IMG/VR virus record: IMGVR_UViG_3300025646_000099
Coordinates: 1 to 41,775 of that record
Reading direction: 5' to 3' (one strand)
Source of the DNA: a virus
Length of the DNA stretch: 41,775 bases
Shown here: piece by piece, positions 1 to 41,775 of the stretch
How positions within the stretch are numbered: the stretch's first letter is position 1
Layout of the letters: every line of letters begins with the position of its first letter
Notes under the pieces: model-generated
Seen by the model: only the letters and a program-made list of their open reading frames with translations
Told to the model about the DNA's origin: nothing
The model's database searches: none
Translations under genes and position numbers: made by a program

Positions 1-782
1 CCAAAAGGAACTCCACCACCACCACCAGCAAACCAACGACCGGGATTTAATGGAGCCGGAGATCCTGGAGTTCCATAAGATGGTGGTACACCAGTATCAC
101 CATCAAATGCTCGTAGTCCATCTCCACCCCTTCCTGCCTTTGGGGATGGCCCTCCTCCCCATTGACCACTCATACCAGCACCTCCACCACCGCCGCATGT
201 CGTTGCTGTTCCTTTTCCACCATAAGTTCCTTGCCTATCTAATCCTGTTCCAGTTCCAACTCCATAAGTCGCAGGTGCCGATTTTCCTGCTCCACCACCC
301 GATCCACCTGGTCCACCCGGCGCTGTTAATGGGCCACCACCACCATCACCACCTCCAGTGGTTGTAAGTGTAATTCCAGGTCCGATTATAGAAGATGAAG
401 TTCCTTTAGAAGCGGTTGTGCCAGTGACCGGAGCACCTGCACCTCCACCACCCACAGTAATAGTATAAGAACCAGGAGGAAATAAAACAAAAAATTTTTC
501 TAACATTCCTCCTGCACCACCACCACCTCCCCAAATTGTTGGAGTTCCACCAGAACCTCCTCCTCCACCACCAGAAATTATACAAATATCAACATATCCA
601 GATTTATCAACTGTAAAAGTTCCAGGAGAAGTGTAAAAATAATAATTATATCCGTTTCCAGGAGTTTGTAACGTTCCATCAGTTGTTGCTATAGTTGTAA
701 CTCCACCAAAAACTTGAGGATCAGTAATATTAGAAATAGATAATGATGTAAATCCGTCGCTATTATTTTTAACTGGTGCCAT
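1..782 (-). CDS. Glycine-rich fibre/adhesin-like protein, C-terminus cut by window edge
   Basis: The frame is open from the ATG at 782 to the window edge, giving 260 codons without a stop, so the C-terminus is missing. After about 45 ordinary residues comes a beta-type segment (YFYTSPGTFTVDKSGYVDI), then long glycine-rich stretches with runs such as SGGGGGGSGG and WGGGGGAGG and a PGSYTITVGGGGAG element. This is the layout of the phage 'glycine-rich domain' proteins. Poly-glycine loops are also the hallmark of T-even gp38-type adhesins, so a receptor-binding tip is plausible but inferred. A GGAGG ribosome site lies just before the start. The stop of the preceding 130-aa gene is 2 bases away, so the two are probably co-translated. 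It is the last visible member of the fibre cassette. Confidence 0.75.
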   Translation of the reverse strand, partial: MAPVKNNSDGFTSLSISNITDPQVFGGVTTIATTDGTLQTPGNGYNYYFYTSPGTFTVDKSGYVDICIISGGGGGGSGGTPTIWGGGGGAGGMLEKFFVLFPPGSYTITVGGGGAGAPVTGTTASKGTSSSIIGPGITLTTTGGGDGGGGPLTAPGGPGGSGGGAGKSAPATYGVGTGTGLDRQGTYGGKGTATTCGGGGGAGMSGQWGGGPSPKAGRGGDGLRAFDGDTGVPPSYGTPGSPAPLNPGRWFAGGGGGVPF

Positions 783-784
783 AT

Positions 785-1177
785 TTATGCCTCCCTATCG
801 CCTAAAACTACAACATTAATATCATTTGTTGCCACACCCAAATTAAAAGTTCCTTCATTAAATACTTGAATGCTGTCTCCATCACTTGTTAAAGTAATTG
901 GATATTGCGGTTCAAAGAAAAAGGTATCATTTGAGGCTAAAGAAATTCTGGCAATTCTATCACCATCAGTTGCGGTTCCAACACTTCCCCCACTATTTGG
1001 AACGATATAAATTTGTGCTTGCTGAGATAAATCAGTACTTGCAGTTCCTACTGTACTGTTATAAATTACGATACTTCTAATATAAACAGTTTTTGCTGAA
1101 CTAACGCTGTAAATTGTTGAAGTTGTTCCTGCCGATACTATTGTTGGAAATCCTAAATTTGCTTTTGCAAGTGCCAT
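785..1177 (-). CDS. Small virion-associated protein, 130 aa
   Basis: Unrecognised family. The protein starts MALAKANLGF and is rich in Thr, Ser, Val and Ile with alternating hydrophobic residues, as in a beta-sandwich; it has no signal peptide or membrane segment. It sits between the collagen-like fibre and the glycine-rich protein and has its own ATAAATA late promoter 21 bases upstream. The start and general layout (MALA, then an IY-x-V strand near residue 22 and a VNN/IYNST-type strand near residue 35) recall the 109-aa protein at 4034-4363, which sits in the equivalent place after another fibre. A fibre-associated or capping role is inference from position only. Confidence 0.75.
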   Translation of the reverse strand: MALAKANLGFPTIVSAGTTSTIYSVSSAKTVYIRSIVIYNSTVGTASTDLSQQAQIYIVPNSGGSVGTATDGDRIARISLASNDTFFFEPQYPITLTSDGDSIQVFNEGTFNLGVATNDINVVVLGDREA

Positions 1178-1198
1178 TATACTTATTACTTTTTTGTC

Positions 1199-1205
1199 TA
1201 TTTAT
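1199..1205 (-). promoter_or_regulatory. Late promoter box ATAAATA
   Basis: The reverse strand reads CATAAATA, 21 bases before the ATG of the 130-aa gene. This is the T4 gp55-type late -10 box as used by cyanomyoviruses. It overlaps the stop codon of the collagen-like fibre gene. Confidence 0.6.
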
Positions 1206-4024
1206 GCGAATAACATCACTTCCAGAATATCTAAAGTTGCAGAACCACCACCTCCACCAGCAGCATCAATAGTTGTATTAGTAATCGTCAAATTAGTACC
1301 AACTGTTAGATACGTTAGTTTAGATGCACTATCGTCCCAGAATACTAATTTGTCCGAACCTGCATCATCTGCAGAAATTTCTCCAGATGTTGCGGAAAGA
1401 ACATCAGTAATATTTGTATTTACTGCAATTACATCTGATGCGGATATTCCTTGAACACCTTGAGTTCCTGTAGTTCCTTGTGCTCCTGTTGCACCTTGAG
1501 TTCCTGCTCCTGTAGTACCTTGAGCACCAGTAGTTCCCTGTGCTCCTGTAGTACCTTGAGTTCCTGTAGTACCTTGAGTTCCTGTTGCACCTTGAGCACC
1601 AGTAGCACCTTGAGTTCCAGTAGTTCCTTGAGTACCAGTAGTTCCCTGTGCCCCTGTAGTACCTTGAGCCCCTGTGGTTCCTTGTGCTCCTGTAGTGCCT
1701 TGAGTTCCTGCTCCTGTGGCACCTTGAGTACCGGTAGTTCCCTGTGCTCCTGCAGTTCCTTGTGCTCCTTGATCTCCTTGTGCTCCTGTGGCACCTTGAG
1801 CACCTTTATCACCTGTTCTTGAGAATTCAATGCTTAATGGTTCTCCATTGGTTGGCAATGAACCAGAAATATGAGAAACTGGAATCTTATAATAACCGAA
1901 TACTGAAGTAACTGATCCTGTTATGCTCCATATGTTAGATACTGAACTTGCTGATAAAGCACCACTAATTACCAAATATCCTTCCTGCCCTGGATTTGTA
2001 CTATCATCCCAACTATCATACCAAGAAGTTTGGACATTAGAATAATAATCATTATTATCAATAAAGATAAAACTTACAGCCCCAATAGTTGAACTGTTAT
2101 ATCTAATGACTCCATTTCCAGGGTCAGAATCTGTAGTAGATGTACTAAAGGTATATGAAACTCCACCCCTACTGCCAATTTCACCTTGAGTTCCTTGAGT
2201 ACCGGTAGTTCCCTGTGCCCCTGTAGCACCTTGAGTACCAGTAGTTCCCTGAGTACCAGTAGTACCTTGTGCTCCTGTTGTACCTTGAGTTCCTGTGGTT
2301 CCTTGAGCACCAGTAGCACCTTGAGTACCGGTAGTTCCCTGTGCCCCTGTGACACCTTGAGTACCAGTAGTTCCCTGAGTACCAGTAGTTCCTTGAGTTC
2401 CATCAGTACCTTGTGCTCCTGTTGTACCTTGAGCACCAGTAGTTCCTTGTGCTCCTGTTGCACCTTGAGTTCCATCAGTACCTTGCGTTCCTGTAGTACC
2501 TTGAGCACCAGTAGTTCCCTGAGTACCAGTAGTTCCTTGTGCTCCTGTGATGCCTTGAGTACCAGTGGTTCCTTGAGTTCCTACATCTCCTTTATCACCG
2601 GTTCTTGCAAATGTAATTATTACATCTTCACCATTACTAAATGTAACCGAACTTCCAGAAACATATGCACAACTTACGGTATAATATGTGGTGTTATCAG
2701 TTAAACCGGAGATTGTAAATAGAGCAAAGTCATCAGCATTTAGACGATTCGATATTCTAAAATGACCCTTGATTGTTGAGGTGGAGTCGTCAATCGTTTG
2801 TAAGAATGAATCTAAATTAGTTCCATTATCATCAGATTCATATATGAACATGTTCGTTGCAACGTCTGGCCTCTCATTAAATCTTATTTCACCTTGACCA
2901 ATTCCAGACGCACTTAGTGTATCGTTAAATGTGTAGTCAAAGGTAGCTCCGCCAAAATTTCCATCAGTGCCTTGAGTTCCTGTGGTTCCTTGAGTTCCAT
3001 CAGTACCTTGAGTACCAGTAGTTCCCTGAGTACCAGTGGTTCCTTGAGTTCCATCAGTACCTTGAGTACCAGTAGTTCCCTGAGTACCAGTAGTTCCCTG
3101 AGTACCAGTGGTTCCTTGAGTTCCTGTGCCTGTGGTTCCCTGAGTTCCATCAGTACCTTGGGTTCCTGTGGTTCCTTGAGTTCCATCAGTACCTTGAGTT
3201 CCTGTAGTTCCTTGAGTTCCTGTGCCTGTGGTTCCTTGAGTTCCATCAGTACCTTGAGTACCAGTGGTTCCTTGGGTTCCTGTGGTTCCTTGAGTTCCTG
3301 TGCCTGTGGTTCCTTGAGTTCCATCAGTACCTTGGGTTCCATCAGTGCCTTGGGTTCCTATGGTTCCTTGAGTGCCATCAGTGCCTTGGGTTCCATCAGT
3401 ACCTTGAGTTCCTGTAGTTCCTTGAGTTCCTGTAGTTCCTTGAGTTCCTGTGATTCCTTGAGCACCAGTAGTCCCTTGGGTTCCATCAGTACCTTGGGTT
3501 CCATCAGTACCTTGAGTTCCTGTGATTCCTTGAGCACCAGTAGTCCCTTGGGTTCCATCAGTACCTTGGGTTCCATCAGTACCTTGAGTTCCTGTGATTC
3601 CTTGAGTTCCTGTGGTTCCTTGAGCACCAGTAGTTCCTTGAATACCTTGAATACCTTGAATACCTTGAACAGTTGAAATTGTAACTTCGGCAGTAGAACC
3701 ATTTGCCACTGCTGTAACATTATCACCGATAAAGTTAATAACACTAAAAGTTGTTCCAATACCAACACCATCTTCTTTTATCTCAATACCTTCAATCTTA
3801 CTTACGATCAAATCTGTTAAATTAATACCACTTCCATAATAAGTAGTTGCACTTACTATGCCACTAATATTCGCATCACCAGCAACATACAGCTCATAAT
3901 CTTGAGTGTCGGAAGTTTTAATGCCTACATTTCCAGTAACTTCCAATACTTGTTGATTATCAGTGTATGAACTGATACCAATCTTAAGATTTTCTTGTCT
4001 GTTGCTGAGATATCCTTTTGCCAT
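1202..4024 (-). CDS. Collagen-like tail fibre, 940 aa
   Basis: Three long Gly-X-Y tracts (about residues 121-355, 476-615 and 737-861) are made almost only of GTQ, GTT, GTD, GAQ and GAT triplets, the hallmark of phage collagen-like fibres that trimerise into a stiff rod. They are separated by two related globular spacers (about 356-475 and 616-735). Each spacer starts around Y-T-F, contains a G-x-IR-F/Y-N strand and ends FARTGDKGD or FSRTGDKGA, so a spacer-plus-collagen unit has been duplicated. The N-terminal 120 residues (MAKGYLSNRQENLKIG start, VLEVTGNVGI and YYGSGINLTDL motifs) look like a phage fibre attachment region. The C-terminus is a small Gly-Ser-rich tip ending LDILEVMLFA. It probably forms a long fibre reaching from the virion to the host; the attachment site is unknown. 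Confidence 0.88.
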   Translation of the reverse strand: MAKGYLSNRQENLKIGISSYTDNQQVLEVTGNVGIKTSDTQDYELYVAGDANISGIVSATTYYGSGINLTDLIVSKIEGIEIKEDGVGIGTTFSVINFIGDNVTAVANGSTAEVTISTVQGIQGIQGIQGTTGAQGTTGTQGITGTQGTDGTQGTDGTQGTTGAQGITGTQGTDGTQGTDGTQGTTGAQGITGTQGTTGTQGTTGTQGTDGTQGTDGTQGTIGTQGTDGTQGTDGTQGTTGTGTQGTTGTQGTTGTQGTDGTQGTTGTGTQGTTGTQGTDGTQGTTGTQGTDGTQGTTGTGTQGTTGTQGTTGTQGTTGTQGTDGTQGTTGTQGTTGTQGTDGTQGTTGTQGTDGNFGGATFDYTFNDTLSASGIGQGEIRFNERPDVATNMFIYESDDNGTNLDSFLQTIDDSTSTIKGHFRISNRLNADDFALFTISGLTDNTTYYTVSCAYVSGSSVTFSNGEDVIITFARTGDKGDVGTQGTTGTQGITGAQGTTGTQGTTGAQGTTGTQGTDGTQGATGAQGTTGAQGTTGAQGTDGTQGTTGTQGTTGTQGVTGAQGTTGTQGATGAQGTTGTQGTTGAQGTTGTQGTTGTQGATGAQGTTGTQGTQGEIGSRGGVSYTFSTSTTDSDPGNGVIRYNSSTIGAVSFIFIDNNDYYSNVQTSWYDSWDDSTNPGQEGYLVISGALSASSVSNIWSITGSVTSVFGYYKIPVSHISGSLPTNGEPLSIEFSRTGDKGAQGATGAQGDQGAQGTAGAQGTTGTQGATGAGTQGTTGAQGTTGAQGTTGAQGTTGTQGTTGTQGATGAQGATGTQGTTGTQGTTGAQGTTGAQGTTGAGTQGATGAQGTTGTQGVQGISASDVIAVNTNITDVLSATSGEISADDAGSDKLVFWDDSASKLTYLTVGTNLTITNTTIDAAGGGGGSATLDILEVMLFA
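1432..1806 (-). repeat. Collagen-like 9/18-bp coding repeats, tract 3
   Basis: Degenerate tandem DNA repeats encode the third Gly-X-Y tract (GTQGTTGAQ-type units). Unit length is a multiple of 9 bases, with occasional GTGTQ or GAGTQ phase shifts that insert an extra Gly-X pair. Confidence 0.85.
2186..2600 (-). repeat. Collagen-like coding repeats, tract 2
   Basis: The middle tandem tract encodes GTQGTTGTQ and GAQGTTGAQ units between the two globular spacer domains. It is rich in the ACC-AGT/ACT-GGT alternations expected of Gly-Thr codons. Confidence 0.85.
2958..3672 (-). repeat. Collagen-like coding repeats, tract 1
   Basis: The longest tandem tract. It starts with three GIQ triplets at the N-terminal side (plus-strand bases near 3640-3672) and continues with GTQGTDGTQ units. 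It includes a near-perfect duplicated block around 3465-3600. Confidence 0.85.
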
Positions 4025-4033
4025 TGTCTTATA

Positions 4034-4363
4034 TTAGTTGAGTGTTTCTATGATGCTTACAATGAACTTGAGATTCGTATTATCACTACCCGATAATACT
4101 AACTTATCTCCACTTTCCAATACCAACTTTCCCGAAAGAAGATTTGCAGTATCATTTGCAGCAATAGGAAATTCTTTTAATATTTCTGTGTCGGTGGAAC
4201 TTCTTCGGTGTGCAAGTGTCACATCTTCTGAAGTAGCGCCAATATTTGCTACTTGAGCCAAAAGAACAACTCCAGTATAACCAACTGGTGCTGTGTAAAT
4301 TTCAGTTGGAGATGTATCAACAACTGCTGTAACTGTTTGGAATACGTTAAGTGCGAGTGCCAT
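4034..4363 (-). CDS. Small virion-associated protein, 109 aa
   Basis: No family recognised. The protein starts MALALNVFQTVTAVVD. It is predicted to be nearly all beta: IYTAPVGYTGVVLLAQVANIG resembles the paired strands of a small jelly roll, followed by a polar LAHRRSSTDTEI turn and a final LKFIVSIIETLN strand. It lies 3 bases after the 527-aa fibre and 9 bases before the collagen-like fibre, so it belongs to the fibre cassette. Small proteins of this type might cap a fibre or mediate its docking, but nothing in the sequence proves it. Compare the 130-aa protein at 785-1177. Confidence 0.75.
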   Translation of the reverse strand: MALALNVFQTVTAVVDTSPTEIYTAPVGYTGVVLLAQVANIGATSEDVTLAHRRSSTDTEILKEFPIAANDTANLLSGKLVLESGDKLVLSGSDNTNLKFIVSIIETLN

Positions 4364-4366
4364 TCT

Positions 4367-5950
4367 TTAATCTCCTCCTAGTGCTAGAATGAATGGTGTC
4401 ACTGTGGAGAACAAACTCTTGGAATAAAATGTTCCACTGATTGTTCCTGTTTGTTGATTAATCACAACACCATCACCAATTCTAAAGTTTCCGGATTGAT
4501 CTGTAGATGTATAAACAATTAATCCACCATTTCTAGAATCTGTTTCATTTGCCTGAATTGGAACTCCTCCAGTAGAAGGTAATGCATTTGCAATTGTTAC
4601 TCCAGAACCAATGTATTCGAATGCATGTCCCGATGCCAAAATACGACTTTGTTTGAAGAAAGGAACTGTTGTTCCAACACCAACAGCATAAGGAACATTG
4701 TCCGTGAGAGTGATTGTAGAAATTCCGGAAGATATTGGTGTAGAACTTTCAATTACATAATAAGTCGGAATTAAAGACGCAGTTGCTGTTGCTGTATTGA
4801 TGCCAACATCTGGTGATGAAATTGTAATAGTTGGTACTGATTCATATCCTCTTCCACTTGAAACCGTTTCAATGGAAACTACAGAACCATCTCTTATTTC
4901 TGCAACTGCTTGAGCTTGAACCCCCCATGGAGTTGATGGTGCTGATATAGTTACTGTTGGGGTTGTTGTGTATCCAGTTCCACCAGCAGAAACTACTACT
5001 TTTTGGACCGTATAGTAAAGATTGTCAAAGTAAACAACTTGACCATCATAAGGTCTTGTGTTTCCAAGACCTGCCAATACAAATTCGTTTGTATTGGCAC
5101 TTCCAAAAACAGTTACAATTCCCACAAATTGTTCTGCACCAACCCCATCTGCTATTAATCCAAAATTTCCAAAAGATGAATTTGAGTTAGTTAGATCGCA
5201 AGCACCACCACTACCACAATAAACTGCAATATCATTACAAATGGTAAAAAGAGATACTAATTGAGCATATCCACTATTTGTAATAGAAACTCCAATACCA
5301 CCTTGATTATATTGAGTATAACTATCAAGAACCATTGATTTTAAATCACCATCTGCATGATTTCCGTCAATCTTCATTCCAATACTATTTGAGATAAAAT
5401 TAGTACAGTTTTGAATATATGGTGATTGAGTAATTGTTCCAGCGCCGACTGGATTAAATGAAAATATAGATTTGCCCAAATCTAGAGTGCCAGTATAAGA
5501 CATCTCCGCAATATAATTTCCATTCGAAACATAAAACAGGTCTTGATTTGCATTTTGTGGAGATATTGATACTTCTCTAAGACTATCTCCAACTATTGAA
5601 ACTTGTTCCGGAATTGTAAGTGGATTATTTTCTACATAAGATCCAGCACTAACTTTAATAACTGTTCCTGTTGTTGCTGCTGTAAGTGCTGCTCCAATTG
5701 TTCTTTTTGCGTCTCCAAGCTTTTTTCCTGTATTGGAGTCGCTTCCGTCTTGTGTAACATAAAGAATATTAGTAACTGTTGCTCCGGCACCAAGTCTTAC
5801 AATATCGGTGCCTATACCCGATCTTTCTCTACGAGCAAATAACTCTGCATCGTATGTATTAAGTCCAAGTTCTCCCAAAGGCAAATCATTTACCGTTGGT
5901 GCTTTTCCGGGAACTGCAGACCTTTTTATTCTTATATTAGGATTTGCCAT
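4367..5950 (-). CDS. Beta-helix-like tail fibre or spike, 527 aa
   Basis: The N-terminus (PNIRIKRSAVPGKAPTVNDL, then LGELGLNTYDAELFARR) is the short attachment region found on many phage fibres, equivalent to the 'RGTAAEW...AGEIGFETD' type. Residues about 60-300 have the pattern of a right-handed parallel beta-helix (pectin-lyase-like): a pre-helix DGSDSNTGKK turn, TIGAALTAATTGTVIKVSAG, SYVENNPLTIPEQVSIVGD, then repeated strand-turn rungs. Residues about 318-387 hold two tandem GxGYxxxPxxxI modules (GGTGYTTTPTVTI and GRGYESVPTITI). The C-terminus has GGVPIQANETDSRNGG and FRIGDGVVINQQTGTISGTF, a common end module of phage fibres. A receptor-binding or surface-degrading role is inferred. It starts 55 bases after a late promoter box. 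Confidence 0.82.
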   Translation of the reverse strand: MANPNIRIKRSAVPGKAPTVNDLPLGELGLNTYDAELFARRERSGIGTDIVRLGAGATVTNILYVTQDGSDSNTGKKLGDAKRTIGAALTAATTGTVIKVSAGSYVENNPLTIPEQVSIVGDSLREVSISPQNANQDLFYVSNGNYIAEMSYTGTLDLGKSIFSFNPVGAGTITQSPYIQNCTNFISNSIGMKIDGNHADGDLKSMVLDSYTQYNQGGIGVSITNSGYAQLVSLFTICNDIAVYCGSGGACDLTNSNSSFGNFGLIADGVGAEQFVGIVTVFGSANTNEFVLAGLGNTRPYDGQVVYFDNLYYTVQKVVVSAGGTGYTTTPTVTISAPSTPWGVQAQAVAEIRDGSVVSIETVSSGRGYESVPTITISSPDVGINTATATASLIPTYYVIESSTPISSGISTITLTDNVPYAVGVGTTVPFFKQSRILASGHAFEYIGSGVTIANALPSTGGVPIQANETDSRNGGLIVYTSTDQSGNFRIGDGVVINQQTGTISGTFYSKSLFSTVTPFILALGGD

Positions 5951-5981
5951 CCAATCCTCGCATCTTTGGTAGAGACCATAG

Positions 5982-6001
5982 AAACTCTTATATAAGAGTT
6001 T
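5982..6001. other. 20-bp perfect palindrome
   Basis: AAACTCTTATATAAGAGTTT is a perfect inverted repeat in the leader of the 527-aa fibre gene, downstream of its late promoter. It could fold in the mRNA or act weakly as a terminator toward the plus side, where Ts follow. On the coding strand it lacks a proper U-tract. Confidence 0.5.
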
Positions 6002-6005
6002 TTAT

Positions 6006-6012
6006 TATTTAT
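6006..6012 (-). promoter_or_regulatory. Late promoter box ATAAATA
   Basis: CATAAATA on the reverse strand, 55 bases before the 527-aa fibre start and overlapping the stop of the 62-aa gene. The leader is longer than for most late boxes here and contains the palindrome at 5982-6001. Confidence 0.5.
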
Positions 6013-6197
6013 GAGAAATCTTCTTCTATTTTTGTCCCCCTCTTTACTTTCTTTAGTTTATTAAGTTCACTACTTAACGATTGTATAGTTGCATTCAGTT
6101 TTTCCACCTGTGTCTCCAATACAATATTTTGATTCATTAATTCAAAGCTCTTTTGTTGATACTTTGAAAGAACTAACTTCAAATCTTCTTCAGACAT
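6009..6197 (-). CDS. Small coiled-coil protein, 62 aa
   Basis: The protein starts MSEEDLKLVLSKYQQKSFEL and continues as one predicted amphipathic helix with heptads of Leu, Val and Ile (about residues 20-50), then a basic KLKKVKRGTK tail. Short MSEEDLK..YQQKSFEL proteins are familiar to me from cyanomyovirus structural regions, with no assigned function. Its ATG follows directly on the U-tract of a terminator hairpin at 6202-6229, so it must depend on readthrough. I see no good ribosome site except AGGA in the hairpin loop. Function unknown; oligomerisation is likely from the coiled coil. Confidence 0.7.
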   Translation of the reverse strand: MSEEDLKLVLSKYQQKSFELMNQNIVLETQVEKLNATIQSLSSELNKLKKVKRGTKIEEDFS

Positions 6198-6229
6198 AAA
6201 AAAATATACCCAGTTTCCTGAGTATATTT
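6198..6229 (-). terminator. Intrinsic terminator with GAAA tetraloop
   Basis: The reverse-strand RNA forms a 12-bp stem (AAAUAUACUCAG with CUGGGUAUAUUU, one G-U pair) closed by a GAAA loop and followed by a run of Us. It lies 20 bases after the stop of the 604-aa fibre gene. The U-tract abuts the ATG of the 62-aa gene. Confidence 0.8.
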
Positions 6230-6248
6230 AGATTTTAATTAGTTACTA

Positions 6249-8063
6249 TCAGAAAGTTCCAGCATCAACAGTAATGTTCTCAAGGAATCTTTCAGTTCCT
6301 GTGCAAGAAATGACTTGCGATGTTCCTGCACAATCAGTAACCCATAACCCACCAATTTCAATTGGGGCAAAAGTAGTTACCGAAAGTTGTGGAGTATCAT
6401 TGTCAGAGCCATTGGTATCTGCAGAAAGTACACTCGCAAACTTAAATCTAGTGTCACCATGCTCCCAAATAACAGCAGATTTCTTTGCTGATCCACTAGC
6501 ATGATAATTAAACAGGACACCCAAGTCCCAAGTTGTTGCCGATGAAGGTGTTGCTCCATTTACAATACCCAAATCAATTGTTCTATCTTCTACAGTCAAT
6601 GCTGCAGTATTGACTTGAGTTGTGTTACCAGAAACATAAAGGTTTCCTGTAACTGTTAAATCATTTGCAGTGGTAACAGCTCCAGTAGAATCTGCAAGAG
6701 TTAATGCAGTTGTTCCATCGGATGCTTTAATATCATTACCACCAACTGTCAAATCACCTCCAACTGTTACATTAGTTGAGAATGTAGAAACTCCAGTAAC
6801 ATTAATACCACCTGCACCAACAATTAATCCACCACCACCAAAAGTTAAATTAGTGCTATCTTCTAATGCACCAGAAGTCCCTGCAAGAACAACTCTACCG
6901 GCAGTTAAGTCTGAAACAGTTGCTGAAGAAAGAGTGGTTTCTCCACCAGAAATATCTGCCCCACTATTAACATCAAGTGCTCCAGTTACCGTTAATGCTG
7001 CACCAACAATTACATTATCAGGAAGTCCAATAGTGATTGTTTGTCCTGATGCAGAAGTTACAATTTCACTTGCAGTACCTGCAATAGTGAAAGTCTGAGA
7101 ATCTAAGTCAACAGCACCAGTTCCAGTATCTCCAGAAAAGTCAAAATCTTGTGCAGTGACTTGTGCATCAACATATGCTTTAATTGCTTTTGCTGATGCT
7201 AAGGTATCATCGGAACCAGATACTGAAGAGAGGTCAGTATCAACAGATGTAATAGCAGTTCCACTAGTGAAAGTTAAACTATCAATCGTTGCAGTTCCAA
7301 TGTCTGCAGTGGTGATTGTTGCAGCAGAAGAAACATTTACATCATCTAAATCTGCAAGACCAATAACATTCAGGGTAGAACCATTAAATGTTAAATTTCC
7401 ACTATCTTCTAATGAACCGGAAGTTCCTGCAAGAACAACCCTTCCAGATGTTAAATCACTAACTGTTGCTGATGATAATGTTGTTTCTCCACCAGAAATA
7501 TCAGCACCACCATTTGCATCAATAGCACCAGTGAATGTTGATACTCCAACAAATTCGGAATATCCTTGAACATTCAGGTTGGCACCAACTGTAACATTCT
7601 TATCAATCCCAAGACCACCATCAATCTGAACTGCACCAGTATCAGAATCACCTAAAGTATTATCGGTAGTATCTGTAAATGTTGCAATACCAGTAAAAAC
7701 TGGATCGGCAGAACCACTAGACCAAGTTAGATTTCCACTACCATCATTAGTTAAGACTGAACTTGAAGAACCTTGAATTCCGGGAAGAGTATAAGTTACA
7801 ATTCCTGCAAGTGAATCTGGTGATTTAATAGTAATATAATCAGAACCATTTGAAGTTCCTTCGACAAGATTTAAACCACTAGCAGTGGAAGTTGTTTCTT
7901 TGATCCAATATCTATGAGAACCAAAGAATTTATTGGTTGCAGTATCCGAACTAAGTCCAACAAATAAATCGTGCGTATCTGTAGTAAAAGCTGGTTCACC
8001 TGCCTGAAGACCTGGCAAATTTGTAAGAAGACCTCTTTTAAATTGAAAAATAGGTGCGGCCAT
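6249..8063 (-). CDS. Tail fibre-like protein with internal repeats, 604 aa
   Basis: The N-terminus FQFKRGLLTNLPGLQAGEPA followed by FTTDTHDLFVG is the standard phage fibre attachment motif. The body is low-complexity beta (Thr, Ser, Gly, Asp rich) with an internal duplication of about 50 residues: SGGETTLSSATVSDLT-GRVVLAGTSG-LEDS occurs near residues 180-230 and again near 360-410. DLTVTGNLYVSGNTTQVNTA and VEDRTIDLGIVNG near the C-terminus are typical phage fibre elements of the end region. The last residues, RFLENITVDAGTF, match the end of the 87-aa protein two genes upstream. It has a late promoter 32 bases upstream and a strong terminator 20 bases downstream, so it can be a single-gene transcript. 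Confidence 0.85.
   Translation of the reverse strand: MAAPIFQFKRGLLTNLPGLQAGEPAFTTDTHDLFVGLSSDTATNKFFGSHRYWIKETTSTASGLNLVEGTSNGSDYITIKSPDSLAGIVTYTLPGIQGSSSSVLTNDGSGNLTWSSGSADPVFTGIATFTDTTDNTLGDSDTGAVQIDGGLGIDKNVTVGANLNVQGYSEFVGVSTFTGAIDANGGADISGGETTLSSATVSDLTSGRVVLAGTSGSLEDSGNLTFNGSTLNVIGLADLDDVNVSSAATITTADIGTATIDSLTFTSGTAITSVDTDLSSVSGSDDTLASAKAIKAYVDAQVTAQDFDFSGDTGTGAVDLDSQTFTIAGTASEIVTSASGQTITIGLPDNVIVGAALTVTGALDVNSGADISGGETTLSSATVSDLTAGRVVLAGTSGALEDSTNLTFGGGGLIVGAGGINVTGVSTFSTNVTVGGDLTVGGNDIKASDGTTALTLADSTGAVTTANDLTVTGNLYVSGNTTQVNTAALTVEDRTIDLGIVNGATPSSATTWDLGVLFNYHASGSAKKSAVIWEHGDTRFKFASVLSADTNGSDNDTPQLSVTTFAPIEIGGLWVTDCAGTSQVISCTGTERFLENITVDAGTF
6815..6985 (-). repeat. Internal duplication, copy 2 (604-aa fibre)
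   Basis: It encodes the second GADISGGETTLSSATVSDLT unit. Its protein is nearly identical to copy 1 at 7365-7530, but many third codon positions differ, including a serine coded TCA here and AGT in the other copy. Confidence 0.75.
7365..7530 (-). repeat. Internal duplication, copy 1 (604-aa fibre)
   Basis: First copy of the roughly 50-residue unit of the 604-aa fibre; see copy 2 at 6815-6985. Only one residue differs over the 21-residue core (Ser versus Ala at its end). Confidence 0.75.
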
Positions 8064-8095
8064 CTTCTTATTCTTTTTTGGTGTTTATATACTAA

Positions 8096-8102
8096 TATTT
8101 AT
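8096..8102 (-). promoter_or_regulatory. Late promoter box ATAAATA
   Basis: AATAAATA on the reverse strand, 32 bases before the start of the 604-aa fibre, in the 46-base gap after the 87-aa gene. Confidence 0.55.
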
Positions 8103-8109
8103 TAAATTT

Positions 8110-8373
8110 TCAAAAAGTACCCTGATCAAAAGGTATATTTTCAAGGAATTGATCGGGAAGACCGGGTTGAGTTGTTTCAGTTGATGAAGCGGCATTCAAC
8201 ACTTCATCTGGGTTGACAGCAATATATTTTTTTAAAATAGCATCATACATTATAACGTATTTGTCTTTTACACCAGTAACATCAACATCCAAAAGTTCAT
8301 CTAGAGATCTTGCCATATTTACTCCTGCGACTTTAATTTTTTGTTTTGATTTTACCTTTATTTGGTAGGTCAT
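8110..8373 (-). CDS. Small fibre-module protein, 87 aa
   Basis: Residues about 23-60 (LDELLDVDVTGVKDKYVIMY, then DAILKKYIAV) match a module common in phage fibres, of the form L-D-DL-x-DVD...GD-x-LVYD...GKWV. The protein ends QFLENIPFDQGTF, nearly the same end as the 604-aa fibre. The annotated ATG overlaps the stop of the 111-aa gene (ATGA). An internal ATG at 8316 (MARSLDELLD) has a better ribosome site, AGGAG five bases before it, and would drop a basic 19-residue leader. I cannot decide between them. It is probably a small virion protein; its role is unknown. Confidence 0.75.
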   Translation of the reverse strand: MTYQIKVKSKQKIKVAGVNMARSLDELLDVDVTGVKDKYVIMYDAILKKYIAVNPDEVLNAASSTETTQPGLPDQFLENIPFDQGTF

Positions 8374-8705
8374 AAAGATACAGTCTCCTGAACAATTACA
8401 CTTCCTTCTAAAACTTTTGAAATTATTCCTACAGAAGAAGTTAAAAGTAAATCATAGACGCATCTGCCACTTGGCAATGTTGCTGTAACCGCTGGTTGCA
8501 TAGATATTTTTACACTACTATCAGCAACTGTAAGAGTTGTTGAAAAAGTATAGGCAACTCCAGCTGTTGGATGTTTTCTAAGTTTTGCAGTTGCCGTTTG
8601 GTTAGTTAAATTCAATCTAGACTCATCATCAGCACTTAATGTAAATGTTTCTTCAAAATAAGTACCTTTTTGAATAACAAGATTTACTGCACTTACTGCT
8701 GCCAT
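8370..8705 (-). CDS. Small beta-sandwich virion protein, 111 aa
   Basis: The sequence VNLVIQKGTYFEETFTLSAD, then LNLTNQTATAKLRKHP and GRCVYDLLLTSSVG...VLEGSVIV, has the strand order of the immunoglobulin-like or BppU N-terminal-like domains found in many phage structural proteins. In those, a Y-D-L/V strand and an (L/V)EG(S/R)V strand close the sandwich. It has its own late promoter 21 bases upstream and lies directly after gp16, translationally coupled to the 87-aa gene. Probably a small baseplate- or fibre-associated component; this rests on fold resemblance only. Confidence 0.78.
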   Translation of the reverse strand: MAAVSAVNLVIQKGTYFEETFTLSADDESRLNLTNQTATAKLRKHPTAGVAYTFSTTLTVADSSVKISMQPAVTATLPSGRCVYDLLLTSSVGIISKVLEGSVIVQETVSL

Positions 8706-8726
8706 ATTCTTAAGGCTATTTAAAAC

Positions 8727-8733
8727 TATTTAT
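8727..8733 (-). promoter_or_regulatory. Late promoter box ATAAATA
   Basis: AATAAATA on the reverse strand, 21 bases before the 111-aa gene, overlapping the gp16 stop region. It separates the packaging and neck genes from the fibre cassette. Confidence 0.6.
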
Positions 8734-9164
8734 TTTTCTTTTGTGTTTGATTGGTTTTTTAAAAGTTTCGACAGTTCTGCTGTTGAACCAACAAATAAAG
8801 CATTTGTGACATTAGTTGGACCCTTTATTTTCTGATCATCAATATCCTTTAACTTTTTTTGAAGATCTATAAGTTTATCAGTTGCATCAGCAACATTTTT
8901 AATTAGTTGGCCAGCAACTTCATATGCTCTAGGCATTTCACTTTCTTGTGCAAGTTCTAAAATACCATTAAGAGCTTCTTGACCTTTTTCTATGATTGAA
9001 TAAAGATTTCCTCTAGTATACTCGTAGTCTTTTTTCAGATCATCATTTACCGCCGATGCGACTGATTCTACTTTTTGTTCAATAGTTTCAACTTCCCGAG
9101 ATACTATATCTCCCGCAACATTGAAAGCATCGTTGAGATCGTCAAATTTTTTTGTCATTTTCAT
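8730..9164 (-). CDS. 16: Small terminase subunit gp16
   Basis: A 144-aa mostly helical protein in the T4 gene 16 position, after gp15. The central region (DYEYTRGNLYSIIEKGQEAL, then NGILELAQESEMPRAYEVAG and QLIKNVADATDKLIDLQKKL) is the signature I recall for cyanomyovirus gp16, ending with GPTNVTNALFVGSTAELSKL. gp16 forms a ring that recognises concatemeric DNA and stimulates the gp17 packaging motor. T4 gp16 is about 164 aa. A second in-frame ATG lies two codons in (MTKKFDDL). Unlike T4, gene 17 does not follow; fibre genes do. Confidence 0.88.
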   Translation of the reverse strand: MKMTKKFDDLNDAFNVAGDIVSREVETIEQKVESVASAVNDDLKKDYEYTRGNLYSIIEKGQEALNGILELAQESEMPRAYEVAGQLIKNVADATDKLIDLQKKLKDIDDQKIKGPTNVTNALFVGSTAELSKLLKNQSNTKEK

Positions 9165-9173
9165 ATCTATTCA

Positions 9174-10172
9174 TTAGAAAGATCCACTAAATCCAAAATC
9201 ATCACCAAATTCTATTAAAAGTGCATCGGCATTGGTGATAAGTTTAATGTCCGAACCTTTAACGTGATTGGAAGATTTTGTATCTTGATAAGCTCTTTCA
9301 ACTGTTAATTTATTACCAGACTTTAATGCAACTCTAAAGTTTTCTTCACCAATAACAATCACTCCACCTTTTGAAATAGATGATGCATCATCAACTGTAA
9401 TAACAGTGTCTATATTTGTAATATCTTCGGACAAACTAGTTACTATATTATTGGCATAACTCTTCGTTGCCACTGGTTCTGTGGAATATGTAACTTCCCT
9501 CTTAGAAAGAGGTGATTGCTCCCCTCCAATGTAAGAGACGGAAACTTTTTTGATAATGTCTCTGGATGGATCTGTAATTGGACCAAACAAATAAGTCTTT
9601 GCAGTAAATCTTAGAGTATAAATTAATGCCCTTCTTGTTGAAAAATCACCCTCATAATCATCCTGCATTGATATTCCTTCAAGAACCACAGGAATATCTC
9701 TTTTTTCACCTATGGCATCGACAAGATCGACTGTCATTGTATATGCAGGTTGAAAATATGGTATAATTTGCTCTATAATTTGTAGCATATCATCATTCAA
9801 CTTAGTCATAATGCTGAGTTCAAATGACATATTATAAGGAACTGGCATATATGCCTTTCTAGCCTTGGTTGAGTCTGATGCTGATGATGATAAAAATGTT
9901 TGACTAGTTGTAACTTTTCTAGAAGTATCGTAGGTCAACCCATTAAATTCAAATGACATTCTTGGTAATGACATTTGAACTGGCTTATTTAAATCCGCAA
10001 CTTGCTCAAGTCTTGCTAAAAACTTTTGCGTCGGACCATATGCAAGTGGAACTTTTAAAGAACTTACAGTCTGATCGGAATCGTTTGTGTGCTTTATAGT
10101 AATATTATTGAATAAAGAACCAAATGATACAATAGTTCTTCTCAATATCTCGTGATAAAAATACTCAAACAT
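9174..10172 (-). CDS. 15: Tail terminator / sheath stabiliser gp15
   Basis: Residues about 1-215 align by eye with T4 gp15: MFEYFYHEILRR start, LFNNITIKH, VPLAYGPTQKFL, LPRMSFEF, YNMSFELSI, DDMLQIIEQIIPYFQP and RRALIYTLRF. gp15 caps the tail tube and sheath and binds the neck. At 332 aa it is longer than T4 gp15 (about 272). The extra C-terminal part (about residues 247-314) is a module, TVITVDDASSISKGG...IGEENFRV...LTVERAY, also present in the 4181-aa and 834-aa proteins. It has a late promoter 22 bases upstream. Confidence 0.93.
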   Translation of the reverse strand: MFEYFYHEILRRTIVSFGSLFNNITIKHTNDSDQTVSSLKVPLAYGPTQKFLARLEQVADLNKPVQMSLPRMSFEFNGLTYDTSRKVTTSQTFLSSSASDSTKARKAYMPVPYNMSFELSIMTKLNDDMLQIIEQIIPYFQPAYTMTVDLVDAIGEKRDIPVVLEGISMQDDYEGDFSTRRALIYTLRFTAKTYLFGPITDPSRDIIKKVSVSYIGGEQSPLSKREVTYSTEPVATKSYANNIVTSLSEDITNIDTVITVDDASSISKGGVIVIGEENFRVALKSGNKLTVERAYQDTKSSNHVKGSDIKLITNADALLIEFGDDFGFSGSF

Positions 10173-10194
10173 TTGTCAGGAAAGTGTGATATAT

Positions 10195-10201
10195 TATTTA
10201 T
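10195..10201 (-). promoter_or_regulatory. Late promoter box ATAAATA
   Basis: CATAAATA on the reverse strand, 22 bases before gp15, overlapping the gp14 stop region. Confidence 0.6.
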
Positions 10202-11580
10202 GGACTTCCAAAAGGATTTGTTTCTGTAAAATCTATGATATTATCTGCTTCAGATTCTATGACATCGTTCTCAGCATATGTATCAGTTGTATTATATTCA
10301 TTAATATGCCTAATCTTATATGATGCACTTGATGCAGTTCCAACCAATATATCACCACGAACAAAAGAACCGGCAATATTAGATACTTTAAGAATATTTG
10401 TAGTAGAATTCCACTCTCTGACAATAGCGGTAGTTCCACTAACACTACCAGTCACAGTTTCGTTATAAATGTATGTCCCTATTCCTGATGAATATGGTGA
10501 AGAAATTGTTATTGTTGGTGCTATTGTATAACCAAGACCAGCATTTGTAATGTATATTGCTGTTACTATTCCGGAATTATTGATATATGCAGTTGCTGTT
10601 GCAGTCACTCCAGCCCCCGGAGCACCACTGAAAGTTACTGATGGCGAAACTTCATACCCAGACCCACCATTTGTCACACTAACTGTTCCAACAACTCCAT
10701 TACCTATAACTGAAGTTGCTGCAGCCCCAGAACCACCACCACCAATAAAAGCAACTGATGGGGGTGTTGTATATCCATATCCGGTATTAATTATTTCTAC
10801 ACCCTGAACTTTATAATTTTCGGTATTTCCATTACAATCTACAAGCCCACCAATCAGTGTTGCAATTCCAACAGCAGTTAATCCTCCAGAAGGTGCTGAT
10901 GAAAAAGCAACTCTTGGTGTCGAAGTATATCCATTTCCCCTATTTGAAATGGATACAAATCTAACACCACTATTCACTATTGCGGAAGTTGCTGATGCAG
11001 TTACTCCTGCACCAACTAGAGTTAGTGATTGTATGTAACCAATATCTTTTATGTTATCATCGATTTCTTCAATACTTGTATCAATAACTTCATCTTCATA
11101 TCTAAAGAGCTCACATCTCAACTCATAAACATAAGTTTTCTGAAGTTGGTAAAATGGCTTTTCATGCTCAACAAATTTAATCTCAAATAATCTATCTCCA
11201 AGAGGAAAATATATCAAATCACCTTCCTTTGGTCTAGAAGACAAATTAATATTTGATAAATTTTTTGTAAGAGGTGCGATATAGGTATCAAATCTTTCTT
11301 TTGAAACTATCAGATTTAAATCATTTAACGGTTGCACACCAAATTTAGAAAGAATAGTTCCCTGACCCTCATATCCATCATAGGTGTCAACATATGCTTC
11401 AAGTGGGTATGCGTTATTAAACTCCGACTCTATTACTTCTTTAATTATTGTTTTTTCTGTTACATATCTTCTTGGAATATAATACACCTCAACTCCGTAC
11501 ATTCGAAGTTGTTCATTTATTAAATCTTGTATTAATCCTTGCTCTGATGCAGATCCTTGAAGAAAAAATGGATTTAACAT
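10198..11580 (-). CDS. 14: Neck protein gp14 with inserted modules
   Basis: Residues about 1-175 match T4 gp14: QLRMYGVEVYYIPRRYV, AYVDTYDGYEGQG, LSKFGVQPLNDLNL, PKEGDLIYFPLGDRLFEI and KPFYQLQKTYVYEL. gp14 forms the head-tail neck with gp13. The protein is 460 aa against about 256 in T4. The excess is an insertion (about 183-420) of four GxGY modules (GNGYTSTPRVAF, GYGYTTPPSVAF, GSGYEVSPSVTF, GLGYTIAPTITI) followed by one SGTTAIV...FVRGDILVG module. The T4-like acidic tail (YAENDVIESEADNIIDF...NPFGSP) resumes after it. It starts 2 bases after the gp13 stop. Confidence 0.93.
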   Translation of the reverse strand: MLNPFFLQGSASEQGLIQDLINEQLRMYGVEVYYIPRRYVTEKTIIKEVIESEFNNAYPLEAYVDTYDGYEGQGTILSKFGVQPLNDLNLIVSKERFDTYIAPLTKNLSNINLSSRPKEGDLIYFPLGDRLFEIKFVEHEKPFYQLQKTYVYELRCELFRYEDEVIDTSIEEIDDNIKDIGYIQSLTLVGAGVTASATSAIVNSGVRFVSISNRGNGYTSTPRVAFSSAPSGGLTAVGIATLIGGLVDCNGNTENYKVQGVEIINTGYGYTTPPSVAFIGGGGSGAAATSVIGNGVVGTVSVTNGGSGYEVSPSVTFSGAPGAGVTATATAYINNSGIVTAIYITNAGLGYTIAPTITISSPYSSGIGTYIYNETVTGSVSGTTAIVREWNSTTNILKVSNIAGSFVRGDILVGTASSASYKIRHINEYNTTDTYAENDVIESEADNIIDFTETNPFGSP

Positions 11581-11582
11581 AA

Positions 11583-12422
11583 TTATCCAATCATATCTAA
11601 TGGTGGAAGTTCATATGTATTTGACATTTTTTCCATAATTATTTCCATTTCTTTCTGAGCATCATCATAAATTTGTCTCCCATTGAGTTCTATTCCACCG
11701 GGAAGTTTTACTCCCTGAAACTTAATGAGATTCTGTCCCCACTGCTTTTTAATGAGAGTGGTGAGATACATTTTTAAAAATGAATCGTTCCAAACTTTAG
11801 AATAATCATTTGGATCTAAAGTTCTGTAGCAATCAATGATAAGATATGTTCCTGCCGTTACGGATCCCCAATCAATATCTAAATATAATCTGTCTTGTCT
11901 TTTATTAAATCTAATTTGTTTTTGTGTGGTAAGTAAAAACTCAATGTCTTCCAAATAAGTTTTTACCATAGCATATGTTAATAGTTCTGTAGAACCCCAA
12001 TAGTAGATATCATTCAAGAATAATTGATATTTTACACTAAACATATTATTTGTAATCGTATTCGTTCCATCAAAATGGAATATTTTATTCACTCCAATAA
12101 CAGAAGGTGGTATTTGCAAATAATTTCCACCTTCATAGAAATTAAATTGAGTTGTAGAACCGACATTATGATTTACTGTTATGGTGCTGATACCAACTCC
12201 GGAAGTTGGTTGTGCTCTACCTCTATTAATATCGTCTTCAGTAATTTGATACTTTAAAAATGTTGGATATACTCCATCAAAATGTCTTTCTTGAAAAAAT
12301 TGGATAGCATCATCAACCAAATCTTCAATTTGCTCATCCGCAACATTGATTTCTAATACTGGCGCTCCAAGTTTTCTCTTACAATAATCAATCAATTCTT
12401 GTCTAGAAGATGGTTGTGCCAT
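11583..12422 (-). CDS. 13: Neck protein gp13
   Basis: A 279-aa protein (T4 gp13 about 309). Start SRQELIDYCKRKLGAPVLEI matches T4 'ELKDVILRRLGAPII'. EQIEDLVDDAIQFFQERHFDG matches '[21 protein letters not shown]', and near the end QWGQNLIKFQGVKLPGGIEL, NGRQIYDDAQKEME and a final PPLDMIG match T4. gp13 with gp14 completes filled heads for tail attachment. It is compact, without the inserted modules seen in gp14 and gp15. A late promoter lies 21 bases upstream. Confidence 0.94.
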   Translation of the reverse strand: MAQPSSRQELIDYCKRKLGAPVLEINVADEQIEDLVDDAIQFFQERHFDGVYPTFLKYQITEDDINRGRAQPTSGVGISTITVNHNVGSTTQFNFYEGGNYLQIPPSVIGVNKIFHFDGTNTITNNMFSVKYQLFLNDIYYWGSTELLTYAMVKTYLEDIEFLLTTQKQIRFNKRQDRLYLDIDWGSVTAGTYLIIDCYRTLDPNDYSKVWNDSFLKMYLTTLIKKQWGQNLIKFQGVKLPGGIELNGRQIYDDAQKEMEIIMEKMSNTYELPPLDMIG

Positions 12423-12443
12423 TTATCCAATTACCCCTTCAGG

Positions 12444-12450
12444 TATTTAT
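12444..12450 (-). promoter_or_regulatory. Late promoter box ATAAATA
   Basis: CATAAATA on the reverse strand, 21 bases before gp13. It should drive the gp13-gp14 pair. Confidence 0.6.
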
Positions 12451-12466
12451 GATGTTTGAATTATTG

Positions 12467-12631
12467 CTAGAACTTTGATACAACTTCTTGTTGTTTCAAA
12501 TATAATTTAATATAAGATTTTGTGTAGTTCTTAAGAACTTCAATATCATCTATACTATCTATATCTCTAGAAAGTTTTTCATATTCAAACATTTTATTCA
12601 TGTCTTCTAAAATAATTTTACTAGGATCCAT
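12467..12631 (-). CDS. Small helical protein, 54 aa
   Basis: An ORF of 54 codons plus stop. It starts MDPSKIILEDMNKMFEYEKL and continues SRDID, VLKNYTKSYIKLYLKQQEVV, ending SKF. It is predicted to be all-helical and highly charged. It overlaps the end of the 76-aa gene by 11 bases and has GAGG about 10 bases before the ATG. A protein with the MDP...MNKMFEYEKLSRDID start is familiar to me from the equivalent cyanomyovirus position just upstream of gene 13. Function unknown; possibly an assembly factor because it sits between tail and neck genes. Confidence 0.75.
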   Translation of the reverse strand: MDPSKIILEDMNKMFEYEKLSRDIDSIDDIEVLKNYTKSYIKLYLKQQEVVSKF

Positions 12632-12851
12632 TTGCAAAATTCCTCAACAACGTTTTAATTTCATTCAAATCATTTTTTATACTTTCAACATCAGACTCCA
12701 AGTTTTTTATCTTGTTAACATCATTCTCTTTTGATTTTCTCAAATTAATATAATTTTGATATTCAGATAAGTTGGTATTTATTACCGCTTTAGTTGATTC
12801 ATCTCTAAGTAAATTTGAGTGCCCTTCTACTTTAGAATAATTCATAATCAT
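12621..12851 (-). CDS. Small coiled-coil protein, 76 aa
   Basis: The sequence MIMNYSKVEGHSNLLRDEST, then NTNLSEYQNYINLRKSKEND, ends in a coiled coil (about residues 45-72, heptads with Ile/Leu in VNKIKNLESDVESIKNDLNE). The ATG overlaps the TGA of the 834-aa gene (ATGA), so translation is coupled; a second ATG two codons in is also possible. The N-terminal KVEGHSNLxRD motif is one I associate with small conserved proteins of T4-like cyanophages, where it is uncharacterised. Confidence 0.78.
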   Translation of the reverse strand: MIMNYSKVEGHSNLLRDESTKAVINTNLSEYQNYINLRKSKENDVNKIKNLESDVESIKNDLNEIKTLLRNFANGS

Positions 12852-15352
12852 GCAAGAGCAATAACTCTAAGATCTTTTAATTTTGGTGGATAAGCTTGAT
12901 TTGTGGAAGATCCGACAAGTTTAATGCTGAAGTATCTAAATGGTGGTAAGTTATCTACAGTAAACTCATAATCTTTAAATAGACTTGGTTCTTCCAAACT
13001 CGATAGTACATCAGTTTTTGGAACAAACGCGTCAGAGGTTCCATCATTAAGAGATGGATTGATAGTCTGTCCAAGATTATTTAAGTTTGCAAATCCTGGG
13101 AATGGATAATAAATGGGATCTTCGTTTGGATCATTTTGAATAGAATAAAGAGATCTAAGATCATTAAACTCATTGATATATGCAGAAACAATTATCTTAA
13201 TTGATGTTGAAGGAACTTCTAACTGAATAGAATTGGTTGCATACACAAAAGATGACGGATCCTGTTCAAGAGTTGCTACTCTATTATCTGTCGTATAGTT
13301 TGAAATTGCATTATTAATTCTATTGGAAACTAAAACCATACTTACTCTATCAAGATCAACAACTGGAGAAACAAATGCATTTGTTGAACTAAAATCTAAA
13401 GATAATGTAAGTGATTTTTTTCCAGGAAGAGTTGTCAGTCTAGTATCTTCATTAACTTTGGAACAAATTAATCTTGGAGAATTGAAATAATTATTTGCAT
13501 CTAATGAAATATTTTCAAATCCATTATCTGAGAAAGAAATTTCAGATCCATCAACACTTGTTCCATCAACTGTTCTTACTCTGGAAGAAATATTTGTAGA
13601 GTTTAATACAAGTTTTTGTACATTGGGTCTCAAAATTTCAAACTGAATGTTTTGTGTTGCATTAATATTATTTCCACCAGTTGACTTTGTTTCATTAATA
13701 AACAATTGTGGGAATGAAGATCCAGACCCACGATTAACCTGACCTAATGGCAATGGATCTGTTTTTCCTGCTTGAGTTGTGTCTATTTTTATGTTGTAGT
13801 AATCTAAATCAATTGCATCGGAAACTGTTGCATCTTGAAAAGTATGTTCTGCGTTAATCCTTCTTAAGGAAATACCATTCAATTCATACTTCTGTACAGG
13901 AGTTCCTACAGAATAACTAAATGATTTTGTTTGATCAATTTGTCTTGTAATTCCAGTAAAAGATGTTGCTGTAGTTCCTTCATAAGCAATAATTTCATCA
14001 CCAATTTTTAAATATCCGGGATTTGTATTTCCAACTCCAACATTTTCAAAGGTTCCAAAGTTGGTAGTATCATCAACAAAAATAGTTCCATTCGATGATG
14101 CTGCATATTCACTAGTTAATCTTGTTTGTCTGACATCAGAAACAACATTTGAGATTATCAGTGCATTTTCTTCGGCATACATTCCATGATTTTTATGGTT
14201 TACTTTAACATGCAAACCATCAGATACAACTTGTATTCCATCAGTTGGAATAATTACATTTCCACCAATTGATGCATTTAAGTCGGTTGTTATTCCAGAA
14301 CTATTGATATATTGTACAGTTTTGCCTACACCGGCAGAAAATTCTCCTTGTACATTGTCTAAGATTAACTGGTTAATTCCATAAATGTTAGAAACAGATA
14401 ATTGTAAATTTCTGCCTAAGGAATTTGTTCCCACTTGAGAAACTGTTAAAACATCTCCAATTTGATATCCAGTTCCTCCATAGTTAATTGTTGCTGCGAC
14501 TGCAACTCCATTTGAAATTGTTATATCTGCAGTTGCATTTAATCCGTTGCCAGTTTGATTTGTTAAAGAAACAGAATTGTGAACAAAACTTCCCGATGAT
14601 GGTGTATAACCTATGCCAGCATTGAGGATGTCCAATGTTCCTATTGCAGATCCTGCTGATCCGACATAGTTACCAGATCCATTGGTGCCTTGTTGCACAA
14701 TAGTATTTCCAAGAACTAAACCAGAATCTTGTACCGTTGTACCAAGTCCAACTCTAATAACTTTAGAGGTCATTTCTAAAGCATTGGGAATTAAAGTCGC
14801 TATTTGTTGATTTCCTAAACTTAATTCTGGACTATAAAAATTAATATTACCAGATGGTTGAGTAAAATTAGCTCTATAAAGAGTAAATTTTAAATCTTCA
14901 TATGGACTTTCATTCCACGTTGAATTATTTTGTGACTTAAATAATCCCCCAGTCAATGGTTGTTTTGTTACAACTACTTGTTTTGATTCTGGTCCGTTTG
15001 CAAATACAGAATCAAACTCTCCCAGTTTAGAAGTCCAAATATAATATTTGTCAGAATTGGTTAAAATAGTTAAACAATGAAATACTCCTCCAGTAAGATA
15101 AACGGGAGAGTCAAAAGTTACCCTAGTAGCAACAGAACCATCTGTAGATGTTGAGATATTTTGTGGGTCTAATACAACTTCACTAAAAGGATAAACTTCA
15201 TCTGTTGGTAGGCCCAATCTCATAGGCCTCAATTGTATAGTGACCGGTAACTCTGGATCATAATCATAAAAATACAAATCTACAGAAGTTACAAATATGC
15301 CACTACTAGGCTCTACATAAAATGACTGGGCTAAAGGATCTACGAGTTTCAT
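12848..15352 (-). CDS. Large virion protein (DPLAQSF type), 834 aa
   Basis: The N-terminus is the characteristic phage motif VDPLAQSFYVEPSSGIFVTS, followed by VDLYFYDYDPELPVTIQLRP and YPFSEVVLDPQNI, a beta-sandwich found on tail-associated proteins of marine myoviruses. Inside are GxGY-type modules (LNAGIGYTPSSG near 237, NYGGTGYQIGDVLTV near 295) and, at about 426-471, the VDDTTNF...LKIGDEIIAYEG module shared with gp15 and the gp7-like protein. The C-terminal part contains strand-rich RLTTLPGKKSLTLSLDFSST and ends YFSIKLVGSS...LRVIALA. It occupies the T4 11/12/wac interval without visible homology to those genes. Probably a baseplate-rim or fibre component. A late promoter lies 19 bases upstream. 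Confidence 0.8.
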   Translation of the reverse strand: MKLVDPLAQSFYVEPSSGIFVTSVDLYFYDYDPELPVTIQLRPMRLGLPTDEVYPFSEVVLDPQNISTSTDGSVATRVTFDSPVYLTGGVFHCLTILTNSDKYYIWTSKLGEFDSVFANGPESKQVVVTKQPLTGGLFKSQNNSTWNESPYEDLKFTLYRANFTQPSGNINFYSPELSLGNQQIATLIPNALEMTSKVIRVGLGTTVQDSGLVLGNTIVQQGTNGSGNYVGSAGSAIGTLDILNAGIGYTPSSGSFVHNSVSLTNQTGNGLNATADITISNGVAVAATINYGGTGYQIGDVLTVSQVGTNSLGRNLQLSVSNIYGINQLILDNVQGEFSAGVGKTVQYINSSGITTDLNASIGGNVIIPTDGIQVVSDGLHVKVNHKNHGMYAEENALIISNVVSDVRQTRLTSEYAASSNGTIFVDDTTNFGTFENVGVGNTNPGYLKIGDEIIAYEGTTATSFTGITRQIDQTKSFSYSVGTPVQKYELNGISLRRINAEHTFQDATVSDAIDLDYYNIKIDTTQAGKTDPLPLGQVNRGSGSSFPQLFINETKSTGGNNINATQNIQFEILRPNVQKLVLNSTNISSRVRTVDGTSVDGSEISFSDNGFENISLDANNYFNSPRLICSKVNEDTRLTTLPGKKSLTLSLDFSSTNAFVSPVVDLDRVSMVLVSNRINNAISNYTTDNRVATLEQDPSSFVYATNSIQLEVPSTSIKIIVSAYINEFNDLRSLYSIQNDPNEDPIYYPFPGFANLNNLGQTINPSLNDGTSDAFVPKTDVLSSLEEPSLFKDYEFTVDNLPPFRYFSIKLVGSSTNQAYPPKLKDLRVIALA

Positions 15353-15371
15353 TTTTTATGGTTTTATTGAC

Positions 15372-15378
15372 TATTTAT
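15372..15378 (-). promoter_or_regulatory. Late promoter box ATAAATA
   Basis: AATAAATA on the reverse strand, 19 bases before the 834-aa gene, in the short gap after the 1778-aa gene. Confidence 0.6.
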
Positions 15379-15379
15379 T

Positions 15380-18300
15380 TTATTTTTTGGAAGAAATAAA
15401 GTTTGTTAGAGATGCCTTTGCGTCTTTTTCGGATACTCCTTTTATTTTATCAGTACCTGTTGCTACTGCGTTGATAATTATTCCTTGAGCCGCAGCGCTG
15501 GCCTCTCCTTCTTTTGCAAGTTCACTGTACAGACCCTTATCCATACCTTTTTCAACCAGAGCTATTCTGTCTGGCGACACGCCAGCATCCGTTAAAAATT
15601 GTGTCATATTATCAACAGCTTCATCTCCAATTTTGTCCTTACCTGGATTTAGATATACTGTTCCACCATAAGTTACAGTTGGTGTTGGTGGTGTTGGACC
15701 AACAACATCTCTAAAACCTATTTCTGATTGTGGATTATAATTATTACCACCTCCATAAGATGATCTTGGAATATATCCAATAACATTACTACTTACCACA
15801 GTAGAATCTGTTTGTGATGCAGTTTGACTTTCTGAAGTATCTTGTGTTTCCACTCTAGAATTTCTAACAGAAATCACGTTTTCTTGAACCGTATTAATCT
15901 TTCCATCCGAGAAGTAACTCTCATCAACACTGGTAGTAAATGATCCTTCAATTTGTGAATTTGTCTTACTACTTGTTAATCTAAATGTTTTTGTTCCTGA
16001 TTCAAATCTTATTCCCGATTTATTTGGATCTGGAATAAAGATAGATCCAATAGTTGTTCCGACATTATCTGTGACCAATCTAACATCAGATACTGTAGCT
16101 TCTGCACCGCTTGTTTGTCCCTTCAACTTCATTCCTTGTTCAATATATCCATAATAAGATCCTTGAGTAATATTTCCCATACTATAAGTATCAATATTTA
16201 AAATTGATGCGGTTGCAGAATAAGTATCTCCCAAAACAACATTAGTGTCATAAACACTTACTAAGTATGTTTCTGTTGGATTATTGTATGGACCATACTT
16301 GTGATTTTGGTTTGCAACTCTAGTGTAGAATCTTGGTTCTTCCGTTGTTGCATTATACCCAATTACAGTCTCTCCAACTTCAAAAACTCCATTTGTCATT
16401 GTAATTTCTATGAGTTTTGGAGTAATGTATTGATTAAGAGATACGCCATCAATGAAACCATAAACACGAGTGTATGGTTTCATTCTCTTTGCAGTAAACT
16501 CAACATTTCTAGATCTCAAGTATGGAATTACTGTTGAATTTAATACCTGATCACCGAAAGAAGTTTTGTCAAACTGTTCCTTAAGAACTTGTCTATTACC
16601 TTGTCTTGTGCTAGTTCCTGTTTTTGTTGTTGTTCTAATTTGATTTTCATAAATTGTATCACCATCAATAGTTTGGTTTGTTGAAAGTGAAGAAGACTCT
16701 CCAGTCCAAACAGTTTCCCAAGAACCCCAAGTTACTGGACCAAATCCAGTTTGGGCATCAAACCCAGATGCGGTTAATTGAGTTATAGTTTGTGTATAAT
16801 TTCCCTCAACGGTAATGGTTTTTGCTTCCATTCTAACCTGGTCAACCCAAACATCAGATGATGGGAATAACTCCATAGTTCCTGCATAAAATGCAATTGA
16901 ATATGGACTTACATTTTCAACTCTGGTTGAATATGGTTGATCAATTATTGAAACCTCTTCATAATCAAGGGTTAAAAGTTGTCCAGTTTTTCTAATGTTA
17001 GTTCCATTTAAATCCGTAACAAATTTATTATCAATGGTTGGATCTGCAGAAGTTCCTATTCCAATAACAGCATTTGATCCAAGAACAAGATCTACTTGAG
17101 TTGTATAATGAGTTGGTCTTAAAATAGAGTTTTTAACGTCAATAGAATTCTTAACTTGAGTTACTTTCTTTTGAGATATTGTAGTTGAAAAATCATCTAC
17201 AAAGAATCCAGCCTTAAATCTATTCAATCCATTGTAATCAGTAATCTGGAGATTTGCGGTATCAATTTCCAATAATGAAAGTGCCGTATAATACTCTAAA
17301 TTTTGAATTCTCCGTTCCAACTTGCGGATATCTACCATTCGATATCTCTTATGTTCTTTTAAGTTGATACTAATATCGTTCATATCACACAAATAAGCTG
17401 GGAGTGTGATTGTTGCTAACTCCAAAGCATCACTAATATCTAATGGTGGCGAAGGATTTTCTTCAGGTTGTCCAGAATTTAACTGAAATACTCCATCCTT
17501 AGTTAAGAATAATTTATCAATTCTGGGTAAATAGAATGAATAATCAATAACAAAAGACTCGTCAGAAGCTAAAACATTTGCAGCAGAATTGGATGGGAAA
17601 GTTCTTGATAAAAATTCAAATGGAGATCTTGCGCCTTCAGATACGGAATATGTCGATACTCTTTGTCTTATGTCAATAAGATCAGTATTTCTTATACCAT
17701 TGTTGGTTTCATTAATATCACAATAATCAAATTGATTGTATGAATTTACTGTTGTGATATCACCGGTATCTGATGTGGAGTAATTGGCATACTCATAAAC
17801 AATCTTTAATTTTCTATTTGGTTCTCTTGTATTATTATTTCTAATAATTCTTGAATAATCATATATTGTATCATTTTGAGACTTATTCAATGAAAAGAGA
17901 CTTGTAAGATTTGTATCTCCAGAATCTATGGAAGAAATTGTAGCTGTGATTCCACTTTCTTTAAAAGTTACAGTTTCACCAGCAATGAAACTATTTTGAT
18001 TTTCCGATATAAATCCAATCTTAAGATCATTAATTTTTTCTAAATAAACTCCAACAGATCCACTAGATTTTCCAATAAACTCTTCGCCAATAAGAAGATC
18101 ACCTGTCTTATTTGTTGGTCCAGTTAAAGTTGAAAACACAATAGATGGGATATCTGGATCCGAAATTCCGTCAGATGAAAAAACTCCATAAACTCTTGTT
18201 ACATCTGGTTCAAGTAAACAAATTTCTTCATCTTGAACTCTTGTACCATATGGATAATTTCCATATGTAAGTCCATCATTTAAAGTTGTTGATCCAATAC

Positions 18301-20716
18301 CAGATCCTTCATATTTTGATTTATCAACAATGATAGACTTAACTCTATTGATAATTTTTGACTTTTCTTTTATATTAATTTTTCTAAGAGTGGCAATTAG
18401 TTTTGCATTACCTGCACCATCACTCAATCCATTAAGTGTAAGAATGGTGGATCCTGAAGTAAATAAAAACTTATCTTCAGTTAACTCTTCTGTAGTTCCA
18501 TCTTCTCTAACTAAAACATATCTTTCCTCATCAAATGGAAGGAAAAACTGATTTATTCCTGCAGAAATTGGTCCTGTAGAATTTGATGATATTGATACAT
18601 CAAATTGTCTTCTAATAATTATGTCCGCACCAGTTAAATCTACTGAGGCAATATTTTGTTTAGGTAAATATGTATAAAGAGTATTGTCAGATGATACTTG
18701 TTGTTTTGTTACTAATATATTGAAATCTGTTGGGTTTATATTTGAAGTTGGTAATGCACCATCACAAATGCCTATTACAGTGGTAACACCAACTATTGAA
18801 ATGGAATTTTGGGAGATATTCTGGATTCTTCCATAGGAAACAGTAGAAAATCCTGGATTTGTATATGATATTAAGTTTCCTACAGTAGCAAATCCAATGA
18901 AATCAATATTTGAAGTTGTTACTGTACTAACACCACCCGAAGATGCTGTAATATTAACTTGACCAATATTTAATAATGTTGATTGCTTTGTATCGGCAGT
19001 AAAAGTATATCCAGATCCTACAATTCCATAAATTGATTTTACATCACCAATAGATGACGAAGTAACTGCTATAGAAATTCTATTATTTTCTATGCCATCA
19101 AATATTAATTTTTCTCCAATGGAAAATTGTCCCTTAACGTTATAAGCCGTTAAGATTCCTGCGTTTGAAACATCATATCTTAAATATCCAACTGCACCAC
19201 TTGATTTGCCTTTAATGTGAGTTGGTACTGATAAAGATGATATTGAATTATTTAAAGTAATTTCCGTATAACTTTGAATATCGTAAAGTGCAATGTCCCA
19301 TTCATTTAAATCTGGATTTGATGTATTATAAGATCCAGATTCTAAAGCAAAATCATATACTCTTGCAAGACCAATTTCTTTTCCTGATGCAATAGTAGAA
19401 GAAGTTCCTACTCTACTATCTCTAAGACTTACGGTATATGAGGTTGTTAAACCAATTACTGGACTTCCATAAACTCTATTTAAAGTAAATGTTGGACCAG
19501 TCTGATAGTTAACACTTTGATTTGTTAATGTTTTTGTTGTTCTTGGTTTGGGAAAGTCTACAAAAACATTTCCAACACTTCCCACATTATATCCACTAAC
19601 ATAAGCTGATGATGGAGTTATAACATATGTGCCCAAATCATCGTTGGGAACATTGTTATTATAAGTTAACCGGTCTTCAGTAAATATTCCATTATTTCCT
19701 TTTAGATTATTTAAACTTTCTTTTGCAGAAATATTGGGAGCTTTTACAAAATAATCTCCAGATTCATCATAAGTTCTCTTTGCAAATTCTTGTGAAAGAT
19801 TACTATATTCTGTAGAAGTTCTAAATGATACATCTATACCATTTCTTATCTGTTTAATTAATATAAAATTGTCATTATCTACAGATCCATAAGGCAGAAC
19901 CTCCAAAGTTGCTTTAATTCTAAATCTATCAGCTCCTGGAGCTGCATAATTTGAAAAACCTTGTGCATTATCATTGAGTGAAGGATCTTCGAATGAGTTT
20001 ACTATACTTTCTGTTATTCTAAATCCTACATAATAACTTCCATTATTTTGATATTGATCTAAATATATTAATTGTCCAGAAACTCTAACAAAAGTTCCCC
20101 TTAAAAACCAAACTCCTTCTTGAATAGTTACCGTTGCTGCAGTTGCGGTTGGATTTTCTGCCACGGTAGATGCAAAAGCTTCACCTTGTTGAAAGGTTGT
20201 TAATGAAGTTGAAGATGATTCAATATCATAAATGAATCCCGTTGCTCCATCTTCACTTAATACTTCTAAAGTTTCTCCGGGTAAAAACTTATCATTTTCA
20301 AAATTAGATGAGTCTGAAGCCAAATATGATACATATAAAGTTGGCTTTCCAATTGTGCTTGCAGAACTTGTGATTGAAGAATTAACAATTGCTGTAACTC
20401 CACTAGTTCTGCCCTTTATTATTACCGATTGAAAAGCATTTAAATATAAATCAACATTTAAACCTAAAAATTGATTTTCTAAAATTACTGCATTTACATC
20501 ATTTCTAAAGACAACATTACCGGGAATTACAACCGTACCCTCTTTAAAAATATGAGTACCAAAGGTTTCAATTTGATTTTGTAAAATCGATTGTAAAGTA
20601 GTTAATTCTCTAGCTTGAACAGGATACCCAGGCTTAAAGAGAACTTTATAATATCCATTTTCTGGATCAAAATCATCAAAATATGGTGAGATATTAAGAT
20701 TAGTTTCTTGTGGCAT
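15380..20716 (-). CDS. DUF4815-type giant virion protein, 1778 aa
   Basis: The N-terminus (NLNISPYFDDFDPENGYYKV, LFKPGYPVQARELTTLQSIL, QNQIETFGTHIFKEGTVVIP) is the DUF4815 signature of large structural proteins in marine T4-like phages. SGA-type modules occur near residue 97 (IKGRTSGVTAIV), 499-540 (IKGKSSGAVGYL...FSIGEKLIFDG), 874-925 (FIGKSSGSVGVYL...FIAGETVTF) and 1529 (LKGQTSGAEATV). A helical patch, DIRKLERRIQNLEYYTALSL, sits near 1125. The final 90 residues (GDEAVDNMTQFLTDAG onward) are helical and charged, unlike the rest. It lies 6 bases after gp8, in the T4 gene 9/10 slot, so a baseplate-peripheral or fibre-connecting role is likely but inferred. Confidence 0.83.
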   Translation of the reverse strand: MPQETNLNISPYFDDFDPENGYYKVLFKPGYPVQARELTTLQSILQNQIETFGTHIFKEGTVVIPGNVVFRNDVNAVILENQFLGLNVDLYLNAFQSVIIKGRTSGVTAIVNSSITSSASTIGKPTLYVSYLASDSSNFENDKFLPGETLEVLSEDGATGFIYDIESSSTSLTTFQQGEAFASTVAENPTATAATVTIQEGVWFLRGTFVRVSGQLIYLDQYQNNGSYYVGFRITESIVNSFEDPSLNDNAQGFSNYAAPGADRFRIKATLEVLPYGSVDNDNFILIKQIRNGIDVSFRTSTEYSNLSQEFAKRTYDESGDYFVKAPNISAKESLNNLKGNNGIFTEDRLTYNNNVPNDDLGTYVITPSSAYVSGYNVGSVGNVFVDFPKPRTTKTLTNQSVNYQTGPTFTLNRVYGSPVIGLTTSYTVSLRDSRVGTSSTIASGKEIGLARVYDFALESGSYNTSNPDLNEWDIALYDIQSYTEITLNNSISSLSVPTHIKGKSSGAVGYLRYDVSNAGILTAYNVKGQFSIGEKLIFDGIENNRISIAVTSSSIGDVKSIYGIVGSGYTFTADTKQSTLLNIGQVNITASSGGVSTVTTSNIDFIGFATVGNLISYTNPGFSTVSYGRIQNISQNSISIVGVTTVIGICDGALPTSNINPTDFNILVTKQQVSSDNTLYTYLPKQNIASVDLTGADIIIRRQFDVSISSNSTGPISAGINQFFLPFDEERYVLVREDGTTEELTEDKFLFTSGSTILTLNGLSDGAGNAKLIATLRKINIKEKSKIINRVKSIIVDKSKYEGSGIGSTTLNDGLTYGNYPYGTRVQDEEICLLEPDVTRVYGVFSSDGISDPDIPSIVFSTLTGPTNKTGDLLIGEEFIGKSSGSVGVYLEKINDLKIGFISENQNSFIAGETVTFKESGITATISSIDSGDTNLTSLFSLNKSQNDTIYDYSRIIRNNNTREPNRKLKIVYEYANYSTSDTGDITTVNSYNQFDYCDINETNNGIRNTDLIDIRQRVSTYSVSEGARSPFEFLSRTFPSNSAANVLASDESFVIDYSFYLPRIDKLFLTKDGVFQLNSGQPEENPSPPLDISDALELATITLPAYLCDMNDISINLKEHKRYRMVDIRKLERRIQNLEYYTALSLLEIDTANLQITDYNGLNRFKAGFFVDDFSTTISQKKVTQVKNSIDVKNSILRPTHYTTQVDLVLGSNAVIGIGTSADPTIDNKFVTDLNGTNIRKTGQLLTLDYEEVSIIDQPYSTRVENVSPYSIAFYAGTMELFPSSDVWVDQVRMEAKTITVEGNYTQTITQLTASGFDAQTGFGPVTWGSWETVWTGESSSLSTNQTIDGDTIYENQIRTTTKTGTSTRQGNRQVLKEQFDKTSFGDQVLNSTVIPYLRSRNVEFTAKRMKPYTRVYGFIDGVSLNQYITPKLIEITMTNGVFEVGETVIGYNATTEEPRFYTRVANQNHKYGPYNNPTETYLVSVYDTNVVLGDTYSATASILNIDTYSMGNITQGSYYGYIEQGMKLKGQTSGAEATVSDVRLVTDNVGTTIGSIFIPDPNKSGIRFESGTKTFRLTSSKTNSQIEGSFTTSVDESYFSDGKINTVQENVISVRNSRVETQDTSESQTASQTDSTVVSSNVIGYIPRSSYGGGNNYNPQSEIGFRDVVGPTPPTPTVTYGGTVYLNPGKDKIGDEAVDNMTQFLTDAGVSPDRIALVEKGMDKGLYSELAKEGEASAAAQGIIINAVATGTDKIKGVSEKDAKASLTNFISSKK

Positions 20717-20722
20717 GAGTCT

Positions 20723-22276
20723 TTAGAATTGCAAAATGACTTTGATATCTTCTTTTTGATTAGTAGACCTAGTTATTGAAGGTCTATTATCAACATAAAT
20801 TACATTTCCAGAATACTTTTTAACCTCTGGAGAAGAAACACCATTGGTAAAGGATTGTCCAAGGTAGTATGTTCTATTATTTATTGATGTAGATACACCA
20901 GTGAAGTTGGTATCAATACCCAAAGTAACGCTTCCACCAATAATATTTACAGATCCTCCAGACCCCAGAGAAGAAGTAAACTGTTGTAATTGGAATCCAT
21001 ATTGTGGATTTGTATTTTGAGATCCATCAGTATTAAATCCAGCTACGTTTCTATCTTGCCAATATTTTAGAACCCCTGTAGTTTGATCATAAGAAACCAC
21101 TCTACCAACAGCTGTAGATCCCAATCCAACTGTTTGGGTGATAAATGAATCTGCAGTAAATGAAGCTGAACTGTAACCAACCCCAGTCAATTTGAGTGCA
21201 TTTAATGCACTTGCTTTATCTAAAGTAAGAATTGATGATGAATTAAATGCCTCGGGATTTTCTACCAATCCAATTCTAGCAATTTGGTTACCGGTAATAA
21301 AATCTGGATTTTCGATATCGTTTTCAATTCTAGAATAGACTAAAACATTATACGCTCCCAGTTCTCTATAAATGTCCGATCCATGTCCACCTTGTGGAGG
21401 AATAATGACATTAAAAACTGGACTCGAAGATCCTGTTGGAACTCCACCAGAAATCAAATCAACAGTTCCAAAAGTATAACCAGAACCGCCTCTAGAAATT
21501 GTTACTGATTCAACCTTTGAATCATTATTTACAACTATAGTTGCTTCTGCTCCCGATCCATCACCTTTAATAGGAACTCTTGTATAAGTTCTATTTGCTG
21601 TTCCTAATCCAACGCCACGATTTGTGATGGTTACGATTTTTAATTGCCCACTAGTTTCTGCATTATTTCTTATTGAAGAATACTCTGAACTTGTTTCCCA
21701 ATCCCTGGGGACGGGCATAAAATTTGTGGAGTCAAACTTAACAATATCACTAGGTTTTATTGTATAAAGATATTTCCAAATATATCCATCTCCACTGTCA
21801 CCTGCAGATCTTGGCTCAAGATCTGTGAAAGTTGGTTCATCTAAAGATGGTTTTCCAGTTGGATTTTCTGGATCTATTCCATTATGAAGGCAGATATAAA
21901 CTTTATAATCTTGATTTACAACATAATAATTTGCAGAGTATAGATTGGTTGCTCCAGATGGTTTAGAAGTGTTGGTTCTACTGATATCATGTCTATACAT
22001 ATCATAGACTGTACCAGAAGACCAAGTAATTTTTCTAATTACTTGTTTAACATCACCGTTTGATATTTTTTTGAGAGCAATCATTGAATCCCAATAATCA
22101 TTCTCCTGATCAAAGTTGTCTTTGGGAGCTGGTGGTGTTGCGTCCCAAGAAGATGAATAATCTGTAGCATTAGGAAGACCTACAAATGCATAATAAGAAT
22201 TGGCATCTGAGGTTGCAGCTGCCACGAAATTCTTCGCATTCAATATTCTAAATTGATCAGTTATAATTGCGGACAT
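20723..22276 (-). CDS. 8: Baseplate wedge protein gp8
   Basis: The T4 gp8 match is visible at two anchors. GDSGDGYIWKYLYTIKPSDI corresponds to T4 'GDGYVWEYLFEI' and the end VIYVDNRPSITRSTNQKEDI...LQF to 'MIYMENRPPIIMAMDQTEEI...FTF'. The start IITDQFRILNAKNF also fits. gp8 joins gp7 and gp10 in the wedge. It is 517 aa against 334 in T4. Between the anchors are inserted GxGY segments (about 212-279: NRGVGLGT, DGSGAEATIVV, GGSGYTFGTVDLI) and an SGA-like segment near 380-405 (STAVGRVVSYDQTTGVLKYW). Late promoter boxes lie 12 and 16 bases upstream. Confidence 0.9.
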   Translation of the reverse strand: MSAIITDQFRILNAKNFVAAATSDANSYYAFVGLPNATDYSSSWDATPPAPKDNFDQENDYWDSMIALKKISNGDVKQVIRKITWSSGTVYDMYRHDISRTNTSKPSGATNLYSANYYVVNQDYKVYICLHNGIDPENPTGKPSLDEPTFTDLEPRSAGDSGDGYIWKYLYTIKPSDIVKFDSTNFMPVPRDWETSSEYSSIRNNAETSGQLKIVTITNRGVGLGTANRTYTRVPIKGDGSGAEATIVVNNDSKVESVTISRGGSGYTFGTVDLISGGVPTGSSSPVFNVIIPPQGGHGSDIYRELGAYNVLVYSRIENDIENPDFITGNQIARIGLVENPEAFNSSSILTLDKASALNALKLTGVGYSSASFTADSFITQTVGLGSTAVGRVVSYDQTTGVLKYWQDRNVAGFNTDGSQNTNPQYGFQLQQFTSSLGSGGSVNIIGGSVTLGIDTNFTGVSTSINNRTYYLGQSFTNGVSSPEVKKYSGNVIYVDNRPSITRSTNQKEDIKVILQF

Positions 22277-22288
22277 TTTGCAGTTTTT

Positions 22289-22299
22289 TATTTATTTAT
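22289..22299 (-). promoter_or_regulatory. Double overlapping late promoter box
   Basis: The reverse strand reads ATAAATAAATA, giving two overlapping ATAAATA boxes (22289-22295 and 22293-22299) 12 and 16 bases before gp8. They overlap the stop of the 4181-aa gene. Confidence 0.55.
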
Positions 22300-25200
22300 T
22301 AGTTATAATTTAGATATCTCAAAGAATTTACTCTCTGAATGATTGGTGAAGTTGATACTCCAACCAATCCATTATTGTATGAATTGAACGATTTTGGATC
22401 AGTTCTAACTGGAGAAGAAATTCTTCCCCAACTATATTCACCAAAGAAGTTGCTATATCCAACCCCAGTTAATCCATTATAATCAGATACACTCACGGTT
22501 ACTTTTGCAACATAAGTAATTCCAGATCCAACCGTACTTGTTTGTGCAATTGATACTTCAGCAACTTCATAAACATTATCAATGTACGATGATCCAATTG
22601 AAATAACTGATCCATCCTGATAAATTGAAGTAACTCCATTACCAATATTGGAATTAAATACAACAAAGTAGTAACCTGTTTGGATTCCACTAACTGTAAT
22701 TGCTGTTCCGACAATAGAGTTATCTCTAAGGAAGGAATCTTGTGGGATGAGAAGATCAAATACAATTCCTGTAGAGGCAACACCAACAGAAGTCGTAGAA
22801 ACTCCAGATATAATTCCAAAATCTCCAGAGTATGAAACATCTTCAATTTCTTCAATATATCCAGAAACTGGAGGACACTCAATTAAAACGGATGGTGGAT
22901 TTGCAATTGTATAACCAAATCCTGGATTTGTTATCTGAATTAAAGTTACAATTCCAGAACTAATAGATGCATTTGCGACCGCATAATTTAGATAATTTGT
23001 TGCAAATGGTGAAGTAAAAATTCTATATGAATTTGATGAATTTGCAATAAATGATCCAAGGTAATTTGCAGATATACCATCAGTAATTCCACCAGTTACT
23101 GAACCAGTAACTGTTACTAAGTTAATATCAATAGATGAACTTCCACTTGTAAATAAAATTTCATAAACATGTGGAGTTAGTGCTGCAGATGCTGCGTAAT
23201 TGTAACCTTCAACTCTAATTCTAAAGGTTCCACCTGATGATAATGTATATACTTTGGTAGTTCTTCTATTTCCCGGAATTATGTGCAATCCTGGCAGTGC
23301 TGGAGAATTTGGAAGAATTCTAGAATACTGAGTGCTTCCTCCTCCAAATGTAATATATCCATTTGATCCCAAATATACGGTAGAATAACGATTTCCTAAG
23401 AAATCAACTTCAAAGGGCAGAGAAATTGTGAAGAATGTGTCATCAACATCTCCAGTAAAGTAATTTGCCATTCCAACAGAACCATATTCGCCGTATGAAA
23501 TACTTTGTACGGTTCCAGTTGGAACACTGGTAATTCCTGATATAACTGGTGGATATGATATTGAAACTGTTGGTGCAGTTGTATATCCAACCCCCCCATT
23601 TTGTAGAACTATTGAACTTATAGTTCCTGCAGTTGATACAACAGCTGTTGCTGATGCTCCAACATATTCATCTTGAGAAATAATTTGAATTTTTGACTGT
23701 ATTGCATTAGTTGTATTTTCCCTTTCACTATCAAAGAAAGTCTTAACACTTTCAACAAAAATTACAGTAGAACCAACACCAACACTTTGAATAATTCTAG
23801 TTGCTGGTTGAATATTTGGTTCATAAATTTCTCTATTCTTTGTTACAGACTTTCCATTTATAAAGAGATCTTCTTTCTGTTTACACCAAATTAAAGGTCT
23901 CTCTAAAGTTTCAATATTGGTAATTCCTGGACCTGCGTATGGAATAGTATTAATTGTGTCAATTGATTTGATTGTGGATACCAATCTTGAATCTTCTTTT
24001 AAGTTTGCTAAATCACTATTTAATCTTACAGTGTCACCCGGTTTAATTGTCTCCAAAATATCAACATCAATAACATCAACATCACCAGTGCCTCTATAGA
24101 ATAGAATTTTTGAGGTGTCACCTGGTTTTGGTGGTTCTGTGAATGTAATAAAACTACCACCCGCAAATAGATATCCTTGTCCAGGAACTTGCAATATATC
24201 ATTAATGAAGACCAATAATGTCGATTGAACATCAATATTTGATCCCAGTTTTGATCTAATAGATCTTGGTTGATTGTCTACAGATAATTGGAAAGAAACT
24301 GTTGTTCCATCAAATAAATCATCAAGAGGATCTAAAACTTGCAAATCTCCAATCACCCAACCAGAGAAAGTATCTGATTGGGTTCTTTCTACATAAATCT
24401 TAAATTCATCATAACTTAATGCAGTGTTTGTGGGAATACCAGTTGAACCACCAACGGGAATTGTTAAGATATCTCCCTGTCCATATCCGTAACCAAGATT
24501 CTTAAGTTCAAATGAAATTACACTTGAACCTTGTCCCACAACAATATCAATAGTTGCTTGGGAACCAACTCCAGAAGTAGAAGACGAACTATAAACTAAT
24601 GGGATATTGGAATAAGAGAGTGGATCGTCAAATATAACTATTGGTGGATTCGATGACGTGTAACCCATTCCTGGATTTGTGATTGCAACACTCACAATAT
24701 GTCCACCCGATATTGCTGCGGTTCCAATAAATTCAATGTTTGGAGTTCCAACACTAGAAGTTGCAACACCAACATTTACTACCGTTTGAACTCCAACTCT
24801 ATATCCAGATCCACTATTTCCAATACCAATTGATTGAATTGTTCCTGCAACGGAAACGATTGCTGTTCCACCAGCAGATACAAGTGGTTGATATGCAAAT
24901 CCAGAAGTTGCTCCTACAGAAACAATAACTCCACCCACAGGAATATTGGAGGTATTAATATCTGATGCTAATGATGTTGCAGTTCCTGTAAATTGAATAC
25001 TAGAAACTCCCACACTCTCCTTGAGAGTATAGTCACCTTCAATACTTACTGATCCAGTAAATCTTTGTGGACCTTGGAAAATTTCATTTATCAATACTAT
25101 CGCATTGTTTGTCGATATTCCTGCGATATCTGTTCCATTGGATTTTAATGTAAATTCGGTTTTAATTCCACTGAAAGTAGAAGAAATATCATCAAAGATA

Positions 25201-28200
25201 TAATTCTTAGAATATGGTTCATCCGAAGTATTCTTAATACCAGATCTGATAAATGATCTGCCACTAAATGTTGAATGTGTAGAAATTCCTGTCCAATCTC
25301 TACTATCTGGTCTGTTTGTGGTTGTACTTAAAGGTACAAGTCCATAAGGTGCAGAAACAAAGTTAATTTGATTGTCTATGATGTTATAGTTTCCATCAAC
25401 TTTAGTAACTAAAGTATTAGTTGGATGGCTGGAAATTCCTGTTCCCATCCATCCTCTCTCAACCAATAATAAATTAGTGCTTCCAATTCCAACAGAGTTG
25501 ACTCTTACAATTTCATTGTTAATTTTTAATAAATCTCCACCAAAAATAGAAGTAATACCCGTTAACTTAATTAAATCATCCGTTATTAAAATGACAGAAT
25601 CTGACGTTGTAGTTACTGCAGTTGAAACTATTGGTGATTGTATTACATTATCAATACTAATAAGAACTCTAGAATTTTGATTCTTTGCAGTAAATAAATG
25701 CGACGTTCCAATACCAACTGATGTTAAATCAAGTTCTACTGGAGTGGTTTTTAAAGCATTTTCTGCCGAGGATGCAAGTTTTATGGATTCATTATCGACT
25801 TTAATTGCATAAACAGAGGATGGAAGTTTGTCTGTTATACCAAGTCCAACAATGGACGTTGCGTTAATACCTATTGCTTGTGTGGTTCCAGCGCCAGAAT
25901 AACTATAAGTTAATTCTTCTCCACTTACAAAGAAGTGATTTGGAATTCTAATAGTGTTCGAATCAATATTTACAATATTTGCATCACTTCCATCAAAATA
26001 TCTAATGAAAATTGGCAATTGATTATGAGTTAAGTTAAACTGACGCTTAAGATCGATAAATGTTCCTCTATAAATTCCGTATCCGGTATCAATAGATCCA
26101 CTATTTAAATCAATTACATCCAAAGAATTTGCTGTATCAACTAGTCCAATACTATTTTGGAATACTCTAACTTGAACATCTATTCCGGCATTTGGAGTAA
26201 AATACAGGTTAGTATTTGTTCCAGAAACATCAGATCCAAATGTTCCCAACATGTTGTCTGTAAATATTGTTCCAAATTCTGCAATTGAAGCTTCTGTACC
26301 ATCATCAATAACGATTATTTCGGATACCTGACTTCTGTTGTTAGTTGTATCTTCAATACTTACCAAGTAGTATGCACTACAATAACTTGCATTGAAACTA
26401 GAGTTTGTATTGACGTATGAAGATATTATATTTGGGGTTGGTGAACCAGAAGAAGTTATGGAAACATAATCCGACTTAAGTTTGGATACATTTAAAGTTT
26501 CACTTCCAACACCCACTGCAGAAGTACCTGCAATAGAAATTCTCATGGTATTTACTACAAATGAAACTCCTAGACCAACATTTGGATTTAATCCAATTGT
26601 TAAATCAGATCCTGAGAATTGTGCAAAATAAGTACCAATTCCAGAAGATCCATAAGAACTAGTGCTGTCATCAGTTAACTGACCATAATCCAATAACTCA
26701 ATCTCAGATCCATTATGAACAACTGTTAATTCATCAAATTCATAGTAAGATCCATCAACTGCACCTATTTCTACGAGAACCTTAGAAGAAGTATATGTAG
26801 ATGCAATACCAACTATTGATGTTAATGAAGTTGTCCCCGATGGAACAAGTGTGTTTGTAACATTTACATCAACAATACTTCCGAGTGATAATGTGCCAAA
26901 TCCAGAAATAGTATCTCTTAAATTATATGAAACACAACTTACATCAAAGTCATTTACTTCATAATCAACAGGATAGAATAAAAGTTGCCCCTCAGAACCA
27001 GATACGTTGAAATCAAATGATCCCATATCACTAACAGTTTCAACTCTTCCATACTGATTAAGATAACCTGTCGAATTATCATGAAGAAGTGATACGACAT
27101 AAAACTGTTTTTCTGAGGTAAATCTTCTATCTCTAACAAAAGTGAAGAACTTTCTAGTTCTTCCTTCGGATAAGTTGAATGTATTAACTACACTATAACG
27201 AGTAATTCTTGGATTGCTACTAAATTGATCACTAAAATCATCAATAACAAGAACTCTATTTCCAACGGACTCAAAATAATCTTGAAGTGCCTTAGTCTTT
27301 AATACAATTTCATCAGATATTAATTCAGAACCTATTGTTAAAGATTTTTCGGTAGCAAGATCATAATCATTGATGCAGTTTACATCAGTAACAGAAATAA
27401 AATCGGATATTCCAATGAAATCTCCACCATCTTGATTTGTTGAAATACCAGTAAACGATTGATCTTGAGATTCCAAGACCATATCACTAAACTTTTTAAA
27501 TCCTGCAGTATGATTTAAATTACTTACTGGTCCATTCCAAGTTTCATAATCAATTTTTGATCTAATAGAATACGAGAAATATTGATAATAATCACTATCA
27601 TGCAATCTTTGGAAGTTATTATTTAAAAATCCAGATTCCAAATTCCATCCACTCTTAACAATAGAAGATGATCCAATATTATATGAAGTATCATAACTTT
27701 CTATTGATTGAATAGTTGCTATGGAATTTGAAGTCTCAGCAACAATTACATCATCGAGTTCAAAATCTTCTGTGGAAGATATTTTTAAAATTTGATTATT
27801 TGAATCCCATCCCTCCACCAAGCCGATGGAAGATTTTGATGATACTGCTTCTTTGTAGAAGAAATTATTTTTTTCCAGTTCAATATCAAATATTGGAAAA
27901 TATTTTTGTGGAACTATAGTTCCTGAAGAATAAATTGAACTAAAAGTTCCTGGATCTTCATCTGGTCTCAAATAGTTGGAAAGGTTATAAACAACTGATC
28001 CGTTCGATCCACCAATATTAGGGTCTATAGATTTAATTGTAAAGAGTGTGTAATTATATGAAGATGAATTAAATCCTCTTAAAGCACTCCCTATACCAAC
28101 ACTAGTATTTTCAATTAAAACTTTATCACCAACTGCAAAAGGAAAATCTGTAGAATTACTATAACTAACGGCCAAACCAACATTAACATCTTTAGTAGAG

Positions 28201-31200
28201 CTATTAAATGTTATTGAACTAATTCCTATAGAATTTGAATTGTTTATTGGAATTATAGTTGGAGTAGTATCACTGAGATTTGTGGCGTTCTTTAATATTG
28301 TCACTTCAGAATCATTCAAATCATATTTTAATTCTACATCTAATATGGGATTATTTGTAACACCATCCAATACAATTAAGTTTGGAGCAAAAACATAATT
28401 TGTTCCAACTGAAGAAATACCAATTCTCTTAAATCTTGATAAAGGATTTATTCTCAATACTTGTGGTAATTTTGCAGTTGGTCTTAATGTGGTATCTGAA
28501 GAATAATCAAATCCAATATCTTGAATTGTAATATTGGAAATCTTACCAATATTATTGGATTCTGTGAATAAAATAGCCCCAGAACCTGAGTTAGATAATA
28601 CCGATGTTATTGCTGGTAAAGAATTATAATGTCTACCTTTTGAAGTAACTCTAATTTGATTTATTTCACCTTGAGATGATAACGAATTTGTGTTATAAGA
28701 AATAACAGACTCGGATGAAATGTATGAAGATCTTTCTGGTTTTGCTAAAATGTTATAATTGAATGAGGTTGAGGTTATTCCAGAAACCTTATAATTTCCA
28801 GAATATCCACTATCAACTACAGATATTAAATTGTAATTAGTGATATTTTCATCATCAATAATAATTTCTTTCTTAGTAGATTCATTATCACTAGTTAATA
28901 GTGGAGATAGTGTATAGTATAAAGCATTTGGTATAGAATCATTGGAAGTTAGTGTTATCTTTGCTGTGGTAGTTACTCCAATAATACCAGACTTCACCAC
29001 TTCAAAGTTTGTGGAAGTAGATGATGAATCAAATACGTTTTTGAAATTGTAATCGGAATAAAAATTAAAATCAAAAGCTGGAAGTCTGGAAGAATTTTTA
29101 ACATATGATAGTGAATTATCAGATAAATCAAATATAACCGTTTGATTTTTAATAACTGAAATCGGTGGATTGACTAAAGATAATGTTCCACCAGAAGCAC
29201 TAGTAATTGGTAAAGTTATTGGAGTTATTAATGTTGAATTGTAGTATGATGAGGATAGTCTGATTGTATTATTATCAACTTTAACAATATAATATATTGA
29301 GTTATTTTCTAATCCTCCCGCAGGAGATGATGATGTATGGATAACTTTTTGTCCAGTTTTATAATCATGATCAACAATTGTTATAGTATTTTCAGTCGTG
29401 TTTATATTTCCAGAAATAAAGTCTTTTGGATTTACAACTAATCTTCTTGTATAATCATTATACCTTATAACATATGTTGTAGAAATACCAGGCACACACT
29501 CTACTGTAACAGAATCTCCTAAACTCAGTCCATGAGTTGATGAAGTAGATACAGTAACTTGATTTTTATCAATACTAGATTTAATTACATTATCATAGTT
29601 TGTAGTAAGACTATGAACAACACCAGATCCAAGACTTGTAAAATATAATGTAGAAGTCTGTACAGAACTGTTGATTCCCACAAAAGATCCTGTCAGTCCA
29701 AGTCCAACTCTGTTTGTTGAAACTCCAATCAAGTCATTAGAAATTTTTGCAGCATATAATACTTGATTGTCTGTCAATAAGAAAGATGATGATCCATCAG
29801 TTGAAACTGATACTGCAGTTCCACCATTAGAAGAATAGATAATCTTATCTCCAGTTTCCAAATTATGATTTGGAAAATATATTGACTTAGTTGGAATTGA
29901 TATCTGAGTTATTCCTACTCCAGGATTTGAGAAAAATATTGTATATCCAATTCCTGCTCCAGAAATTGTTCCCAATCCAACAGATTCTGATGGATCAAAA
30001 TACAATTCTCTGTTATATTTTGATGCAAATACTGCGGAACTTATTCCAGAAACAAAAGAAAACTTTCTTGTTTTTCCTAATAATATTGTTGAAGCTGTAT
30101 GAGAAGTTCCAACTGTAGAATCTTGTTCTCTTAGAACTCTAATTCTATTGAGATTTTGATCAATATTTAATACTTTAACTCTTTCATTATCCAACTCAAA
30201 AATATCATTTTCTCGTATGAATGGATACTCTAATGTTCCAAAAAGGTTGAAATAAGTTACTATTCCAGTAACACCTACAGTGTCAACACCAACATTAAGA
30301 ATAAATTGATCGGACCTAACTCCAACTGCATATGATCCTTGTAGATTGGTTGCAAAAGTACTTAATCCACTTATTGATATAATGTCTCCATTAAGAAGTG
30401 CGTGTGGATCTTCGGAAAATCCGTAATAAGAACTCAAATTTGAATCTGGAACTAATTCAATATTTGATAAAGATGAAGTTGCTACACTAATTTGAGAAAC
30501 ATTTTTACCTTTTATTGAAGATACCTTTGCAGAAGCTCCAGATCCACCGGTTCCTTCATTGTCAAAAATTACGGGGTCATTTATTTTATAGTTTACTCCT
30601 CCCGTTGAAATGCCGATGAAACTTATTTCGCCTTTTATTGAATAATCTACAACAGAATCTTGTTTTTTAATTTTGTTTGGATTGTCAAAAAATTCATAAT
30701 CACTATTTTCACTCAATAAGTTATATGGTGTTGTATTTCGGAAAAGTTGAGTTTGCGATAAATCAATATCATCTTGATTTGATTTTGGATCAAAATTGAA
30801 TGGAATTGGAGTTGATTTAAAATTATCACCAACAAAGTATGGGAAAGATGGTGCAATGAAATTTTTAAATGGAGAGGAAGATTCTACAGACGAACCATTA
30901 ATGGTTGAAAAATATGCATAAACTCCATTTGGATATTCTGGAGTAACACAAAATCTACCATTATTTTCATCCAAATCTCCATCAGAATTAAAATTGTAAT
31001 CCTCAACAAAAAATCCTTCTGGATAAAGTGATGTACTAGGTCGGTTAGAAGAAATGGAAATACTATATCCAGATTCTAAAGCCTTTACAAATCCACTACC
31101 ATTTCTATTAGAATATCCGTATGGACCATAGATTGGATTTCCATCATAAGCCCATCCAATTATTGGAGAATGTGAGTCTGAAGGAATTTCTTTATTTCCA

Positions 31201-34200
31201 GAAATAATTAAGTCTGGAATGTATGTAATCTGTCCGTTTACAAACCTTTTTGATAAAACAGTTTGCCTTAACTTTCTTGGTGCATATAAGTGTGTGTATT
31301 CCAATCCATAATTTGAATTAATTCCCTCACTAATAATGCCATCATCATCAGTTATTTGTCCACTTTGAATATTTCTTTCAACTAAATTAATAGTCCATTT
31401 TTTAGGTGTAGATTGAAGTTTGCAGTTTGATCCAGCTGGTATAACAGAAAGAGATATTTTGTCAGTTGTAAATCCAACTCCACCTTGAATTACTTTAACT
31501 TCTGACAGTAATCCCTGACTGACTATTGGAGTTAATATTAGACCTCTACCAATACCAGAACCACTTAATTCTAAATCTGGAACAGAATTGTATCCAGTAC
31601 CAGAATCCAAAACAAGAACCTCAGTTATTCTTCCATTAGAAATTATCGGTTTTAACTGTGCTCCAGATCCACTATTAAGTCTAAAAGATGGTTGTCTATT
31701 GAAATTAATAATCTCTTCTGATCCGTAATTAGATCCGCCAGATTGTAAAAATACTGATTTTATTTCTCCCCTGAAAACTGGTTGTAGAACGGCGTCAAAT
31801 GTTTGTCCAGTTCTGGTAGAAATTCCAACAACTCCAGATACTGATATTGAAATTGGTTGGTGATTGAATATATGATTGCCAGATCCGGAGTTGGTAAAGT
31901 CAATGTACTGTTTTGTTTTAAAATAAAAATCTTCATTTATAGTTGTTATTCCAACAGAAGAAAGTTTGAAATTATTTTCATCAACAACTGTTACATAATA
32001 TTTTGATCCCGAAGTTAAGTTTCCAACAGGTACAGAAGTTGATTCGTAAACAATAACTTCTCCAGTGTTATATCTGTGATTTTGCGCATTTATAAGATTT
32101 GATGATGTATTAATTCCCGAAGAAGAAACTACAATTTTTCTATTTTTATACCCAGATCCAGTATCAGAAATGTTAATAAAAGTTATTTTCTTTTTCTCAT
32201 TTACAGAATCAAATTTTTGAACGCCAACACCATAAGATGTCAAATTAATTGTATTAACACCAACAATAGCATCATCATATGTGTTGTGAACTTTTACAGT
32301 ATAAGAATCTTGAATAGAAAGATAGTATATTGAGTTTGAAACAAGTCCACCTACTACCTGTTGACCTTCAGATTTATAAATTACCTTTTCTCCATCGTCG
32401 AACTTATGATATGAAGAAAATCCAATAGTATTATTGGATAAATTAACTAGTCCAGCAGAACCTACTGAATTGAATAATGATGAGTGCTGGAAAGATCCAA
32501 GATTAGCTTTTGCTTTCACTCCAGTACCATTTCCACCCTTTATTGTGATGATAGGTTCACTAACATAGTTAAATCCTCCATCAATAATATCAATTCTGGT
32601 TAAACTTCCTTCAACTTCACAATATCCAGTAGCTCCAACACCAACATCATCAGATATCTCTAATACTGGAGGATTGATAACGTCATAATTTTGACCTGGA
32701 GAAATTACATCAATATTTTCTATTGGACCATAAAAGATAGAATCTTTGGATTTATAATTTAAAATTTCTACACCATTAACCAAAATTCCAATTGGTCCCG
32801 GATTAGTTGGATTCTCTATTTCCGAATATTTTTGACTAGAAATATTTCTAATTAACTTTTGTGGTTCTAGTTTTTGATTGGAAAAATCATTAAACTCCAA
32901 TTTGGCATTAGTTACTGTGCCAATAATTTCAATAAATTTTGAACTATAAAGATTAGATCTACTACGAGAAAGTTTTACATTTGTATCAGAAATTCTCTTA
33001 ATATAATAAATTCCATCTATAAGATTTAATGATCCATTGGTTCCATTTTTATATAATACAGAATCTCCAGTGTAAAAACCATGTTTTCCGATATTAATTT
33101 CTTCACTATCAAAAGTTCCGGAAAAAGTTACAGATCTATCTCTAATTGTTAATGGTTGATCTAGATATGTTGGTAAAGATGGGGAAGCTACATAATATGA
33201 ACTAGAATAATCTCCATAAACATTTTGTACATTCGTTGCATATATGTTTGTTTCTGGATAGTTTGTTGAACTTACTTTTGAAAGTACTTTTTGAACTCTA
33301 TACTTTTTACTTATATCAAACTGACCCTGACCCTTTATTGAAAAAGATTTGGGATTTGAGACTTCAGATACTATTGAAATTATGGTAGTGCCATCATTAA
33401 ATATTAACTTTACAGAATCTCCAATTATAAAATTATTATCGTCAAAAGTTACTACTCTATATGTGTAATTTGAAGAATCTATTAATGCAATAGAATTTAC
33501 ATCATATGTTGTTGCAATGTTAAAGAACCAGTTATTTGCAACAACATCCGTAGAGTCTATACCAAGAGTTTTAATTTCAATTAAATCATTTTCATTAAAA
33601 TATCTTGTATCTGAGTTTAAATTAATATCCGATAATACTCCACCAATTCTAACCTTCACTACGTTTTCTGTACCTATTCCAGAATAACCATATGCATAAC
33701 TATCAATTCTTAATTCCTGTCCGGAAGAAATAATTTGATCTATTCCAGAACAATTGTAAAATTGAGTTAGTGATTTAGAATCATAATCTATACTTACAGA
33801 AGTTCCATTATCTAAATCAGCGACTAAAGATCCTTTAGAAGGAAATCCCACAGTAGAATCAACATCTAAAACTGTAGAACCAATAGAAACTGTAGTAACT
33901 AATTTTGTTTTGGGGTGAATTGAAAAAGTTCCAAAAATAGATCCGGAAACATTTATATCCTTATTATATTCATAATCTAAACTGATGTTATAATAATCCT
34001 TTCCGTTTCTTTGAATTTTTCTTACATTATTGATTGAGCCATAAGCTTTGGAAAAGTTATCTGTTTCATCCTGAAACAGAGTTCTATTCAACAAATCAAG
34101 AGGATTGCCCTCGATAGATTCTACAACAAGGTCACGAGTAACTCTATATTGTGCATTTGATGGAATAAAAAGATAATCTCGGGGTTTTATTAACTCTACA

Positions 34201-34844
34201 TCTTCTCCATAAAGTGCTCTAAACAATATTTCAAAAGACTGATCGGTTCCTTTTGAAGAATAAAAATCTTTTGATTGTTTAATAAAGATATTTTGGTTTA
34301 CACCAGAGTACAGTTCTCTATCTTCAAATCCAGGAGTAATTTGAATCTTTACTTTTTTAATGAATTCTTTAAGAAAAAGAATACTCAGATTTTTAACAGT
34401 AGATTCTGAAACATGTTCTTCAATTGAAGATTCTGAAAAAACTAATGTATCTGGGGATACCTCGCTTTTATACGAAGTAAAACCACTAAATCCTCTTACA
34501 CAATTTAAAAATGATGTTTCCGTTTTATTTGTGTAAGTAATTATTTCGTTATCAATTTGAATTAATCCATATGAATCTGGAAACCCTAATGTAGAATCAA
34601 CATTGATTGTATCATCTGCAAATCCAACTGTTGATGTTGTTTTTGTCGAATCTATAATATTAGTTAAATTTTCAACTTTTACATATTGGTCGATATTTTG
34701 TAAAATATCTAAAGTCCCACCTTCATTTTCCAATGATACATAATATTGTGATAAAAATTCCCCAAATAATGGAAAATCTTCTCTTATAAAAGAAGGAAGC
34801 TGATTTTCTACGATTGAACTAATTTTGATTCGAGTATTTACCAT
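22299..34844 (-). CDS. 7: Giant gp7-like baseplate wedge protein, 4181 aa
   Basis: It occupies the T4 gene 7 slot between gp6 and gp8. Residues 19-43 (FIREDFPLFGEFLSQYYVSL) and about 190-225 (KDFYSSKGTDQSFEILFRAL, then YGEDVEL) match T4 gp7 'FESRSYDFYSTKGIEASYKF...YNEEVEI'. T4 gp7 is 1032 aa, with this segment in its C-terminal half; here it is N-terminal and is split by a module at 73-121. The rest is modular: GxGY modules (about 718-771, 1028-1135, 1408-1451, 2061-2181, 3331-3481, 3738, 3968); 'H-x-F/L-x-TGD-x-V-x-Y' modules (near 583, 810, 920, 1658, 1823, 2966); a YHYH-like domain (about 1223-1312, AYDGNPIYGPYGY and GRFCVTPEYPNG); fibre-type INDILQVPGQGYLF near 3545; and a nidogen-like beta domain at about 3810-3945. 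No frameshift is apparent. The gp7 assignment rests on the N-terminus and synteny. Confidence 0.82.
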   Translation of the reverse strand: MVNTRIKISSIVENQLPSFIREDFPLFGEFLSQYYVSLENEGGTLDILQNIDQYVKVENLTNIIDSTKTTSTVGFADDTINVDSTLGFPDSYGLIQIDNEIITYTNKTETSFLNCVRGFSGFTSYKSEVSPDTLVFSESSIEEHVSESTVKNLSILFLKEFIKKVKIQITPGFEDRELYSGVNQNIFIKQSKDFYSSKGTDQSFEILFRALYGEDVELIKPRDYLFIPSNAQYRVTRDLVVESIEGNPLDLLNRTLFQDETDNFSKAYGSINNVRKIQRNGKDYYNISLDYEYNKDINVSGSIFGTFSIHPKTKLVTTVSIGSTVLDVDSTVGFPSKGSLVADLDNGTSVSIDYDSKSLTQFYNCSGIDQIISSGQELRIDSYAYGYSGIGTENVVKVRIGGVLSDINLNSDTRYFNENDLIEIKTLGIDSTDVVANNWFFNIATTYDVNSIALIDSSNYTYRVVTFDDNNFIIGDSVKLIFNDGTTIISIVSEVSNPKSFSIKGQGQFDISKKYRVQKVLSKVSSTNYPETNIYATNVQNVYGDYSSSYYVASPSLPTYLDQPLTIRDRSVTFSGTFDSEEINIGKHGFYTGDSVLYKNGTNGSLNLIDGIYYIKRISDTNVKLSRSRSNLYSSKFIEIIGTVTNAKLEFNDFSNQKLEPQKLIRNISSQKYSEIENPTNPGPIGILVNGVEILNYKSKDSIFYGPIENIDVISPGQNYDVINPPVLEISDDVGVGATGYCEVEGSLTRIDIIDGGFNYVSEPIITIKGGNGTGVKAKANLGSFQHSSLFNSVGSAGLVNLSNNTIGFSSYHKFDDGEKVIYKSEGQQVVGGLVSNSIYYLSIQDSYTVKVHNTYDDAIVGVNTINLTSYGVGVQKFDSVNEKKKITFINISDTGSGYKNRKIVVSSSGINTSSNLINAQNHRYNTGEVIVYESTSVPVGNLTSGSKYYVTVVDENNFKLSSVGITTINEDFYFKTKQYIDFTNSGSGNHIFNHQPISISVSGVVGISTRTGQTFDAVLQPVFRGEIKSVFLQSGGSNYGSEEIINFNRQPSFRLNSGSGAQLKPIISNGRITEVLVLDSGTGYNSVPDLELSGSGIGRGLILTPIVSQGLLSEVKVIQGGVGFTTDKISLSVIPAGSNCKLQSTPKKWTINLVERNIQSGQITDDDGIISEGINSNYGLEYTHLYAPRKLRQTVLSKRFVNGQITYIPDLIISGNKEIPSDSHSPIIGWAYDGNPIYGPYGYSNRNGSGFVKALESGYSISISSNRPSTSLYPEGFFVEDYNFNSDGDLDENNGRFCVTPEYPNGVYAYFSTINGSSVESSSPFKNFIAPSFPYFVGDNFKSTPIPFNFDPKSNQDDIDLSQTQLFRNTTPYNLLSENSDYEFFDNPNKIKKQDSVVDYSIKGEISFIGISTGGVNYKINDPVIFDNEGTGGSGASAKVSSIKGKNVSQISVATSSLSNIELVPDSNLSSYYGFSEDPHALLNGDIISISGLSTFATNLQGSYAVGVRSDQFILNVGVDTVGVTGIVTYFNLFGTLEYPFIRENDIFELDNERVKVLNIDQNLNRIRVLREQDSTVGTSHTASTILLGKTRKFSFVSGISSAVFASKYNRELYFDPSESVGLGTISGAGIGYTIFFSNPGVGITQISIPTKSIYFPNHNLETGDKIIYSSNGGTAVSVSTDGSSSFLLTDNQVLYAAKISNDLIGVSTNRVGLGLTGSFVGINSSVQTSTLYFTSLGSGVVHSLTTNYDNVIKSSIDKNQVTVSTSSTHGLSLGDSVTVECVPGISTTYVIRYNDYTRRLVVNPKDFISGNINTTENTITIVDHDYKTGQKVIHTSSSPAGGLENNSIYYIVKVDNNTIRLSSSYYNSTLITPITLPITSASGGTLSLVNPPISVIKNQTVIFDLSDNSLSYVKNSSRLPAFDFNFYSDYNFKNVFDSSSTSTNFEVVKSGIIGVTTTAKITLTSNDSIPNALYYTLSPLLTSDNESTKKEIIIDDENITNYNLISVVDSGYSGNYKVSGITSTSFNYNILAKPERSSYISSESVISYNTNSLSSQGEINQIRVTSKGRHYNSLPAITSVLSNSGSGAILFTESNNIGKISNITIQDIGFDYSSDTTLRPTAKLPQVLRINPLSRFKRIGISSVGTNYVFAPNLIVLDGVTNNPILDVELKYDLNDSEVTILKNATNLSDTTPTIIPINNSNSIGISSITFNSSTKDVNVGLAVSYSNSTDFPFAVGDKVLIENTSVGIGSALRGFNSSSYNYTLFTIKSIDPNIGGSNGSVVYNLSNYLRPDEDPGTFSSIYSSGTIVPQKYFPIFDIELEKNNFFYKEAVSSKSSIGLVEGWDSNNQILKISSTEDFELDDVIVAETSNSIATIQSIESYDTSYNIGSSSIVKSGWNLESGFLNNNFQRLHDSDYYQYFSYSIRSKIDYETWNGPVSNLNHTAGFKKFSDMVLESQDQSFTGISTNQDGGDFIGISDFISVTDVNCINDYDLATEKSLTIGSELISDEIVLKTKALQDYFESVGNRVLVIDDFSDQFSSNPRITRYSVVNTFNLSEGRTRKFFTFVRDRRFTSEKQFYVVSLLHDNSTGYLNQYGRVETVSDMGSFDFNVSGSEGQLLFYPVDYEVNDFDVSCVSYNLRDTISGFGTLSLGSIVDVNVTNTLVPSGTTSLTSIVGIASTYTSSKVLVEIGAVDGSYYEFDELTVVHNGSEIELLDYGQLTDDSTSSYGSSGIGTYFAQFSGSDLTIGLNPNVGLGVSFVVNTMRISIAGTSAVGVGSETLNVSKLKSDYVSITSSGSPTPNIISSYVNTNSSFNASYCSAYYLVSIEDTTNNRSQVSEIIVIDDGTEASIAEFGTIFTDNMLGTFGSDVSGTNTNLYFTPNAGIDVQVRVFQNSIGLVDTANSLDVIDLNSGSIDTGYGIYRGTFIDLKRQFNLTHNQLPIFIRYFDGSDANIVNIDSNTIRIPNHFFVSGEELTYSYSGAGTTQAIGINATSIVGLGITDKLPSSVYAIKVDNESIKLASSAENALKTTPVELDLTSVGIGTSHLFTAKNQNSRVLISIDNVIQSPIVSTAVTTTSDSVILITDDLIKLTGITSIFGGDLLKINNEIVRVNSVGIGSTNLLLVERGWMGTGISSHPTNTLVTKVDGNYNIIDNQINFVSAPYGLVPLSTTTNRPDSRDWTGISTHSTFSGRSFIRSGIKNTSDEPYSKNYIFDDISSTFSGIKTEFTLKSNGTDIAGISTNNAIVLINEIFQGPQRFTGSVSIEGDYTLKESVGVSSIQFTGTATSLASDINTSNIPVGGVIVSVGATSGFAYQPLVSAGGTAIVSVAGTIQSIGIGNSGSGYRVGVQTVVNVGVATSSVGTPNIEFIGTAAISGGHIVSVAITNPGMGYTSSNPPIVIFDDPLSYSNIPLVYSSSSTSGVGSQATIDIVVGQGSSVISFELKNLGYGYGQGDILTIPVGGSTGIPTNTALSYDEFKIYVERTQSDTFSGWVIGDLQVLDPLDDLFDGTTVSFQLSVDNQPRSIRSKLGSNIDVQSTLLVFINDILQVPGQGYLFAGGSFITFTEPPKPGDTSKILFYRGTGDVDVIDVDILETIKPGDTVRLNSDLANLKEDSRLVSTIKSIDTINTIPYAGPGITNIETLERPLIWCKQKEDLFINGKSVTKNREIYEPNIQPATRIIQSVGVGSTVIFVESVKTFFDSERENTTNAIQSKIQIISQDEYVGASATAVVSTAGTISSIVLQNGGVGYTTAPTVSISYPPVISGITSVPTGTVQSISYGEYGSVGMANYFTGDVDDTFFTISLPFEVDFLGNRYSTVYLGSNGYITFGGGSTQYSRILPNSPALPGLHIIPGNRRTTKVYTLSSGGTFRIRVEGYNYAASAALTPHVYEILFTSGSSSIDINLVTVTGSVTGGITDGISANYLGSFIANSSNSYRIFTSPFATNYLNYAVANASISSGIVTLIQITNPGFGYTIANPPSVLIECPPVSGYIEEIEDVSYSGDFGIISGVSTTSVGVASTGIVFDLLIPQDSFLRDNSIVGTAITVSGIQTGYYFVVFNSNIGNGVTSIYQDGSVISIGSSYIDNVYEVAEVSIAQTSTVGSGITYVAKVTVSVSDYNGLTGVGYSNFFGEYSWGRISSPVRTDPKSFNSYNNGLVGVSTSPIIQRVNSLRYLNYN

Positions 34845-34846
34845 TT

Positions 34847-36760
34847 TTATAATCTTACAAGGTCTCCGTTAGTGTAGCTTGATGTAACCGTATAAGTTGA
34901 TCCAGATATATCTGAACCAGATGAAATTTCATCAGACACCATATTTAAAGTGCTCTTACTAATATCTAGTTGCAAATACAAATCCTGTAATCCAATTACA
35001 TCGTTTGATTTGGGAATCGCTGCAATTTCGATAATTGGATCACCTCCAATATTTTTTACTGTGGAGAGAATAGTAATTGGATTTAAAAGAATCTCCCCCT
35101 TAACATAATCTATAGTTCCAATATTCTTTCTTCTAATTGTTGGTTGGGTTGTGGATACAACAGAAAATAAGAACATTGATCCAGTCAAACCATCTGGATT
35201 TGGAGTATCTCCAAAGTAGACAGTTTCACTAATTCCATTTACAGTGAACCCAGAAGACTTTATATTGTATCCATCAATATTTTTCACATGAAATTCATTT
35301 CCATAACAAATTTCATATTCAGCTGGTTGATTTAATGCTGCACGAAGGTCTCTTCTTATTTGAATTTTTGTAATATTAGATGTTATAGATTCATGACTAT
35401 CATCTATAACTTTCTGATACTTACTATACTTAAATCTTGCTCCATATTTGTTTAATTCTGTTGAATTTGCATAACTATTGATATTATTTAATATAATAGA
35501 TTTTACAAAATCTGGAGTTGGGGCAAGATTTGTATTGTAGTAAGCTGTAGTATTAGTTTCAATAAAGACATATTTTAAGTCTAAAATTTCAGGAACAATT
35601 CCTGCAACTGAATATTTTTTTAGTTTATTTTTTAAATTATCTTTTGTACTATTGGGAACAAATTGTCCATTGAATGGTTTTATAGTGATAAAGACTTTAC
35701 CATACTGTGGTGGATTCAAATCTTCTCCACCAAATACTGAAACTGATTGAGTTTCTGGATAAATTATGGGAATTAATGATTCATAGTCTGATGCAGTTAC
35801 AGCTCTATTTTGAGATGCATAGATTCTAGGTGCATAATTTTTTATAGAATCTATTGATTCAATTTCTTTTCCACCATCAGAAGCAATATTTGTCGTGATT
35901 AAAGAAATTCCAGTAGTTACTGAAATTCCATTGTTATCCAATATTCTTCCATTAAAATTAAATGAAGAAAGTCCATTTGCAGAAGATCCATTCGTCACCG
36001 CATATGAAGCTTCAATATAATTCAATGATTGAAGTTTTTCTCCAAAAACACCATCACCAAAAATTAGTTCATATCTCTGATCTTCAATTTCCTGAATAAA
36101 GAAAACTCTAGAGGAATCGTTTACCGAAAGTAAACTATTGGATAATGAAAACTTTCTAGAATTTGTACTGGATTGAGTATCTCTAATAATAACTCTAAGT
36201 AAAGATGTATCAATATTTGGGTTTGAAAGAATATATCTTTGTGGAGGTGCTGGGTTTTCAGATTTTACTGTAAAATTATCTACAATATAAGTTCCTTCGT
36301 AAATGTTAATATCATCAAAAAAGGCAATTCCATTAACAACTGGAGTTGTAATATCTGCAGGTATTATAAAAGTATAACTATCTCCACCAAATGCATTAGT
36401 AGAACATACTGTGCCCTGTTTTAAGGTCAAAGTTATTGGATTTGTTTGAAATCCAGTAGTGTCAACAAAAAAAGAAATATTTGCTTTTGCTGCTGTTCTT
36501 GATCTTGGAACATATCCAATGTTTCGTGCAAGAGAAACTACATTCTCTCTAAGAGTTGCACTATCAATAAAAACCTCATTGCTAATCATATTAGCGTTAT
36601 ATGAGGAAATATATGTATTATATGCTAACGTATCTATTAAAACGGATAGGTTAGATCCCTCAAAATCGTAGTCAGTAAAATTTGAATTCGATCTAAGGTA
36701 ATCCTTAATCGAAGTTTTTATCTGATCGAAGTCTAGGTTTGTAAAATTAACTAATGGCAT
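34847..36760 (-). CDS. 6: Baseplate wedge protein gp6
   Basis: A 637-aa protein (T4 gp6 660 aa). FTDYDFEGSNLSVLIDTLAY, then NTYISSYNANMISNEVFIDS and ATLRENVVSLARNIGYVPRS match T4 gp6 'DYDFEGSRLNVLCDLLAYNT' and 'LRSSVVQAAQDNGYLPTS'. The central region (GKEIESIDSIKNYAPRIYAS, then QNRAVTASDYESLI) is the Baseplate_J signature. Dimers of gp6 form the inner ring linking wedges around the hub. The start codon overlaps the gp25 stop (TAATG), so the two are translationally coupled. It carries no inserted modules, unlike gp7-like and gp8. Confidence 0.95.
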   Translation of the reverse strand: MPLVNFTNLDFDQIKTSIKDYLRSNSNFTDYDFEGSNLSVLIDTLAYNTYISSYNANMISNEVFIDSATLRENVVSLARNIGYVPRSRTAAKANISFFVDTTGFQTNPITLTLKQGTVCSTNAFGGDSYTFIIPADITTPVVNGIAFFDDINIYEGTYIVDNFTVKSENPAPPQRYILSNPNIDTSLLRVIIRDTQSSTNSRKFSLSNSLLSVNDSSRVFFIQEIEDQRYELIFGDGVFGEKLQSLNYIEASYAVTNGSSANGLSSFNFNGRILDNNGISVTTGISLITTNIASDGGKEIESIDSIKNYAPRIYASQNRAVTASDYESLIPIIYPETQSVSVFGGEDLNPPQYGKVFITIKPFNGQFVPNSTKDNLKNKLKKYSVAGIVPEILDLKYVFIETNTTAYYNTNLAPTPDFVKSIILNNINSYANSTELNKYGARFKYSKYQKVIDDSHESITSNITKIQIRRDLRAALNQPAEYEICYGNEFHVKNIDGYNIKSSGFTVNGISETVYFGDTPNPDGLTGSMFLFSVVSTTQPTIRRKNIGTIDYVKGEILLNPITILSTVKNIGGDPIIEIAAIPKSNDVIGLQDLYLQLDISKSTLNMVSDEISSGSDISGSTYTVTSSYTNGDLVRL

Positions 36761-37161
36761 TATCGTGTCGGCTGTAATGCGAATGATAACTGTTGAGATA
36801 ATACATCAATTCCAACAATATAATAATTGATAGTTACATAAAATTCATTGTTTTCATAATTTGGAGCAACTGTAACATCAATTAATTCAACTCTTGGTTC
36901 ATAATTATTGATTGTATTTTCAATTTCGTCTCTAATAATAGATGCAGAAATATCATCAATGTTCTCGAATAAAGACCTAGACACTCTAGATCCAAGATTT
37001 TCATTAAAAAATCTTTCACCCGGAAGGGTAAATACAAGATTTCTTATAGAACGAGCAATTGCCGTTTCATTCTTGATTGCAATCAAATCCGAATTCAGAG
37101 GATTAATCTGAAAGGACATGCTTAGGTCTTTAAAATCTTTACTTACCCGTTGAACAGGCAT
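36760..37161 (-). CDS. 25: Baseplate wedge protein gp25
   Basis: 133 aa against 132 in T4. IKNETAIARSIRNLVFTLPG, then ERFFNENLGSRVSRSLFENI and ENTINNYEPRVELIDVTVAP match the gp25 / lysozyme-like wedge family 'LLGIITTRKGSRPFDPEFGC' and 'ESAVRNYEPRI'. It includes the EPR motif essential in this family for sheath-baseplate contact. gp25 connects the wedge core to the first sheath ring. A late promoter lies 20 bases upstream, making gp25 the first gene of the baseplate operon gp25-gp6-gp7-like. Confidence 0.95.
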   Translation of the reverse strand: MPVQRVSKDFKDLSMSFQINPLNSDLIAIKNETAIARSIRNLVFTLPGERFFNENLGSRVSRSLFENIDDISASIIRDEIENTINNYEPRVELIDVTVAPNYENNEFYVTINYYIVGIDVLSQQLSFALQPTR

Positions 37162-37181
37162 AAAAAACGATAAATCTATCT

Positions 37182-37188
37182 TATTTAT
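37182..37188 (-). promoter_or_regulatory. Late promoter box ATAAATA
   Basis: AATAAATA on the reverse strand, 20 bases before gp25. No other box occurs before gp8, so it should drive gp25, gp6 and the 12.5-kb gp7-like gene. Confidence 0.62.
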
Positions 37189-37349
37189 TAGGGTTTTTTG
37201 AACTCATAAAGAGGTTCTGTTCCATATTCCCAGTCATCATAATCCTCATCATTGCGAATTTTTTCATGAATTTCGTTTTGATGAAAGAAATCATGTTTTT
37301 TTGGAGTCAAATCATCGTTATTAATTTCTCTAAGTAGTCTCTGGTCCAT
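37188..37349 (-). CDS. Small acidic hypothetical protein, 53 aa
   Basis: I start it at the ATG at 37349 (MDQRLLREINNDDLTPKKHD) because AGGAG lies 6 bases before it. The frame extends to a TTG at 37370 that has no such site. The protein is charged, with an acidic C-terminal half (NDEDYDDWEYGTEPLYEFKKP) and no recognisable domain. It lies between the 228-aa gene and gp25. A late box lies 58 bases upstream. Function unknown. Confidence 0.65.
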   Translation of the reverse strand: MDQRLLREINNDDLTPKKHDFFHQNEIHEKIRNDEDYDDWEYGTEPLYEFKKP

Positions 37350-37407
37350 TTTTAGCTCCTGATTGGTCAAAATCAGAACTTTTTACGGGGTTTCTATCCC
37401 TCTTTGG

Positions 37408-37414
37408 TATTTAT
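37408..37414 (-). promoter_or_regulatory. Late promoter box ATAAATA
   Basis: AATAAATA on the reverse strand, overlapping the stop of the 228-aa gene and 58 bases before the 53-aa gene. The leader is longer than usual, so it is a weaker call. Confidence 0.45.
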
Positions 37415-38097
37415 TTTTTAACTTCGACATAATAACCAAGTCTAACATCATTCAAATATCCATCTGCGGAGTAAAATTTAGAGTCTTCATGTAAATTTGG
37501 TGAAAAATCTAGATTTTTTCTCGTAATTTTATCGGATTCTTCCCACGATGGATATAATTTAGACCCCATTGGAAGATGCCATATCTGATCGTTTCCAGTT
37601 CTGAGGTGTATCTCAAAGGGATTTTCGTTTTTTGACTCAATGTTGATATATTCAACATCAATTTCTTGGATGAAATTCGGAATTTTGAAGTCTGGAAGTT
37701 CAACTTTCTCCCAAACTTCAAATTTGACTAGATTGTTTTCATTTTCATGAACCCCAACCATGGCACTAAATGGAATCCATTTTCCATTTTCCCTCTTATA
37801 ATCAATACTGTAGTGACTACCTTCCAGATATTCGCACCAAAAGTATCCAGGGGGAACATGTTTATGAATAATCATTTCCTCTGAGTGTAAATCTGGATTT
37901 AAATTTACCTTCTTAGCACCTATTCCTTGCCCAAATAAGTTGTAAATTGGTCTTATAACGTAATCTCCTTCGGTTTTTATTGGCACACATGCTGGACCAC
38001 ATTCATACCCCAACCTCATAGCAACTTCTAACTTATTAAATACCCATCTGTATTGTGGATATGCTTCCCATGCCTGAGTGTCATCATCTATATTCAT
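37411..38097 (-). CDS. Conserved-looking hypothetical protein, 228 aa
   Basis: Soluble, without membrane segments. The N-terminal part (YPQYRWVFNKLEVAMRLGYE, CGPACVPIKTEGDYVIRP, IYNLFGQGIGAKKVNL) looks like an enzyme-type alpha/beta fold. The DYVIRP...GQGIGA stretch faintly recalls the nucleotide-binding half of ATP-grasp proteins, but I see no full set of catalytic residues. Later come HVPPGYFWCEYLEGSHYSID, a WIPFSAMVGV strand and an acidic C-terminal half ending VRLGYYVEVKK. It has a GGAG site about 8 bases before the ATG. It sits after the terminator at 38121-38144 and before the baseplate genes. I believe similar proteins occur in cyanomyoviruses; the function is unknown. Confidence 0.75.
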   Translation of the reverse strand: MNIDDDTQAWEAYPQYRWVFNKLEVAMRLGYECGPACVPIKTEGDYVIRPIYNLFGQGIGAKKVNLNPDLHSEEMIIHKHVPPGYFWCEYLEGSHYSIDYKRENGKWIPFSAMVGVHENENNLVKFEVWEKVELPDFKIPNFIQEIDVEYINIESKNENPFEIHLRTGNDQIWHLPMGSKLYPSWEESDKITRKNLDFSPNLHEDSKFYSADGYLNDVRLGYYVEVKK

Positions 38098-38120
38098 TTT
38101 TTTCTCCGAGATTTTTGCAT

Positions 38121-38144
38121 AAAAAAAGCACCTTGAGGTGCTTT
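38121..38144 (-). terminator. Intrinsic terminator
   Basis: The reverse-strand RNA forms a perfect 9-bp stem (AAAGCACCU with AGGUGCUUU) around a two-base CA, in practice a slightly shorter stem with a 4-base loop, followed by seven Us. It lies 4 bases beyond the stop of the 46-aa gene and ends the glycosyltransferase operon. Confidence 0.85.
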
Positions 38145-38148
38145 CACA

Positions 38149-38289
38149 TTATTTACCCTGTCCACGATAACGTTTTTTACGTCCATTACGAGACGTTGCA
38201 CTTAACAATGTACGAGCAGAACGACCCTGACGAGTTTTCTTCGGTGCTCCTGGTTCAAATACAGTCTTGTTACCACCACCTTTAGCCAT
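38149..38289 (-). CDS. Highly basic small protein, 46 aa
   Basis: The sequence begins MAKGGGNKTVFEPGAPKKTR, continues QGRSARTLLSATSRNGRKKR and ends YRGQGK. It has about 14 Lys/Arg and 2 acidic residues (one Glu, none in the second half), so it should bind nucleic acid or an acidic surface. Its ATG overlaps the stop of the 48-aa gene (TAATG). I recall nearly the same short sequence in other T4-like cyanophages, uncharacterised. It resembles a ribosomal or nucleoid-protein tail rather than an enzyme. A terminator follows immediately. Virion DNA-associated protein or RNA-binding factor are both possible. Confidence 0.78.
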   Translation of the reverse strand: MAKGGGNKTVFEPGAPKKTRQGRSARTLLSATSRNGRKKRYRGQGK

Positions 38290-38435
38290 TAGATTTCCTC
38301 CAGTTCAATTTCATTTGCATCATAGTTTCCGTTTTGATAATACTCTTGAGAGAGATTATCTAGAACCTCTACACATTCTTCATAAGAGAGGTCCTGATAT
38401 ATCTTACGTCCTTTATATAAGATATTAAAAGCCAT
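38289..38435 (-). CDS. Small acidic protein, 48 aa
   Basis: The sequence starts MAFNILYKGRKIYQDLSYEE and continues CVEVLDNLSQEYYQNGNYDA, ending NEIELEEI. It has an ILYKGRKIYQDLSYEEC start typical of tiny phage proteins with a beta-hairpin and helix. The ATG overlaps the stop of the glycosyltransferase gene (TAATG) and its own stop overlaps the next ATG, so the three genes form one coupled operon. The motif L-SYEE-C/L-x-x also occurs in the 63-aa protein at 39252-39443 (DLSYEELYV), a hint of a shared small-protein family. Function unknown. Confidence 0.72.
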   Translation of the reverse strand: MAFNILYKGRKIYQDLSYEECVEVLDNLSQEYYQNGNYDANEIELEEI

Positions 38436-39202
38436 TAGATCACACGAGTTTTTTCATGTCCAACACGAATACGAGGATCGCACCAAATCTGATATCCCTT
38501 TTCAATTGCATCAAGACAGAATGAAACATCTTCTCCACACATATCTTGTACTGCACCAGACTCAAAGACTTGCATCTTAGGAGCAAACCAAGGATATTCA
38601 AGATTCTCAAAGACACCTTTCTTAATCAGTACCCAACCAAAACCAGTATAATCAACTGTGAAAGGCTTACGACGTTTCGAGATGCTCTCCACAGTTTCGT
38701 GATTCATCACACCACCATTCTTACGGAAATCATCTTCTTCTAACCAATGAGCCACTGAAGTCGTGTGCCCATCTTCTGTGGCATACCATCCAGCAACTAC
38801 TTCCTTATCTTCACCTTCTTCATTCAGAGCAAGATCACAGAGTTGCCAGAACTTATTTGAGTCAAATACAATGTCACTATCAATCCACAATTGATAATCA
38901 TACTGCAGTTTACCATCCCAAGGAATTTGCTTAGGACCACGAAGAACATTTGCTCCAAGTACTTTACAACGTGCAAAGTTAACCATTGATGAGTAATCTT
39001 GAGAAATCTGAATACTCATTCCATTTTGAACTAAGTCAAAACAAAGTTGTACAAATGCTTTTAGAAAAATAAAAGAACATCCACGTCCAGGAAGACAAAA
39101 TACAATACTCTTTCCCTTCATTCGTTCTTTAATTGCATCATAATCCCAATCTGCTTCTTTAGGTTTGGGTGCTGCAGCTTTAACAGTAAATCCTTTTGCC
39201 AT
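38435..39202 (-). CDS. GT-A-like glycosyltransferase, 255 aa
   Basis: It has the layout of a nucleotide-diphospho-sugar transferase. A first strand, SIVFCLPGRGCSFIFLKAFV, starts near residue 32. A DxD metal/nucleotide motif, WIDSDIVF, has its DSD at residues 108-110. An acceptor-side VDYTGFGWVLIKKGVFENL lies near 185, then CGEDVSFCLDAIEKGYQIW and a late His in RIRVGHEKTRVI. This order (DxD, then ED, then His) is that of GT-A enzymes. A sugar could go to a phage protein, phage DNA or the host envelope; nothing here decides. A sigma70-type promoter at 39227-39255 precedes it, so it may be expressed earlier than the structural genes. No strong ribosome site is seen. Confidence 0.75.
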   Translation of the reverse strand: MAKGFTVKAAAPKPKEADWDYDAIKERMKGKSIVFCLPGRGCSFIFLKAFVQLCFDLVQNGMSIQISQDYSSMVNFARCKVLGANVLRGPKQIPWDGKLQYDYQLWIDSDIVFDSNKFWQLCDLALNEEGEDKEVVAGWYATEDGHTTSVAHWLEEDDFRKNGGVMNHETVESISKRRKPFTVDYTGFGWVLIKKGVFENLEYPWFAPKMQVFESGAVQDMCGEDVSFCLDAIEKGYQIWCDPRIRVGHEKTRVI

Positions 39203-39226
39203 AAGAGAAATAAACTTTCAGTTCAA

Positions 39227-39255
39227 ATTTTAACAGTCTATATATGCCTTGTCAA
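39227..39255 (-). promoter_or_regulatory. Sigma70-type promoter
   Basis: The reverse strand has TTGACA (39250-39255), a 17-base spacer and TAAAAT (39227-39232), so one base off the -10 consensus. It overlaps the stop of the 63-aa gene and lies about 25 bases before the glycosyltransferase ATG. Confidence 0.7.
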
Positions 39256-39443
39256 TGTGAAGAGTTTAGTATTGCTTCCTTATTCACATACAACTCCTCG
39301 TAAGACAAATCCTTCTGCTCATAATCCGTCTTCATAATACCTACGAGATTATTTAAAGTATTCCATGTAGTTTGGAATTCCTCCTCTCTGATAGAATGAA
39401 ATATACATCTATCCTTTGCGTAGATATGATAAACCTTTTCCAT
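39252..39443 (-). CDS. Small hypothetical protein, 63 aa
   Basis: The start is placed at the ATG at 39443 (MEKVYHIYAKDRCIFHSIRE), which has CGGAG about 10 bases upstream. The frame is open up to a TTG at 39509, but that would run over the 52-aa gene. The body EEEFQTTWNTLNNLVGIMKT, then DYEQKDLSYEELYVNKEAIL, is helical and charged, ending NSSH. It looks like a common small cyanophage protein that I know only as hypothetical. The sigma70 promoter for the glycosyltransferase overlaps its stop. Confidence 0.72.
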   Translation of the reverse strand: MEKVYHIYAKDRCIFHSIREEEFQTTWNTLNNLVGIMKTDYEQKDLSYEELYVNKEAILNSSH

Positions 39444-39477
39444 AAAATTTTTTCTCCGGAATTTTTTGAATCCAGCA

Positions 39478-39636
39478 TTATTTTGCAACCGCATTATATA
39501 TGAGAACAATCAAAAACCCGATCGGCAACCCTATTAATGTAAAACATTGCCTCGGATATCTTATCAACCATCCCGCAAAGACAACCTTCCAGAAATTCCA
39601 ATATGGGGATTTTCTGCGAACTTTATAAGACCTCAT
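39478..39636 (-). CDS. Small membrane protein, 52 aa
   Basis: The basic N-terminus MRSYKVRRKSPYWNFWKVVF is followed by AGWLIRYPRQC and a hydrophobic segment FTLIGLPIGFLIVLIYNAVA of about 20 residues, so a single-span membrane protein with its N-terminus probably inside by the positive-inside rule. The segment VVFAGWLI may form a second, amphipathic contact. It lies 34 bases before the 63-aa gene. No homologue function is known to me; small early membrane proteins of phages often alter host physiology, but that is inference. Confidence 0.6.
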   Translation of the reverse strand: MRSYKVRRKSPYWNFWKVVFAGWLIRYPRQCFTLIGLPIGFLIVLIYNAVAK

Positions 39637-39866
39637 TGTATATCCGGAAATTTTTTATTATCGTGATACTTAGAGGTCGAATTGTCACCTCTGTAGGTTA
39701 GGGTAGTTATCGATTTTTATAAACCCCCCCCCGTTACGCCACGTATAAGAACCCCCCATAAATCGCAGGGACTGCTATAACGAATAACGAATAAACTGCG
39801 ATTTCACGAATAAAGAATAACGAATAAGATAGGGGGAGAAACTATAAAGAACTCCCCCCAATCTTA
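39637..39866. other. Gene-free structured region
   Basis: 230 bases without a credible gene. It holds a 6-bp hairpin (AGAGGT 39672-39677 with ACCTCT 39687-39692), a run of nine C (39724-39732), a run of six C (39752-39757), a 9-bp inverted repeat (AAATCGCAG 39760-39768 with CTGCGATTT 39796-39804), five CGAATAA-type heptamers and a large G/C hairpin near 39824-39867. Candidate regulatory region, replication origin or recombination site. Confidence 0.6.
39781..39827. repeat. Iteron-like CGAATAA heptamers
   Basis: CGAATAA occurs at 39781-39787 and 39788-39794, then after 12 bases at 39807-39813, AGAATAA at 39814-39820 and CGAATAA at 39821-39827. The first pair lies inside the loop of the 9-bp inverted repeat. 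Confidence 0.65.
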
Positions 39867-39867
39867 T
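39824..39867 (-). terminator. Strong stem-loop after 42-aa gene, possible terminator
   Basis: ATAAGAT, one unpaired base and GGGGGAG pair with CTCCCCC, two unpaired bases and ATCTTAT around a 13-base loop. It begins at the stop of the 42-aa gene. The stem is strong, but the reverse strand lacks a proper U-tract after it, so termination is only possible. Confidence 0.5.
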
Positions 39868-39995
39868 CAGAATTCGATCGGATCTGCAGTCGGTTCGTTG
39901 ACACTCTCATCACTGATCAGAGTATCAAGAATCGAAAGAATCTCGGTGCCAGTGTTACCTTGACGCAGCATGGAGATGAGAACTTCTTTGGTCAT
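39867..39995 (-). CDS. Small hypothetical protein, 42 aa
   Basis: The sequence starts MTKEVLISMLRQGNTGTEIL and continues SILDTLISDESVNEPTADPI, ending EF. A short helix, a Gly-Asn-Thr-Gly-Thr turn, a second Ile/Leu-rich helix and an acidic tail suggest a tiny helical-hairpin protein. I recall proteins with the QGNTGTEILSILD core in marine cyanophage genomes, always annotated hypothetical. The last gene before the structured region. No ribosome site is visible upstream of its ATG (pyrimidine-rich leader). Confidence 0.7.
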   Translation of the reverse strand: MTKEVLISMLRQGNTGTEILSILDTLISDESVNEPTADPIEF

Positions 39996-40073
39996 AATGA
40001 AAGGAAAAGAGTAGAGAACTGTTGGTGGGTAGTTTATAGTCATGCCCCCAGGACTTGAGATCTTAAGTGTTAA

Positions 40074-40328
40074 TCAGAGATCTTGCAGCATTTCGTTAAT
40101 CTCAATGTGGTTAATCTTATCAGAATCCCACTTCACACCATCAGGAGTTTCAGTAGAACCACAACCGTACATGAGATCAATTACATCCTGATAGTGACGA
40201 CAATCGTGCTTGGCACATTCATACAGACCAGGATCATTCTGAATCCATAGAGATACATTCCAGGTCTCGTAGTTAGTCCAACCGTTATATGTTTGGTCGG
40301 TGATGTTGGTCTGGTAAGTGGTGGTCAT
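40074..40328 (-). CDS. Small protein with NGWTNYETWNV motif, 84 aa
   Basis: I start at the ATG at 40328 (MTTTYQTNITDQTYNGWTNY). The frame reaches further to 40415, but that would cover the end of the 49-aa gene. The YNGWTNYETWNVSLWIQNDP motif is shared by a widespread family of small phage proteins (DUF7249-like in my memory) of unknown function. The rest, HDCRHYQDVIDLMYGCGSTE onward, contains four Cys/His residues that might bind metal, although spacing does not match a standard zinc finger. Confidence 0.75.
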   Translation of the reverse strand: MTTTYQTNITDQTYNGWTNYETWNVSLWIQNDPGLYECAKHDCRHYQDVIDLMYGCGSTETPDGVKWDSDKINHIEINEMLQDL

Positions 40329-40347
40329 GAGAGTGAAGAATGTGTTA

Positions 40348-40497
40348 TCAATACAGGTTGAATCGGTCGTCTTCGATGAAATCCTGGAAATCGTAATAAT
40401 CAGGTTTCGGACCATTCTGTGCGTAGAATTCCTTGTGGTATTCCTTACACTCTTCCTCAGTCAATTCAGAATAAGGTTTGAAAGCAACGTAGGTCAT
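40348..40497 (-). CDS. Small acidic protein, 49 aa
   Basis: The sequence starts MTYVAFKPYSELTEEECKEY and continues HKEFYAQNGPKPDYYDFQDF, ending IEDDRFNLY. The protein is rich in Tyr, Phe, Glu and Asp, with a PYSELTEEE helix cap and an acidic end. It lies 19 bases before the 84-aa gene. The leader is ACTAACCACAAATG, with no Shine-Dalgarno. Function unknown. Confidence 0.65.
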   Translation of the reverse strand: MTYVAFKPYSELTEEECKEYHKEFYAQNGPKPDYYDFQDFIEDDRFNLY

Positions 40498-40546
40498 TTG
40501 TGGTTAGTTTGAGAAGTCTTTAGGGGTGGTTGTGTGTGGGTTGGTG

Positions 40547-40729
40547 TCAGTCAACAAGTGCAATTCTTACATCCTCTGTAATACCATTCTTATCATTCGT
40601 CACCTTGATATAAACAATACCCATATCAAGCAGTGGTTGAAGAGCACGCATACGTTGAGACCAGTTATTCACTACACCTCCATTCTCAAGAGTGAGAAGA
40701 ATCTCTTTTTGTGCTTTAGTGAATTTCAT
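40547..40729 (-). CDS. Small winged-helix-like protein, 60 aa
   Basis: The sequence starts MKFTKAQKEILLTLENGGVV and continues NNWSQRMRALQPLLDMGIVY, then IKVTNDKNGITEDVRIALVD. The order helix, helix (RMRALQPLLDMG) and beta-hairpin (IVYIKV...DVRIALV) is that of a minimal winged-helix, as in phage transcription or anti-repressor factors. The motif TKAQKEIL...GGV resembles 'T..q..vL..L..Gg.v' DNA-binding starts. A DNA-binding role is inference from shape. The leader is GAAAACACACCGATG without a Shine-Dalgarno. Confidence 0.7.
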   Translation of the reverse strand: MKFTKAQKEILLTLENGGVVNNWSQRMRALQPLLDMGIVYIKVTNDKNGITEDVRIALVD

Positions 40730-40790
40730 CGGTGTGTTTTCTTTGACTCTTTAATAATCCCACAGATCGCATCAGAGATCAAGGGGTCTT

Positions 40791-40812
40791 GTGCCAGAGA
40801 TCTGACTGGCAC
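40791..40812. other. 7-bp inverted repeat after 102-aa gene
   Basis: GTGCCAG (40791-40797) and CTGGCAC (40806-40812) flank an 8-base AGATCTGA. The hairpin lies 3 bases past the stop of the 102-aa gene. There is no U-tract; it may protect or process the mRNA between two genes. Confidence 0.45.
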
Positions 40813-40815
40813 ACC

Positions 40816-41124
40816 TCAGAAGTATGTGCCAGGAGCATAACCTTCGATTGCACCCCGATAAATCATAGAGTGATCAATCTGCCCCTTAGAAACTCTCTTA
40901 CCGTCGATCTGGAAAGTATAACGCAACTGACCTTTTACAGTCTTGCTAACTTTACAGGTCAGACACACTTCACCATTGCGATTACCTTGAGCATCATACT
41001 TTGCGAAGTAATGGTTACACACACCAGGCAGTTTATAATCAACAACTCCATTGCGTTGCTGATAGTTTTCCAGTGCAAGTTCCTCAGTGAGAGTGATGTT
41101 CTGGAAGAGGTCTTGGAGTTGCAT
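40816..41124 (-). CDS. Small hypothetical protein, 102 aa
   Basis: No family recognised. The N-terminus MQLQDLFQNITLTEELALEN is helical. The centre, VDYKLPGVCNHYFAKYDAQG, then NGEVCLTCKVSKTVKGQLRY, contains a C-x2-C-like LTCKVSK and a basic TVKGQLRYTFQIDGKRVSKG stretch, ending IYRGAIEGYAPGTYF. Strand-rich, could be a small DNA- or protein-binding fold. The leader is ACCACACACCAATG, with no ribosome site. The upstream 312-base gap contains the structured region at 41260-41430. Confidence 0.65.
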   Translation of the reverse strand: MQLQDLFQNITLTEELALENYQQRNGVVDYKLPGVCNHYFAKYDAQGNRNGEVCLTCKVSKTVKGQLRYTFQIDGKRVSKGQIDHSMIYRGAIEGYAPGTYF

Positions 41125-41436
41125 TGGTGTGTGGTGATCTCGACTCTTCTAATATACATGATTTTGAACCCTGTGCTCATTTATTGTGACACTAATACTT
41201 TTGGCACAAGGTGTATAAATAAAGCAGTTATTTGTTCCGTATGGTGTCAATAACTATCAGGTGAGTTTCTTATATTGAACCCTCCTATATGGATCAAGGG
41301 TCAATCACAAACTCCCACAAAGGTAGTTAACACTTAGGAAAGACAAGTAGCAGACAACTAAAGACTTAAGGGTTGCCAGAGAGTTATAAAAACTCACCCT
41401 ATTACTGGTTTTTTTAGTGTCTGCTACTATTAGGTT
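41125..41436. other. Intergenic region with interlocking inverted repeats
   Basis: 312 bases without a credible gene. Element A: GAGTTT (41263-41268) with AAACTC (41309-41314), enclosing ACCCT (41279-41283) with AGGGT (41297-41301). Element B: GTAGCAGACA (41347-41356), one bulge and CTAAA, with TTTAG and TGTCTGCTAC (41413-41427), enclosing AGGGT (41369-41373) with ACCCT (41396-41400) and GAGTT with AACTC. A and B can also pair with each other: GGTGAGTTT (41260-41268) with AAACTCACC (41390-41398). Candidate regulatory RNA on either strand. Confidence 0.55.
41214..41221 (+). promoter_or_regulatory. Forward-strand late promoter box TATAAATA
   Basis: A perfect TATAAATA on the plus strand, opposite to all genes. 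No plus-strand gene follows, but the structured elements at 41260-41430 begin about 40 bases downstream, so it may drive an antisense or non-coding transcript. Confidence 0.4.
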
Positions 41437-41610
41437 TTACCAACGATCGGGTGTACTTAAGTCCTCAACGTAAGCATCACACTTCTCTGCAGGTTCCAAT
41501 TTGAAGAGTTTCTCCCAGTCAATTTGATGTGGGTCGAAGTCAGGAAACGCCGAAATGTCAAGGGTGATGCGATAACGAACCTTCTGTGCCTGTGAATACG
41601 CAACTGACAT
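41437..41610 (-). CDS. Small hypothetical protein, 57 aa
   Basis: The sequence starts MSVAYSQAQKVRYRITLDIS and continues AFPDFDPHQIDWEKLFKLEP, then AEKCDAYVEDLSTPDRW. CGGAGAG stands about 5 bases before the ATG, a good ribosome site and the best in this small-gene cluster. A sigma70-type promoter (41637-41665) and a late box (41678-41684) lie upstream. A strand-then-helix design (KVRYRITLDIS, then DPHQIDWEKLF) suggests a small soluble regulator or binding protein. Function unknown. Confidence 0.75.
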   Translation of the reverse strand: MSVAYSQAQKVRYRITLDISAFPDFDPHQIDWEKLFKLEPAEKCDAYVEDLSTPDRW

Positions 41611-41636
41611 AAGTGCTCTCCGATGTGTATGTGAAT

Positions 41637-41665
41637 ACTATAAGATACTGAGAGGAAACTGTCAA
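41637..41665 (-). promoter_or_regulatory. Sigma70-type early promoter
   Basis: The reverse strand has a perfect TTGACA (41660-41665), an exact 17-base spacer and TATAGT (41637-41642), one base off consensus. Predicted transcription would start near 41630, about 20 bases before the 57-aa ATG. It probably drives the small-gene cluster early. Confidence 0.75.
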
Positions 41666-41677
41666 TGGGGTTGTGGG

Positions 41678-41684
41678 TATTTAT
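41678..41684 (-). promoter_or_regulatory. Late promoter box ATAAATA
   Basis: GATAAATA on the reverse strand, 67 bases before the 57-aa gene and upstream of the sigma70-type promoter. If used, the cluster would be expressed both early and late. The rest of 41685-41775 shows no gene. Confidence 0.4.
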
Positions 41685-41775
41685 CAGTGGTCCTTATAGT
41701 TTCTGGGAGATGTGTAGGGGTTTTATGATCTTCGGGGTCTTGACATTTTCTCGGAGTTCTGATAGACTGACGCCT

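Follow-up and report, generated by a model that had tools for sequence, protein, structure and literature searches.

To our knowledge, T4-like cyanophages have so far yielded few known noncoding RNAs. One of those described, CfrI of cyanophage S-PM2, is reported to be antisense to psbA and a homing-endonuclease gene (PMC2984593). The wcaG RNA, the PhotoRC-II RNA and the glutamine riboswitch are structured RNAs described in these phages (PMC9602691, PMC9964418). The plastic regions of T4-like phages are also reported to harbour PeSLs, mobile units made of an early promoter and a stem-loop (PMC4503421). The late motif of cyanophages is given as NATAAATA, with the core ATAAATA (PMC2984593).

We analysed a viral contig of 41,775 nt (IMG/VR record IMGVR_UViG_3300025646_000099), whose full length we call the window. 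Judged by its sequence, it is a fragment of a T4-like cyanophage; in the records with distant DNA matches to the contig end, 128 out of 132 are Synechococcus phages. The genes in our list for the window are on the minus strand. An initial annotation had proposed a conformational switch or antisense RNA between two small genes near this end. We consider it likely that the plus strand of this region (41214-41421) is instead a stand-alone late RNA gene, belonging to a structured family and probably acting in trans. The features of the region are as follows.

40816-41124, 102-aa gene; the RNA region lies between it and the 57-aa gene
41142-41212, minus strand, early-promoter and stem-loop cassette of the 102-aa gene, PeSL-like, adjoining the RNA and outside it
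41214-41221, plus strand, putative T4-type late promoter TATAAATA of the RNA, with the sole plus-strand ATAAATA
41227-41421, plus strand, conserved structured noncoding RNA of about 195 nt (match of covariance model R2 with 231 bits, as a training sequence)
41243-41334, plus strand, domain A, a long interrupted hairpin (41243-41258/41322-41334; 41263-41268/41309-41314; apex 41275-41304)
41275-41304, plus strand, apex hairpin TTGAACCCTCC-loop-GGATCAAGGGTCAA, common to the wider family
41369-41408, plus strand, domain B, an H-type pseudoknot with a hairpin inside, with compensatory changes among six sequences
41370-41373/41396-41399, plus strand, helix P1 of domain B, nearly invariant
41381-41385/41391-41395, plus strand, embedded hairpin of domain B, with compensatory change in four of five pairs
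41376-41379/41405-41408, plus strand, pseudoknot helix P2 of domain B, with a GC to CG change in phage S-SRM01
41409-41421, plus strand, U-tract and conserved 3' end TTTTTTTAGTGTC, a possible terminator by its sequence
41437-41610, minus strand, 57-aa gene on which the RNA converges (phrog_12516, unknown function; PHROG E 2.2e-20)

Promoter, extent and setting of the RNA

The late core ATAAATA occurs 16 times in the window, 15 times on the minus strand and once on the plus strand (41215-41221). Thirteen of the minus-strand copies are outside genes and two inside; 12 of these 13 precede the start of a listed gene by 13-68 nt, the remaining one (782-788) having no listed gene downstream. The chance of one or fewer of 16 copies on one strand is 0.00026 under equal strands, although gene orientation by itself already favours the minus strand. 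The initial annotation had correctly placed a forward box at 41214-41221, which turns out to be more telling than it had supposed. The box stands at the 5' edge of all seven loci of the window type (the window, L183, L184, L190, L191, L192 and Synechococcus phage S-SRM01). An antisense ATAAATA was found in none of the 132 regions covering the first 350 nt downstream of the 57-aa genes of our loci set. The motif and its strand bias suggest that transcription from TATAAATA would take place in the late phase.

Similarity among the relatives begins at TATAAATA and fades after TTTTTTTAGTGTC. The six distinct sequences all begin at this box, reach the conserved 3' end after 208-211 nt, and are convergent to genes of one and the same 57-aa family. 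We placed the RNA start at about 41227 from the promoter, and its end, which would fall in the U-tract at 41415-41421, from the loss of similarity behind this tract. Similar ends are present in L183, L184, L190, L191, S-SRM01 and the wider family, and a strict terminator scan gave no hit at the RNA 3' end or on the minus strand there. The longest plus-strand ORF (ATG/GTG/TTG) starting inside 41227-41421 has 20 aa, and we recognised no plus-strand gene behind the RNA within the window.

The 57-aa gene has a sigma-70-like promoter and a late motif; neither its product nor the 102-aa protein matches Pfam. On the other side of the RNA, the cassette at 41142-41212 has multiple diverged copies in S-SKS1 and related contigs; such similar stretches, several per record, also occur in S-T4, L017, L020, L035 and others. 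Two further elements were observed. The minus strand of the window at 39637-39740 holds a conserved noncoding element, TATAAAAA..CTAACCTACAGAGGTGACAATTCGA, perhaps a leader element, which is common to Bellamy, S-SM2, S-SCSM1, SynMITS9220M01 and five IMG/VR loci (L013, L016, L042, L124, L213). A short repeated element resembling GTTACTCACCTTGAAAGTGTCCCTATAGTGTAAGG, perhaps a promoter class, stands directly before start codons, upstream of small genes, in many of the loci L004-L142.

Fold, relatives and covariation

Both strands of 41225-41436 fold better than chance: the plus strand reaches -61.8 kcal/mol (z -4.04) and the minus strand -57.5 kcal/mol (z -3.31), values that none of 200 shuffles equalled in either case. 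On the plus strand the same is true of the 3' element, B (z -4.10, 0/200 shuffles as good), and the short form of the 5' element, A, is matched by 4 of 200 shuffles (z -2.37).

A pattern of domain B retrieved five IMG/VR loci (L183, L184, L190, L191 and L192), all with A, B and TATAAATA; four of these contigs are distinct, L192 being a near-copy of L191. We built the covariance model R2 from the window, L183, L184, L190 and L191. It scores these five training sequences at 218-236 bits and L192 at 220 bits. R2 also matches the isolate S-SRM01 (MW015081), which was not in the training set, at 86425-86620 on the minus strand with 72.1 bits (E 9.6e-20); this is its sole match among 40 records (E ≤ 0.1). 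The S-SRM01 copy has TATAAATA directly upstream and lies within an unannotated stretch (85982-86730, the record having no feature between 85981 and 86731). The homologue of the 57-aa gene (match at 85826-85957 in the gene 85784-85981) is on the opposite strand and convergent, as in the window. In the accessible sections of the S-SRM01 genome paper, the RNAs named are tRNAs and a possible psbA intron only (PMC8557907).

By covariance model, seven loci including S-SRM01 contain both domains. This type seems rare: among 80 loci of the 57-aa gene, R2 matched only L006, and there only in part (the apex); the 12 remaining isolate records of the 40-record scan gave no match, nor did S-CRM01 or RN05-S. 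The domain-B pattern matched genome contigs three times, and R2 finds nothing in any of them. Blastn of A and B in phages gave nothing useful; in 36 records its matches were all short and weak (E 0.0015 at best), and inspection showed the top one to be unrelated. An exact 21-mer scan and an outer-stem pattern scan revealed no true relatives, the five matches of the latter looking like chance.

We assessed covariation on an alignment of six sequences (A7), fitted to R2 except for the pseudoknot helix; since the other helices were in the model and P2 was not, the alignment leans towards the former. The sample of six is small, and five of the sequences are closely similar, S-SRM01 being the exception. 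In this alignment the structure of A and B with the pseudoknot is paired in 96.7% of cells. Both-side changes are found in 13 of 41 pairs, against a shuffled mean of 3.3; none of 500 shuffles reaches this count, and slid versions of the structure have at most one. The covariation is 0.298 versus 0.128. Read on the plus strand, the counted pairs include G.U in eight cells and A.C in one. The proposed plus-strand RNA behind TATAAATA is thus backed by relatives, by compensatory changes and by a match in an isolate.

Domain A accounts for both-side changes in 8 of 28 counted pairs in the six sequences. Before S-SRM01 was added, domain A alone had four such pairs in five sequences, a count matched by 22 of 500 shuffles, and its covariation score was reached by none of 500. 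The initial annotation had drawn this element as a hairpin at 41261-41318; the hairpin holds, and its extent does not, as nested helices reach 41235-41340. The second element had been drawn at 41346-41428 with a 15-bp outer stem. That stem exists and is not conserved: 71.0% of its cells are paired against 71.6% in shuffles, and 9 of its 20 pairs depart solely through unpaired cells. The conserved core is 41369-41408 and includes the pseudoknot, which had been missed. Its helix P2 is CCAG/CTGG in five sequences and CCAC/GTGG in S-SRM01, and so still pairs through a GC to CG change while being outside the model.

A wider family and the 57-aa gene

In the late-promoter RNA of L084 the domain A apex is present and differs by a compensatory change. 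The pairwise alignment of L084 with the window (local z 4.0, equal to the best of 200 shuffles) led to an apex motif, and the corresponding pattern retrieved ten loci, six of which have the late motif and were taken as the family. The other four (L180, L182, L185 and L188) are without this motif and were set aside; R2 finds nothing in them, nor in L163 and L193. R2 detects the apex in L199, L198, L187, L189 and L186, none of which is in the model, with E 4e-6 to 4e-3. In the 17 sequences of a hand-split table, the apex pairs CCC/GGG, CTC/GAG, CTT/AAG, TTC/GAA and TTA/TAA are all present.

A scan with GTCTCCGNCGCAATAAAA, the motif of another domain (domain 2), gave 27 loci. In 26 of them T/CATAAATA precedes the motif by 115-250 nt on its own strand; L193 is the sole exception. 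The pseudoknot helix P2 of domain 2 covaries (at one pair UA in 7 of 19 sequences and GC in 12) and is unpaired in 3 of 57 cells; P1 does not vary, which is partly due to the presence of its 3' arm in the search pattern. Some domain-2 RNAs carry the apex of A (17-row hand-split table). Domain 2 (GAGGGAGTT..GTCTCCGNCGCAATAAAA) was not found in the window, where the best match of model R3 (16.1 bits, E 0.93) is elsewhere, and it is likewise absent from S-SRM01. With the window type, two wider sub-families have the late promoter and the 57-aa neighbour in common, and one of them also the apex of A. The window and S-SRM01, without domain 2, thus represent a sub-family whose links to the rest are the apex, the promoter and the neighbourhood, and these links are weaker than the membership of the window type itself.

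We also observed a second 5' domain of late-promoter RNAs, the L130 type (..CGGTTCACCCGATGAG..AGAATTCCCTGCT.., with a covarying closing stem), in L158-L168 (without L163), L078, L202, L207, L209 and L213, mostly right after the 57-aa gene. One search gave 11 loci, ten of which belong to this type; L163 was rejected as chance. The model of this type, R1, finds nothing in the window, and pairwise alignments of the window with the type are mostly not above shuffles (the best is with L165, global z 3.06).

A homologue of the 57-aa gene occurs in 36 of the 40 family loci, at most about 2.5 kb from the RNA within the fetched stretch; several of these loci are near-copies, so these are not 36 independent cases. 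Conversely, models R1-R3 found an RNA in only 3 of 80 loci taken by their 57-aa gene (L006, L021, L078). The 57-aa gene is therefore common without the RNA, whereas the RNA is seldom away from the gene. The RNA is convergent to the gene in all seven window-type loci, 15 to about 815 nt from its stop, and in the wider sub-families it is codirectional with the gene, downstream or upstream. With linkage as the sole basis, the 57-aa protein is a candidate partner of the RNA.

Other strong hairpins, 17 of them distinct, were seen within 200 nt behind the 57-aa gene in 32 of 132 regions (including L013, L014, L024, L027, L033, L037, L043, L092, L099, L108 and L128), with stems that differ and stay paired. 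Many of their loops hold a late-promoter-like TAAATA, and in nine of ten checked an ORF starts at the stem base; its product is either a protein of 137-140 aa showing what looks like an HNH-type Cys/His pattern or a form of 55-60 aa. They resemble T4 genes in which early transcripts hide the start site and late transcripts begin inside the hairpin.

Alternative readings and comparison with known systems

Building on the computed family, structure, promoter-like start, U-rich 3' end and linkage to the 57-aa gene, we propose that the late promoter TATAAATA would drive a noncoding RNA of about 195 nt. This RNA would fold into a long interrupted hairpin (A), followed by a pseudoknot enclosing a hairpin (B), and would end at the U-tract. 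Since its structure persists although neighbours and orientation differ, it probably works in trans, by binding a protein or an RNA of the phage or its host. In a base-pairing screen of leader, linker and whole RNA against the start regions of 27 window genes, nothing rose above shuffles.

The initial annotation had favoured two mutually exclusive folds, in which 9-bp and 6-bp long-range pairings join A and B. The words are indeed where it had put them (GGTGAGTTT at 41260-41268 with AAACTCACC at 41390-41398; AACCCT at 41278-41283 with AGGGTT at 41369-41374), and they are pairable in 100% of cells of the five closest sequences, because these columns hardly vary. The perfect 9-base complement is unremarkable, as dinucleotide shuffling of 41125-41436 produces a 9-mer complement 25% of the time. 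Compensatory changes are seen in the local hairpins and not in these long-range pairs: in six sequences the latter show no both-side change, one is broken in L184, and in S-SRM01 four of the eight nine-mer pairs that are free of gaps are broken, as is one of the six six-mer pairs. Forcing the 9-bp pairing costs 22.4 (plus) or 14.1 (minus) kcal/mol, with pair probability 0, and we did not find a regulated gene preceded by two conserved folds that exclude each other. A conformational switch is hence highly improbable. It is just as hard to credit that the inverted repeats act as DNA, in a site of recombination, replication or packaging; the region adjoins a repeated promoter and stem-loop cassette, and PeSLs are reported to mediate shuffling in T4-like phages (PMC4503421), but the G.U-tolerant pairing, the pseudoknot and the promoter at the edge point to RNA.

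Two other readings place the function at the 57-aa gene. The hairpins could merely end or protect its minus-strand early mRNA, as 3' stem-loops or a terminator: B sits just past the gene's stop codon, folding is likewise seen on the minus strand (z -3.31), and other relatives have other strong hairpins at that place. This is nevertheless very unlikely, since the G.U pairs favour the plus strand, the conserved unit begins at TATAAATA, and the would-be terminator is the outer stem, which is not conserved, with no minus-strand terminator found. Alternatively, the late plus-strand RNA might pair with the 57-aa mRNA, or collide with its transcription, and shut this early gene off late. Such antisense action is possible, in line with the convergence of the RNA and the gene in all window-type loci, but it is not the best reading and we think it unlikely: within the bounds given here the RNA stops short of the coding region, the wider sub-families carry it on the same strand as the gene, and pure antisense would need no compensatory changes in two folded domains. 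A fold conserved amid changing flanks argues against pure antisense. More speculatively, and rather doubtfully, there may be a so far undescribed superfamily of late RNAs in cyanophages, in which one apex hairpin is combined with interchangeable pseudoknot domains and the 57-aa gene nearly always lies alongside; RNA and 57-aa protein may then form a unit that, at the late stage, captures a machine of the host, be it polymerase, ribosome or RNase.

Rfam 15 gave no match at or above the gathering threshold in the window, or in sets of 11 and 14 related loci, and permissive scans gave matches only far below the thresholds of the families. Our literature search, with most subscription papers outside its range, returned no earlier description of this RNA. 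Within these bounds, and as defined by sequence comparison, this is a structured RNA family in viruses of cyanobacteria with neither an Rfam 15 match nor an earlier description found. The covariance model is now at hand for finding further members, and the presence of a conserved pseudoknot RNA in the isolated phage S-SRM01 opens the family to direct test.

GOLLD and ROOL are large structured noncoding RNAs linked to phages; they are much larger than the window RNA, which has no Rfam match. The neighbour of the RNA at 41142-41212 resembles a PeSL cassette, whereas A and B stand behind a late promoter and have a covarying multi-helix fold with a pseudoknot. CfrI (about 225 nt) likewise comes from a cyanomyovirus, is a noncoding RNA of comparable length and converges on phage genes, but R2 and R3 have no match in S-PM2. 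The wcaG RNA, PhotoRC-II RNA and glutamine riboswitch differ in being described as cis-regulatory or riboswitch, and no Rfam model matches the window or the family loci scanned. Together with CfrI they are antisense or cis-regulatory, whereas the window RNA would be a late-promoter RNA gene, which suggests that late promoters in T4-like cyanophages can serve RNA genes.
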